A stretch of DNA of 64,000 bases, taken from assembly GCA_033220425.1 (NCBI GenBank), contig CM065652.1, forward strand, positions 4,092,001 to 4,156,000, given 5' to 3'. The DNA comes from Lepraria neglecta. Taxonomy: Eukaryota > Ascomycota > Lecanoromycetes > Lecanorales > Stereocaulaceae. Every line of letters begins with the position of its first letter. The first letter of the stretch is position 1. Positions 1-64,000 of the stretch are shown piece by piece. A model generated the notes under the pieces. It was not told where the DNA came from, did not search any database, and saw nothing but the letters and a program-made list of their open reading frames with translations. The position numbers were made by a program, and so were the translations under genes.

Positions 1-1164
1 AAACATGCAAATGTCCCAGGAATCAATGATAATTGCAAGGCGAAAGCATACAGCGGTCCTGCGTGCGCTCAACTCTTCTCTACAAGACCCAAAGACCGCA
101 ACGACGGATGCGACTTTCATGACCGTGATGCTGCTCGGTCTTTATGAGGTATAACGTCCTCGCTATATTTGCATCTTGATTCAAGCTCATTGTTTCATAG
201 ACGATCACAGGCTCTACCCCTCAATCCCTAAAGTCATGGGCCAACCACATCAACGGCGCTACAGCCATAATGCGTATGCGCGGCCGAGAACAGCTGCAGA
301 CTGTCGTTGGGCGCCAAATCTTTGCATATCTACGCAATCAAATCGTGAGCATTGTTACCTCAAAAGGTTAAATTCGTATCCTAACGCCTGTCCCAGGTGA
401 TCGACTGTATTCAAAGGAGCGCCGTTATACCCCCAGAAGTGATTGAGTGGTCAGAATATGCCCTACAATTGGAAACCGACATAGGCTCTCGACGCGAGCT
501 GGGGATCTTTCCGATGATCACCCGCCTCTGTACCTTGCGGGGTGTGATAGCAAAAGACACGAACAATGATCCTGCAGTCCTCACCATCGCCAGAGGGATT
601 GACGCAGACTTGATCGAATGGGCTGATAAATTTCCGACGTGGTTGAGATATACAACGGAACTTAGCAACGACACAGAGAACGTCCTCTCGGGTTATTATC
701 ATGTCTACCCGAACGTGTGGGTCGTCGGTGGTTGGAACTTGTATCGTTGCGCTCGTATTCTGACCCATGAGGTAATGGAGAGATGGCTATCTCGCAACCT
801 CACATACGATATGGCGCAACTTCGACAGTCTGAGGCTGTACTGATCAAACTGAATGCGGATATATGTGCTAGTGTTCCCTGTGTGTTCGGCCAGGTGGAT
901 GCGAATGGTTTACAAACAGGATCTTCTTGTTCTCCTCGAGCTGCTACGGGTACCTGGATCCTTTGGCCTTTATATCTTGCTGCGACAATGGATACAGCCA
1001 CGCCTACTACTCGAGCCTGGGTGATCAACCAGCTTGACAAAATGGGACGAACCATGGGGATTCAACAGGCGATATCCTTGGCGGCGGTACTGAGGGCTCA
1101 GAAGGAGATTACCGCGTGGGGCAGGTTTGGTTCGGGAGTAGATGAGGAAGTGGACAAGTGGTGA
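1..1164 (+). CDS. Fungal-specific transcription factor, C-terminal part (5' end outside window)
   Basis: The gene is cut by the left edge and only its C-terminal part is visible. The visible exons are 2-148, 201-344 and 397-1164, separated by two 52-nt GT-AG introns, both in phase 0. The translation has the usual sequence of the fungal transcription-factor middle domain (Fungal_trans_2 type): TFMTVMLLGLYE, then SLKSWANHINGATAIMRMRG, then a long helical region ending at TGG-TGA. Proteins of this family normally carry an N-terminal Zn2Cys6 DNA-binding domain, but here that part would lie upstream of the window, so the target and regulated pathway cannot be inferred. The neighbour on the right is convergent. 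The family call is firm, the role is unknown. Confidence 0.85.
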
Positions 1165-1593
1165 TGAAGCACGAACCTGCTTCCAGGCGTCACCTTATCC
1201 CGAGACTCACGGCCGAATCTCGATGAAATGGCTTCAACCTTGGACCTTGAGAATACGTTTTGTCTTGACGACCTGGGAGATGCAAATGCAACACACGAGC
1301 TATTCGACGGACGGCAACAGAGCTCAAGTGGTCCTCAATCACGACAAAGGGATGATAAATCAACTCTATTTTCATTTCCATGAAGGGGACGGCAAAGCCA
1401 CGAATCATCGTACACCATGCCGGACTCCAAGACGCCTAGCTAAAATGACATTACACCGTCTAGTCGTAGGCCCGAAGTGTCTTTTCGACCTGCAGCAACA
1501 GGACCGGGGCTCCACAAATACTCCCGGGATGCTTCTGACTCAAGAGACCTTCGTCTAAATCTTGAAGAATTAATTCGTCAGAATGGTACCACC
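1165..1593. other. Intergenic, convergent gene ends
   Basis: This is the space between two convergent genes. It has open frames on both strands but no recognisable protein and no intron logic. It is best read as 3' untranslated and spacer DNA. Confidence 0.5.
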
Positions 1594-2680
1594 TCATCTC
1601 CGGGTATTCGAAGGCTGATAAGTTCTATTCCCCTCCTGTATGGTTGTTCCTGCAAGGGCATCCTGCGCCTTCATCCCAGTAGCTTCCGTATCGTATGCGT
1701 CCGTATACGTATACCTCGGCACCATGAGACCAATGACCGTGAACGCGATAACAATCAAAAACTCCTCGAGCGTCGCCATCAAAACCCTCGCAACGATACT
1801 CCCCCCCATAATCGCGAACGTCTGGATGTCGCTAAAATACGCTAGCAAGGTCCAAATGAACCTAACAGCCAGCAACGGTAGCGCAGCGAGCACAACAACC
1901 AAGATCCGCTTCTCGTCAGCAGGTATCCTGTTGAATTCCGTGGCGCTCTTTGCTGCAAGGGCGACGAGACAGACGTATATGGCCAGGAAGATGAGGATAC
2001 CTGCTTTGAGCAGTGTCTTCCCTTGCTTTTGATCCGAGGCGTTCGCTGATGTCTGATTGACACCGCCGATGATACATAGGATCAAGCCAGCTGTGCCTGG
2101 AAGCTGGAGGAGTTGGATGAAGCGGCTGCGGCGCGATACTGCTGTATCTGTTCTCGTAATAGCCCTGACACTAGAAAGCAGAGTCAGCATCTCGGTTTGC
2201 CGAAGCGCAGTCACATAATCGAGTGAGCGGAGAAACACTCACATCAGGCCAATGACAGGGATGTATGTCAAAACGGTCTCGATCTCGCTCCTCTCGCCTA
2301 ACGGACGTGGTGCGCGTGTGGAAGTCTCATCAATACTATCCGACGCATCAGCATCCTGCCTCACTCATTCCAATCGGACCCAAGAGCAATAGCAAGGCCA
2401 CTCACATTCTCTTCAAAAGCCCCAAACTCGCCCCCAGTATCGAGAAAATGCCAATACTCCCCAAAATCGCAGACCATATGAAATCAGTAGTATCCCTCGG
2501 GTTCTTTCCAGCAGCTATTCCGAAGCCAGCGCCAACAATACGGATGATGCAAAAGGTGGCCAGGTAGATGAAGCCGGATTGTTTGCTGATGCCGTGGCGG
2601 ATGAGGACGAAGATGAGGGCGAGAAGAATGAGTGGGTAGATTGCTATGTCGGCTATGGAGAGGGATTCGTAGGGCGTCAT
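1594..2680 (-). CDS. DUF7702-type multipass membrane protein
   Basis: Three exons (2680-2406, 2335-2243, 2170-1594) give a 314-residue protein. Both introns are in phase 2 with GTGAGT donors. The start ATG opens with the N-terminal pattern of the fungal DUF7702 family: a first membrane helix, then FVLIRHGISKQSGFIYL, then a second helix CIIRIVGAGFGIAAG. About seven hydrophobic segments follow, ending in a short polar tail. The function of the family is unknown, and it is an integral membrane protein of fungi. The middle exon was placed by choosing the acceptor at 2336, which keeps the frame and supplies the loop before TVLTYIPVIGL. The family call rests on memory of the N-terminal pattern. Confidence 0.82.
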
Positions 2681-3987
2681 TGTGGGGTTTTGGGTGATTT
2701 TGTCAATGTAACTGGTCGGAAATACTGCTGAGGAATCGAGAATAGGGCGTTCCGGTTGTTTTTGGTGGGTTGGGCTTGGTTTGTATTGTATTCTGTGTCT
2801 GGTGGGAAAATACTGGACTGCGACTGCGACGTCCTTATATCAATCTCAAATGTCCCACAGCCCCAGCGCAACGAACAGCTTTCCCAAACCGCCCCCTCGC
2901 CCTCGCCGTCCACCCTTAAATCTTTTAAATCTCCGGCTGCACTCCTGAGGCTGCGCAGTCATCTAGCAGCTCGCAAGGGCTCAACTGACTAATCCGCTTC
3001 CGGCCATTTTCGCGAGTCGAGCTACGAGGTGCTTGCTATCTCGGGATTAGAGTAGGGTTTGCGACGTTTCATGGCGTTGCGGCTGAGGCGAGGAGCGATC
3101 ATTTAGATAGACGCCTCGGGACGCCTTACTGGATGCGGATACCAACTCGCTCGCTAGTTTTTTTCCCGGAAGCGAAATGCAGAGTGCGGAGTCAGCTTGA
3201 TAAGCATCTTCATAACAATTTGCTTGTTTTCGACAGGCTTGGTTCTGACAGGGAGGCCTGAGGTAGGAGATGTGATTTAAGATGGGCTAATTGCACTGGG
3301 AGGCCTAGGCGGGGGTTTTCGACTTTGCTAATAAATTCCTCAATGGCTGGCTGAGTGTGTATTGGATGGGAAGTAATGGGTCTGTAATCTGAAAGTCTCG
3401 TAGGTGATGTACTCTCTCCTGGAGACAAAATGAAATGTCTCGTAATCAATGTGATTGCTTTGGTGGCCATCCGACGGATATATGCCTACACCGCTTTCGT
3501 GCAGTCCTTCCTGACTGCAGCTGGAAAGCCTGACGGATCTATTTTTGACCTCGACGAACGCGTGAATGCGGGATTGCTAGTCCTCAGAGATATCTTGATA
3601 CCTTTGAGATGTCTCTAACAACTAAGTCCCGAAAACCCTTGTTCTTGTTGAGTGAATGTGATACGATGGCGAAGAAAGTCTGGGAAAGATATGGCTTCAC
3701 AGCGACAATGTGAATAAATTGGTCGGGCGTCATGTGATTTAACACTTTTCTTGGAACAACCGACGTCGAAGTTCAATCTCGCCAATATCTTTCAGAGGGG
3801 TTGAACAGAGGCGCTCGATCAGTGCAGGAACTAGTGGGTGTGTACCACAAGAAAAGAACAGCACAACGCGTGCAGGTTCAGTGTTGACCATGTAGCAAGG
3901 GGCCGTTGCAGAAACCACTTTGTTGCCTTCACCTTGGATCGGATACGACTCAGACCCTTCGTCCAAGCTGCAAGCCAATTTCCAAAC
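2681..3987. other. Intergenic region left of the tandem array
   Basis: About 1.3 kb between the divergent DUF7702 gene and the first copy of the tandem family. It contains short open frames (for example 3430-3618 on +, 62 codons with a hydrophobic start, and 3739-3978 on -), none of which I can recognise. It should contain the promoter of the DUF7702 gene at its left end. Confidence 0.4.
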
Positions 3988-4551
3988 ATGGCAACCGTTA
4001 CCTATCGAATTCTTGCCATTTCCTTTTGCCCGGCCAATTCACCTGTTGCACTACCTCTTGTACCCCATATCATCGATATGAAAACCATCACCGGAGATAT
4101 TCTCGATGCCACCATCCGCGTACCCGATATGATCGTGACTATACTTTATAACCATAGCCCAAAGACCCTAAAGAAATTCCTGGATATGGACAGGAATTTC
4201 CGCTTCCAGTATCACCACTGTAGCAAAGACGAGCTCTTGCTCGATTTCGTCATTATGCGTTTGGGGAAACCCATTGAGGTGAGGAGATAGTTTCAGACTT
4301 CAAGAAATTGACTAATATAAGTGGATAGTGTGGATACATGAACAAGGACAATTCCACATGGAGTGAAAAATACGTCTATTGCATGGGCGGTCATCGCGTG
4401 GACACCTGAGCTTCGAAAGTCAATTCTCTTGCCTGGTGATAGCAAAGAGGAAGAGATGGAGCTGCAGGAAGAACGCTTTGCGCCATTGATCTTGCACCTA
4501 AGGAAATGGGAGAGAAGCATCATTGTCAGGATTGGGACGTTCAGTTTCTAG
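3988..4551 (+). pseudogene. Tandem family copy A, frameshifted
   Basis: First of five related copies. Exon 1 (3988-4278) begins at an ATG and carries the family core: a CPANSP...PHIID stretch, then MIVTILYNHSPKTL, FLDMDRNFRF and LLLDFVIMRLGKPIE. A 50-nt intron (4279-4328) has a TTGACTAATA-like branch site and ends TAG; exon 2 starts with Cys-Gly-Tyr as in the intact copy. After 26 codons the frame hits TGA at 4407-4409. Similarity to copy B (WTPEL, then an EEEMELQEERF region) continues in another frame up to 4551, so a frameshift has occurred at about 4390-4400. A truncated product of 123 residues is possible but unlikely to be functional. The N-terminal YLD motif seen in copies B, C and E is missing. 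Confidence 0.65.
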
Positions 4552-4929
4552 GAGGGATGTTTGGCGGGACGGCGGTATGTTTGTGGTATACGTAAGTTGA
4601 GGGGACTGAACTTCGCCTTCGGGATTTGTACACACAATGGAATATGCAGAGATTTACGCTACAAAAAATGGCCAGCGAATCAAGTGGAATGTCTATCGTC
4701 AAGGCCTCGTAATTCATCCATTTATTGCTTCTGAGGTGTGTGTTTTGGCGCCAAATCTGCCTTGTCGGCCTTTCAATCTTCGGGGACACTGCTACCCAGG
4801 CTGTTTTCAGACTGTAACTTCTTTCTTCGAGAGCGACACCGAGATTCAGATCTGCTGCTGTCAAGTCTATGTGTTCCACGTGATTCAATTTATGCGCGAC
4901 CAAGAGGTTGACGTTGGTGAAACTCCAGT

Positions 4930-4985
4930 TTTGGAACTACCGTGCGAATGGAGAGCGGTGGCACTTGATCTTTGTGTCATAACGT
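4930..4985 (+). repeat. Upstream block shared by array copies B and C (first instance)
   Basis: The segment around 4930-4985 resembles 6150-6195. Both contain TGAAAC, then GTGCG, then GGTGG, ACTTGAT and CTTGTGTCATA in the same order. Each lies about 180-230 bp before the coding start of the next array copy, so the duplicated unit includes promoter DNA as well as the gene. Confidence 0.5.
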
Positions 4986-5165
4986 TGTGACACGGCCTTG
5001 TGTCATGAGTCCTCTCCATTTTCAACTGCATTGACATTATCTAGAACTCGAACAAATCTACAACACTTCTTACGTTTTACCTCTGATAAAGAGACGAGCA
5101 CACGAGAGCATCACATCTTGACCTGACATCAACAGACACCCAATTTTCTCCTCAACCCACTCACC

Positions 5166-5910
5166 ATGCATTCGAAGAAAGATCCAAAGGTTCGACGAAC
5201 CACGATTCAACCCTCCCCTCTAAGACCTCAACCACCAACATCTATGACATCAACAGCATACCTCGACACTGTCCCCGCTCTCCCCGCCAACGCACCACTA
5301 GGCTGCCCCCACATCCTCGACCTCTCGCGCCTCAACACAACCAATTCTCACAAAGGCCACCAGATAGCCGGGCTCATACCAGATCTTATAGCCACAATTC
5401 TCTACAAGCATAGCTCCTGCACCTTGACCGGTTTCCTTGACCTATCGAAAAATTTCCGCTTTCACATCATGAAGCCGAGTAGGCAAGCGGACTTCGTTAT
5501 TGTTAGGGAGGGTCGGACTGTCACTGTAAGTAGATCTCCATACCCCATTTGCATAATTTGTCCATACTGACGAGGGTATATAGTGCGGCATCCACAGACT
5601 AGGAAAATGGAAAGAGCAGCATGTTTATCGCGTGGGAGCTGACGCTAGTGAACAATGGACGCCTGTCTCGTGCAGTTGGAAGGATAATTGGAAGGAGCGT
5701 ATAGCTGAGTACATTCTGTGGCAGGGTGAGAAATTTATTTCTGAATGCTTGCAATGGCGGAAGTGGCTATTTGAGGAAGACGGTGTGGTTGATAGGGTAT
5801 GGACTCCTGGAATGGTTGAGGGTGCTGTCAATGCGCAAGTGCTGATGCAGTGGGACATCTTCAGGACTATGCTTGAAGCCAAGAATTCTGATAACAAAGC
5901 GTTGATTTGA
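5166..5910 (+). CDS. Tandem family copy B, unrecognised 228-residue protein (intact)
   Basis: The only copy of the array with an unbroken frame. Exon 1 is 5166-5525, the intron 5526-5583 (phase 0, GTAAGT...TATATAG), exon 2 5584-5910. I do not recognise the family. What is conserved among copies is: YLDT.P..PANAPLG.PHILDL near residues 30-55, ATILYKHSS around 80, FLDLSKNFRF around 95, DFVIVREGRTVT just before the intron, CG...RLG.W at the start of exon 2, and VYRVG followed by QWTPVS. No signal peptide or membrane helix is evident, and the C-terminal half is rich in Trp and Glu. A second in-frame ATG at 5244 would give a 202-residue form starting just before YLD and matches the start used by copy E, so the start is uncertain. 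Predicted location is intracellular. The function is unknown. Confidence 0.8.
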
Positions 5911-6149
5911 GGGGGGAGTGCTGAAGTCAAGATATATTGTGGTTTACTGGATAATGCATGCTTCTTAAGAAAACACAGTCTACCAACACAATAAAAGAAC
6001 ATTAGCAGGATCTTGTTGAAATCACGAGGATATTGATCTTCTTGCAACAATTAAATTCGCTTCATGAAACAGCAAAATCTCGAAATCATCATGTAATTTG
6101 CGATATGTGTCACCGAGAACGTGATCTCTTGGTGAAACCCAACTGTATA

Positions 6150-6195
6150 ACCGCTGTGCGGAAGGAAATGGTGGGACTTGATTCTTGTGTCATAG
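6150..6195 (+). repeat. Upstream block shared by array copies B and C (second instance)
   Basis: Counterpart of the block at 4930-4985. The order of matching words (TGAAAC further left, then TGTGCGG, GGTGGGACTTGAT, CTTGTGTCATAG) is preserved. It marks the 5' part of the duplicated unit ahead of copy C. Confidence 0.5.
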
Positions 6196-6360
6196 TATTT
6201 CTCCACGACATTTAAGGGGAATTCCTTCAACGAACTCTCTGTTCTCACTTCGTTAACTGCAAAAAAAGCCCGAAAACCCCAGAACATTTCGTATGTATTG
6301 GCCTTCATGCGACGTGTACCTATCATCAACAAACACCCAACCATTCCACTCCAGCTTACA

Positions 6361-6990
6361 CCAAGCCGATTCGAAGAAACAAAGCAGAAGATTCCAAACA
6401 AACCACTCAAGGTCAAAGCCAAACACCATAGCTCCTCTCAGATATCTCGACGTCATCCCCGATCTCCCCACCTCCACACCCTTCGGACACCCACACATCC
6501 TAGACGTCTCCTCTCTGTCCGCAACCACATCCCACAGCTCCCAGAACCTCCACATAGCAGATACCATCGTCACAATCCTCCACACGCACAATACATCAAC
6601 CCTATCCCCATTCCTCAACCTAGGAAAGCCCTTCCGCTTCCAGCCCACCCACACCACCGGCCAGCCAGCCAGAATTTGCCCTCGTAAGAGAGGGTAGGGC
6701 AGCGAGTGTAAGTACCTTGTGCTGTCCCTTACCCTGCAGCCTATTTTTTAATCATGGCGGTATACTAATCAAAATGGTCTCAGTGCGGATATCAAAGACT
6801 CGGAAACAGGTCTGCGCAAGAATAGGATGAGGAGCATGTGTGCCGTATGGGCGTTGATGCCAAAGATGGATGAGTACCTTGTTCGTGGAAGGGGTATGGG
6901 GTGAGAGAGGTTAGCGACGGTGTTCTTTTGGGAGCTGGGAGGGATTTTCTGTATTGATCTTCTGAGGCGGCGGGGGGAGTTGTTTGGGGT
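6361..6990 (+). pseudogene. Tandem family copy C, multiply inactivated
   Basis: Third copy, aligned to copy B throughout. Both ATG codons used or usable in copy B are lost here (CGATTC in place of the first, ATA in place of the second). Exon 1 still carries RYLDVIP, HPHILDVSSL and TIVTILHTHNTSTL. At 6661-6672 a tetranucleotide CCAG is present three times. Taking one unit away restores the frame into EFALVREGRAAS, which is the copy-B motif before the intron. The intron 6708-6783 is kept. Exon 2 starts CGYQRLG and then meets TAG and TGA codons, while a shifted frame continues to resemble copy B (SWKG...GAGRDFLY). This is a clear pseudogene. Copies B and C have nearly the same spacing to their upstream blocks. 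Confidence 0.75.
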
Positions 6991-7438
6991 AAATGCTAAG
7001 GTTGAGGGGGGATGAAAGTCTTAAGTTACTGAGTTTGTACAATATGCATCCGGAGTAGGAGGTGTTGAGAGTAGTTGTCAATGCTGAATGTAGAGTACTA
7101 GAGGAGGCATTTACTTAAGACGTTGGTGCTGACCCTGAAGCCGGACTGTGTTGTACTGAATACTGAATGTGTCGGAATGATTTCTGAAGAATATACGATT
7201 TCACAACACAGCGCTGGACGCTGATAACTTTTCATTGATATAGAAATCTTGCATTTTAACACTCAGATCGACTTATTAACGCCTATCATTACACCACAAG
7301 TACAACAAAGATTGGTACGTTTATAAAGACGAGAGTAATGTACTTGCTTCTATGCTAACTTCGCTTTGCGCAGACATTACTCAATCCAGCACAATCAACA
7401 CTACCAATTCTCATACCCCTCTGATCCAGTCTTAAACC

Positions 7439-8205
7439 ATGGCAGCAGTCAACCTCTGTATTGATATCGAGAAGATCGACTCGCAACTCTTGGCCAGCTC
7501 ACCGCCACAACCCTCTCTCGAATCAGGAAAGGTACCCACCGCCGCCAACACTTCCACCCACTCAAACGCATCCCCAGCCATGACAGCCATCAAAAACGTC
7601 AAAATTCCCGCTCTCCCGCCGATTATATCCAGAATACCTTCCAGATTCAGAAAACGTGCTCAGCACTATCAAAACATCCATATATCTAAACCAGTCTACA
7701 GCCGCTCCAGCCGTCAAAAACACCTCCAAGCCCCAATTTCCCGCCGATGCACCTCTAGGCTGTCCTCACATTCTTCATCATGAGAACGTAAACAACCCAA
7801 CCTATGAAAACATCCACATAGCAGACCTCGTAATCACTCTCCTCACCAAAACCCGCGGTATAGCCTCGGACGCGCCTCTAATGCTGGACAAAAAATGTTT
7901 TTTCTGCGTCAAGCTTCCCCGTTTCCGGAGAGATGCCCGTTCAGACCTCCTCGTTATACACGATAGGGTTATAAAATTGGGTATCGATATGTCACGGACG
8001 ACTTTGCCCAAGAATGGCAGACTCAGCATGCCTATCTGATCGATGAGCAGATCTCGGATAAATGGAGTCCCGTCGGTAGCTAGAGTTGAGTGAGTGGTAG
8101 GGAGGAGAGGGAAGAGAATGTGGTTTTGGAGCGGGGGATAGCCTTTGCTAGTAATTTTATTCGCAGCCATGGCTTGGTTGGCGGAGGGAGCGGCATAAGT
8201 GTTTT
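7439..8205 (+). pseudogene. Tandem family copy D, diverged, intron apparently missing
   Basis: Fourth copy. The recognisable core lies at about 7715-8090: FPADAPLGCPHIL, then NIHIADLVITLL, SDLLVIHDRVIK, and after a one-base shift QHAYLIDEQISDKWSPV ending in TAG. The C-terminal tail seen in copy E (LERGIAF...) can be followed to about 8205 with stops. The ATG at 7439 opens a different frame (114 codons) that does not join the core without a shift. At the place where copies A, B, C and E have an intron, the exon sequences here run together directly. The 5' flank at 7310-7380 looks like an untranslated intron (GTACGT...GCGCAG). I read this as a decayed copy. A short expressed product cannot be excluded. 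Confidence 0.55.
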
Positions 8206-8689
8206 TAGGCGCTGGTAATAGTATCTGCGGGCATCGATATCTCGGAGAGAGTAGGTGGTGAGGCCTCTGGGGTCTAAGTATTTCTTCTAAGTTTGGGAAA
8301 CGGCATGTTGTAGCGAACAATCTGCATGGTTGTACAAGGCGAGAGATTGCAGATACCTTAGGGTTCAGAATGGAAGTCGGAGCCGAATTTCTCCAATTAG
8401 ACCCTATTCGGATTAAGATGGCTCCTTGATGCCGTGTTTTTAGAGAGGCGAATGCGATATGATGACGAAAAACGCGGTAAATAACAGCCGTGAAATCGAA
8501 CGACATTCTTGCATTGCCCACTCTCCTCCCATTCATACCATTCAAAGCAGACCCAGCAGCGGCAAATAGCACGCAACAAAGCACAGAACGCGTAGGTATA
8601 TTCCACGAATACAAAAGGCAGAACTAGTTTCTGTGCTGACTCGGATGCTCTGCGCTTTGCCAGACGCCACTTCAAACCGGCCTCCAGCC

Positions 8690-9260
8690 ATGGCATCAGC
8701 CAAATACCTCGACACACCCCAATTTCCTGCCAACTCGGCTCTAGGACGCCCTCACATTCTAGATCTTGCCAACTACAAGCCAGTCTCATCCTGAAGATCC
8801 ACGTTTCAGATGTTATAGCCATAATCCTCCACAAACATCATCCTTCGACATTAGATAGATTCCTGAACCTAGGAAAGAGTTTCATCTTCAAGAACGGTAA
8901 AGGCAACGGCCCTGACTTTCTTATCATTAGAAAGGGAAAGACTGTGAAAGTAAGCATTAACCAAAGTAATCCATTCACAGCCTACCTTACTCGCCAGATT
9001 TTCTCGTGTGGCTACGGCAACATGAAGGGGCCATATATACAGGATTGGCTTACTCGGGACGTTTATCGCATCGGTGAGCAAGTGTCAGACAAATAGACGC
9101 CAGTTAGTTACTCTATAAGTAGCCTTGAGGGGAAGAGGGGAGAGGCGGTCTTGGAGAAGGGGAGTGCGTTCTTTGCTGATTTTTTTCGCAACAATGACTT
9201 GGCTGGAGGACTGAGTGGTATGATTGTGGTTAGGGCTGGTGGTTTGATCTTCGGAGATTG
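8690..9260 (+). pseudogene. Tandem family copy E, broken frame
   Basis: Fifth copy. It begins at an ATG (8690) with ASAKYLDTPQFPANSALG and PHILDL, which supports the shorter start for copy B. The frame breaks at about 8770-8795: TGA follows VSS while the family motif (HVSDVIAIILHKHHPSTL, FLNLGKSF, DFLIIRKGKTVK) continues in a shifted frame. A probable intron is 8950-8997. Exon 2 (CGYGNM, then VYRIGEQVSDK) ends in TAG where the other copies have TGG for Trp, and the tail EGKRGEAVLEKGSAFFADFF continues in that same frame beyond the stop. Two independent lesions make this a pseudogene. Confidence 0.7.
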
Positions 9261-9387
9261 ATGGAAGCAAATGGTAGGCGGCTCGGAAGGCCTTGAGAAT
9301 ACGGATATGAGCATGGTAAACCGAGATCAGTGGTAAGTCGTGAGGGAGACCGTCATAAAATGCAATAAACCAATTGAACAAAATCAA

Positions 9388-11251
9388 TTATGATCCCACC
9401 AACACACTCCTCGTAACCTCCACCTCCTGCCATAGTCCCCTCCCACCCGCATCAATCATCCTAGAAAACCAAACAACTCTGTCCAACTCAGCCTTTAACC
9501 CCTCCCACGTCTCGACCCCAAGAGTGCCTGCTATCTTCACTAGATGAGCAACAAACCACGTTCTATCTAGACGGTTCTTCGAAGCCAAACCACCCATGCA
9601 CAGAGGCCATATCATGGCCGATGAAGAAGGAGCATTTTTAAGAACTAGACCGAGCGACTTTTTGAGTTTGTGCACGAGGATTTTGGAGCCGCTGGTCATA
9701 TGGTGGATTTCACAAAGGATGAGCTTCATATAGATCAGTCCTGCCACCCCAAAGACTGTTTCAAGCGGTCCCTGCTTTTCATCTTGCGTTTGCGTTTGTG
9801 TAGCAATGAGTAACTGATGTTGCAACGAATAGCAAGACCTGATGAATTGGCCCGTGCCAAATTTCGGTGATCTGCTTTCGAACGTGTGTTCGAGTATATG
9901 TGAGAAATCTCGAAGCTCTTTCAAGACTGATGCCAGTGCTGGCGGTGTATCTTTCCTAAGAAGACCAAAAGTTTTAGGCTTCCTAGGCTTCTTTAAGAAG
10001 CAAGGGGCTTCGTAGATAGGAGCTTTGCGCTCCGACCAATCGAATTGAAAGAAGGGCAGGACCAGTTGGTCTATGGCTCCGAACATGTCGGCACTATGCA
10101 GACATATTAGTGATGGTCTTTGATCGCAAGAGGAGAGATAGGTGGGTTACTGTACGTACCGATGTAGCATCGTCCGTAGACAAATATCTACATTGAATAG
10201 ACCGCCCTTTAAGTCGACCATGTTCTTTAAGCCCGCCATATGGATGGCCCAATTTTCATAGTGTCCTCGTAAAGCCTATCATCACATTACCGCACATATT
10301 AGCAGCTTCCCCAACAAGTCCTCTGACTACCTAGGTAGTAAGAAGGCAACTAACCTCGCCAATAGCAAGACGAGTCACAGCCCCAATAACGGCATCACTA
10401 GTCCCTTCACCCTCCGCGCCTCCCAATCTCTTATTAACCAGCGCCATAGTCCTACCCATCTGAATAGTAATATCACTGCTCTCCGTCTCGCCATTAAATA
10501 AACTCGAAATCACAGCCGCTGCGTATAACATTCCATGGAAAATGACATCGTCGCTCATACAGAACTCGAACCGCGATTGAGTTTTCACTGGATTGAAAGT
10601 AAGTGAATGCTCAATGGGATACATTGCTGTTGCGAATTGATCAAAATACAGGGTAGCGAGTTTATGCGTGTTGGGCGTGTATGTATTCGGGAAGGCGGAG
10701 AAACGCCATTGGATTTCTTGGGCGATGGCTTGGGGGGAGACGGTAAAGGTTAGTGCTGCGGGAATAAGGGGTTCCCGTTCCTCTGGGATTGGATTGCCGC
10801 TGGGTAGTGGCACTGGATGTCTATTGCCGCCAGACGAGCGTGGCTTGGGCAGCGGTGAGAGAGCTAGACGCTGATCTTTTGCACCTTTGAGCATCGACTT
10901 CTTCAGCTCTCTCCGTTCTCGGGCAATTCCTTTCATCACATGGCTTCTTACGCGCTTGCGGACCGCAGGGTCTTTGGTCAGTGATGGCTCTGTCGCGTTG
11001 ATGAATTCTATTCGTTGGCTAAATTCTCGGTTGCTTGCTGCTCTTTCCTCTTTGGGTATTTCCTCGTCTTCAGGCTGATACGACGAACTGCCGCCGGTGC
11101 TGGACGGATGGGAAAGGCTGGATTTTTCATAATGGCGCTTATGCGCCGGTGACTTGCCTCTTCTAGCGCCATTTCGAGACTTGATTGGAGCCCATCCTCT
11201 ATAAACTGTTATTGTCGGACCGTAAGGCACCATCGTAGTAACGGTATTCAT
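9388..11251 (-). CDS. DUF3468 / tachykinin-like fungal regulator, 572 residues
   Basis: Three exons (11251-10355, 10275-10160, 10093-9388) give a 572-residue protein that starts at an ATG. There is no Zn2Cys6 domain. The N-terminal 110 residues are basic and disordered. They are followed by FINATEPSLTKDPAVRKRVRSHVMKG, the signature of a large fungal group often annotated as tachykinin-like or Fungal_trans_2 (DUF3468). The rest is the helical transcription-factor middle domain, including ALRGHYENWAIHMAGLKNMV at the start of exon 2. The protein is probably a nuclear regulator without its own DNA-binding zinc cluster, which is typical of the group. It faces the alpha/beta hydrolase at 12003 head to head across about 750 bp, so shared control is possible but unproven. 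Confidence 0.85.
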
Positions 11252-12002
11252 TTTGGGAAAGTCTCAAACGATCTGCGAGATGTGCACTGGTAACTTCCGC
11301 TATGGCTTTGTAGTTCGGATTAGAAGATCATATAGAAGCTCCTTGGATTTGAAATTGATACTTCTAATCATGTCGTTGGAGATCGAAAGTTGAGGGTTAG
11401 TCAGCGCGCACCTCGGGATGATACAGTGTTTTGTTGAGTAATCATCGCAAAATATTGGCGACGGATGGCCAAGCCTAGAATCGAACACTGCGAGTCTAAT
11501 GACTTGTCCCAGTAAGCGTGGTATGCGGGGCAGCTTACTTTTGTAGTAAGCCATGAGGTCAAGAACTTTGTCCCAATGAAGTGTTTATTTCCTGATTAGG
11601 TTAACGCGATAATGGGGATGTCCTTGCCTAAATGCTCCACTTCAAGGCTACAATTTTGATGGATTATGTACGGAGTAGTCATGACGCCTGATATCTCCTT
11701 GACATCTATCTTGTTCGCAATGCCGTGCCAAGGTTAGTGAATCCTCTTCGAGAGTGTGTCGACATCGAGGTCTGTATGCTGGCTGAGCAATCAGACCTAT
11801 GTCAGCCACGAAAGGTTTTTGACAAGACAGTATAAAAGATAACATTTCCTCGTCATGGAACTCATTCCTAACAGATCATCTTCCCTCCAAGTTTCAAGCA
11901 AATTAACAGCGCATACCCTCAACGCACATTTTATCTCTCCAGATCCCTTTCCAATCAGCGTAACAATCAGCCATCACCCTTAAGTCCCACTTATCCTAAG
12001 CA
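11252..12002. other. Divergent promoter region
   Basis: About 750 bp between the divergently transcribed regulator and hydrolase. Two open frames on the minus strand (11300-11554, 11648-11845) resemble no protein I know. The stretch before 12003 is pyrimidine-rich, as is common just upstream of fungal starts. Confidence 0.45.
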
Positions 12003-12851
12003 ATGGAAACCCAAAAAACAGCCAAAACCCAACACGTCGAAGCCAACGGCAACAAACTCGCCTACCGCCGTCTCGGACAATCCTCCGGCACGCCCCTAGT
12101 AATGATTCAGCATTTCAGAGGCACCATGGACCACTGGGATCCCGCAATCATCAACCAACTCGCCGCGCAACGTCCAATCGTCCTCCTAGACAACAGCGGA
12201 GTAGGGAAAAGCAGCGGAGAAGTCCCAACCACTTACGCAGGCTGGGCAGAAAATGTCATTGCGCTTCTCGCCGCCCTGGGTATCCGGCAGGTCGACCTTC
12301 TCGGCTTCTCAATGGGCGGCTGTGTAGCCCAGATGGTTGCTTTGAACGCTCCAAAGCTCGTTCGCAAATTGATCCTCGCCGCCACCAGTCCTAGCGTCGG
12401 TCCAAACACGGTTCAAGGAGAGCTTCCACCATTCCTGAGGCTTGCGCACGCTGTTACGCCAGAGGAAAACGAGATCGCTATGGCAGAGACGTACTACTAT
12501 CCCACCGCAGACGGAAAAGCAGCAGCCAAAGCATCCTGGGAGAGGATCCATGAGCGGCAGGAAGACCGATCAGATATTCTTGGTGAGGAGGGAACGAGTC
12601 GACAGATTGCTTCTTTCCAGCATTGGTCGAGTCCTAATCCAACTAATTCATTTGAACGCCTTCATGAGCTGAAGATGCCTGTCTTTGTGGCGAATGGTGA
12701 TAGGGATTTGCTCATGCCGGTGCCTAATACGTGGGAATTATTCCAGAAGATTGAGGGTGCCAGATTGGCCATCTATCCTGCTGCTGGGCATGGGTTTATT
12801 AATCAGTATGCGGAGACTTTTGCGGGGCATGTGAAAGATTTTCTTGGCTAG
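12003..12851 (+). CDS. Alpha/beta hydrolase, 282 residues
   Basis: Single-exon gene with an alpha/beta-hydrolase fold (AB hydrolase-1 type). The nucleophile elbow is GFSMGG with Ser103, the likely acid is Asp235 in NGDRDLLMPV, and the likely base is His263 in AAGHGF. DNSGVGKSSGE near residues 63-72 matches the loop that follows strand 4 in this family. The length is normal for the family. No signal peptide is visible, so it is probably cytosolic. Bacterial-style non-heme peroxidase or esterase relatives share this layout, and the substrate cannot be deduced. It has no intron, unlike most neighbours. A horizontally acquired origin is possible but I have no test for it here. Confidence 0.9.
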   Translation: METQKTAKTQHVEANGNKLAYRRLGQSSGTPLVMIQHFRGTMDHWDPAIINQLAAQRPIVLLDNSGVGKSSGEVPTTYAGWAENVIALLAALGIRQVDLLGFSMGGCVAQMVALNAPKLVRKLILAATSPSVGPNTVQGELPPFLRLAHAVTPEENEIAMAETYYYPTADGKAAAKASWERIHERQEDRSDILGEEGTSRQIASFQHWSSPNPTNSFERLHELKMPVFVANGDRDLLMPVPNTWELFQKIEGARLAIYPAAGHGFINQYAETFAGHVKDFLG

Positions 12852-13157
12852 TAGAGGAAGGTATCGGTGGCTAGGATCAATAGGGTCTCGCATTAGGGTG
12901 GACTATGCTGTTTTGTGCGGAGACGGAATTGGGAGAGATCCTAAGCAAGTGTATTGACGGGCGAATGCGGTAGTATTAGCAATAGAATTAATGACCTTCA
13001 GACATTTATAATCTCGGCATTTCCGCAAAAGGGGGATGCGATAGCTATGTTTGCGCAACGAGAAAGGTCCAACATTGAGTAGACCACAATCACCAGGCAC
13101 AGACTCTTTGCTTGTTACAAAGCTTAAAAAGCTCTTTCCCTACCTGCTTACTTCATA
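12852..13157. other. Short intergenic stretch
   Basis: About 300 bp between the hydrolase and the convergent O-methyltransferase remnant. No gene seen. Confidence 0.5.
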
Positions 13158-14132
13158 TCACCTCCTCAAAACAGCCTCAATAGTTCCGTCCAGACTCAAA
13201 CTCCCCATTTTCGGCCCCTCGATCCTAATCAAAGTCAACCCCGCCGCTTCAAGTAGCTCACGCCATTGTCTTTCGGTCCTGTCCGTGGCGGCAAAGGTCA
13301 TCATGGTGAGGTCCAGAAAGGCAGAAAAGGCCGAAATGCCAGTGGCAGGGAGTGAGCGCTACGATAGTGTTGGAGAGAATTTGGCGGCAGGCGACATCCG
13401 GCCAGTCGTGGAAGATGTGGCAAAAGAAGTAAACGGATGCCCCCAGCGAATGCATTAGCAGATGAAAGGAAGGTACTGATAATGAAAGCAAGGGTTGAAG
13501 AGGTAGAACATTGCTTGTAAGCGAGAATAGTCCACCTTTCACTGGTTGAGGTTTGAAGAAGTTATATGCCATGTTCTCCACCCCTTGTGCTACGTCCCTG
13601 TCTGCAATCACTTTCGGCAAATCCCGTGCAATCATCCAGCCCACAAGATCCGGCCCTTTTTCCTGGACGGCTTTCAGTGCTTGACCTCGACCCCGCCAAC
13701 ATCAATCAACGAAACTTGCTCTTCCTTCATTTCGTGACCTTTTGCAGATGCTGTGGCTTCCGACTTTGGAAACAGAGCAGACAGAGTGGCCTCGAGACTG
13801 GGATCATTTATCTTCGTCGCAGCAGCATTGTACGCACTGAACATAGCGAGCTGATCCGGCTGCGTCTCTAGCCATTGGAATATGTTCAATTTAGTCCCAA
13901 GGGCATAATGGAAGAGGGCATTTTCAGGTTGCTGAGGCTACGGAAGTCGAGCGAAGCGAGGTTTTGGGGGAATTTCCAAGGCGGAGACAAGTCCTCGAGC
14001 TGCAATTAGTAGTCTGGCCTTGGCACTTTGTTGAAGTTGCTTTGTCGATGGAGAAACACCGCGGGATCTATTTTCGAGGCACAGAAGTTTTGTAGCAGAT
14101 TCGATGTCGTAGATAAGCCGAGGAAGCTCCAT
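13158..14132 (-). pseudogene. O-methyltransferase (COMT-like), pseudogene
   Basis: On the minus strand the fragments appear in the order expected for a fungal O-methyltransferase. There is an N-terminal stretch from an ATG at 14132, then QPENALFHYALGTKLNIFQW, a partial SAM motif I (SLIDVGG), then RDLPKVIADRD, NFFKPQPVKG, FFCHIFHDWPD (motif of the catalytic region) and finally TMMTFAATDRTERQW and the C-terminal EAVLR at 13158. The frame is broken at least three times. A TAG follows RFARLP, with a large part of the winged-helix domain missing. One base is missing in the G run of motif I near 13690, and near 13350 the frame shifts again with about ten residues lost. A 32-codon intron-like insert before ASVYFF also lacks an AG acceptor. 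This is not a working enzyme. Confidence 0.8.
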
Positions 14133-15088
14133 AACCTTTCCTCAGGCTTCATAGCGGACGCCCCTACATGTGTTTCTGAGTGAACACAAGTAATCGTTAG
14201 CATAATGTGGTGAAATCTCCGACGGAACCCCTGGAACTAAGCCTAAAGCGGTTAGCGTAGGGCTGAGCGCTTGCTTATTGCTGTATGCAACTCTATAGAA
14301 TTAGCAACTCATGTTAATATCAACACCATTTTCCTCATATAAGTTTGTTAGCTTGTCCAAATGCTAAATGTAATGGCCGATACATGATGCCGAAGCTCTA
14401 AAGCAAAGATTCAATCCTCCTATGGCTCTATTCAGCACTTTGTGAGGTATTTAGCAAGCAGTCCCATTGCCGAGGGTCCACAAAAGAAGACCTGTTCGTT
14501 TCAACCCGTCCGCTGAAACTATGACATCATTGGCGATCAATGCTCATTAGACTGCAGGAGCGGAATCTCCCCGAAATTCCGAAGAATTATGTTACAGGTC
14601 ATTTTGCATGCTAAAGCAGCGGGGCTATTTGTGGTGGCTAGGGATCTTCTAAGCGGTCGTCCAAAAGCGAGATGTCGATAACGTGACATGCATGCACTTC
14701 GCCTCTTCCTTCGGTGTTAGCTCTCGAGGCTATCAATGAGATGCGATAGGCAGGTGGTTGCAGGTCGAGCGGCTTTCATATTTATGACTGTTGGTGGTTG
14801 GCTAGGCGTCGTGCCGTCCGGGGCTCCACGGCAATCTTAGCGCTTAAATGTCAGATCCACACCTCCATACCTCATGCAAGAGTCAGTACACATTGACACG
14901 AGTCATTTCGTCATCATGGTTTCATTCAACTATTCAGAGGCGGACGCTTGTCGATCTACTGCGACTTCAGCTGTAGCCCCGCGCTGGACTTGAACCCCCT
15001 TTCGCCTTTCGATTCGTGTGAGCCTCTGCATGGCCCCAGCCATCGAGAAAGCATCAAAGCGCACGTAGCATCTCCCGGAGCTCCAAAG
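14133..15088. other. Intergenic region without recognised gene
   Basis: About 950 bp. One plus-strand frame at 14948-15292 overlaps the last exon of the methyltransferase and is its antisense shadow. Nothing else is recognised. Confidence 0.45.
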
Positions 15089-16163
15089 CTACGCTGGCTT
15101 CCTTCCAACTGTGACTTCGAGGATGAAGTGGATGGCCGCCCCCTCCTTCGCTTCCTGGGCCGCCGCCTGGATTCGTCGTCGATGAGCTGGCCCACTTTTC
15201 TGGGGGCCGCTATTGTCCAGTGCAATGAAGCTAAACTCCTCTGCTACCATGCATTGCACCTGAGTGAAGAAGCCTCGCACTTCGGGACTTGATGGGTAGG
15301 GGTTGTGAGAGACATTCTTGAACCCCTGCTGGGTGAAGCTGTCGCCAAGGCGAGGGGGCCATCTATAGGGCAAGTATCAGTAACTGTATTTTGTGAGCAA
15401 CATGGAGTCTGACCCAAATTTCACCGCGCCTCTGGCATGATCTGCCAAATACTGTAATTCGCTGTTCTTTATCCCCGGTTTGACAGACTCGACAGTCATG
15501 GTTGCAAGATTGTGCTCAAACCACTGAAGATAGCCGCCTGGCTCTGCGTGTAGCACAATTGCAAAATTAGCCTCGTCATATAGTGGAGAGTTGTGTGCGT
15601 AAGAGGGTACGGCTACTGACTCAACATCTCCATGAGGTTTTCAAGGATGGGCAAAGGATTGTCATTCTTCACGACGGTGAGGAACAAGCGTACGTGTACG
15701 ATGTCGTATTTGCCTTTGAGCTCTTCAGGAACCGGTTTGTGAACGTCAAGCGTCTTTAGCGACACATTTGCAGGCAACCACTCCTTGGGAGGATACTGGT
15801 CCGCCGAAACATCGAAGCCGTCAAGGCGGGCTGATGGCAATTGGCGATTAACATCTATGAGCCAGATGCTAAAGAGATTTCGTTCAGCAGTGTTTCCTGG
15901 ACACGTCGAAGCGAACATTACCCCGTGCCCGTTCCAACGTCAGCTATAGCGAAGTCTTTGTTGTCCTTAACTGGTATGTCTGGATGGATGTTGTAGCCAA
16001 CAACGTCCTTCCAGAGATAGTGTTGAAGGTTCAGCCTTCGAAAGTGTCAGTTCGGAGAACTCAACATGATGTGAAATATCTAGCTGTACCTTGAGGACGA
16101 TGAGAAGCTTCGTCCAAGGACATACCCATCAGTGTCGTACGATGAGGTTGCTGCCGAAGCCAT
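15089..16163 (-). CDS. UMTA-type SAM-dependent methyltransferase 1
   Basis: Five exons (16163-16090, 16035-15922, 15868-15621, 15543-15414, 15362-15089) give 279 residues. The N-terminus GRSFSSSSRLNLQHYLWKD matches the UMTA-like fungal methyltransferases. SAM motif I is ADVGTGTGIW, split by intron 2. It is followed by GFDVSADQYPPKEWLP, YDIVHVRLFL and PGGYLQWFE. The family methylates small molecules in fungal secondary metabolism, with LaeA as a distant relative. The substrate is unknown. Intron phases 2,2,1,2 are identical to those of the second copy at 19654-20706. Translation is unbroken after splicing. It is probably cytosolic or nuclear. Confidence 0.88.
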
Positions 16164-16547
16164 TGTGATTCATTCACTAAGGAAAGGTGAGATGAAAGGT
16201 TTCGTACAGATGTATCACTGAATTCTGAGGAGCACAGCTGCGGGGCTTTCGTACATAATTCTCACTTTGATTATTTATTATAGCGGGAAATGATTGGAGT
16301 CTTATTTATTACCACAAATTACTTCTAACGGCTCTGCCTCTATTTCTAACGACTTCCCGGCACCTAGTGTGGTGGAGTAGACTGGGACAGCGAGTAGATA
16401 CCGTACTAGGCGCATAGGCTTGGTTTCACGGGGGCGCGTATAAGTAGATTTCTGCCAGAGGACACATCATCAATTCTTACATATACCTTTTAATATAGCA
16501 ATTCAATTCTTTTCAGCGTCGAGCCCAAATACAAACTTACCCCTTCA
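16164..16547. other. Promoter side of methyltransferase 1
   Basis: AT-rich upstream DNA (for example 16260-16330) with no gene. It borders the transposase relic. Confidence 0.4.
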
Positions 16548-16800
16548 CACTAGCAGGCATCTCAGCGATCCTCCGGTATTCATAGTAATAGCCCCCTATT
16601 CCTCCCTAAGAGCTACTTTCAGCTCCTCTATCGTCTGGGGGCGCTTTCGGCGGCGCATATGCTGTTTTAGAATGGCCCAAAGGCCCGTAATAGGGCTTAG
16701 ATCTGGCGACTGCGCTGGGTAATTTGGAGTCTGTATCCAATTGGCTTCGCGCAGCTTGTTGGCGGCTCCCTGGGGTCCTGAGCGCTGGCTGTGGCTGTTA
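16548..16800 (-). mobile_element. Tc1/mariner-type transposase relic
   Basis: On the minus strand the translation reads NYPAQSPDLSPI..LWAILK, followed by RPQTIEELKVALREE. This is the C-terminal catalytic block of Tc1/mariner transposases (PAQSPDLNPIENLW pattern). The Glu of the catalytic triad region is replaced (ITGLW instead of IENLW), and TAG follows REE. No intact transposase or clear terminal repeats were found around it. It is a short dead fragment. Confidence 0.65.
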
Positions 16801-18328
16801 CGGCTTGGCCGTCGCTTACTGTTTATAGTGATACGCGCTCCCTACTAGCGGCTGGCTTGGCGAGTCCTCAAGTACTTACCGCCCAGCCTATATCTATCTT
16901 CTCTCCTTAGATATATTCTCCTAGTTATAATATACCCTTATTGATTCTGTTACAACCAAGAGGTTAGCAGGTACCAGATGTACCCTGGGGACGCGGACGC
17001 GGACGTTGACGTTGGAGCACGGGTGATGCTTGTGCGGAAACGTTCGCGAGCATGGCGAGCATGGGCTTGGCAGGAGTTTCCTATGTCTATATATGTAGAG
17101 CACCGCTCACCACTTGGAGCATCGTGCTCAACTTGCTTTAGCAGTAGATCTCTTACTAGGTACTGAACATATCTCATCATATACTAGACCAGTCTAGTAC
17201 TTCGAAGCCTGCTTCTTCTGGCGTGGGTGTATGGGGTGATTTTTGTTGCAGACGGTGTTGTTGCTGAGATAATTGATGCGAAAGTCTCGTAAAAGTGTTC
17301 GACAAGGGAAGTCCTTGGTGACGCTGTATAAGATGCCATATATGTGGCACGAGTTGCTGGCTTCCCCGCGACCTTCACCTTCACTTTGGACTATGTCATA
17401 CGCCACGCTCGCTCCAACATTAAAATTGCGATGTGAGTCACATAAGTGCCCATACCGGGTACCATAGTCGCAAAGAATAGTGAAGCGATAGATTAAGCTC
17501 CCCTTGACATAGGTGGCGTTGGGACAATGGCAGAATGGAAAAAACCCGTATGCCGATGAAGAAAGCGTGTAACATGATTTATTGTCAAGATTAGGGTTCA
17601 AAGATGATTCGAAGATACCGTTGTTGCGCCGGGCGGCATATTTGGAAGGAAATCGGTTGTTAGGGAGCCTAGGAAGTAGATGATTTTCGCGCCAACGAAG
17701 GGAAATTTAGTTTAGTTGCGAGGAAGTGAAGAGACTTGGTGTGTTTGGGAGGAGCTAGGAGAGAATTGTTACGAGTGCTAAGTTGTGTATCTCTGTTAGT
17801 TTCGTGGTCTCCTGAGTCGCGGAGTTTGAAGGCGCTTACCCAGGTACTCCAGTAACCTCCAACGAAAAACGCCCAAAGCACTCCTAAGTATGACATGCGT
17901 GCGAATGGCCTTGCAAGTAGGACAAACCGGTTCTCTGCTGGGATGTTTTGGTGGTGTGGCTTGAGCTATTGCGGGTGAGGTTTTGAATTCGCTCCGATGG
18001 AGCCATTGGTGATAGCAACATCCACCGAAGGCAGCTTTTTGACCACCTACACCCTCCCCCCACGGCATCTTACTAGTAGTAAAGTCCGTCTCGTAAAAAG
18101 GGGGTCGTTTATCCGAGTGTTCCGGACAAGCGAATGAGCATTATCAGTCCAACGAAGAGGAAATCAACAATGACATAGAAGGAGATTTTGGGCTGTAGAC
18201 TTTTACCTCTGACCATACCACCAATTAGGACTGTTGGAACGGAATACGGGATTAACTAGACCCTGAGTAGCACATGCTTTGACTTGCTCAATACATTTCC
18301 TATCGCTTCCTCAGCAATCCCTACTTCA
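16801..18328. other. Unassigned region
   Basis: About 1.5 kb with several open frames but no recognisable protein. A minus-strand frame at 17796-18068 (start MPWGEGV) ends near a good GTAAGC donor at about 17835 and a possible acceptor at about 17790, so a small spliced gene of under 100 residues is conceivable. I cannot support its product. The frame 17194-17601 (-) contains six Cys but no start context I trust. Confidence 0.35.
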
Positions 18329-19315
18329 CTAGGTCTCATTAGCTTCCGTCAACCCCGAGCATTTCTCCACAATCTCAGCCAGTTCCTTCTTCCTCCCCAA
18401 AAACGGTGAGTGCCCTCCATCGATTCTCTCGACATTCCATCTTGGCCTCTTCACCTTTGCCACCATCCCCTCTAGCATACCAAGCATAGGATCATTTGTG
18501 CAAAGCAGATACGTAATCGGTACATCAAGATCATAACACACTTCAGCCACATCAACAGACGTCTTACTGGCCGACTTTGGCACCAGCAGAGAATTCCAAT
18601 GTGCCGCCTCCTTAGGAGGAAGATCGCTATAGAAGACGGGCGACGTGTCAACAGGGTAAAGAAGACCATCCTGTTTGAAATTGTGTTACAGGCCATCCTA
18701 GACACGACGGATGTCAAACCTTTTCTCACCTTGAAAACTGCCCAAGATGGTGCCTTGCCACCCTCCAGAGCAGCTGCCATCCCCTGGCCCTGTTCCACCA
18801 GGAGAGCAGCAATGAACAATACGTGAATTACACCGCCAGGTCTCCCTTCCGCTTTGCGCTTACTTCGTTCCAGTCCGCTGACGGTCTGGCATCCCGGCAC
18901 TCCGCCGTATGAATGGAGCGCCAGCAATACCTCTTTTCCATCTTCTTCGACTAATCTCTCAAGCACGGATCGAATAGCATACACATCGTCTACAACAGTT
19001 CAGAGTCAGCATTCGTTTTTCAGGGTCTTTAACTCGAGAGACATATTTCAGGAGTCTGAGATCTATTCCGACTCCCAGATTATGCTTTAAGAACGCAAAA
19101 TGGGATTTCAAAGGGAAATAAATGATTCAGAAAGGTCGCTTACCGCGATATGACGCCGTAGTTGCCTGAGCCGTCGTAGGGAGTTCGACTGTTGTGGTAG
19201 GAAAAGACGCTTGATTTAGAACGGCGCTGATTGGCTCAAAGTGGACTGAGGTGTGGAATGCGCCGGGAACGAAAACAATTGTTGGTCTAGGGTGGGTTGT
19301 TTTCGATCCGTCCAT
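18329..19315 (-). CDS. Alpha/beta hydrolase (esterase-like), 257 residues
   Basis: Three exons (19315-19144, 18989-18730, 18670-18329) join in frame to 257 residues. The N-terminus PTIVFVPGAFHTSVHFEPI is the oxyanion-side strand of AB hydrolases of the salicylate-esterase/EstC-like group found widely in fungi. The nucleophile elbow is ALHSYGGVPG, the likely acid is the Asp in LLCTNDPML, and the likely base is the His in DGGHSPF close to the C-terminus. The size fits the group, and it lacks a signal peptide. It lies between the two methyltransferases on the same strand, 340 bp from the second. This fits a tailoring enzyme of a small metabolite, but the substrate is unknown. Confidence 0.87.
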
Positions 19316-19653
19316 CGTACCAGCTTACAAGGTGATTGTCTAGCTGACGTCGAGCAATTTAAGTGTGACATTGCAAAGAGAAACAAGAGGACATTAACTA
19401 ATCTTGAAAAGGTCATGCAGGATGAAGTCAACAAGTTTTGATATTGCGGTTAATGTGACTAATTACTGACATTTGCATTGAGGACTTGTCACGTATACCA
19501 AATTAAAGCTTATATTACAAGCGGTGTTTCCGTTACGTTACAATCATCCCAAAGGCCTCGAAACTCAAATCTCTTGAGATTTGAAAAAAATGGCACGAGA
19601 GGCTTCAAAACTATCTGATCGAATGGAAGGCAGTTCAATTCCTTCGGTGGTGA
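19316..19653. other. Spacer between co-directional genes
   Basis: Promoter region of the hydrolase and 3' region of methyltransferase 2. No gene seen. Confidence 0.5.
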
Positions 19654-20706
19654 TTATTTGTCAAAATCTCCGCGTGGCTTTCTTCCTGTGACGACCTGAA
19701 GAGTATGCCTGATCGTAGCCCCTTGTTGAACTTCAGCATAAACGGCTTTAGCAAGCTTCCTGATCTCATCACCACTTCCAGGCGGTCCTTTCGCATCAAG
19801 AGAATTAGTGGCAAATTCTTCCGCCAGCACCAACTCCAAGTCCATAAATATCCGACTAGATGAGAGGTCCTCGTTGCGCCGCAAGACCGATACATGGGTA
19901 AGTTCATGGCTTCTGAAGATCTCAGGAAGGGCATAAACCCATCTGGATCATGTGTCAGATAAAAGAGCATTCCTTCGCTTTCAGTAGCTTACTTATGTAT
20001 ATCGCGTTTCACGAAGTCTGCTAGTCTTTGAATGTTCTCCCTGGGCGCGGAAGGCCTGCTAGTCACCACGGTTCGGGCGTGCAGGTCATACTCCTCCCAT
20101 TGAAGTAGTCCCCCTGGCTCTAGGATTCGTTTGTGAGATGTTCGTGAAAGGCCGAGCGGAAGGAAAATATAACGTACTCAGAATCTTGAGACAATGCCGA
20201 AGGATTGGTGAGGGATCATTGTCATCGATGACTACCAGAAATAATCGAATATGTACGACATCATATCTGCCATGCAAAGATTCCGGGGGCTCATCAAAGA
20301 CATTCCACACTCCGAGTTTAACGTTACCCGGCAGCCATTCTTCCGGGGGATAACCTGAGGACGACACGTCGAAACCTTCGAGCTGTGTTGAAGGAGGCAA
20401 GCTCTTCGCAAGATCCAGCAGCCAAATACTGGGAACAGAAGAATTTAGCTTTCAACACGACATGTGTGTACCTCATGCCTGATCTTTACCCTGTACCGGT
20501 CCCAATATCGGCAACCTTGATGTTCGGCTCCCTCAAGGATGCATCGGGGCTTATGAGATAGTTCAAGCTCTCTTTCCAAAGGTAGTGCTGGCAATTCAAT
20601 CTGCGTTCTCCCTGAGATCAGTTCTATATATGCTATGAGCATATTATATTATGATGTACCTAGTCGCTTCCGCATAACCTCTTCCAAGAGCATATTCGTC
20701 CGCCAT
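19654..20706 (-). CDS. UMTA-type SAM-dependent methyltransferase 2
   Basis: Five exons (20706-20660, 20600-20490, 20428-20178, 20119-19993, 19942-19654) give 274 residues. It begins MADEYALGRGYAEATRLN and has LNCQHYLWKESLNY, SAM motif I ADIGTGTGIW, GFDVSSSGYPPEEWLPGNV, YDVVHIRLFL and PGGLLQWEEYDLHA. The C-terminus RHTLQVVTGRKP matches HFILEVTVGRKP in copy 1. It is a clear paralog of the gene at 15089-16163, with all four introns in the same places and phases, so the pair arose by gene duplication and not by retroposition. The reaction is methyl transfer from SAM to an unknown small molecule. The frame is intact. Confidence 0.9.
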
Positions 20707-21916
20707 TCTTGCCCACAAATTTTTCTATGGCTTCGTCGTGGACATGCAAGTTTCGCGAAATCAGACAAAGGATTCACGCTATACTTTACAACTTTTGATC
20801 AAAAGGTTTAGAATACGCTTCAGGTACCAATACGTCGGCTTGTACGCAAATGGCCCCACTCTTTTCTGCATTAGGACACCCTCAGCGTACTTTCAAAACT
20901 CATCTAGTTGTCTTATGACTCAGACCCTTAGATGTATAGGCGGGCATCTTCGGAGACCAAAGGTGTTGATCATCGAACTGAAAGATCAGCGGTCACCATA
21001 GCTCAGCCTTTGATCCTTCAAATACATGGCTTATGTAAGGCGTGAGCGATCAGAAGCACAGGGCCCATGCAAGATGACATGGATGTCCTAATCCGCTCTT
21101 AATGACGCACTAAGCCCGTAAGATGCACCTGTTCAAAGGGTAGCACTGAAAGCTGTCGTTCGATGCTGTGCATCTCTAGCGTGGTGATTTCGCGTAGATC
21201 ATAGGTAGATTACATCACTAGCGCTTACAGTTTGAAACAAGATCTGCCGGAGAATTTTCGTCATTGCATAACAGCTCATGCAACGTGATAATTCAGCTGT
21301 GGAAAGGTGGTGTCCAAATCCCACAGGAAACAACCACTCGTAAGCCAAGATCGCCACCAATGACGCTAGTTGCTCTATGTCTCACTTAGATTCTACCAAC
21401 GATCTCTTCCCTACGGCCGTGGATGCATCGATCTGCGGTCCCTGCATGAAGCCGCCCCACATGCCTCTGGTCCTTCTCTGGCCGCTTTACGACATTTGAA
21501 TGCATGCATGCAAGGTTGGCCTGTCAAAAAGAAGCTTGAATACCATGACGCGAAACCAAAGCGGAAGGGTAAGCTAGGGATCCGGGTCGAAAGAGTACAA
21601 TGCATACCTAATGATTCTCAGCTGCAGCAGCTGATGCAGATCCCTTATCAGACGGGCGCCTGAGTCAATCCTCTCGAGTACTATGCCATGTGAATAAGCA
21701 GCCCAAGTGCCGTGAGACGGCACGGTGCCCTGAGTACCAGCCATCCAATTATCTGACACTTTGCATCTGGACAGCATGTTCCTGATTGTGTCATCCTTGT
21801 GTCTCCACGGCTTTTGCATGGATAACACTCTTTGAGGTTTGCTCGCTACCCACGTCAATATCAAAGCAAGAATCGTTTCCTCGCAAATTACCTCTTATGC
21901 TCTTCTGATAGTAAAA
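20707..21916. other. Divergent intergenic region
   Basis: About 1.2 kb between methyltransferase 2 and the rhodopsin-domain gene, which are divergent. The longest frames (20738-21001, 21370-21663 on +) match nothing I know. It probably contains two promoters. Confidence 0.45.
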
Positions 21917-23422
21917 ATGGCAGGTTCAAGCTCTCCTACTCTATCGCCTCCACCCGGTGGTGACCAAAACAGGGGTTGGCAGCTTCTTGTCGTGCACTCC
22001 ATCTTTTCGGGTACAGTGATCACTTTGCTGTTCGCGCGGTTATACACGCGGATTTTCATCGTCAGAAACGTAGGTTTCGATGACTATTACATAATTTTAG
22101 GAGTGGTAAGTGACATGAAGAGTTCAAGTCTGGATTCCCAGCAGAGCGCTGACTTCTCTCAGGTTTCCTCCATTGTATCATTGATCCTAGATGTGTTCCA
22201 AGTCCGCTGGGGTTGGGGCCGTCATACCTATTATCTCCTACAGACACCACAATCACGCGCGAGACTTGTCGAAGCATCCAAGCTCAGCTCTATGAATCAA
22301 ATCAACACCATACTCGGCTTGTTATTCATCAAATTCTCGATCGGTCTTCTTCTATTACGCATTTTTGGCACCAAGAGGACCTGGAGATGGATCATTCGTT
22401 CGATCATGGCTTTCGTCTTCGTAACGACAGTCATCTCGGTCGCCATGGTTCTCGCTCAATGTCGACCGCTTGACAAGCTCTGGAATCCCACTGCTTCTGG
22501 AACATGCTGGAGTCCAGAGGTAGTTATTCATATTGGCTACTACAACGGTGGTTAGTTTTTCAAACGAACATGAGCGTATTAGAGAGCCTCACTGATCTTG
22601 AATTTCAAGCCGTCGCAGTGATTTCTGACTGGGCGCTTTCCAGTGTCCCTATCGTCGTCATGTGGAATCTCCAGATGAGCATACAAAAGAAAGCTGGGAT
22701 TGCTGCTCTTATGGGCCTCGGGTACTTGTAAGCATCAGCCAGTGGAAAGATATAGGAGGACAATCCTTATAAGCCTGCAGTACCGGAGCAACCGCAATCG
22801 TCAGGACAGTACTCCTACGCAACCTTGCTGCGGCCGATATTACTTGTAGGTCCCGAGGAAGGAGAAGATGATAATGAAACAATTTTCTCTAACAACAATA
22901 TCTAGGGGATATAATTCCCACGGACAATTGGGCGGGGTGAGTCGGCATTTTATTTTCAGATTGCAATACTTCCTCAACATATACTAACACAGCATCTTTC
23001 ACCTCAGCGTAGAAAACCACCTCGGCATAATCGCCGCCTGCGTCCCCGCCATAAGGCCTCTCTTCAGCCATTCCCAACGACTCCCATTCAAAGGCTGGAG
23101 CAGAATCTTCGCCGGCAACTCAGCTCCTTCGCAACCTCCTGCAGAAGACAAACGCCCCTTACACAGAGCTCCTGTCAGAAATGTCAATTCGATCTCCGAG
23201 GCATTGAGGAGTGCCGAGCATGATTCAAAAGGCACGAGAGGAATGTATGGTCATGATGTCGCGAGCTGGACGACCGCGAGTGGCGAGAGCGGCAGGGTTC
23301 CGGGGAATGCGATCAAGGTTGAGACGGAATTTGCTCTTGATAATTTGGAATTTCGTGGGGCTGGAGACGGGCTGGGGAGAGCTGATACGACTGAGGAACG
23401 GAAAATCTCAGACCAGGTCTGA
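21917..23422 (+). CDS. Rhodopsin-domain (PTH11-like) seven-helix membrane protein
   Basis: Six exons (21917-22105, 22163-22550, 22610-22727, 22781-22845, 22906-22936, 23008-23422) join to 401 residues. The typical fungal rhodopsin domain (PF20684 type) is complete: ARLYTRIFIVRNVGFDDYYIILGV near residues 40-63, then WGWGRHTYYL, FIKFSIGLLLLRIF, LAQCRPLDKLWNP with CW, SDWALSSVPIVVMWNLQM, TGATAIVRTVLL and WDIIPTDNWAGVENHLGIIAACVPAIRPL. A hydrophilic tail of about 130 residues follows. Such proteins are plasma-membrane proteins, some acting as candidate G-protein-coupled receptors, and the ligand is unknown. Exon 5 is only 31 nt, which automated callers may miss. Confidence 0.9.
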
Positions 23423-23818
23423 GTACCGTTACGGGAGTGAGCGCATGACGAGCGGTCCGTACTTCACGATTTTTGGTTTTCGATGCTTTATCATCCATGT
23501 GCTACTTCTCAAAATGTTTTAATTGCTCTTTCGCATTGTAAATATATCTATGCTTCCAAAGACCATCTCCTACCCACCCTTCCCACTGTTAGGCTTCCAA
23601 AGCTCGGAATTGACTTTCAGAAAACAAATTTATACACTAGATCTCAGAACGAATTCAAGTAGTCCAACGGCTTAGTATTGGGCGCAAATGGTTGCTTGAT
23701 GCCGACGACACTGCTAATACAGGAAAAATCAAAAATTGTCATAGACCCTGCGAATTCTAAAACATGATTCATTTCATTTCTCTTTCCACATCAATCAACA
23801 GCATCTAGTGCTAAAATT
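23423..23818. other. Convergent 3' spacer
   Basis: About 400 bp between the convergent rhodopsin-domain and P450 genes. AT-rich, no gene seen. Confidence 0.5.
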
Positions 23819-25622
23819 TTACTCAGAACACAGCCCGATAGCTCCATCCACCACTCCCCTCCAACTCAACTTCACATCCATATCATGCTGCTCAGTGACG
23901 AAATAACTTTCATAGCGCCACTCTCGTCTTGGATCCGAAAGGCATATCTGCAATCCCCGTCAGCAATGGCCAAAAAAAAACCAAAAAACCAAGAAAACAA
24001 AACGCAACAACAACATCTTACATCAAACAAGCCAAAAAGCGTAGGAACAAGCTTATAAATTTCCAAATACGCAATTGGCCTCCCCAAGCACGACCTCGTC
24101 CCATACCCAAACGCAATATCCGCCCTCAACATCCTCTTAGCCCTAGCCTGGAAACCATCCTCAGTCTCATCACTAGCCTTGAGCCATCGATCCGGATTGA
24201 AAGCATTCGCATCCTGCCCGAAGACGTCCTCATTTTGGTTGATGGTCCAGCCATTCATGCTTACAATGGTGCCTGGTTTCAATTCTCGACCATCAGGGAG
24301 TTGCAGACCTGCTGGAGAGACGACGCGTTCCAGTAGTACCGAGGTCGGCGGATGGATGCGTAGGGCCTCTTTGACAACTGCGTCGAGATATGTGAAATCC
24401 TGTGCTTTTTTCCAAGAGACGGGATAAGTGAGTTTAGCATCGTCGATTTCTTTCTGCAGTTTTTTTTGCACGTGATGGTTCTTCGATAGGTAGTACACGA
24501 TTGAGCGGAGGGTGATGGATACAGTGTCCGAGCCCGCGAGCAGAATCGTCATGATATATCCCACCACTGCTGCATCAGGAACCTGGTCCGGATGAGCGCT
24601 TTTGGCCTCTAGGATGCGGGACACGATGTCCGAGCGGTCTTTGTCTTCCCCAATAGAGTCTCTTCCCGTCTTCTCCTCGGCCAGCCGATCTCTGAATAGT
24701 TTGCCTGCTCGGATAGAAAAGGGATCGGACTTTGCGGAGAACCAACGCACCAGAGGATTTTTCCACAGGAATTTGTCAAGTGAGGGCATTTGGCCTACCT
24801 TTGGCGTTCATTAGCTTTTGAAGCACTTCAAGGAAAACGATGCAGGGCATACGATAGCGCAGTATTTGAAATTCCGCCCGAGATTTTTCATCATGTCATC
24901 CATATCACACCCATGTTCCAAGAACCCGAACGACCGACTGAAGGAGAGTCCGCTCATCACGTCGAAGGCAACTTCAGCGATCTGTCAGCTATGACATCCG
25001 CACAGATGTAGCGCTCTCACAACCCACAGTATGAAAGCCAGTGGTCAATATCGCAACTTCTCCGTGCGCCAGACCCATCTACGAAATCGCGGCGCAGGAT
25101 TTTTATCAGGTCGCTAATCGTCCGGTCAACTAGCGGCTCAAAACGCGTAAGCGTGCTCATAGCGAAGATGTTAGCGACAGGTTTCCTCAATCGAGCGTGC
25201 GTCTTCTTGTCTGTGACGGTCAAGAGCGTGGGTACAAGCTCCCCATTGTGATATGTCTGCATGACCTTGTAGAAATCGCTCTTCACCGTGCATCATGTCA
25301 GCTGAGAAGGTGACCGCCAGGAAGGGGCAGCCACACCGACCTTTGGGAGATCTGCTTTGACGCCATAAATGCACTCGATGGCATCTGGGTCTGTAAGGCT
25401 AACAATGTTTGGTCCTGTGCGTACAATGTTCCCATGACGACGATGTAAATCCTGTACCGTTCGCTCGTAGTGCCCTTTCCATGTCTCAATCAGACGCCAG
25501 AGGTTCGAGAACTTGGCAAGGAATGGCCCAGGGATTTCTCTCAGACCCGGAGCATAGAAATTAGATGAGAGATGTAAGAAAAGTGCAATTCCTAAAGCAA
25601 TTGAGATTTGAAGGATTAGCAT
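23819..25622 (-). CDS. Cytochrome P450 monooxygenase, 519 residues
   Basis: Five exons (25622-25341, 25280-25028, 24971-24853, 24798-24022, 23947-23819) give 519 residues. An N-terminal membrane anchor is followed by the proline-rich hinge REIPGPFLAKFSNLW. The I-helix motif is LLAGSDT, the K-helix ExxR is KEALR, the aromatic region is FNPDRWL, and the heme-binding loop is FGYGTRSCLGRP. The second intron was placed so that WLSY continues into FAFDVM, the usual family sequence. Closest known style is the pisatin-demethylase-like class of fungal P450s, bound to the ER and using NADPH-P450 reductase. The substrate is unknown. The location among methyltransferases and a prenyltransferase suggests a role in secondary metabolism. 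Confidence 0.9.
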
Positions 25623-27721
25623 GAAGGCTGAGATGTCAGAATCACGAATAGTCGAAGTAAGCTTCCTTTTTGGAATTCCTGCTTAGGCTAGGACGTCTGA
25701 TGCTCGTAAATGTTTATGTGTATAAGAGTACGTGACGCTCACTACCCTAGAGCGGCTGAAATGACAATTTTAGCTACCGCAGAATAACTTATTGGTGCAA
25801 TCCGGCCATTCGGAAACACATCTCTTGCCGGAAGGAAAGTACTTGACGCAGCGATCCCAGTCAGGCGGGGCCTGTAGCACGTGCGGAGTAAGTTCAAAGC
25901 AGCAAGTCTTTGCATTTGTTAGGGGGGTGCGATAGGACCTTAGCTTTGCAGCTGTAAAGGTTCACTAATGCAATGAGGACATTGACGATCGTCGATACAG
26001 CGTGTGCAACTGGACGAACTACTAATGGGATAAGGCTGTAAGGCCTGGAGGGCAGTGCGATACCTAGTGAAACGAAGATCGCACTAATTCTTACCAAAGG
26101 ATTTTGGCAGACGGTCATCATGCCTGAATGCAGAATACTGGTGATGACAGCCAACGACCATCCTCCTCGTTCTGCATCCCCTACCTCATTGAGCACGAGC
26201 TAGCACCTTCAGAATCGACAACGCCACTTTTCTTGCCTCTTCACTGTTTGACTCCTCCTGTAATGGAACGGATTGGCATTAGGGAGTCCTTTAAGCGAGC
26301 TGGCTGACGACATTTCGTCAAGTGAGCCGATCTACCGGAGCTAATGCAAGATCCCCACCGCTACGGAGATTATTAATACGCCGCAGAGTACCGCAATATG
26401 CACATCTCATGGATGATCATTCTGACAAATTTTCCTAGGCGTCTCGGGTTTTTCTCTAACCAGCTAAGGCGTCTTAGGAAATGATCGTGCTTGGATCTCT
26501 GAATATCTGTATTTACTTGTATTTTTGTCGTAAAATGAACAAACATTTCTTTTCCTACGCAACGTCATTAGTGAGGAGAGCCTAACATTCTCTTGATATC
26601 ATTCAACAAGTCAGCAGATTTTGCCTGAAGGCGTTTCATGCCTTGACCACGCCTTTGAAGTATCAATTACACATGTGAAACAAATTTTGATCTTCTTGGC
26701 CAGACCATAAGCTGGCTGCCTGCTGAACAAGGTCGATCGTTGGCTCTCGGCTCGATACTAAGAATCGAGACAAGATGAAATGGGGTTCTCCTTGATATAC
26801 CCTTCCAAATTCAACGTATTCAAGAAAAGGGCCACGAGCATGCATGCCCTTTCGCAAGTTTGTTCCTACAATGGGAATTATTAAGAACCCTAACGCAGCT
26901 AGCGACGGCCGATCATGACGCAAAATACCGATTTGCTGTATGTTGTATGCAGTTGACGTATGGGCTGATGCCAATCTCTTATCCTCTTATATCATTGTAC
27001 CTTTAGCCCTGCTGACGCCCGTCGTACTCGGCCGCTGTTCAGAACTGATCAAGTCAAACGGCTGTCAATTGCGGGCAATTCTGAAGGAAGCTGAGGCACT
27101 AGCTTCAATCCTTTGAAGAAGCGGTCTACACCACTTCGCCATCGTCTTCCAGTTACTGTGCCGGATGCCTGAAACATCTGACAAGATCACCCAATTGGTG
27201 TGTAGTGATTGAGTCTGGGATTGGGTCACATTACGAACGCGTGTCAAGTCAATTTGGTGGGCCAGGAAGCCTGTCAAGTCGGTGCCCGAGTGACGTGAGA
27301 TCTAGTATTCTGCGGAAAATAGTACCACCAACCGTGATCATGGACGTCGATTTCCGAGTCGATCTTGCATTTTGGGCACCTCGCTCCGGTAGATCGTCTC
27401 TACGCTGTGGCCCACACTGCTACCTCACTGCAGGTCTCCTGCATGCTGTCTTTTGGTTGGATGATGGGTCAGCCGAGAAAGAATAATCCATTTGCGAGTG
27501 CTCGGCAAGGGCCTGACACCCTCCAAGTTGATGTGGGGGTAGGAACCTGGGTGGCAGCTCTAAGGCTGTGGGAGGAGCTGCTCTATATCAGCTGCAATCT
27601 CCTTGCACTACTCATTCGTAGTTGCCAATAAACACAAATACCACATCCATTGATCAAATTTGGCAGGGACAATCCCGCCATCAAAACTACTCCCTATAAC
27701 ACAAACTACCCCTAAGACAAA
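25623..27721. other. Large intergenic region
   Basis: About 2.1 kb between the divergent P450 and prenyltransferase genes. A minus-strand frame at 25894-26196 has hydrophobic stretches and one at 26663-26974 has no known similarity. Neither has convincing gene structure. No transposon signature was seen. Confidence 0.4.
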
Positions 27722-28690
27722 ATGGAGGTTCCGCAGCTCCAATATAGAGTCCCCAAGACGGGTTTCATGTCGTACCTTCCACATAGTTGGGTTCCATACG
27801 CCGAACTCGCACGCGTCGATAAGCCTGTGGCATGTCTATACCTCTATTTCCCATGCATTTTTGGCACTGTGTTGGCGGCCTCAATCAGCGAACCTATAAT
27901 ACCACCCACTCGCCTCCTGAAAGCTAATGCCATATTCATTCTTGGTTCTGTTATGGTTCGATGCGCTGGTTGCACGTGGAACGACATCGTCGATCAGGAC
28001 TTCGATCGAAAGGTTTCACGAACACGACTTCGTCCCATGGCTCGGAGAGCGATCTCGACCTCCAATGCTTTGGTGTTCACCGTCGCCCAGGTTCTAATAG
28101 GGCTTGGATTGGTGGTGTTGCTATTGTCAATGCAGTGTCTCTATTGGAGCATTCCATCCATTCTTCTCACCGGGTTATACCCATACGGGAAACGGTTCAC
28201 GCACTATCCACAGATTATACTCGGCTGCGTCTTCTCCTGGGGAGTGGTCATGGCATTTCCTGCTTTAGATATTGATCTGCTGTCTTCCCCGGAAGCCATG
28301 ACTGCAGCTGGCTGCCTATTTCTATCATGCACCGCATGGACCATGGTCTACGACACCATATATGCGGCTCAGGATATCAAAGACGACGCCAAAGCAGGAG
28401 TCAGGTCTCCTGTTGTCCGGCATCAAAACCACACGCGCAGGCTGCTTATGGGAGCTGCCTTGGTTCAGATAGCTTTGCTGTGTTGTACTGGCGTCGCCAT
28501 GGAAGCTTCTTTCGGATATTTCATCTGCACATGTCTTGGCGCCACCTTGATGTTGGGAGGAATGGTGAGGATGGTCCACCTGGACGATCCGAAAGATTGC
28601 ATCTGGTGGTTCAAGAAGGGCTGTTTCTACACTGGGGCTGTTATTGGTAGTGGTTTTATTGTCGAATACGTGGTGCGTGCAAATAGCTAA
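27722..28690 (+). CDS. UbiA-type prenyltransferase, 322 residues
   Basis: Single-exon integral membrane prenyltransferase of the UbiA superfamily. The first Asp-rich motif is NDIVDQDFDRKVSRT (Asn87, Asp88, Asp91, Asp95) and the second is YDTIYAAQDIKDD (Asp211, Asp217, Asp221-222). Both bind Mg2+-prenyl diphosphate. The N-terminal ELARVDKPVACLYLYFPCIFG is typical of the COQ2 and meroterpenoid branch. At 322 residues without a mitochondrial leader it fits better with a secondary-metabolism prenyltransferase than with COQ2. About eight to nine membrane helices are expected. The aromatic acceptor is not known. No polyketide synthase, the usual acceptor supplier, is in the window. Confidence 0.92.
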   Translation: MEVPQLQYRVPKTGFMSYLPHSWVPYAELARVDKPVACLYLYFPCIFGTVLAASISEPIIPPTRLLKANAIFILGSVMVRCAGCTWNDIVDQDFDRKVSRTRLRPMARRAISTSNALVFTVAQVLIGLGLVVLLLSMQCLYWSIPSILLTGLYPYGKRFTHYPQIILGCVFSWGVVMAFPALDIDLLSSPEAMTAAGCLFLSCTAWTMVYDTIYAAQDIKDDAKAGVRSPVVRHQNHTRRLLMGAALVQIALLCCTGVAMEASFGYFICTCLGATLMLGGMVRMVHLDDPKDCIWWFKKGCFYTGAVIGSGFIVEYVVRANS

Positions 28691-29358
28691 GTTAGGTGTC
28701 CAAGAAAGTGCTGCGGTGTTCTGAGGATGATCCTGTTGAGGATCTATTGATCTCGCCACAGCCTATGGGTCCATCACCCAGTACTTGGGAATGTTCGCCA
28801 GTCTTGTTTGGTGGATATTTAGATTACAACAGCAAATGCAATGATTAATCAAACGACAGCCCAAGAAGAGAGTGAACAAGGAATGCCAAACAAAGCGGTA
28901 CCTCAAGAAAAGATAGACTAAGAGAGCGCGCGTGATGGAGACAACTAGAACATGCAGTTGAGCCAAACAGAGGAGATCTGATCACAGATACAGCAGCCAT
29001 CTCTTGGGCAAGTAGCATGTAACAAGAGATTGCTGCAATAGTAACGGCTCAGACGGGCACTGCAGGACGACGCCAAGGGCGGCGCTACCGTCCGATATCT
29101 AACGCGTCAAGCTTCCTCAGCACCTCAGCTCTTGCAAAGCATTCCCAACACCTTTGATTTGTGATAGTCTGAATGCCAATGGCAACAATAGCTGTGCAAG
29201 TCGTTACTACAAACGATGGAAGTGGACAAGCTGACATAAAAGCCGCGTTAAAGCCAAATCGATCGTGCACGTCATAATCATGCCCCTCTAGCAACAATCA
29301 TAACATCATACAAAAAAGTTCCCACGCCCCCCCCGCATCCCCCGCCCCTCCTACCACA
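28691..29358. other. Intergenic region
   Basis: About 670 bp between the prenyltransferase and the cupin gene, which run in the same direction. No recognised gene. Confidence 0.45.
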
Positions 29359-30234
29359 ATGCTCAAAGTCGCCATCCCTCGAACACTCCCACGCCTCGCT
29401 GCCAAACCACTCACCTCCGCTTCCATCCCAACGCGAAGACTCCTCTCCCAATCCACAATCCGCTACGGCAAAGATCCCAAAATGTCTACCGGACCCCCCA
29501 AACACGAGATGGCCTACTTCCCCAACATGACTTCGGCCCTACCGTCGTCGTCTGCGGAGTTTCGGAGGGTACTCTGGACGGGACTGTACTCGCAGGTTGT
29601 GTTGATGACTGTGCCTGTTGGAGGGGATATTGGTGATGAGGTACGTTGTCCCGGTTCCCTTGGATGTTATGGGGGCTTCGCTTGCCTAATTACGTCGAAG
29701 TCTGCTGTTTGGGTGCTAGGGCTAATTTTCTACAGGTCCACACCGTCGATCAGGCTCTGACCTTCACGTCGGGAACGGGGAAAGCTACAATCAATGGGAA
29801 AGACCAGGATGTCAAAGCTGGAGATCTCATGGTCGTGCCTGCGGGAACTCAGCATCAATTCGTCAATACTGGTCCCACTCCCTTGGTAAGCACACCTTCT
29901 CCCCCCTTCCTCCGCTTCTTTCCGCTTGGAGGTCCAATCTTGAATCAGACGAAAACTGACACGACTACTACAGATCCTCTACACCATCTACTCGCCCGCC
30001 GAGCATAACCCCCAAACTGTCCACCAAACAAAGGAGGAAGGAGATGAGGAGGAGGATAATGGAAAAGATGAGGCACCAGAATGGAGTCGGAAATGGTACT
30101 TGAGCATTGCATGGTTATTTACAGGCTACTTATTCGCTGACTGGCTAAAGAGGGATATCACAGTATCGCAGGCTGGTGGGGAGCAGGAGCGGTATGAATC
30201 CAAGAATATGAGAACGAATAGGGAGAAGTCTTAG
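29359..30234 (+). CDS. Cupin-domain protein, 230 residues
   Basis: Three exons (29359-29640, 29736-29885, 29974-30234, all junctions phase 0). The central beta-barrel carries both cupin motifs: GGDIGDE then VHTVDQALTFTSGTGKATINGK, and PAGTQHQFVNTGPTPL. It ends with YTIYSPAEHNPQTVHQTKEEGD, the usual signature of this widespread cupin family. The first 41 residues are Arg/Ser-rich and may be a mitochondrial leader. A second ATG at 29482 would give a protein without it. An unusual C-terminal hydrophobic segment (WYLSIAWLFTGYLFADWL) suggests a membrane tail. The metal ligands (Glu, His residues in the motifs) are present. The substrate is not known. Confidence 0.88.
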
Positions 30235-30428
30235 CGGCAATCACCGTGATGAATAGCGGTAAATGATGGGGCTGAAGCCGCGCAGGCTAAGGGCTAGCTA
30301 TAAGAGACTACCTTGAATATTCTATGATTTTACGACGTCCTATATATCGCGTGGAATGGTAGGAAGAGAAGGGTTTGCAGCGAATTTTGGGTGGTTTTTG
30401 GTGTCTCAAATATTTATCGAACATCGTA

Positions 30429-31805
30429 TCATATTGCAAGACCAGATTGCCACCAATTATCCCCCCAATAGACTCGGGGGATTATTCCCTGCCACGTCCA
30501 CCATCCATTTTGCGCCGGCCCGAAGCCCAAACATCGTAGAGGGCTAAGCGGCAGGGGTTCGATGAGCCACATTCCGCCTCGAGCATACTCGTCCGCCATC
30601 AACCAAAATGTCAGCCGCAGCCAAATCACAGTAAAGATTGACTTTCCGATTCGGTCAAAGCTCTCATTGCGGCTTTTAAGAAATAGACCTCGTGCGGGCA
30701 GCATTACCAACTCTTGGGCTACCATACCGACAGGCTGAGCGAGAAAGAAGAAGAAGACATTCAAAGGCGACGTAGAAGGCCATTGTGTGTAGCATCCGCA
30801 CGTGCCACTCAAGGAGAAGGCAACGAGAATTCGCAACGCCTTCGCTGTTTTACTGGATCGAGCGATGTTCAGGCGGTCAGCCACCCACAGACCAGGTGAA
30901 GAAAACCCAAATCGGAACATTTGATGCCACCATAGAGCCCAGAAACCTTGTAAACCCTCGTCAAGTATTGCTTGGATAGGGCCATACGCAAAAGCGTACA
31001 TCCATGGCTCGCCGAGAGTGCCGACTAGGGAAGGTCCGAGGATCTGCACAAATACGAGAGGAGCTGTGTCGAAGATAAGCATGTTAGCTATCAAGAATTT
31101 AAGGAATGATACGAAGATGTGGTAGTGGCGGGAGATTTTGATATAGGATTCCAAATGGAAGATACCTAGATCTGAAGGATTATCAGTGATACCCCAGAAG
31201 TATGGATCCGTCTTTGCAATTATGTTGAGAGCGTCGAGGCTGAGATACATGAAAAGCAGCCACGCGACTGCATTGAATGGGCGACTTTTGGAGATACGAA
31301 CACTCGAATGAGAAACTGGGGGGATCTGAGACGATCGCCAGGACCAATGTAAGCCGCGGAGACTAGTCACAAGGTCCACTGTCCAAGCAAGTCGCTTCCA
31401 GAAGGGGTCGGGCATATATTCCCAGACGAGTTCTAAATCTCTAATTTCCAGGCTTGATCCCAGGATTTGTGATGAAGTACTCGATCCATTTGAGAGGTCC
31501 GGATTGGGTAGCGTAAGGGTGTCAACGTCTTCCACTCCCATTTTATTGGCCGTGTTATGACGGGTCTGTTTCTGCGATGCTTTGACAAGTCTGCAGAAGG
31601 TTTGATGGGGGACATGAAAGATCATGAGAGTGGCCGACCACACAATACACCAAGATGATGCGATGCCAACGAGCACACCGTAGTCCAAACCCAGTGTTCT
31701 GCAACGACTCATAGTCGTTATGGAAAGCCAGACTATCGCGAAGAAAACGGCGTACTTCGACCGCTGTGCCAGTCTCGTACGGGCGTAGAACAAATATAGA
31801 ATGAG
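30429..31805 (-). pseudogene. Wax-synthase-like acyltransferase, 3' part, cut by transposon
   Basis: This is the larger part (about 456 codons, single frame, no stop) of a multipass acyltransferase of the fungal wax-synthase-like group (MBOAT_2 type). Family traits are a run of hydrophobic helices and the block WWHQMFRFGFSSPG with its conserved His. Related enzymes acetylate terpenoid or meroterpenoid alcohols (AusQ, TRI7 class). The 5' part with the start codon lies at 34942-35073, on the other side of the Mutator-like element. The 9-bp target duplication 31797-31805 is counted here. The frame is open through the duplication on both sides and would be continuous at 499 residues without the insert, with no other lesion visible. 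The insertion therefore looks recent. The gene cannot make its normal protein as it stands. Confidence 0.85.
31797..31805. repeat. Target site duplication, left (TAGAATGAG)
   Basis: Nine bases directly beside the element, identical to 34942-34950. A 9-bp duplication is characteristic of Mutator-like elements. Confidence 0.92.
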
Positions 31806-31904
31806 CGGGAAGCCCTGGGGGCGCAAAAACAGAGCGCAACGCAACTTTCGGATTTAACAGGGGGTACTTATGTTTACTAGGAGCTCTCACGAAATATGAA
31901 GTAC
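31806..31904. repeat. MULE terminal inverted repeat, left
   Basis: About 99 bp, matching the reverse complement of 34821-34941. The outer 55 bp differ at only a few positions, and the inner part (GTACTTATGTTTACTAGGAG) matches after a gap of about 28 bp in the other end. Confidence 0.85.
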
Positions 31905-32053
31905 CTATGGTTTGGAGCTCTGCATGGCACATTATCGCTCCAACTGAGCATGCTATCGCTATTGAATACTCGTGATACATGACATCATGAGTCACACGGC
32001 TCCCACGGCTGTACTGCAGGGCCACTCCACTCCACATGCTCCTTATCTAGCTT

Positions 32054-34687
32054 TCAATCCACCTGGAATGCAGCCTTCAGTATCCGCTCCTGCTGTGACT
32101 CCCGCTCATCCACTTGCTCCGCTGGTATTTTGAGGTTCGTTTTCGACCTCTTCTTTAGTGGAAGAGGTTGCATGTCCTCCAGGGTCTCCTCCAGGGTAGG
32201 CCCTCGGGGTCGCTGTCGTGATTGCGATAACCCTTTGGCCTGCTCCCACGTTTTCTTCTCTTTTACCTGACGGCCTGTCCTGGTCATTATGGCCGGAGCG
32301 GAGGATGAGGGTGGCTCATTGGCTGGGAGTAGAAGGGCGGAGGATAGAGGTGGCTCCGCCGAAGAGGGTGGAGGAGCAGAGGGCGGAGGCCTATTTGTAC
32401 TGCCTTTCGGGCGCCCACGAGGTTTTCGGATTTGTGGTATTGGAGTAAGCTGAATACTGTAAGGAGTAGCTGTTTGATATATAGAGTCCTGTTGCTCCTG
32501 TTGCTCCTATTGCTCCTTCTGTCGCTTATCCCGCTGTTGAGCTTCCTTCTCGGAGGCTTCTGCAGCCGTAAGCTTTCGAGCATTGGCTTTATCATGCTTC
32601 TTCTTATCTTGCAGAGTATTCCACTGCTGTTTCTTAGTAGGGGGTAGAGCAGGCAACTCGGTCGGAATACCCTTACGATTTTTCTGGATAGCTTCGTGAG
32701 TACTCGTTACATTGACTTGAAAGGTAGCTAGCTGATTAGCTAGCTGATCGGCTTGCTGTCGAGGTAAAGTCTTATACAATTCGTCTATCTTCGCCGCCGC
32801 CTCCAAGTACTTATTCTTCCCTGTTTCTCGAAATATTGAGGGGTTTTGTGAGTTAGGATCCAACGTATCATCATAATATCGAGGCCACCACTCGTATGGA
32901 ATGGGCACATCATCTATCCACCATCTAGGGTGGAAGAGAGATAACGGGATAGGGAAGCCGTCGTTGCAAGCTCTGAAGAGAAGGTGTTTACAAGGTAGCA
33001 GATATCGGACGAGGATATCGCAATTGCAAGGGCCGTGTACACGCTCATAAGTAGGAGAGCTCCGCTCCTCCACTAATTGCTTTGTTGCAATCCACTCGGG
33101 ATTGACATACTCGAGGGCCCAGATAGTAACTTTACCAATGATAATTTGGAATGCAACAAAGTCAATAGCCCTCGGCCGATCAATACGTGACCTCGCTATG
33201 TCTTCTCGGATCTGCTTATACCACAGCTTGAGCTCTGCTTGCATCGATTTCACGGCATTCTCCAGTGTGGCTTGAGGATTCATCACTGCTTTTAATACAG
33301 GGTGCATGCTCTCATTGCGCTGTGTAGAATAAGCCCCCAGATTTCGATAATTCTTCGTATAGCAGGTAACCACGTATTGCTCTTTGTGAAACCAGTGCTC
33401 ATAGAAGTACTCCTTCTCCCGCTCGTGGAATAGCTTTAATAAAGCCTCCCGGTTCTCTTGTAGAGTGATATAATCAGGTGATTGAGCCCAATCCCATGCT
33501 GCATCATAGATTTGTTGTCTTCGCTCATATGGATAGCTTCGGCTCGATTTGTTAACCCTCGCACGGATATTTCCGACAGCATGCCAGTTACATAGCTGCA
33601 GCTGGCAATCTGGGAGCATAAGAGGAAGCGAAGCAAGGAGGCCTTTGCCCTGATCTGAGAGGTTAATACGAGGTGTAGGACAATCATTGAATACCTCCTC
33701 TTTTAGTATTTTAAAGAAGAAGTTGAATGCTTCTTCTGACTCCGAAGTAGCGAATGAGAAAGCAGCTGGAAATGTACGATTCGTATTAGTCACACCCACG
33801 GCTACAAAGAGCAATAATTTGTGAGAATTCGTATTGAATGTAGCGTCGTTCTGTACCATGAAATTACTGCAGAAGCGCTTAGCCAGCTTCTGCTGGAATT
33901 TGTCAATAATAACGATTTGCTCGAGTATCCTTTTCATAGGGGCTCCGGCTTCATTCCTGATGTAAGAATAGCGCTGTCTGGCTATGAAATCCTCGTCATC
34001 TAGTACGGCCAGTAGCCCGGTGATAATCTCCTCCCTGGAACGTGTGGTTGTAGGAATGAGGTTATAGTACTTCTTCTTCTTCAAAGTCAACACCTCGTCT
34101 GGCTCCTTCGGAGTATGGTGGAGCACACGCTGTGACTGCTTATATGTCAATCCGCTTATCCTATTAGTCCTCGCAAGCAGGATAGCTTTCGCGTACTCCG
34201 GCTGGCGTTGCATGTGGAGCTCATAGTCGAGAGGATTGGGATTCAAATCATGCATGTGATCCTGACAGCCCACTCCTAGTATCCATGTTTTTTCTTGCCC
34301 ACCTCGCTGGAGCGATCTGAAGCTGATATAGGCGTGCCAGGTACACCCTTTTGCTTTGATTGTGGTCAACTCTTGCCTACGGATAGTACCGTGCTCGGGG
34401 TCTTCCTCCCCTGTGTGCTCTGGAAGCTTCCTCCAATTCTTCGTCTCTTTGGAATGGTGGATACATTTATAGTTCTTCCTCTCTCTTCCACAGGAGCCAG
34501 TGACGATAGCGAAGCCCTGACTGAAGGCGTAGTCTTGTAGCCGGGTCCACGCATCGTCCGGGGTGTCAAAGACTTCATTCTTTTGAGGAGGAAGGAGGTG
34601 TGCTGGAGCGAGGCGGTTTATAGCCTTCTGGAGGATAGGGTGGAGGTCTAGCTCGAGCTGAGGGTGTGGCGTCCATACATCGGCCAT
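32054..34687 (-). pseudogene. MULE transposase with one in-frame TAG
   Basis: The frame is open from ATG 34687 to a TAG at 32507-32509 (726 residues) and continues in the same frame without another stop to 32054. In order: an N-terminal FAR1/WRKY-GCM1-like zinc region (Cys75, Cys115, Cys141, His residues near 144-146), the MULE DDE catalytic domain with Asp281 (VQNDATFN), Asp345 (LSDQGKG), the CNWH block at 366-369 and Glu459 (STQRNES), and a SWIM zinc finger with CNC at 554-556 and CKH at 566-568. A basic Gln/Lys-rich tail follows. Beyond the TAG lies an AT-hook-like IRKPRGRPKGSTNR and a basic tail. The catalytic core is complete, so a protein lacking only the AT-hook might still be active. 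The change is consistent with CAG to TAG. Confidence 0.85.
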
Positions 34688-34820
34688 GTTAAATAGCTGG
34701 TAGAGTAGGAATTGTAGGAGGAGCAGCGCAATAGGTTGTGAGAAGCATTGTGGGTGGCTGTAAGCGAATAGCTCTAAGGAGAAAGAAAAAAGCGGTGTGG
34801 GATAATATTCGAATTGGATT

Positions 34821-34941
34821 GGTACTTTATTTTTGGTGGGAGCTCGTAGTAAATGTAAGTACTTTACTAATATGGCTATGTAACTCCGGTTAAACCCGAA
34901 AGTTGCGTTGCGCTCACTATTTGCGCCCCCAGGGTTTCCCG
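34821..34941. repeat. MULE terminal inverted repeat, right
   Basis: About 121 bp, the inverted counterpart of 31806-31904. It carries an extra stretch of about 28 bp around 34864-34891. Confidence 0.85.
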
Positions 34942-34950
34942 TAGAATGAG
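34942..34950. repeat. Target site duplication, right (TAGAATGAG)
   Basis: Identical to 31797-31805 and directly beside the right end of the element. Confidence 0.92.
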
Positions 34951-35073
34951 TAGCCCATAGTTATATAGTGCATAGGGGAATATGAACGGGAGGACCTCAT
35001 TGGAATTGATAGCTTGGACCCACTGCAACTGATACTGACTGATCAAATTTTGCGAAGATGATGGACGAGCCAT
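34942..35073 (-). pseudogene. Wax-synthase-like acyltransferase, 5' part with start codon
   Basis: ATG at 35073 opens 44 codons that end exactly with the target duplication. The sequence LQWVQAINSNEVLPFIFPYA leads into the first membrane helix. Beyond the duplication the frame runs into the MULE end and stops at about 34876. The codon phase at the duplication is the same as that of the 3' part at 31805, which is the strongest evidence that both belong to one gene. Confidence 0.85.
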
Positions 35074-35473
35074 TATATTAGACGGGCGAAGCGGGCTGGG
35101 TACCAAAGGAATCTATCAAAGATGTTGGCGTGACTCTCCTGATCTAGCACGGGAAAACCCGTAGTAGCGGAATTGTATTGGGCGGTTACGGCGGTCTAGA
35201 TCCCCTGACAGACTGACAGAACGCCATTTCCCCACTTGGGCGCCTGATGATCGCACCCACTGTCTTTGCGCCATGACGCATTAATGTCCAGATCGAGCGC
35301 TGAGGTGCGATGGGAGGCCTGCCTTGTAGGTTATAATGCCAAAGCCACCTTTTCAACAACCTCCGACTGCTGAGCCTCCTGCTGGCCGGGAGTCACACCC
35401 ACAGGATAGATAAGGGAGTCTTCCTGGTTGCCCTTTTTTGAGCGCATTAATATAGTAACTAAGCGGGTAGGCT
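35074..35473. other. Upstream region of the interrupted acyltransferase
   Basis: About 400 bp, divergent between the interrupted acyltransferase and the next pseudogene. No gene seen. Confidence 0.45.
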
Positions 35474-36630
35474 TTCTGGCTCTCAATTCAGCATGTTAGG
35501 TTTATTGGGGAACCTAATGGGCGAGGAACTCGTGGGCTAATATGGGACTGCCTGGTCACTACCTTCCTTTGCACTTGGACCATCCAGCGCCTAAACATTC
35601 CATAGCAAAAAGACTCCGAGTTCATTCTTTTCCGACGCAAGTGTGCATGGCTACTAATCAGCCTGATGAGTCCGGAGTACCTTACTTGGATAGCTCTAAG
35701 TCAGTGGTTAAGCGCCAAGCGGTCATTGGAGATCAAAGATATTGGCTGTGACTGGTGGATGCTCGTTCACGGCTATTATGCCGATATGGGCGGATTTGCT
35801 ATCAGACTTGCCAGCGAGCCAAGGTTCCAAGTCACTGTCGACGGCACAATCATCGAAGTCCTCGACGGCGTTGAATATCAAGTGCGTGCAAAGGATTCGC
35901 AAATGCTACTGCGAGAAAAGGTCGTAGAGATTCCGATACTTAGCAAATCTGTACTAGACGAACGTAGCAAAAGTGATACTTTTGCTAAAGCAATCACTGT
36001 GGTGCAGGTCTTGAGGTTCTTGGTAGAGATGATTGGGCGCATAGCTTGTTCATTGCCCTTGACACCCTTGGAGATCTCTACTCTCGCCTTCATCTCTTGC
36101 GCGGCAGCGACTGAATTCTTTTGGTGGAACAAGCCTCTCGACCTACGCAGTGTGACAGTGATCCCTATTGCTGAGGAGAAGACAAGAGACTTTCTGAGGG
36201 TCTATGACGACATCGATTTCTCCTTGCCTGAACAAGAACTTGCTGAGAGAGTTGAACCCAAGAAGTCCTTTGGAAGATTCGTTGGCTCCAAAGAAATGAG
36301 AGTACTGGGCATTCACTTGGTGTGGATTGGTGTCATTTGGAACGCTATATTTTACACTTTGGTGCTTGGAAGTTCTCCTTCCCGACACTAGCGGAGCTGT
36401 GGGTCTAGCGGGTGTGCTGTATCGTCTGCGGTGGCTCGCTTTTTTGGTTTTACCTGATCTTATTTGTTCCTAAGCAGCGTACCTACTTCATTATTGGCTT
36501 TGGGCTGGGTGTTCCTGTCTACGTCGTTGCTCGCTATTGTCTCATCGTTTTGAGCTTTGTCTGTTTTCAAGCCATGCCGGCAGGAGTTTATGAAGACGTT
36601 AATTGGAAAAGCTTTCTCCCCCATGCATAA
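35474..36630 (+). pseudogene. Fungal multipass membrane protein (unnamed family), pseudogene
   Basis: The translation follows a widespread ascomycete membrane-protein family that has no name. In order: FIGEPNGRGTRGLIWDCLVT, FLCTWTIQRLNIP, then the HGYYADMGGFAI block, DERSKSDTFAKAI with VVQVLRFLVEMIGRI, LPLTPLEISTLAF and FFWWNKPLDL, and after a frameshift WKFSFPTLAELW and the C-terminal AGVYEDVNWKSFLPHA. The lesions are TAG at 35603-35605, a one-base frameshift at about 36345-36365 and a second TAG at 36406-36408 where the family has Trp. The function of the family is unknown. Three lesions make a pseudogene call firm. Confidence 0.75.
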
Positions 36631-37887
36631 TGGTGTATTTAAAAAACACACCGCAAGACCGGACTCGGCTCACCATAGCGAGGCATGTAAGACAAGGCGC
36701 AGACAGCCTCTTCGAGATCTCCAGGGGAGCCGTAGATGCTCGCAAAAATAGGGTGCAAAGTGTCGAGAATGAATAAATCCGAAATCGAATTTTGGACTAT
36801 CGGCGCACAAATCATTGTGGCATTGGTCTAGATGAGGAGGAAACATAATCTTTTTAACTACTAACACAATTCCGGAGTGATCCAGCATTATACAGGTCGT
36901 CACCGTGCTTGGAGCTTGTCGAACTGAGCAGGCTTTCATTCTGAGCAAGGAGAAGCCGGAGAGTCTACATGTTGTTACAGGATGACTAAATTGCTACCGC
37001 AGCCCCAGGGGTCAGTTGAAGACGCTCAGCGAGGCTGCTTGAGAGCCCAAACTTGTAACATTGTTTCCTGACAGCCTCTGAAAGCCCGTCGAGTACGTGA
37101 TCGTCTTCAAGTTTTGCTTTCCGCTCGCAGGAGGGCAAGGGTCCCTGTGAGCCTGCTCCGGGGTCCACCTCATCAAATTGCCGCCTTGCCTTCCGACCAG
37201 TGCGTAAGTCCAAGTACTTAGCGTGAGTACGGACGAGTCATAGCTCAGGTCATCTGCGCCGACGATCCCATTGTTTAGCTTATCAGGGTGATTCGTGATA
37301 ACGCCAAGCCTCGTTGTAACGCCAAATCTGCCGAAATATTGACTTATTCCGGGCCAAGCAGCGAAATAAACCACTTATTCCGCACTCATTAGTAGGCCTC
37401 GTTACTCCGTTTTAAAAAGGAAATTGCCTAGGAAGTCTCTCTCTTAAGAGCGGCTGTTAAAAATTGCGACTTCGGTTCCTTATGTTCATTCAGTCATAAT
37501 GAGAAGGTAGAAACTCACGTCGCAGAGGAACGGGTTCATCAATCAATTAGGCACGCCCCTTGTTCTGTTAGTTGAGCCTTGTAGCGTCGGGGCTGAAGCC
37601 TACGAAATGTAGATCGGAGAGAGCTAGCAGGCATCGAGTAGGTGCATGCCGGCTAGCAATGCAAATTCAGGGCAATGGGGGCGAGGAGTAAGGAGCAACA
37701 CTTCGGAATAGCAAGGACGCGATCAAGGTTTGGGGAAGTGAGAGTGAGGGAAGGAAAAAACATTCGGGGAGCAGAGTCTGCCACTGCGATGGTATCTAAA
37801 TCAGAGAGAACTGCATGACCAATTGCAGGTAGGTCTATGCATGGGAGACGTATTTTTCATTACAGGATATTGTGGGCAAATTTGTAC
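36631..37887. other. Intergenic region
   Basis: About 1.25 kb. Overlapping minus-strand frames at 36986-37374 have no recognisable similarity. No repeat structure was evident. Confidence 0.4.
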
Positions 37888-39856
37888 TCAATTATCATCT
37901 CCATCATCTTCGGTCCCCTCTCGATCATCGAAGGTCATGAACGCTGCACCATCATCCCCAACAATTCTCTGGTACGCAGCCCGTACATGTTTCAACACAT
38001 CATCTTCCAATGCCAAGCTAGGCGCAAGATCAGGGAGCTGCAGGACGTGGTCGTTAGAAGATTGGGCACATGCGATGTTGGTCTCGTAGTCGTCAGTCGT
38101 GGCTGGAAGGGCGCATTTCTGATCGTAGTGCATGTACCAGAGGATTGTTGCTGGTACGTTTGCAAGCAGTTTTTCGACAGCGGTTTGAAGGAGGTGGTGA
38201 GCGTCGGCGTAGACATGGTGGAAGGTGTAAGCATAGATGACGTCTGCAAGGTTGGTAGTCAGCTACTAATCCCTGCAGCCGTTCTATGAGCAGAAGAATA
38301 GGGGGGGAAGCGTTGATCAGACTGTCAGAGGTTTATTATCTTCAATGAAGTTGCAGACAATGTAGATAAGTATTCGTTATGTTTGGTCATCATGAAAAGC
38401 TTCGGGATTAGAGAACGGACGGTGATCACTTACACTGGCCAGCAGGGCATTCCCCTGTATCGCTCGAATGGATCATTAGATACACTGGAGGTGGATCAGC
38501 CTTCAGGGTACTGGGCGTCTGGGATTCGGACTCGAGCTCGAGCGTTCCGGTAGGATAGACGACGACGGCACCAGCGGGCGGAGGGGCGCCTTCTGCCGGA
38601 GAAGGAAACAACTGGGGTAGTGATCCGGAAACGATAGTGATGCTTCGGGCGACATAGTTGGGTTGTATGCTGTCCCCAGTGTCCTGATGAGCCTGCAATG
38701 GCAGATCCCAGATTGAACCCATAACCCAACGGCTCTGAATTTCTTCTCCACCTTGTAGTTTGACAGTTAATAGTCCTGTGTCTTGGTCGAAGTGGATACC
38801 ATCCCGGACTGAAACTTGCTGATCTGACTGTTCATCCGTCTCGAAGCCTCTCTTGAGTACATAGACACCACCACCTACGGCTCCAGCACGGCAAGCCACC
38901 TGTGCTATCTCCGCAAGCCCGCCCCATTTCGGTATCACAGCTCCGAAGCTAGGACCAAACATGCCTATCGAGGTGAGGTGGCGATGGATACGGGGGAGTG
39001 CGTAGGACGTCAGAGTTTCTGCCGGCGTATTTGGGGATGATGTCAAAGCGAGTAGAGGAGCCTGTAGTTGGGGTGGAATGCTGAGAGGGACTTGGAGGAA
39101 TTCAGGAAACGGCTTGTTGCCAAACTCTTCCAGTATCGACACATGAGCTTCCGAGTCTGCGGCTAGCTTGAGAAACCTCATAAGTGACCTCGTCGAGCGT
39201 AGATCGATGCTCTTATCCGCAAAGACATCCTCTCGTCCTCCGGCTATTCTTTTTAGACTACTTTTACGTGCTGTATGCCCTTCGTTTGGCCACTTCTTCG
39301 TTTCCTCCTCACTGTGATGGATCCACCAACTTCCAACAGCAAGGAACTCGAGCTGGCGATAGACCTTCGAGGACACAAGGGCTGGGAGGAGGTTCGAGCG
39401 TGTGTAAATCAACTGCGGGGCCAAGGAAAGGCTGTAGGCTCGAGAAAAGCCCAGTTTGGGAGCTTGTTCCGCTGCATTTGCTGACGTCTCTTTCTCTAGG
39501 TTCCTGATGGTCGCATATCTGAATGGCGATGGTCCAGTATCTGTCAAGCTTGTTAGAAAAACGAACAACTCAGCATTTTGCCCACAATGATACACACCTT
39601 CGTCAGCAGTCTCAGCCCATGTCTCCGCCTCTTGCAAGCTCAACGCTGCTTCTAGCCCTCCATAGTAGTCATTTTTGTCGATATGAAGTACCTTCTTGCC
39701 AGACCGTGACAGCGCTCTTCCTCAAAAGCTGCGTCAGTCAGAGATGCCGACTTTCCACACTTTGCTTGGGAAATAGGCTTACAATGCGAGAAGAGATTGA
39801 GACAGACCTGTGCCAGCGAGAACGACGTCCCATACTGTGTCAGAGAGCGACTCCAT
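37888..39856 (-). CDS. MRS6: Rab escort protein (geranylgeranyl transferase component A)
   Basis: Four exons (39856-39783, 39716-39598, 39540-38434, 38243-37888) give 551 residues. The N-terminus WDVVLAGTGLSQSLLALALSRSGKKVLHIDKNDYYGG is the FAD-fold-like start of the GDI/REP superfamily. LAPQLIYTRSNLLPALVSSKVYRQLEFLAVGSWW is diagnostic for REP. A long insert before the second conserved part (MFGPSFGAVIPKWGGLAEI) is normal for REPs as opposed to GDIs. The C-terminus ends in an acidic tail (FDDREGTEDDGDDN). REP presents newly made Rab GTPases to geranylgeranyl transferase II in the cytosol and is essential in yeast (Mrs6). It is the clearest housekeeping gene in the window and is intact. Confidence 0.93.
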
Positions 39857-40527
39857 GATACATGTCTGAGTCTCTCAGCGGAGTCTGAAATCTGGCCACT
39901 GATTCTGAGTGCAATGTGCTGACTAAGTGCCAAGATTGAACATCACGATGTCGTTTTTCCTTGGCAGCAACTTCAAATTTTCCTTCAACCACAGCCACGA
40001 ACATACCGCGCATCTCATGGCGACTATGAAGCTGCTCTGGGTCTTCATTGATCTCCAGCAATTGGCTGTGGGAGACTGAAAAAGCCTTCCTGTATCTGCT
40101 GCTCTGGATATTACATGATAGAAGCGGTTCGTTTTGTGACGGTACAATTTTCCCTTGAACTCTAGCATGTACTACCTCTACCACACGAGCTCTATTTGAA
40201 CAGCTCATTGTGCGCTTGGGAAATATACTACTCGTTTGTGGCAACTTCCCGTTTGCATAGATTTGTACTTTGTAGGCCTTGTGTCTTAATGGTAAGCATG
40301 TGAGTGAGAACATTTGGCCTGTTCCTTGTCACTTGCAGATAGGCCGAAAAGTCGCCCTCCTGCGACTCTGGATGGGACGTTTCGGAAGGAGATCGCACAG
40401 GCATAGGGACTGGATCCGCCGGCTGTAACGAGGGGGCGAAGTGCCAGCTGCCGTGTGTTACACACCAGTCGTTGAGACTGCTCTGTTGATGATGCAGTCT
40501 TTGGGCACATGATCAGTGTAGCACGAT
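39857..40527. other. Intergenic region
   Basis: About 670 bp between the Rab escort gene and the HET remnant. Minus-strand frames (39840-40313, 40286-40510) are not recognised and may be degraded 3' sequence of the HET remnant plus the promoter of the Rab escort gene. Confidence 0.4.
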
Positions 40528-42170
40528 TCAGATGAATTCTTCATGGTGTACTAGAGACACAAGATGCTCAGCTCTCGACTTCCCACGCACTTTATCATTG
40601 TTCTCAATCCCATCCACTTGACAATCCATATCCCCACACTCCAACCTCTGAATCACCCAGCATCTTCCCCACCAATCTCTCTCAAACAAACCCAGAATCC
40701 AAGACCAACCATTCTCTGTGTCGATCCGGACTAGGACAGGGGACAGACATACCTCGATTTCATCGTTGCTGCTATCTAGTGCTTTCGGCAGAGCCGATGC
40801 AAGGCTTTTCAAACGGTCGATGCCTGCTTTGTCGTCACTACTCCCTTCCCCAAATCCGATCACGACCTCTTGAGCCTGTTGAAATATAGATGCCATAAGG
40901 CCAGCTGCGTGATTGCTCCAGTCCTCTGCAGATCGTTGGTTCATACATAGTGCGTCGACCCACAGGTGCTGAGATCTGAGTGCTCCTTGGCATGGAAGAC
41001 GACGCAAAGGGATCCCAGGTTGAGTGTGACAGCCGCCTTTGCGCTGTCAACAATAACGGTCGTCCTTGTTGCATTACACCTCCTCCCCCACACTCCCCCA
41101 ACACAGGCATAGGAAAGTGCGTCACACACAGGTTGCTCGTCCAGATTGACTGTACGTATCTTTCACCTAATTTCTGTCTCCTCGTCCAAGCACGGCAGTG
41201 GAGTAGGCAAGCGGATTTGGCTTGCTTCTTCCAGTGAGAAATAGCGAGGATGATCGTATATGTCGCGGTGGTGAGGTTCTTTGCCAGTGTGAGAGCTGGC
41301 AGCTCCGGCGCTGAACCCGCCAAAGGCGTCGAAGTCTTGGTAGAAGAATGGAATATTGAGAGATTCTTTGAGCCTGACCAGACCGTCCTTTGGTAACCAA
41401 TCGGTAGCAAGGATAAGATCATGCATTTCGAGCTTTGGATGGTAAATTAATTTGTATAATCGTACGGCCTTGCGTCTTAATCGATCTTCCATGATTTCTT
41501 GGCTGAGACAGATGGTTCGATCCCAGAAATACCAAGCATATTCTCTGAGCGGGTAATCCTGGTCTCGCTTGAGCCATGTATTGTAGTAGTAGAGATATGC
41601 CAAACAGCTTCTAGCTATGAATAAATGCGATTCTTTTATTGAAATTTCGAAGGCACCGTCGTAGGGCCGGGCAATGTTCTTGCTAGTTAGAAACTCTTGA
41701 ACGGAGAAATGAACCAGAGTCACCCTACGCATGCTGTTCGATATCTGCATTGACTCCGATACTGGTAGCTCAATGGTTATAATTTCGAACAGCATCTCAA
41801 CAACGTTGTAGGGTTCGAGTCGGTAGTCTTCTTGATCAAGGACGGGTGTTTGTTCCGAATGAACAGCACACGCCTCCACGAGTTCCTTAATGAAAAATGG
41901 CCGGGCAGATAGAACCAGCCATTTCAAAGCCGTCGAGGCCTGAAACAGAAGACATTCGTCGATCTGTGACAGGATCCTGGCGTAAGTCTCGCCGACAGCG
42001 AAGCCATGGCGAGCTGGTGAAGGAAAATTATGGAAGGAGCAAGAGCAAGAACCGGGTCGAAATGTGCCTACAGGGTATCTTGGCAGGCTCGCAGGTAGCA
42101 AAAATTCCGGACAGTAGCCCCTCGACTTTTGGTCCCGGCTGCTCGAACTGTAAGGATTGGCTGCGAACAT
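40528..42170 (-). pseudogene. NLR winged-helix / HET-domain remnant
   Basis: From an ATG at 42170 the frame contains, from about residue 62, the region that follows a NACHT domain in fungal NLR proteins: ETYARILSQID, LKWLVLSARPFFIKELVEACAV and VTLVHFSVQEFLTSKNIA, then FIARSCLAYL. No NACHT P-loop precedes it. After EIR a TGA (41163-41165) interrupts the frame, which then goes on with RTVNLDEQPVCDALSY and VTLNLGS, the start of a HET domain. A frameshift near 41010-41030 leads to LWVDALCMNQRSAEDWS, FERDWWGRCWVIQ and the rest of HET. HET domains trigger cell death in non-self recognition. The NACHT-side piece lies N-terminal to HET here. The order and the two lesions indicate a decayed and possibly chimeric gene. 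Confidence 0.72.
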
Positions 42171-42517
42171 ATGGCCACTGACTAGTAATCAAACTTTTGC
42201 ACGGGTCTTAGGCCTAGAATCTCTAACCGTTTACTGCTCACTGTCAAGTGTATTGGATGTCAAGTTAGGGAAATATCCGGATTATTTTGCGAACCGCGAG
42301 GCAGGGTAGTTGCTACTACCTTACTCGAATAAGCCGCACTAGTCGCCTCTTACGCCATACCAGAGCCTCAACCATTCGGGCCCTTTTTGGCTGTCCACCA
42401 CGTCTTCGAGTCCTTCCAGCATGCTGAATTCAAAGCTAGTAGTCTCAGACAATCCAATCTCTGACTTGTGCATTTCAACCAGCTGTCGACGACTCCTAGA
42501 GTACACCACTACGAGCC
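42171..42517. other. Divergent spacer with a possible transposon end
   Basis: At about 42280-42310 the sequence TTTTGCGAACCGCGAGGCAGGGTA closely resembles the right end of the inverted-repeat element at 59985-60814 (TTTTGCGACCCGCGAGACAGGGTA). It may be an isolated element end. No gene. Confidence 0.4.
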
Positions 42518-43620
42518 ATGTCTGACCCTCTGAGCGCGACTGCAAATGTTATTGCCGTTGCAGCGCTTGCCTATGCCAGCTGCAAGGCGCTATACCAGAC
42601 CGTGAAAGGGATACAGGATGCTCCAAAGACCTCCCTCGATCTCAGCACCGATCTTGAAACCTTGCAAGGCGTCCCCAGTACTCTTGGAACAAAGCTCAAC
42701 AGTGAAGACAACCACCATTCCTTACCAGAAACCTTGACATCATACATCAAGGAGCTCGAAGCCCCATTGAAAGCCTGCTCTGATGCCTGCAATCAATTCA
42801 AGTTGAAACTTGACAAAGTCATGTCAAACTCTACCGATGGGCATGCGAGCTTCAGGAATAGAGTGAGACTGCACTTCCAGGAAAAGGAGGTCACAGCGTT
42901 CAGATATAGGTTGGCAAGCTATAAGTCAACTCTTACCATCGCCTTGGAGTTCGCTTCATTGTGAGTACCTCATATTGTTCTTGCAAGGCTTGACTAACAC
43001 CATATGATAGCAAAAGAACGTCCCAGAACACAGAAGCAACGAAAACCCTCGAAGTCACAATCGAGCAGACTATGAACCGACTCTCAGGCCGGATGCAAGG
43101 GATGGAGATCAGCACGCAGGCAGCCATCGATGCTGGTGCACAACAAACGGAGCTTGTGCAGGTCATGGACCAACAGACTGTAGCTCTTGCTAGGTGTTTG
43201 AAGTTCTTTATGGCAGCATTGTTAAGCACTACGCAGAGCACGGGCAACACGTTCAGATACGTGAGAGTGTTTTATGACGCAAGGCAATTGGTTGGCACCA
43301 TTTGAAAACGTGACTGGAGGCCCTGCGAACACCTTCGATGTGATGATAGCCCAGGATCGGGCAAAACAAATGGCTGGCTGCATCGAAGGCACGAATGCCC
43401 TTGATTTTATGAATGCACCTTCGGTACACAATAGTGGGAAAGGGCAAGCTCGGAGATACCGTTTCCACCAATGCCTTGCTGAGCTCCGCCCCGGCCAATG
43501 TTGAGTCACGGAGCTCTATACCATGGGAAGGCAATTACAAAGGCGTCAGTGGATGCATTTGCTGTTGTAGTCCTGATCAGGTCAAGCAGGAACTACTATC
43601 ATTAAGGTAATTCAACGACA
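42518..43620 (+). pseudogene. STAND-protein N-terminal domain gene, decayed
   Basis: Exon 1 (42518-42960) and exon 2 (from 43011), with a 50-nt phase-2 intron, encode the fungal N-terminal domain of STAND proteins (PF17111 type): MSDPLSATANVIAVAALAYA, SLDLSTDLETLQGV, LEAPLKACSDACNQFK, and HFQEKEVTAFRYRLASYKSTLTIALEF, then TKTLEVTIEQTMNRLSG and ALARCLKFF. The first frame ends at TGA 43305. Family-like sequence goes on in another frame (NTFDVMIAQDRAKQMAGC) to about 43500, and a third frame is open to about 43610. No NACHT or repeat domain follows. Either a short stand-alone domain protein with a disrupted end or a pseudogene; I favour the latter. Confidence 0.65.
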
Positions 43621-45476
43621 GGATATTACTTAACGTCAAGCTGTCTGATCTCCAGCTTTGGAGGACGGAAGAGGAAGTGAACATTCAAGGTATCGAAGCT
43701 AAGACATTAGAGTCGTAACTTTCACTGTTGTAGGAAAACCGAGAAAATAACTGTAAACTGTCATCCAATTGTTCAAGGTGTCTGTCCATACGCCCTTCCA
43801 AAGGCGCCCTGTTTTAGGTCCAGCAGACGCCGACACAGGATCATAGCGCACTAGACCAAATGAGATTCTCCTTAATATTCTCAAATTTGAAGCATAACGG
43901 TTTTCGCAAGCGCTCCTGAATCGTCCTGGTAAGCGCCTGCCATATGGAAAGTGCCTCGCGGGGTAAAAAAAAGGTTGCCGATCTGGGAAGGGCCAGTAGT
44001 AAGTTTCGTGCTTGAATAACACCACAAACAATGCACTTACGAATTTACAATTCCGGAGAGAAATATACAGAATTAAACAGGCTACAAATTTTTAACGAAA
44101 CATTAGTTGATTGAATAGATTGTCGAAGAGATATCATATGCTAAAGCAGTTCCCAGAACGGCAAACTAATATTTACCCCGGGAGAGTGCTTCAGGAATCG
44201 CAGTGCATCCTACGTCGTCAAATTTAGTCCATATTTGGACAAGAGATTGGAGCAAAATGAGGTGTAATGGCGCTTCAAGAACGTTTTTAGAAAGATCGAC
44301 ACACGGAGAAGGGGTTCCGTTCCCACTGCCGGTGACGGAGCGGATAATCGGCGACGGTGAGGTTACATTCTGCATCAGTCGTCATCATCCTTCAGGATTT
44401 TACTCTCACTGTCAAACGTCTGCACATCTTTTGTGTGCTGGAATCTTTTAACGTTTGGCTCCATTGGAGAAGGACAACCTTCCTGGGTGAGACTAGCGCA
44501 GCTGTAACCGCCGGTGCTAAAAACGTCAGCGCAAAGAACTGCAGATGTGATTGGAGCACTCAATTCGATCGCTTCCTTCACTATCACCTGCAGCCACTAG
44601 CACTACTATCCGCAAACATGTCAAATCAGAACTCCCTCACTGCAGCAATGTTCACGGAAACATCGGGACTATCCTTCGTGGCCGACTTGATTCGACAGTT
44701 GGCCCTGCAAGCCCGCTGCAGCAACCCACACCAAGATCTTCGGGTCCTTCGTATTCCGTCTCGCCCAATCCCCACCACAGAGCTCCCGCTCAAGATGCAC
44801 GCCAAATCTTTGCTCCTTTGGCTCCCCAGAGGTCTGCTCTTGCTGGACCAAGGTGCCCTGAACTGCATTCGGAAGAAGGAGCTTGCATAGCTCATTTTAG
44901 AGCACAGCCGAAATGTCCGTCACACAGCGCCAATAGCATGGTGTGATGCACAGTTGCGCGCTTCTTCATCCCCCCCACGAACAATGCAAGGGATATATAC
45001 CCATGAGGGTCCCCGAAGATAGATTCCTCATGAATCTTTCGACCTCGACAATTTGAAGGTCATCACCATCAACGACCTTCTTGCGCATCACTATCGTTAC
45101 AACAATCGCATCAAGGAGCTGGTATCCTTCGCCCACTTACAATCCTTATATCGTCTTAATCCTCAGGTTCTCGGCATAGCGTGGTATTGCGAGGTTTCAA
45201 GGCACTTGGAAGTGATTTCATGAAACATCTGGATACCCCACCACTCACACCATAAAACAACATTGTTCTACAAAGGGAAGGCGCAGTACATCGATTCTCC
45301 ACAGCAAGACCACAAACATCTCAGCCGCAGACCCATACGCCTCATCCTCCTCAGGCTGCACATTTGTCTCAACTCGACAGAAGCGCAAACTCGAATGGTA
45401 GTGCTTCGACTTTTGCGGAAATACCGCTCCGGTTCTACAGCCTGCTAAGGATCTACAATTGACCTCTTCCGCCATC
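43621..45476. other. Intergenic region with unrecognised open frames
   Basis: About 1.85 kb. Overlapping plus-strand frames at 44357-44946 and a peptide-like stretch at about 45040-45120 (LKVITINDLLAHHYRYNN) look somewhat protein-like but match nothing I can name. They may be remnants of another gene. The right end should hold the promoter of the ferric reductase gene. Confidence 0.4.
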
Positions 45477-47789
45477 ATGCCGTCCCTACGAACTCTCCTA
45501 GAGAGCACGCCGACGATAAACCTTCCCTCTTTGACCAAGCGCATAAACATAAAACTCAACAGCAGTAGTCCACCGGGACTGATCGCAGCGAGCCAGCTAG
45601 ACCCGTGGTCTCAGGCAGGGAAATATTCACTTGGTTGGGTGTACTTCTCAGTATTACTGCTGGTGCTCACAGGTGGAATACATTGGTATCATTACTGGAC
45701 AGATAAGATAAGAAGGGCTACATTCAAAGAGGAGATTGTAATAAAGTCTTCGAAGACATCATCGCCAGACACAGACTATGAGATGGTAAATCTTCCTACG
45801 AATTGCTCGTCACGGAAATTCTTCCCAAGCAATGGCGAGCTACCGGAGGAGTCTGTCCCGGACCTGCCGTCTTTCTCATTTGGACCTTTCAACAACGCCC
45901 TAGCCCTTGTGCGATTCATCTTCTATCGACCACTGCCGATCCTCCGATACAAGAAACGAGAGTTCCAGCTTCCAAGTCCAGGAGTCATCTTCATTGTCAC
46001 AGCAGCGACAGCATTCGTGACCCTCTACTCCTTCCTTCCGCACCCACTCTACTATGCCAGTATCGGCTATGGATCCCCACCGTTGGCTATACGTGCTGGG
46101 ATGATAGCGGTGGCGATGATGCCCTGGATCATAGGTCTCAGCGTGAAGGCCAATCTGATCACTCTGGTGACTGGAATTGGTCATGAACGTCTGAATGTGC
46201 TGCACAGATGGGCAGCTTATATCTTCCTGTTCCTCTCCTTGGTACACACGATACCTTTCTACGTCACTCCAGTCTGGGATGAAGGAGGCCTGAACACTTG
46301 GAAGAACTATTTCGGACTAGGATACTACCCATACGGCACTGGTTGGGCAGCTCTAGCGCCTGTGCTCGCCCTGACTGTGCATTCGCTGCCTTTTGTTCGC
46401 TCTTGGGCGTACGAAGTCTTTGTCGTTGCACACGTTCCTCTCTCTGTGGTCTTGCTCGGAATGCTCTTCTGGCATTGCCACAACTACCTTACATCGTGGA
46501 ACTACTTGTGGGCAACGGTGGCGATCTGGGTCCTCTCCTACTGCACCAGACTCTTCTACCTCAACTGGACCAACCCATTCCGAAAGAGCTCTTGGTTCTA
46601 TGGCGAGCCAGCCTCTATAACTCTTCTACCGGAGAACGCCGTGAAAGTTACAATAGCGACTCAGGTGAAATGGTCGCCAGGGCAGTACGTGTATCTGAGA
46701 ATGCCTAAGATCTCGTACATGCAGAACCATCCTTTCACAATTGCTTCATTATGCAGCGAGGATTTTCCATCCCAGTATGGCGAGCAATATCGAGACATGA
46801 CCCTGGTATTCCGTCCCTTCGGTGGCTTCACCAGGCAAGTCCTTGACCAAGCCGTCGCAGACCAGGCCCTACCCGAACCGCCGCTCTATAAAGCATTAAT
46901 TGATGGACCCTATGGTGGTATGCGCCGCGACCTTGCCTCCTTCGACACCGTTATCCTCTTCGCCGGTGGCAGTGGCATCACTGCCATAGTCTCGCAACTT
47001 CTCAACCTGATCAAGAAAATGCGTGACAGCAAAGCCGTCACGAAGCAAGTCCACCTCGTGTGGGCTCTCAAACGACCCGAAACAATGGAGTGGTTCAAAG
47101 AGGAAGTCCGCATTTGCAGAGAGTCTGCCCCACCAGAGACAGTGCATTGCCAATTCTTCATCACAGCCGCCAAGCGCATACTCCCTGGGCAACAACAATT
47201 CCCACCATCACCTTCTCGGCCACTACACGAACTCCTGCATAAGCAGGTGGACAAGGCATTCGATGGTATTGCCTCGAAGCGCAACAGTGCTATAATGCGA
47301 GACATCCGAGACGAAGCAGCAGGTGATCCTGAGAAGGAGAGCGAATTGCACGCTGAGCACGAAGACACCATCAATCCTCTGCCACACTCAACCTTCCTTC
47401 CTCCACCTAAGAAGGCAGTCAGAAAGCCCAGACCATCCCTCTCCATTCCGGTTCCATCCAACACTCTCCAAGTACCCGACACCAAGTCGAATTTCGACTT
47501 CGGTTTCCCCTCAACACCTACAATGCTGCAGAAGAACTTGATGCGCTTCGCCTTCATGCCATCAATTAATCCTAAGAAGAGCAGCTGGAGCACAGAATAT
47601 GGAAGACCAGATATACCATACATGCTGAAAGGATTCGAGCGGGAGATGGGCAAGAGGACATGCGTGTTCGTGTGTGGACCACCAAGCATGAGGATAGATG
47701 TGCAGAGAGTGGTAGCAGGCATGCAGAGGAAAATCTGGAGCAGTGATAGGGATGAGCTGTTCTTGCACACGGAGAATTACGCTATCTGA
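45477..47789 (+). CDS. Ferric-chelate reductase-like transmembrane protein, 770 residues
   Basis: Single-exon gene of the FRE/NOX family. The start is the first ATG, 45477, since the frame upstream of it offers only TTG. A ferric-reductase membrane domain has the bis-heme histidines in HRWAAYIFLFLSLVH and in HSLPFVRSWAYEVFVVAH. The FAD-binding domain has HPFTIAS, and the NADPH-binding part has GPYGG, GGSGITAI and the C-terminal VCGPPSM. A hydrophilic insert of about 130 residues splits the NAD-binding domain, common in fungal FRE proteins. It reduces Fe3+ or Cu2+ at the plasma membrane using cytosolic NADPH. No iron-regulator site (for example GATA-type) was verified. The ORF is fully intact, in contrast to its neighbours on both sides. 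Confidence 0.93.
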   Translation: MPSLRTLLESTPTINLPSLTKRINIKLNSSSPPGLIAASQLDPWSQAGKYSLGWVYFSVLLLVLTGGIHWYHYWTDKIRRATFKEEIVIKSSKTSSPDTDYEMVNLPTNCSSRKFFPSNGELPEESVPDLPSFSFGPFNNALALVRFIFYRPLPILRYKKREFQLPSPGVIFIVTAATAFVTLYSFLPHPLYYASIGYGSPPLAIRAGMIAVAMMPWIIGLSVKANLITLVTGIGHERLNVLHRWAAYIFLFLSLVHTIPFYVTPVWDEGGLNTWKNYFGLGYYPYGTGWAALAPVLALTVHSLPFVRSWAYEVFVVAHVPLSVVLLGMLFWHCHNYLTSWNYLWATVAIWVLSYCTRLFYLNWTNPFRKSSWFYGEPASITLLPENAVKVTIATQVKWSPGQYVYLRMPKISYMQNHPFTIASLCSEDFPSQYGEQYRDMTLVFRPFGGFTRQVLDQAVADQALPEPPLYKALIDGPYGGMRRDLASFDTVILFAGGSGITAIVSQLLNLIKKMRDSKAVTKQVHLVWALKRPETMEWFKEEVRICRESAPPETVHCQFFITAAKRILPGQQQFPPSPSRPLHELLHKQVDKAFDGIASKRNSAIMRDIRDEAAGDPEKESELHAEHEDTINPLPHSTFLPPPKKAVRKPRPSLSIPVPSNTLQVPDTKSNFDFGFPSTPTMLQKNLMRFAFMPSINPKKSSWSTEYGRPDIPYMLKGFEREMGKRTCVFVCGPPSMRIDVQRVVAGMQRKIWSSDRDELFLHTENYAI

Positions 47790-48120
47790 GAGATGCGCTC
47801 CGAAGAGATGATGGGATGTGAGCTGTATCATAGCGAGGAACGGAGGCTTGTGCATATGGGATGAAGGCGTTTTGGGAGAAGTCATTGTTTATTGTTCATC
47901 GTTCATACCCCCAAGATGATGCTACTCATCCATCTGTCTGTCTATTTACTCGCTATGCCGAGTGTGTTTCTTTCATTGTTATCTACTTGTCCAGCGACAA
48001 AGATATATATACATATATATAGATACCCCGAACTTGCAACAACACACCTCATGATTCCTGACTGACTAGGTAACACATCGCCGCTTTGCTCCAGCGCTAG
48101 CGACTATTTCAGCCATCTGC
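47790..48120. other. 3' region of ferric reductase gene
   Basis: No gene. Contains a TATATA-rich stretch at about 48005-48025 just before the low-complexity block. Confidence 0.45.
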
Positions 48121-48195
48121 CCCCATGCTCTCTCTCTCTGCTCTCTCTATGCTCCCCCCTGCTCCCTCCTGCTCCCTCCCTGCTCGCTCTCGCTG
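48121..48195 (+). repeat. CT-rich low-complexity block (GCTCCCTC-like)
   Basis: Degenerate tandem units of GCTCCCTCC and CTCTCT. Similar blocks occur at 50519-50616 and 59518-59632. Confidence 0.7.
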
Positions 48196-48261
48196 TTTTG
48201 TCCCGGCAATTTTAAGCGACGGAGGGGCGCGTCGGTTGATTTGGAAGGTGCGATTGCTTGG

Positions 48262-48379
48262 TTAGCTTAGTTAGCTTAGTTAGCTTAGTTAGCTTAGTTA
48301 GCTTAGTTAGCTTAGTTAGCTTAGTTAGCTTAGTTAGCTTAGTTAGCTTAGTTAGCTTAGTTAGCTTAGTTAGCTTAGT
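48262..48379 (+). repeat. Minisatellite, 9-bp unit TTAGCTTAG, about 13 copies
   Basis: Perfect head-to-tail repetition of TTAGCTTAG over about 118 bp. It is not a telomere repeat (no GGG), and it lies between two genes. Confidence 0.95.
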
Positions 48380-48723
48380 ATTTAGGTAGTGCCCCCTACC
48401 AGAAGAATTCATCCTTCCTTCTACCTACTCAGGTCCATCCAAGCTTGTTAAATTGGTTGGGAATTCTTCTAGTGAAGCTATCCCGAATTAGGTAAAGTCA
48501 CTCTCTTCTTGCAAGTACTCGTTGATAGGAGGAAACAGGCACTTGCTTAGCTAAGCACAAAAAAACCTTTAGTACCACTTTTTAGCTAGACAAAATTCAA
48601 CTAAGTTACACCATAAAAAGTCAGTCCAAATTTTCTTCATCGTATATATTCGGGGAATTATCACTTGGAGACAAAGACAAAGACAAAGGTCCTTCGGTCT
48701 GCCTTTTGTCCTTGCCAGAAGCG

Positions 48724-50115
48724 ATGGACTTCGGGATACATACTGGGTATGAAGGCTTCAATCCTCGTCAGCCTTCTGGCCAAGGTCCAGCCTTTCAGTC
48801 GTTCTCTAGAACCTCTTATTCTACTCCCTCGCCATTCCTGAAACTGCCGTCGCCACGAAAGATAACGCCACTAGGAGATATCCAGCGTGCACCTCTTCTG
48901 AAGCAAAATGTCTTACCAACTACCAGTCCTCCTATCGCGTCGAATCATCCAGCAACCCCTCCTGAAAGCCCACTCAAGATGTTGACGCCTTTAGACCTTA
49001 CAACATACGAGGCAAGACTTAAAGAGTGTGTCCTCGCCACCAAGGAACACAGAAAACAGAAGTTCATACCTTTCAATAGTGTGGAACGAGTACAAATGCC
49101 AGCAAGTTATTTTCGAAAACTGGATAAAGCTATTGGTGATGATGGACTTAATCTTCGGTATACTCTTTAGACCTTGATATGCAAATTATAATAGCTAACA
49201 TGACTTGTTCCAGCTGGCCATCTATCTCCTTCAACTCCCGAACTTCTACTGGGATTATTCAATGGATGCCCTCACCTGTTCACGAGACTCTTTCGTCTCC
49301 CTTCTATGGAAGCAATGACATTGCTACACAGGACCTTCGGTCTGAAGTAGCGGGGCAAATCGAGGTTGTGGGGAGTCAAAGAGTAGGAGCGGCCCTTGCA
49401 GGGGCTTACGACGGTACTAAGAAGGAACCAGACGTGCTGTTCAAGTACGGAGGACAAGATGATGACGTCTTATACACCGCTGTGGTTGAAATTGGTGTTA
49501 CAGAAACATACAAAGAACTTATTGACGACGTCAAGCTATGGATAGAAGGAAACAAGGATATGAGGACTGTGATTCTGATTAAAGTGGAGGAGAATCCTCC
49601 ATACTCTTCCCCTGCCCGTAAACTGGAAGATAATGAGGTCAAGGACCTTGGGTTCCCTGATTACAGATGTCTTAGGACTACTATGGTCAGTCTTAAAGAT
49701 CCAAACAACAGCTTTGGCCCGCTCCAGATAAACAATTTGGTTTGGGTTGGTGAGATGGGCGTATTTCTCGAGATATGGAAGAGAGATCCTGTAAACGGAG
49801 AGGCGAAGCAGCAGGGAACTCGATCAGTAAGCTGTACTTCTTTTCTTCTATTCAGCTATAATGTATACTAACTCGGTTTTATTATAGTATTTTGTTCCGG
49901 ATAATCCAACTACGGAGCTTGACCTTAAGTTGAGCGACTTCTACCCTCTCGATGCTACAGACGGGGGAAACACAAGGTTTCCATTGACCTTCGATCGGCT
50001 GAAGCTTCATTTGAAAAAAGCTCGTAAGGAGCTAGCAGTGGAGCGTTGTCATGACGTGCTTCTAGCAATTGCCAATCGTGAAGACAACGTTAAAGATAGA
50101 GATTATATTCCCTAG
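48724..50115 (+). CDS. Unrecognised 424-residue protein, possible PD-(D/E)XK-like fold
   Basis: Three exons (48724-49157, 49214-49826, 49888-50115) join in frame to 424 residues. The ATG at 48724 is the first Met of the frame. The first 90 residues are Pro/Ser-rich and probably disordered. The folded part begins with [23 protein letters not shown]. From about residue 200 there is [15 protein letters not shown] (Asp218), followed by [23 protein letters not shown] (Glu237) and [12 protein letters not shown] then E-x-G arrangement with flanking strands and helix is reminiscent of PD-(D/E)XK nuclease-like proteins, but the canonical Lys is Gly here. I therefore give the fold as an inference only. 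No transmembrane segment or signal peptide. All splice junctions are clean. Confidence 0.7.
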
Positions 50116-50493
50116 CAAGTTAAAATGACAAGAATGATGTCGAGTTCATTGCGTTTATCTGACGTATAATCATTAAACTTGTGGCATGCTATGACTACTT
50201 GGTGTACCTACCCATAGGGCCTCCTACGTCTCACACTACTGCGATTCCTGGGTGCCGGACCTGACAGAAGGTCCTTTGGCAGCCCAGGGCGTACCCGCAA
50301 ATTTGATTATGATCTCAGTGCGTTAGAAATCCTGAAGGAGAACGAGATCGCAAGTTGGCGTCGTGAATCTAGCTTGTGAAGGACTCCTAAAAAATCGACG
50401 GCAGACTTCCAGTGAGGGGTTTGAATCTAGGCAGCAGGGAGGCTGAAGCCGGGCAACGGTATCTACGATTGTTGTTAAAATAACGTGACCAGA
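50116..50493. other. Intergenic region
   Basis: About 380 bp, no gene seen, leading into the repeat at 50494. Confidence 0.5.
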
Positions 50494-50616
50494 TAGCCGG
50501 GTATGGGAGAGCCAATTCAGGCTCCCCGTGCTCCCTCGTGTTCCCTAGATGCTCCCTCTACTCCCTCATTGCTCCCTCGTGCTCGCCCCAATGCTCTCTC
50601 GGTGCTCCCTCTTTAA
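50494..50616 (+). repeat. Dispersed repeat with TGCTCCCTC units
   Basis: Starts with AGCCGGGTATGGGAGAGCCAATTCAGGCTCCC and continues with degenerate TGCTCCCTCG units. The lead sequence matches 59434-59465 (AGCCGGGTGGAGCAAGCCAGTTTAGGCTCCC). The block ends directly before the first recognisable codon of the MFS pseudogene. Confidence 0.7.
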
Positions 50617-52510
50617 CGGCCACCTTCGGTCATTAGGAGAACGGTCATCGTTATTGGTGTCGCTCTGGCGCTGTTTTGTGTGAGTTACCAATCAAACAAT
50701 TAAAAGGAAAACAAGAGACGAACAGGAAAGGAAATAGCGTACTGACACATATTTGTGTAGTTTGGCATCGACATGGTAAGTCTTCCTCGACCGCCACTCT
50801 CCCAGCCTTATTCCTCAAGGTCAGACCAGAAAATTCGATAAGAGAAGTTTGGGTACGCCACTGTAGTTAACAATTGCTGTTTCTTTCTAGACCATAATTG
50901 CAACTGCGATTCCCAAAATCACGGATCAATTCAGTGGTATCGAGCTCATAGGATGGTATGGTTCGTCGTTCTTTCTCGCCTTGGCTTGCTTTCAGCCTGT
51001 CTGGTAGGTAGACTCCTTCCTCGTCCCGATAACGCAGAACGCTCACGATGATTGCAGGGGCAAAGTCTACCAGTATTTCTCGCTCAAATACACCTTTATC
51101 ATTGCCGTTATCCTGTTTGAGATCGGCTCTCTTATTGCAGGTGTGTGCACAGCTCCCGACTGATGCTGAATCGTTTGGAAAGTCTCTGCGCAAGATCTGA
51201 CCATCGAATACCACCCACAGGTGTCGCACCTTCAAGTACCGTTCTCATTGTCGGCCGTGCCATTACCGGCATAGGAGGGACAGGGATCGCTACGGGCGGG
51301 TATGCCATTCTGACGGTCGTCGCAAGACCAGAATTACGACCTATCTTCACTGGCCTCGTGACTACTGTATACAGCATAGGAAACGTCATCGGACCGATCA
51401 TGGGAGGCGCATTCGCAGAGCACACCACGTGGCGCTGGTGTTTTTACGTCAATCTTCCCTTTGGTGGCACTGCGGGCGCAATAATCTTGTTGTTCTTCAG
51501 ATCTTCAAACCATGTTCGCCCAAAAGAGTTGGTCTCACTGAAAGAGAAGCTCTCGATTGGACTTCGTCGGCATCATCCTTGCATTGGGATCCCTCATTTG
51601 CTTCAGTCGAGCGCTGCAGGTCGGCGGTACCACAACACCGTGGACCTCGCCCCAAGTGATCGGTCTCTTCGTCGGCTTTGTCGGGCTGGCGCTTGCATTC
51701 GTCCTGTCGCAAAAGGTTCTCGGTGACCGTGCAATGATGGTGAGCAAGGTCCTCAGGATACGGATCGTCGCTATCGGCATGATCTACGGCTTCTTCCATG
51801 AAGGCGAGTTCTTCACCATCCTGTACGCGCTCCCCATCGACTTCCAGGCCGTCAGCGACGTATCGCCAGCGCAGGCAGGCGTACGCAATATCCCGCTCCT
51901 TGTGAGTTGCGGCATAGAATCCATTGCCGCAGGGCTACTCGTCTCGAAGTACAAGCACTTCGTACCCTTGATGGTCTGGGCGAGTGGCGGCGGCTGCATC
52001 GGCACCGGTCTGTTGTACATGCTCGACGTCACCTCCCCTTCTTCCCACTGGATAGGCTTCCAAATCCTCGCCGGTCTCGCATTCGGGACTGGGCTCCCTC
52101 TTGCCATCATCGCAGGCCAAGCCCATGTCACGAACGAGGACTTGCGGTCAGCGACAGCGATGCTGCTATGTAAGTTTCCATCACGCAACCATTGCATCCG
52201 TCCGAGCCTGACACTCTACAGTCTCCTTCAATGTTGGCTCTGCCCTAGCCCTGGCCGCCGCCCAATCCATTCTCGACAACTTACTTCTGACCAATCTGCC
52301 ACATTTAGCGCCCACCGTTGACCCCAAGCCGTCATCCAAGCGGGCGCGACCGAGATACGTGCCAGTTTTGCCGCGGATACTGTACCCGGCATCGTCGAGA
52401 CGTATCTGAGAGGGCTCCGTGCCGTGTACGTTATGGTCATTGTGCTCACTGGCGTTGCGGCACTGGCTGCTACGACGAACAGATGGAAGAAGTTGAGTCT
52501 GGAGAAATGA
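50617..52510 (+). pseudogene. MFS drug-efflux transporter (DHA14-like), pseudogene
   Basis: The recognisable protein starts without an ATG directly after the repeat: TVIVIGVALALFC, then a 15-nt exon FGIDM (50761-50775), then [14 protein letters not shown] from 50891. Further DHA14-type blocks are [33 protein letters not shown], the antiporter motif C-like [19 protein letters not shown] with [10 protein letters not shown], and a long second half. Splice sites are conserved, but the frame breaks near 51549-51557 before LDFVGIILA and near 52325-52330 in VDPKAVIQ. The 5' end with the start codon is missing or replaced by the repeat. Its position beside the isocyanide synthase gene suggests a former product exporter. 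Confidence 0.75.
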
Positions 52511-53134
52511 TATCAAGGATGTTCGGATAGAAGCAGGTGTACACTAGATCGCGAGTACTGTATAGATAAACTATATATGGATTAGAATGTACAACAATGG
52601 TGTTGGAGTCCCGAGGAGCTCAGCTCTTTGCAACACCATTGCAGGAAATATGGCATTGAACTATCTACTGCCGCTGGACGACTCCAGATTGGCTCCAATT
52701 TCCAATACGAGGCTGCAGCGTGACGAATCTGTCTTCAACCTTGGTTGCACAAGGGTCAGAACATTCTTGTATCAATATTCTGGTCATCTCAATTACCCAA
52801 CGCGATATTCTATGGTATACAGCAATCTTGAAGCCTCAGCGTCTTGGCCTAGATTTGGCGTATCCAAGATCAGGTGCCAAGGAATTCCGAAGAGTCTTGT
52901 CCACGCTAAATACATACATAAAGCAATATGTCGTAACTCCTAATTCTTCTCATCACTCGAGGCCTTCTCTACCGAATCTCTTGGGAAGCTCAAAACCAGC
53001 AAATCACTCACAGGGTCTAATTGCCCTTCAGATGTTTGCTACATAAGCACGGACTACGTAAGACGATGTACACCCTCAAGTGCAAGCCGCAGCCTATGTA
53101 GCAAGTTCCAACACAATGCGTGGCTCACAAAAAG
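52511..53134. other. Convergent spacer
   Basis: About 620 bp between the convergent transporter and isocyanide synthase genes. Plus-strand frames at 52587-53046 have no known similarity. Confidence 0.45.
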
Positions 53135-54612
53135 CTAAACACTCGTCATCATCGTCTCAGTCCTAACACCCTCCGTATTCAACGTAGCCATAATAACGTT
53201 AGTGCATGTCGACGAAGCCAACCACTCCTGCAGCCGCTTCGGCGCTAGATGGGGAAACTTGTTGAAGCACCTCGCCTCCGAATGCGTCGTCATGCCACAA
53301 TGCGGGCACGTCTTCTTCCCACTAACCTGATCCCCCTGCGTCATCGCCCCATTCGCCTTGTTCAGCTCATTCATGCCCACCTCTGCGAGTACGGTGGCAG
53401 AGCCGGACCGCTCGACGAAGAAATTGGGGCATCCGTCGCGGTGGACGAGCTGGTACTTGGGGTCGCTTTCAATGCCGCCTTTTGGGGCGCTGAGCAGGAT
53501 ACCGCCGGCGATGTAGGCGACGGCGTACATCCAGGGGGTGGTGAAGGTTGTGCTGGTGGGGAGGAGGCTAAGGGAGATTTTGTGCTCGCCTGTGGATTGG
53601 TGGATGGAGAGACGGAGGTGGGAGGGGAAGTTGCGCTTGATGGCTGCGGCGGAGGCCTGTGCGGTGCGTGAATTGCTAGTGTTGCGGTTTCTTAATATCA
53701 TTTGATATGACAGCTGGGGAGTGAGAATAGGGGGGACCTACGAAACCGCGTCTGATCATTTCGCGAGCGATGAACTTGACGTCGCGCTTGTACTGGTTGC
53801 TGCCGCGCAACTCGCTCTTGGGGAAGATGTAGCGCAGGCCGTTGAAGAGGAAGCGCGAGTGCCCGCAGTACGTCAGTCGGGTGTCTTCGTTCTCCTCGAT
53901 GAGTTTATGCACATCCAGGTCGTCCTTGCCGAACTGACTCAGCAGTGCGCGCCGGAAGTTTGTCGCGTTCGCGACGTATGTGACCTCGTCCAGCTTTTCG
54001 GGGAGGTCGATGGTGACGAGCTGTCTCAGGCGCGAGAACTCGATGTGCGGGAATCGCTTTGCGGCCATGGTTCTTAGTGCTTGTCCGTAGGCCCAGACGT
54101 CTTTATCTAGGATGGTAAGGAGGTCTGTGAGGGGAACAGCATGTTAGAGAGTTGGGAACTTTCTTTCAAGAAGAGCGGCTCGCGCCTACCGTTGTATACC
54201 AATCCATCCGAGACGATAAGGAGTTTGGCACCTGGGCTATAGATATTGCCAATCTCAGCGCACATGGTACTCATGTACTCCAACGCCGCTTCTTCCGCTC
54301 GATCAGGCAAGGATCCCAGGACCTTGTAGACCTTGTTGGCCGACTTGAAGGGGAACGCCGGCATGCACATTCGGATTGGCATGTCCATCTTGACGTAGTT
54401 GTCGATGATGTTCAAGAACTTGGGCGTTCCTTCGATCCGTTTGTCGTGGGCGTCGGCGGCTTTGGTGAGACGGAGTTTGTAAATGATGTTGAGGATCTTC
54501 GCCGACGTCGCCCTGAGTTGTCTTCGATCTCAGACTCGTGGCCCAGCTTGAGTGACCGTATCATGGTGGGCTGGTTCTCGTCTGAGAAGTCAGTGGCTTG
54601 GGGTATACCCAT
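53135..54612 (-). CDS. Isocyanide synthase (DIT1/PvcA domain), frame broken near N-terminus
   Basis: The exons are 54612-54190, 54124-53742 and 53656-53135. The protein carries the pyoverdine/dityrosine biosynthesis (DIT1/PvcA) domain: ILNIIYKLRLTKAAD, PAFPFKSANKVYKVLGSLPDRAEE, LLIVSDGLVYN, then DKDVWAYGQALRTMA, FIAREMIRRGF and RLSIHQSTGEHKISLSL. Enzymes of this family turn the amine of an amino acid (Tyr, Trp, Val) into an isonitrile. The start ATG 54612 opens one frame for about 35 codons, but the domain is read in another, and one base appears to be missing in GGG at about 54510. The rest is open to the stop at 53135. With one added base the protein would have about 442 residues. The lesion may be real or a sequencing error, so I call it a CDS with doubt. 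Confidence 0.8.
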
Positions 54613-55570
54613 ACTGTTTTAGCGCTCTTGATTGGACTGGGTTCAATGAACGAGCTCGATTGTGCTGAGTTGATAACGATGTTTGTGGGGAGTGAGGATA
54701 TAACGCGATGTAGGTTTTGCAGAATATGACAGATGTTCAAGCTCTCATTCACAGGGGAAAACCCAGTTAAACCGAGACGGCAGCACATAAAGAATGCAAG
54801 TGGCAGCGATATTTGCTAGGCATCCAAGTATATATTCGGCAGGATTCGTTACTCTGGTCACGGAGAGAATGCCTGACCTCTAGCCTTGCTGACTAAATAG
54901 CCAGCCGCTTCGGAGTGAGTATATGCTTATGAATGTCCTTTGGTCCGCTCACGTAATGGGAGGTGTGAGACAGGCCTTGCAATATGACAGCCGCGGAGGA
55001 ATCTGCCGACATTAAGGAAACGACACTCCTGAAACGACCGTTGATGCAAAGTCGAGAGCCTGTCTATTGATCGCTTGCAGACCGCCTAACGCTAGCTTCT
55101 GGATCTGATCTGGACATCCCAGACTCTAAATGATTTGAGATGAGCCGATGGATCTCACACAATCAAGAGAAATCTGCGATTAGTCAATTATGTGCAACAG
55201 TAGGTGGTACTGTGATACTGCTGAATATTATGCTGTGCTAATAGCGCTCTGCATACTTCTGGATTTTCTTTCTTGATATACAAATATAGATATCTAGTAT
55301 GTAGTAAATAGTTGATACACCTTTTAGAACCGCTATGCTGATTGAATCTATGCAATTGACAAGTTTTCGGATACTTCGTAAACGTAGGCCCCGTAGCTTA
55401 TTCAGCTCGAAAAGCAGAAGCAATTCTGTTCCGCATTGTCCAATTGGAAACGTGACTCGCATTCAAACAGAAGAGAATCATGTATTGTAGCTCCACGACC
55501 ATCCAAAAGGTGACGAATGTCCGTAGTCAGACACGCCGCGATCAGGGCTGATCTTCTACACGTCCAGCAT
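54613..55570. other. Promoter region of the isocyanide synthase gene
   Basis: About 960 bp between two genes on the same strand. No protein recognised. It would contain the control region of the synthase. Confidence 0.45.
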
Positions 55571-56655
55571 TCAGCTGATCGCCCTGAACTTGTTCTCGAC
55601 GTACGAGGCGCTCAGCGTAGCAGCCCTCGAAAGCGCAAGACCATCCTGCGTCAGCTCTTCAATCCTCGATAGCACGATCTTCGCTTGCGTCAAGTTGAAA
55701 TCGAGCCTTTTGTGAAGTAGCATATCACTCATCCCTCAATTGTTCAACAAATTGCTGCTAAGCACAGCGTCACAGACCTGGAAGATCTTGAAGATGAGGG
55801 CGATTGCGAGCGAAACCGAGGCGTGGTCTAGATCTGCAGTCGACTGTGCGGTGGGGCCCGATAGGATACCCTGGCCGTAAACAGCAAAGATGTCATCGCA
55901 GCTTCTGTCAATATCTCCTAGCATCTCTTGCAGGTGCGAAGGTGATATCGTGGGCGTCGTCGGCGATCTTGTTGGTTCTTTGAAAGAAATGTTGGAGGCC
56001 ACCTCTCCTGTCAGCGCAACATGCTTTTGAAGTTTTGTGCAGAGCTGAATGAATGTTGGAAATTCCTTTTCGCCTAGTCTCCTCCCCATCCTGCTTTCAT
56101 GGTCCCATGATGGATCTGAAGATAATGGTTTTGTCGGATCAGGTGTTTCCATAGCCAGAAATGCGGACCGTTCTGTTAGTCGCAAGTTTTGGTCGTCAGT
56201 CTTCGGAACATGTGAAAAATCTAGCTCTGCGACCGGAGGCTGCAAGCCAAGGCTAGCCGTCGTCCGAGGACTCAACAAAGATCTGTCAAGGTCGAGCAAT
56301 GCTGTTGATTGGGATCGCCCATCGAGACATTTGGCCGGCAACGTCCAATTCCAATCAAAGTCGTTGTTTTGGAGGTCGAAATTTGGAGTCTGAGGTTGCG
56401 AAGGGCGGCCACCACTGCTATTTTGATTGGTCGAGGGACTGCTGCCATCTGTCTCTACAGCATGATGCGCAATGGGACGGCGACCGCTGCGAGCGCGTGC
56501 AGAAAGAAGCATGATAGATCTCTTGACTCGCAACTGTCGCACGACCCGCCGTCTCGTGAGATAATGCATCGTGTCTTGCGCTCGTGACAGGGTTCACATG
56601 CGCTTCGTACAGCGGGCTGCGAGCCAACTGTCCGACTGTGACCGTTGGACTGCAT
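55571..56655 (-). pseudogene. Zn2Cys6 transcription factor (AflR-like), pseudogene
   Basis: From ATG 56655 a zinc cluster of the form Cys-x2-Cys-x6-Cys-x8-Cys-x2-Cys-x6-Cys is complete (ACEPCHERKTRC, then CDSCESRDLSC). Just after it the frame ends at TAG, while the expected continuation ARARSGRRP lies in the next frame, so one base seems lost in the T/C run near 56505. That second frame is open for about 275 codons and reaches TGA at 55736-55738. The same frame then goes on with DMLLHKRLDFNLTQAKIVLSRIEEL to a final stop at 55571, which is the usual C-terminus of AflR-like regulators. The two lesions make a working regulator unlikely. It probably controlled the neighbouring isocyanide synthase gene. 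Confidence 0.75.
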
Positions 56656-56894
56656 AGGTACTTTTAGTGTATATCGAGGCAAGGCATTATCTCAATTGGC
56701 CTTCATCTCAGTCGGAACATAGGAGGTTTTGTTGATTCTCAATCAGCCAGCGCGGTCAGTCAATGCAACAAGTATGAATCCGGTGCCAAAGCTAAGGACC
56801 GAAGATGAGGCCTCGCCTTTCCCAGGCTCTTGGTACATTCGCGTGCATGTCACAAAATTTGACCTACCGCGGCTGACGTCCGCTTCCCTCATAG

Positions 56895-57333
56895 GCTCCA
56901 ACCCTGGCAAAAGTCCTCCGGCGACACCTACTGCACCGACACGCCCAACTGCATAGTCGCCTCCCTTACCGGCACCCAATTCTGCCAAACGCGCTCAGAA
57001 ACCGTAAGCGCTGAGGTCGGGATCGACCTCACCAAGGCCGTCAACGTTGGCGTTTCCGTCTCCTTCCAGCTGAGCGACTAGCAATGCTACAGCGCCCCTT
57101 CTACCACGACGTGCCAATAGAAAGACGCGCAGTGCCACTGCGTCTGGACGCAGCAGCAGATGCTCAAGCAGCAGGGTTACATGCGGAAAAGGTGCAATTG
57201 GGGCAATGGCGATGAAACCCAATGTATGACAGACTGGGAGGTGGATACACCGACAACGAACGTAAGTTATGGTTGCGGAAGCGCGTGTTCGGAAACTAAT
57301 TCCTGTGGGCATACGGATGGAACGGCTTATTAG
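56895..57333 (+). pseudogene. Cys-rich secreted-type protein fragment with two TAG codons
   Basis: In one frame the region reads WQKSSGDTYCTDTPNC, SLTGTQFCQTRSETVSAEVG, IDLTKAVNVGVSV, then TAG (57079-57081), QCYSA, TAG (57118-57120), KDAQCHCVWTQQQMLKQQGY, RCNWGNGDETQCM and VSYGCGSACSETNSCGHTDG before TAG 57331-57333. The even cysteine pattern and Ser/Thr-rich strands resemble extracellular fungal proteins of unknown function. A possible 3' splice site (CTCATAG) precedes it at 56894. The signal peptide exon was not found. The second TAG stands where a Trp codon would fit (TGG to TAG). Confidence 0.6.
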
Positions 57334-58136
<803 letters not shown>

Positions 58137-59166
58137 TCATTGATACATTGCAACGCTTACACCATAGCGACACTTATAGAGGGCATCCCAATTAATCGAA
58201 TTGAAAAATTCGTGGTCCATAATCTCTTCTGCCCCTTTATGATAGCCTAATCTCTCTTCCGGCTTTCGTACAAGCAGCTTTCGTATCAGATTCACAACGT
58301 CGTTTGGCATGTGTTTTGGGTAGAGTGGCTCATCGGCCAAAATGGCATCATATATTTCATCTTCGTCCTGGCCGCGAAATGGCGACTGCGAGGTCACCAT
58401 TTGGTACAAGAGAATTCCAAAGGCCCACCAGTCTACTGCGCGGCCGTGAGGCTTATCCAGTAGGATCTAAAGAGTCTATCAGATATCTCTAGTATAAAGC
58501 TGGTTACGACTATCAAGAAAAAATACCTCTGGCGCCATGAATTCAGACGTACCACAAAAACTTGTCGTTAAGCCGTAATGATCGTGAATGCCCTCTGCTG
58601 ATGTAATAAAGTCTATAACCTTGATATGGCCTTCGGATGTAAGCAATATATTGTCGAGCTTGACGTCCCGACAAATGATACCGTTCTCATGCAAGAATTT
58701 CAAGGCCAGGCAGACCTCGGCTGCGTAAAACCTGGGACGTGCATTAGTATTGGCGAAGTTCTAGCGAGCAACCTAGTAGGAGCTTTTCTGAATTATACAC
58801 TCGCAAGCGCCACAAACCACGGGCGGTTGAAGGAACCCGAGCTTACCTTGACCTTGCGACATCGAACTGTCCTCCCTGAATATGATGCATCAAATCCCCT
58901 CCGGGAGAATACTCTATTACAAAACACAACCTTGTTTCTGTATGGAACGTCGAGATAAGCCGTGCAATAAACGGATGATCATGCTCTCGCGCTTTCAGTA
59001 ACACGCTCCTTTCAATCTTTGAGCCCTTTACTTCGTCATTCTCAATCAAGAACTCTTTCTTGAGTATTTTGATGGCGTACAACTGGTGATTTGATTTGCT
59101 CTCAGCAAGCATTATTTTAGCGAAATTTCCTTTCCCTACTGTAGCGAGAAAGTTGAATTGATCCAT
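58137..59166 (-). CDS. PKC-like AGC protein kinase domain, truncated, DFG altered
   Basis: Three exons (59166-58847, 58731-58527, 58466-58137) give 284 residues. The sequence follows the catalytic domain of fungal Pkc1 closely: [36 protein letters not shown] with Lys33, [47 protein letters not shown] with Asp129 and Asn134, [25 protein letters not shown] and [17 protein letters not shown]. The whole N-terminal regulatory part (C1, C2, HR1) is absent, and so is the AGC C-terminal tail. The DFG/DYG motif is Asp147-Phe-Ile and the glycine loop has Ala for the third Gly. It is likely a diverged partial duplicate of PKC1, possibly catalytically weak or dead. The frame is open and splice sites are intact. 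Confidence 0.82.
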
Positions 59167-59433
59167 AGTTGGGTATTAACTTTCGTTTTGAGGTCCTGCC
59201 TGCTCTCGAGTAACGTCGGCTTGTACTGCCGAGCTGGCGGTGTGTTCTATGGGCTTTGGATCTTTCCTTGGCCAATCTGCTCTATTATTATGCAGCCACT
59301 CATCCTTCTGACTCCATTGGTCATCAAAAATTCGACGAAACTGCATTCTCGCGATGTTTGCAGCTTCGCTGGTTTGGTTTTGGCAACAGGACTGTGCTAG
59401 GCAGCAGGCTTGGCGAACATATGGCTAGCAATT
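59167..59433. other. Upstream region of kinase gene
   Basis: No gene seen. It leads into the dispersed repeat. Confidence 0.45.
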
Positions 59434-59632
59434 ATAGCCGGGTGGAGCAAGCCAGTTTAGGCTCCCTATACTGTGCCCTTATAGTAACCGGGGGGCCAAA
59501 ATACTGTTGTAGGCTCCGACCCGTACGGTACTCCCTCGGTGCTCCCCTGTGCTCCTTCGTGCTCCCCCAGTGCTCCTTCGATGCTCCCTTGCTGCGCCCC
59601 TTTGCTCCCTCGCTGCTCCCTCCAAAGCGGCT
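59434..59632 (+). repeat. Dispersed repeat with TGCTCCCTC units (third copy)
   Basis: AGCCGGGTGGAGCAAGCCAGTTTAGGCTCCC is followed by an inserted stretch and, from about 59518, by degenerate TGCTCCCTCG units. It is related to 50494-50616. After it comes an AT dinucleotide run (TATATATATATATA at about 59690-59705). Confidence 0.7.
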
Positions 59633-59984
59633 CTGCTCCTTTTCCCGAACCGAAACGGCAAATTCAAATCCTAAGTTCGGGGTGTATATGTTATATATAT
59701 ATATACACGACGATATAGAGCAAATAGCTCACCACTGGCTAGTCTACTTTCGTTGACGATCATCTATCACTCCACCTATCCATTGTTATTTTCATTTCTC
59801 AAACATCGTTAGCCATTATACTGTCTACATACCATCTATCCATCTATCTGAAGCACTGTCTTGGCTTTAACTTGGCCTCCGTCTTACAGCACAGTCACTT
59901 TGCTTGGCACACTCGTCATAGGACAAATGGAATGCAATGTAAGCCCTGGAGCCGCCCGGGAGCCGTCCCTAAAGGCGCCACAGG

Positions 59985-60814
59985 CTCGCGGGTCGCAAAA
60001 AAGCCCGGACATGCCAAGCCCAGAGAACCCTACCAAAATTTATATGCGCATCTCCGTTTTCTCTATATATTCATAAATTTAATAACCAGTCATTGCACCG
60101 TCCCCGTCTATAACTGCCTGCAGCCTAGCAGGCATTGTATTACACGTTCGTTTATGAACGGTTGCGAAATACCGTCCCAAGCGTTATTTATAATCGCCCG
60201 CATCGAATTATTGTCCCAATGCGGTACCTTTCGTAACGTCTGCTTTGGCGCCTGCCATAGGTTTTCATTTCTTCCTTCCATCTCTGTACCGGATTTATAG
60301 CTTTACCAACCCCATGGCCTGAGTTATCATCTTCCTCTAAAAATAAACGGAATATTACGCGGTGCGTCACTACGTCGAGGTTAGCTTCGTAGCTAACTAA
60401 GTTGTAACTATTATGTAAGCACCCGAGCTTCGAAACCATCTTCTATAATTCTTTCTATTTGCCGTATATCTTTCTGTATAATCTTCGCTTTAGCCCCTCG
60501 TTTTCCCTTCGTTTTTATATAAGTCGCGCCTCGTCTAGACGTTGGGGCGTTAGAAATATCTTCTACCGATGATTTCGGAACGTCTCGCGTATCGCTGATT
60601 GCTCGGAACGTTATAGCGTGTTCGAAACGATCGCTGCGTATCTATAACCGTATTGAGGTAGGCTATTCTTCTTGGGCTTCGTGTAGGACCGGCGATAAGG
60701 GAGGTATAGCTAAGAGGGTGGTTTGGCGAAGAAAACGGAGATGCACATACAAATTTTGGTGTGTTTCTAGGCTAGTAGCGCCCTCGGTGTTCGGGCTTTT
60801 TTGCGACCCGCGAG
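59985..60814. mobile_element. Relic of a DNA element with terminal inverted repeats
   Basis: The ends are inverted copies: CTCGCGGGTCGCAAAAAAGCCCG at 59985 and its reverse complement ending at 60814, with a second matched block (CAAAATTTATATGCGCATCTCCGTTTTCT at about 60033-60062 and its inverse at 60732-60760). ACAGG flanks both sides (59980-59984, 60815-60819) and may be a target duplication. The interior, read on the minus strand, has basic protein-like pieces (VQRWKEEMKTYGRRQSRRYE, YIKTKGKRGAKAK) broken by stops. The superfamily is not clear to me. It is not functional. Confidence 0.65.
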
Positions 60815-61743
60815 ACAGGGTAAGCCCCCTGCTAGTCAGTCTTACCACTGTGTAAGCATGATGCACTGCAAGCGGAACATTACTCCTCGTCAAGAAGGCT
60901 GCACGCTTGGATATGTTTGGTTCTCGCTTCTTACGCGTCCACATGGACTCCACACCAACCTCTGCTATCTTCTAGACTATACCCACTTAAATACACTTAT
61001 ACCCTGCTATCTATCTTACAAACTAACTACACACGTACTCATCCAGACTATCCCGTTTCTTTTGTGGACACACCGCTCTCTAACATGCCTTCAACTCAGC
61101 TCCGAGGCCTCGTGATTCTCCTGGTTCTAAGTTGGAACATGCAGAGGTGGCCTAAGCCTTATTATCGTTCTAGAAATACAAGGCCGCCCACAGCTTCAAC
61201 TCCATAGTACAAGGTTATCTTTGCATTGGACTGCGTAACATTGCGTCCTTGGTACGAAAAAGTCACTCAAATCCGGTACGACAGCCCTCCTCCATCAGCA
61301 CGGCAGGGTGGCCTGATAACGGGCCTCACTACGCTAACCCAAAGCCAAGAGTGTGGGTGGATGTGAGGATCGGATTTCGGTTTTGTGGGACTGCTGGGGT
61401 ACATTATATAGGTGGTAGTAGTCCGTCGTATATGGGACCCCATTCCCATCTGCGTTTGTACAACCTTTCCGGCCCAACGGCCCAACAAGCCCATATTCGC
61501 ACCTTTGTACCAACCACCTATCTAGTCCAACCAGCCTATATCCACATCTAATCTCAATATCACCTCACTCATACCACATCCTTATCTGTACCACCTCGCC
61601 CAGTCCCTCCAGTGCATCCTCCACCGCATCCAACCACCATAAACCCATCTTGCCATCCATCCTCGTCCCCATCAAACCTTCCGCCAGCCTTCCAACTTGA
61701 GAATCTCCTCACCCCACCACCACCACCATAACCACAAGACAAA
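60815..61743. other. Intergenic region
   Basis: About 930 bp. A 40-codon frame from ATG 61085 has a hydrophobic start but no other support. The last 150 bp are C-rich and pyrimidine-biased, as expected just upstream of the methyltransferase start. Confidence 0.45.
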
Positions 61744-62741
61744 ATGGAAGAACCCCTCTCATTCATCACCACCGCCTCAACATCTTGGTATAATCCATCC
61801 ATCACGCTGGAAACAATACCGAAGCCCGCGTACACCTTGCTAGAGAAACACACCGGACTCGCAGGCCAGGACTTGGTGGATCATGTTAACGATACTGTAA
61901 GGCACTCAATTTCCAAGCGCGCTCAAACCCCAATCGCTCTTATCCCTCACTCATCATATATCCTCTACTCCAACAGTATTCACGTAGCCCGCACGGAGGT
62001 CTAAATCCTTGCTCACAATGAATACAGCGCAATCGAGCCTGGACATCCTCCCCCTACCCCTGCGTCGGCCTTTTTATCTTCCTCGACTTGAATATGTCGA
62101 TTCACCCCATCTATCCTGAGATTCTATCCCGCCTCACCTCTACCTCCTCCAGTTCCCGCATACTCGATCTCGGCTGCGGTCTTGGACAAGATGAGCGGAA
62201 ATTGATGTTCGATGGCGTTAAGCCCGAGAAAATAGTTGGTGTGGATATCTCCCAGGGCTTGATAAATGCTGGATATGACTTGTTCATGGATCGGGGCAGC
62301 AAAGAGGAGGACATAATTACATTCGTCAAAGGCGATATTCTTGTCGAAGATCCCTTGAAGTGGGCGGAAGGAAAATTAGCGGAAGGGGTGGAAATCGTGC
62401 ATGTGGGCGCTGTATTCCATCTCTTCGAGTGGGAGCAGCAAGTCGTGCTAGCATCCAAACTCGCCACTCTCACAAGCAGCAAGGAAGATGCCGTGATCTT
62501 CGGTTATCAATTCTCGAGTCCGAATCCGGGTGTGCATATGCTTGGGCCGAAGAAGGAGGCGAAGGTTTTTGGCCATGATAAGGGGAGCTGGACGAAGTTG
62601 TGGGAGGAGGTTGGGGAGGCGACGGGGACGAAGTGGCGGATTGAGATTTTGGAGGTTATACCGGATAGGGGGCTGGTGACGAAGGGGAATTGGGGTTTTG
62701 TTAATGGGAGGTTGATGAGGTTTTCGGTGCATAAGGTTTGA
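61744..62741 (+). CDS. AusD-like SAM-dependent methyltransferase, 288 residues
   Basis: Two exons (61744-61896, 62028-62741, phase 0) give 288 residues. The junction gives RNRAWTSSPYPCVGLFIFLDL, the block typical of the fungal AusD/AdrK-like methyltransferase family. SAM motif I is ILDLGCGLGQDERKL, followed by VGVDISQGLINAGYDLF, VKGDILVEDP, IVHVGAVFHLFEWEQQ and WEEVGEATGTKWRIE. Known members methylate the carboxyl or other groups of polyketide-derived meroterpenoid intermediates. The reaction here is inferred only by family. It is far (30 kb) from the UbiA prenyltransferase, so a functional link is uncertain. The gene is intact. Confidence 0.9.
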
Positions 62742-63039
62742 GTCTTTGGTGGGTGCAAGCAGGGGTCAGAGGTCTCCCCTCTGTCTGAGCGAGGAGTTCA
62801 ACACGGGACGGAGCCTGGTCAGAGATGTCAAATGGGGTTAAAGACCAGAAAATCTGGTTCCAATTGGGAGAAGACTTGCGAAGGGAGCACATAGTCACCA
62901 ATTCTCTTCCTCGTCTTGTTCCCATGATTGGGACAATTGCCCGGACGCTTCACTATTTCCGGAAACCTTGCCCGTAATACTGGATAGCTTTGCTACTCTG
63001 AATTGCTTAGAGTAGTCAAGCCCTGTAATGAATACCATC

Positions 63040-64000
63040 TCAACAATCACCAACCGTAGCAACTAATTGGTTGTAGCAATTCTGCAAGGGTTCCACAACC
63101 ATCGTAAACAGCTCCTCCCTCCATGCCTGCTCGTGACCCCCACTCAGCCTGGTCATACGATTCCGCAGACACCAGTCAATTACCCTTGCAAGTTCCAGTC
63201 CAGTTTCATCAATCGCATAGCGATCACACCATTGCATGGCCGCCGCCAGATCTAACCATGGGTTTGGTTCGCCATCGAGCGTGAGCAAGTTTCTGCGGAA
63301 GCCGTGTTCTTCGAGAGGAGTGTCAAAAGAAAGTTCGAGGAGGATGATACCCAGGGTTGGAATGCCATGGTCGTCGATGTTGTATGAGGATTGTGGGGAT
63401 GAGGGTGTTGTTGGAAAATCTTTCGATATGTAAGGTTCATCGGTGAGGAATACGTTTTCGTTTTGGACGTGGAAGAGTACGTCCTTTTTCTCCCACTGGC
63501 GTCCGACCCAGGGAGAGTCATGGAACTGGAGGTGTGAGGAGGCAATCGTTAGAGCAATTGAATAGCGTTGTCTGCGCGTGAGTCTTATCAAAGATTTTTT
63601 GCTGAGCAGATCTTCCAGCGTTACGGTTCCCAAGGAGGCGTCTTCTCCTTCGGCTTCTGCGAGGGGGTAGATGAAATACCGGTGGTCCGTGTCCCTTAGG
63701 CATCCAAGGGTCGAAGAGTTGGCCTGTAAGGATGCAAGGGTGGTGCATAGGTCCGTGATGGTGGATGTATCGTCGAGGTCGTTTGCTGCTGTAGAAACCT
63801 CCTTCATAATTTCTGTAATCTTCGTCCTTTGGCATTTCCAAGGACCGATTTTTCGCAGAATAGCATCCCGAGAAAACACAAAAAATATGTCCAGCTCAAT
63901 CTCGAGGTCAGTCCAATGCTGCAGAAGCAGGTTGGCATGGTGGAATGGCAGGCATTCGCAGCGCCAAGAATTTCGAAGGAGACCGTAGATGGTTTTCGCA
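63040..64000 (-). CDS. DUF7580 protein, C-terminal part (5' end outside window)
   Basis: The frame is open from the right edge of the window to a stop at 63040, at least 319 codons. Near the edge it reads YGLLRNSWRCECLPFHHANLLL, the first block of DUF7580, followed by TDLCTTLASLQ, RYFIYPL, LTRRQRYSIALTIASSHLQFHDSPWV, EPYISKDFP and PTLGIILLELSFDTPL. This pseudokinase-like region occurs in fungal proteins, often behind a prion-inhibition HeLo-type N-terminal domain, which would lie outside the window. The function is unknown. Association with non-self recognition is known for some relatives only. Confidence 0.82.
   Translation of the reverse strand, partial: AKTIYGLLRNSWRCECLPFHHANLLLQHWTDLEIELDIFFVFSRDAILRKIGPWKCQRTKITEIMKEVSTAANDLDDTSTITDLCTTLASLQANSSTLGCLRDTDHRYFIYPLAEAEGEDASLGTVTLEDLLSKKSLIRLTRRQRYSIALTIASSHLQFHDSPWVGRQWEKKDVLFHVQNENVFLTDEPYISKDFPTTPSSPQSSYNIDDHGIPTLGIILLELSFDTPLEEHGFRRNLLTLDGEPNPWLDLAAAMQWCDRYAIDETGLELARVIDWCLRNRMTRLSGGHEQAWREELFTMVVEPLQNCYNQLVATVGDC

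What the first reader, a model, noticed from the sequence alone, without database searches (positions are those of the whole stretch)
30429..35073. A young Mutator-like transposon splits a wax-synthase-like acyltransferase gene in frame
Both sides of the 3136-bp element carry TAGAATGAG (31797-31805, 34942-34950). Without the element and one copy of the duplication, the minus-strand frame runs uninterrupted from ATG 35073 through 44 codons into 456 further codons with no stop. The codon phase matches exactly across the gap. The gene was therefore intact when the element landed, and no further decay has followed. This is the clearest single event in the window and would be a natural presence/absence polymorphism of a biosynthetic enzyme.
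Basis: partly seen in the sequence, partly recalled or inferred. Interest (0 to 1): 0.75.

Follow-up and report, generated by a model that had tools for sequence, protein, structure and literature searches.

The report
Young jumping gene splits acyltransferase gene
In a fungal genome a recently moved, nearly undamaged jumping gene sits inside a membrane enzyme gene; this is an ordinary kind of event, but the enzyme gene also lacks a key active-site residue, so it may already have been disabled before it was hit.

Summary
A 3136-bp Mutator-like (MULE) element at 31806-34941 is flanked by TAGAATGAG. Codon phase matches across it, and each half resembles the matching part of one uninterrupted paralog in the same genome. 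Seven full-length copies were found, each with its own 9-bp duplication. Five show textbook repeat-induced point mutation (RIP): 58-66% of CpA sites converted and dozens of stops. The window copy and a twin on contig C1 (2 mismatches in 3136) are essentially untouched, so both look recent. The five other MBOAT_2 genes found in this genome all carry an active-site motif histidine; here alignment puts a three-residue gap over it. Such a lesion beside so young an insertion suggests, but does not prove, that the enzyme was already lost or altered. Orthologs and the empty site could not be examined, because no relatives of this genome are held. The species, the product and any gene-cluster role are unknown. 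Verdict: an ordinary kind of event, well documented here; new member of a known kind.

The parts
31806..34941 (-). 3136-bp Mutator-like element (transposase on minus strand)
   Evidence: 7 full-length copies found in the genome
31797..31805 (.). target-site duplication copy TAGAATGAG
34942..34950 (.). target-site duplication copy TAGAATGAG (last 3 of the 44 upstream codons)
31806..31870 (+). terminal inverted repeat, left (about 65 bp, 86% to the right one)
   Evidence: self-match rows; letters
34877..34941 (-). terminal inverted repeat, right
   Evidence: self-match rows; letters
32507..34687 (-). transposase frame, 726 aa, MULE domain; ends in a stop at 32507-32509 shared by 3 of 7 copies, a sense codon in the other 4
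32054..32506 (-). in-frame continuation of about 150 codons behind that stop
34942..35073 (-). upstream coding part of the MBOAT_2 gene, 44 codons from ATG 35073; today it reads 21 codons into the element and stops
30429..31796 (-). downstream coding part, 455 codons plus stop, MBOAT_2 domain; ATG at 31712 opens 427 aa of it
30795..30809 (-). place of the MBOAT_2 SG..H-type motif; histidine missing (three-residue gap in the alignment to the C6 paralog); coordinates worked out by hand

Best explanation
Shown: a full-length, essentially RIP-free MULE copy inserted, with a 9-bp duplication, into an MBOAT_2 acyltransferase-like gene of a fungus. By comparison with the C6 paralog it lies near the first hydrophobic segment. 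The insertion cuts off the first 44 codons, whose frame now ends after 21 more codons. Shown: five sister copies were heavily RIPped, apparently independently, while the window copy and its C1 twin were not. Inferred: these two copies moved after the lineage's last effective RIP round, so the insertion is recent and should be polymorphic among isolates. Shown by alignment: the gene lacks the active-site motif histidine, apparently by loss of about three codons in frame. Inferred: that lesion most likely predates the insertion, so the element landed in a gene whose usual acyltransferase chemistry was already lost or altered, and the insertion may have cost the fungus little.
For: Insertion. Seven copies, 7 of 7 with own 9-bp duplication. 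RIP: CpA converted 224/386, 240/386, 256/386, 235/383, 247/384 in the five sisters, against at most 33/282 CpG, 4/375 CpC and 2/480 CpT; twin 2/386. Stops in the 878-codon frame: 45, 48, 58, 56, 52 against 2 in each young copy, the end stop included. Sisters share RIP hits in numbers close to a rough independence estimate in the 10 pairs, e.g. 192 against 179 and 183 against 198. One gene: downstream part matches the C6 paralog (E 2.1e-54); upstream part matches just before it in the same frame (E 0.30 in the genome search; score 66 against a maximum of 53 in 2000 shuffles). Histidine: present in 5 of 5 other MBOAT_2 genes, absent here; gap placed over it by global alignment; register score of a 13-residue segment, chosen after seeing the alignment, reached by 52 of 100000 shuffles.
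Against: The order of histidine loss and insertion is inferred, not shown. The frame is otherwise open and Pfam still scores the domain above cut-off (45.9 against 25 bits), which fits either very recent loss or retained use. Hhat keeps about half its activity without this histidine, and GUP1 lacks it (PMC2890405, passages). In a frame comparison of the motif stretch the gene's own frame scored best for 2 of 5 paralog motifs, another frame with an LH pair for 2, and two other frames tied for 1, so a pair of compensating frameshifts is not excluded. RIP is not fully efficient (general knowledge), so two untouched copies could be escapees. Both differences of the twin are RIP-type, so that copy may have been touched.
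Confidence: 0.62

Rival explanations
1. One reading: a working acyltransferase gene was freshly knocked out and nothing else is wrong with it; the histidine loss, if real, came after the insertion or does not matter.
For: 455 open codons, base composition by codon position close to the UbiA gene and the C6 paralog, domain above Pfam cut-off.
Against: Motif histidine missing while 5 of 5 paralogs have it. With so young an insertion, a first later lesion falling in frame exactly on that motif is unlikely (inference).
Confidence: 0.22
2. A histidine-less MBOAT_2 subfamily that kept another function (pseudoenzyme), now knocked out by the element.
For: Open frame; exceptions to the histidine rule exist (GUP1; Hhat mutant partly active; PMC2890405 passages).
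Against: No ortholog could be examined: viral contigs gave no pattern match; genome contigs, which holds bacteria and archaea, gave 3 pattern matches, none a relative.
Confidence: 0.2
3. A shortened protein is still made from ATG 31712 (427 aa), driven by the element or by a cryptic promoter.
For: ATG 31712 opens a 427-aa frame that keeps the whole MBOAT_2 match.
Against: No expression data were available; the motif histidine is missing anyway. N-terminal truncations of the MBOAT Hhat were inactive and less stable (PMC2890405, abstract passage).
Confidence: 0.08
4. The two untouched copies escaped RIP, or came in by a cross or transfer after the sisters had been RIPped, so lack of RIP dates nothing.
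For: RIP is not fully efficient (general knowledge); DNA methylase matches lie at four places, so RIP may still be possible.
Against: Apart from changes of C to T or G to A, the sisters differ from the window copy by only 1-4 transversions and 2-5 sites where the sister keeps C or G, so all are copies of nearly one sequence; the twin is 99.9% identical.
Confidence: 0.2

Closest known systems
Fungal Hop-group MULEs (Hop of Fusarium oxysporum; group 35 of PMC6446971)
   Same: Transposase with MULE domain, 9-bp duplication (8-11 bp stated for MULEs; 9-10 bp for the Ascomycota Mutyl subgroup), moderate terminal repeats (PMC6446971, passages). Both termini contain GGGAA, fitting the GGNAA terminal consensus reported for Hop1 and VdMULEs (PMC3441728, passages).
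   Different: No tree was built, so the subgroup is not established; the young copies carry an in-frame stop ahead of a tail of about 150 codons.
RIP-inactivated transposon families of filamentous ascomycetes
   Same: CpA-to-TpA conversion on both strands and many stops in five sisters; GC lowered from 48.6% to 39.4-41.2% in the three sisters measured.
   Different: Two copies of the same family are virtually untouched.
   Same: Domain above curated cut-off; WWHQ block and C-terminal WWQSGLA block shared with the C6 paralog.
   Different: Lacks the motif histidine found in the five other members found in this genome.

Membership tests
Mutator-like element (MULE) | MULE transposase domain | tested here: met
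   PF10551 E 1.5e-16, 61.1 bits, cut-off 27.6
Mutator-like element (MULE) | 8-11 bp target-site duplication | tested here: met
   9 bp in 7 of 7 copies
Mutator-like element (MULE) | terminal inverted repeats | tested here: met
   about 65 bp, 86%
Mutator-like element (MULE) | current activity | not testable with these tools
   near-identical twin elsewhere suggests recent movement; no expression or mobility data
Hop subgroup | place in the MULE tree | not tested
   no reference transposases were fetched
RIP-affected repeat family | C-to-T changes concentrated at CpA, both strands | tested here: met
   met for five sister copies; the twin of the window copy has 2 such changes against it
MBOAT_2 acyltransferase | Pfam PF13813 above cut-off | tested here: met
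   45.9 bits, cut-off 25
MBOAT_2 acyltransferase | conserved active-site histidine | tested here: not met
   absent in the window gene, present in 5 of 5 others; identity of the residue rests on alignment, not structure
MBOAT_2 acyltransferase | acyl transfer | not testable with these tools
   no assay; structure prediction did not complete

The most novel reading that the evidence does not exclude
In a genome whose five other detected full-length copies were heavily RIPped, a MULE lineage with a transposase cut short by a stop keeps moving between RIP rounds. It has just produced two new insertions, one inside an acyltransferase gene already stripped of its catalytic histidine and one upstream of a G-alpha gene. 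Lack of RIP would then work as a clock for insertions of the present clonal lineage.
Probability: 0.3. Interest if true: 0.42.

Novelty: new member of a known kind. Interest (0 to 1): 0.27.

Why it matters
It is a clean, relatively datable transposon knock-out with untouched and RIPped sisters side by side in one genome, a possible marker for telling clonal from sexual history. It also warns that an open reading frame on both sides of an insertion does not show that the gene was functional when it was hit. Beyond that the event is ordinary.

Tried and rejected
Species: not identified. A 5.8S family search found nothing, a 20-base ITS-region primer pattern recalled from memory found nothing, a ribosomal protein L3 exon matched 7r81, 8oo0 and 7olc best among solved ribosomes, which names no species, and a paper search by assembly size listed 8 papers, none holding the size term. 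A named metabolite or mycotoxin: no claim made; I saw by eye no polyketide or peptide synthase among the frames of 150 aa or more, but the window was not fully annotated. Frameshift instead of codon loss at the motif: another frame contains an LH pair; against five paralog motifs the gene's frame scored best for 2, that frame for 2, and two other frames tied for 1. I hold codon loss more likely because the gene's frame aligns with the C6 paralog on both sides of the gap; the alternative is not excluded. Solved structures: the profile of six MBOAT_2 proteins matched none at E up to 10. Relatives outside the genome: viral contigs no pattern match; genome contigs 3 pattern matches, none a relative.

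Papers. Seen in passages: PMC6446971, PMC2890405, PMC8061759, PMC3441728. PMC4434069 was searched for six terms, none found. All others only in the listings; one search listed none. I make no claim that a thing is not in print.

Full report
What is there. The window lies at C7:4092001-4156000 of an unnamed 42.0-Mb, 11-contig genome. A 3136-bp element at 31806-34941 is flanked by TAGAATGAG on both sides and has terminal inverted repeats that match at 86% over 65 bp. Its minus strand encodes a 726-aa transposase with the Pfam MULE domain, E 1.5e-16. That the host is a filamentous fungus is my reading of the genes and of the RIP pattern; no call names it.

The interrupted gene. On the minus strand ATG 35073 opens 44 codons that end exactly at the end of one duplication copy, and 31796 begins 455 codons and a stop in matching phase. 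I checked phase by coordinates and translated the parts apart. As the DNA now stands, the upstream frame runs 21 codons into the element and stops. The downstream part carries MBOAT_2 (PF13813), E 7.2e-12; the 41 codons upstream of the duplication gave no Pfam family.

Do the halves belong together? A 539-aa open frame on contig C6 matches the downstream part (32% identity, E 2.1e-54). Just before it, in the same frame, it matches the upstream part (37%, E 0.30, run with a permissive cut-off of 10). Pairwise, the upstream part scores 66; 0 of 2000 shuffles reached this, and the highest was 53. The second, an empty site in a relative, cannot be run: the genome has no relatives here, viral contigs gave no pattern match, and genome contigs gave 3 pattern matches, none a relative.

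Age of the insertion. A DNA search found 7 full-length copies, a lower bound by the tool's own note. Each has its own 9-bp duplication: 5 delimited by script and 2 read by eye from printed flanks. The copy at C1:2434036-2437171 differs from the window copy at 2 of 3136 positions. Both are CpA-to-TpA in the C1 copy, and both change an amino acid of the transposase. The other five differ at 242-294 positions, of which all but 1-4 per copy are transitions. Taking the window copy as reference, they have lost 58-66% of its CpA sites (224/386, 240/386, 256/386, 235/383, 247/384). Other contexts changed at 12% (CpG) or less, and the five carry 45-58 stops in the 878-codon transposase frame. Numbers of shared hits in the 10 pairs of sisters are close to a rough estimate for independent events. 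This is the pattern of RIP, acting separately on each sister. Setting aside C-to-T and G-to-A changes, the sisters are 1-4 transversions and 2-5 other sites from the window copy, so the whole family seems to have spread recently. RIP is described as linked to the sexual cycle and as acting on repeats over 400 bp and 80% identity (PMC3441728, passages). Two untouched copies beside five sisters at 90-92% identity therefore suggest that both moved after the last effective RIP round. I give no date, since no rate was measured.

A wrinkle in the transposase. The 726-aa frame ends in a stop at 32507-32509 shared with the C1 twin and one RIPped copy. The other 4 of 7 copies have a sense codon there, and about 150 further codons follow in frame. 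At 33865 the young copies carry T where 4 of 5 sisters keep C; in all there are 10 sites where both young copies have T or A and at least one sister keeps C or G. The source of the young copies may thus have been lightly touched by RIP. Whether the short transposase works is unknown.

Was the gene intact? A Pfam search of the genome, run at E up to 1, gives six MBOAT_2 genes above cut-off, the window gene included; a seventh, sub-threshold row lies beside one of them and reads as its other exon. In 5 of 5 others the motif reads SG or SA, two residues, then H. The window gene reads SGTCGCYTQW, with no histidine in that block. Global alignment to the C6 paralog puts a three-residue gap over the histidine. 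The register behind the gap scores 25, reached by 52 of 100000 shuffles, for a segment chosen after seeing the alignment. A frame comparison was less clear: against five paralog motifs the gene's own frame was best for 2, a frame with an LH pair for 2, and two other frames tied for 1. Compensating frameshifts are thus not excluded; in either case the histidine is not in the present frame.

That this is the catalytic histidine rests on alignment and on two papers about MBOATs, not on a structure. The residue is described as present in all MBOATs, by one paper with the exception of GUP1, and as needed in LPATs and ACATs, though Hhat keeps about half its activity without it (PMC2890405 and PMC8061759, passages). 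Structure prediction did not complete, and no solved structure matched by sequence.

Order of events (inference). The insertion is too young for much neutral decay, and the rest of the 455-codon frame is open. A first later lesion that is in frame and falls exactly on the active-site motif would be a coincidence. I therefore think it more likely that the motif was lost first, either in a dying gene or in a variant with another use. Only orthologs or an insertion-free allele can decide.

Surroundings. On one side lie a UbiA prenyltransferase gene (27722-28690, E 2.5e-50), a P450 piece (23872-24789, E 2.5e-45), a cupin match (29640-30008, E 4.7e-12) and methyltransferase-like pieces, one of them with a sub-threshold Pfam match (15613-15939). 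On the other side lies a GDI-like gene (38426-39721, E 5.8e-15). This could be the edge of a metabolite cluster, but no product can be named and I do not claim one.

Verdict. The event is a well-documented, young MULE insertion of a known kind.

Noticed in passing
L002 (C1:2432536-2438671); G-alpha exon at L002:62-427, minus strand: The twin young copy lies roughly 0.9 kb upstream of the likely start (read by eye, L002:618) of a G-protein alpha subunit gene (PF00503 E 9.4e-30 for that exon; the first 81 codons gave no family).
   Followed up: partly
G000 contigs C1, C4, C5, C6, C7: The 5 RIPped copies lie 54-225 kb from the high-coordinate end of their contigs; the two untouched copies lie 607 kb and 2.43 Mb from the nearest end.
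   Followed up: partly
32507-32509: In-frame stop in the transposase shared by the two young copies and one RIPped copy but not the other four.
   Followed up: partly
G000 contigs C2, C4, C6: Thirteen further rows of MULE relatives at 24-48% protein identity; 11 of 13 contain in-frame stops, mainly TAG and TAA.
   Followed up: no
15089-15939 and 19654-20451, minus strand: Similar-looking gene pieces (by eye), perhaps a tandem duplication of a methyltransferase gene; of three pieces scanned, one had a weak sub-threshold Pfam match and two had none.
   Followed up: no
27722-28690: UbiA prenyltransferase in one frame; scores 257 bits to TIGR01474, under its cut-off of 275.
   Followed up: no
C1:4579567, C5:384310, C4:1123940, C3:3036865: Four places with DNA methylase (PF00145) matches; which, if any, is the RIP enzyme was not determined.
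   Followed up: no
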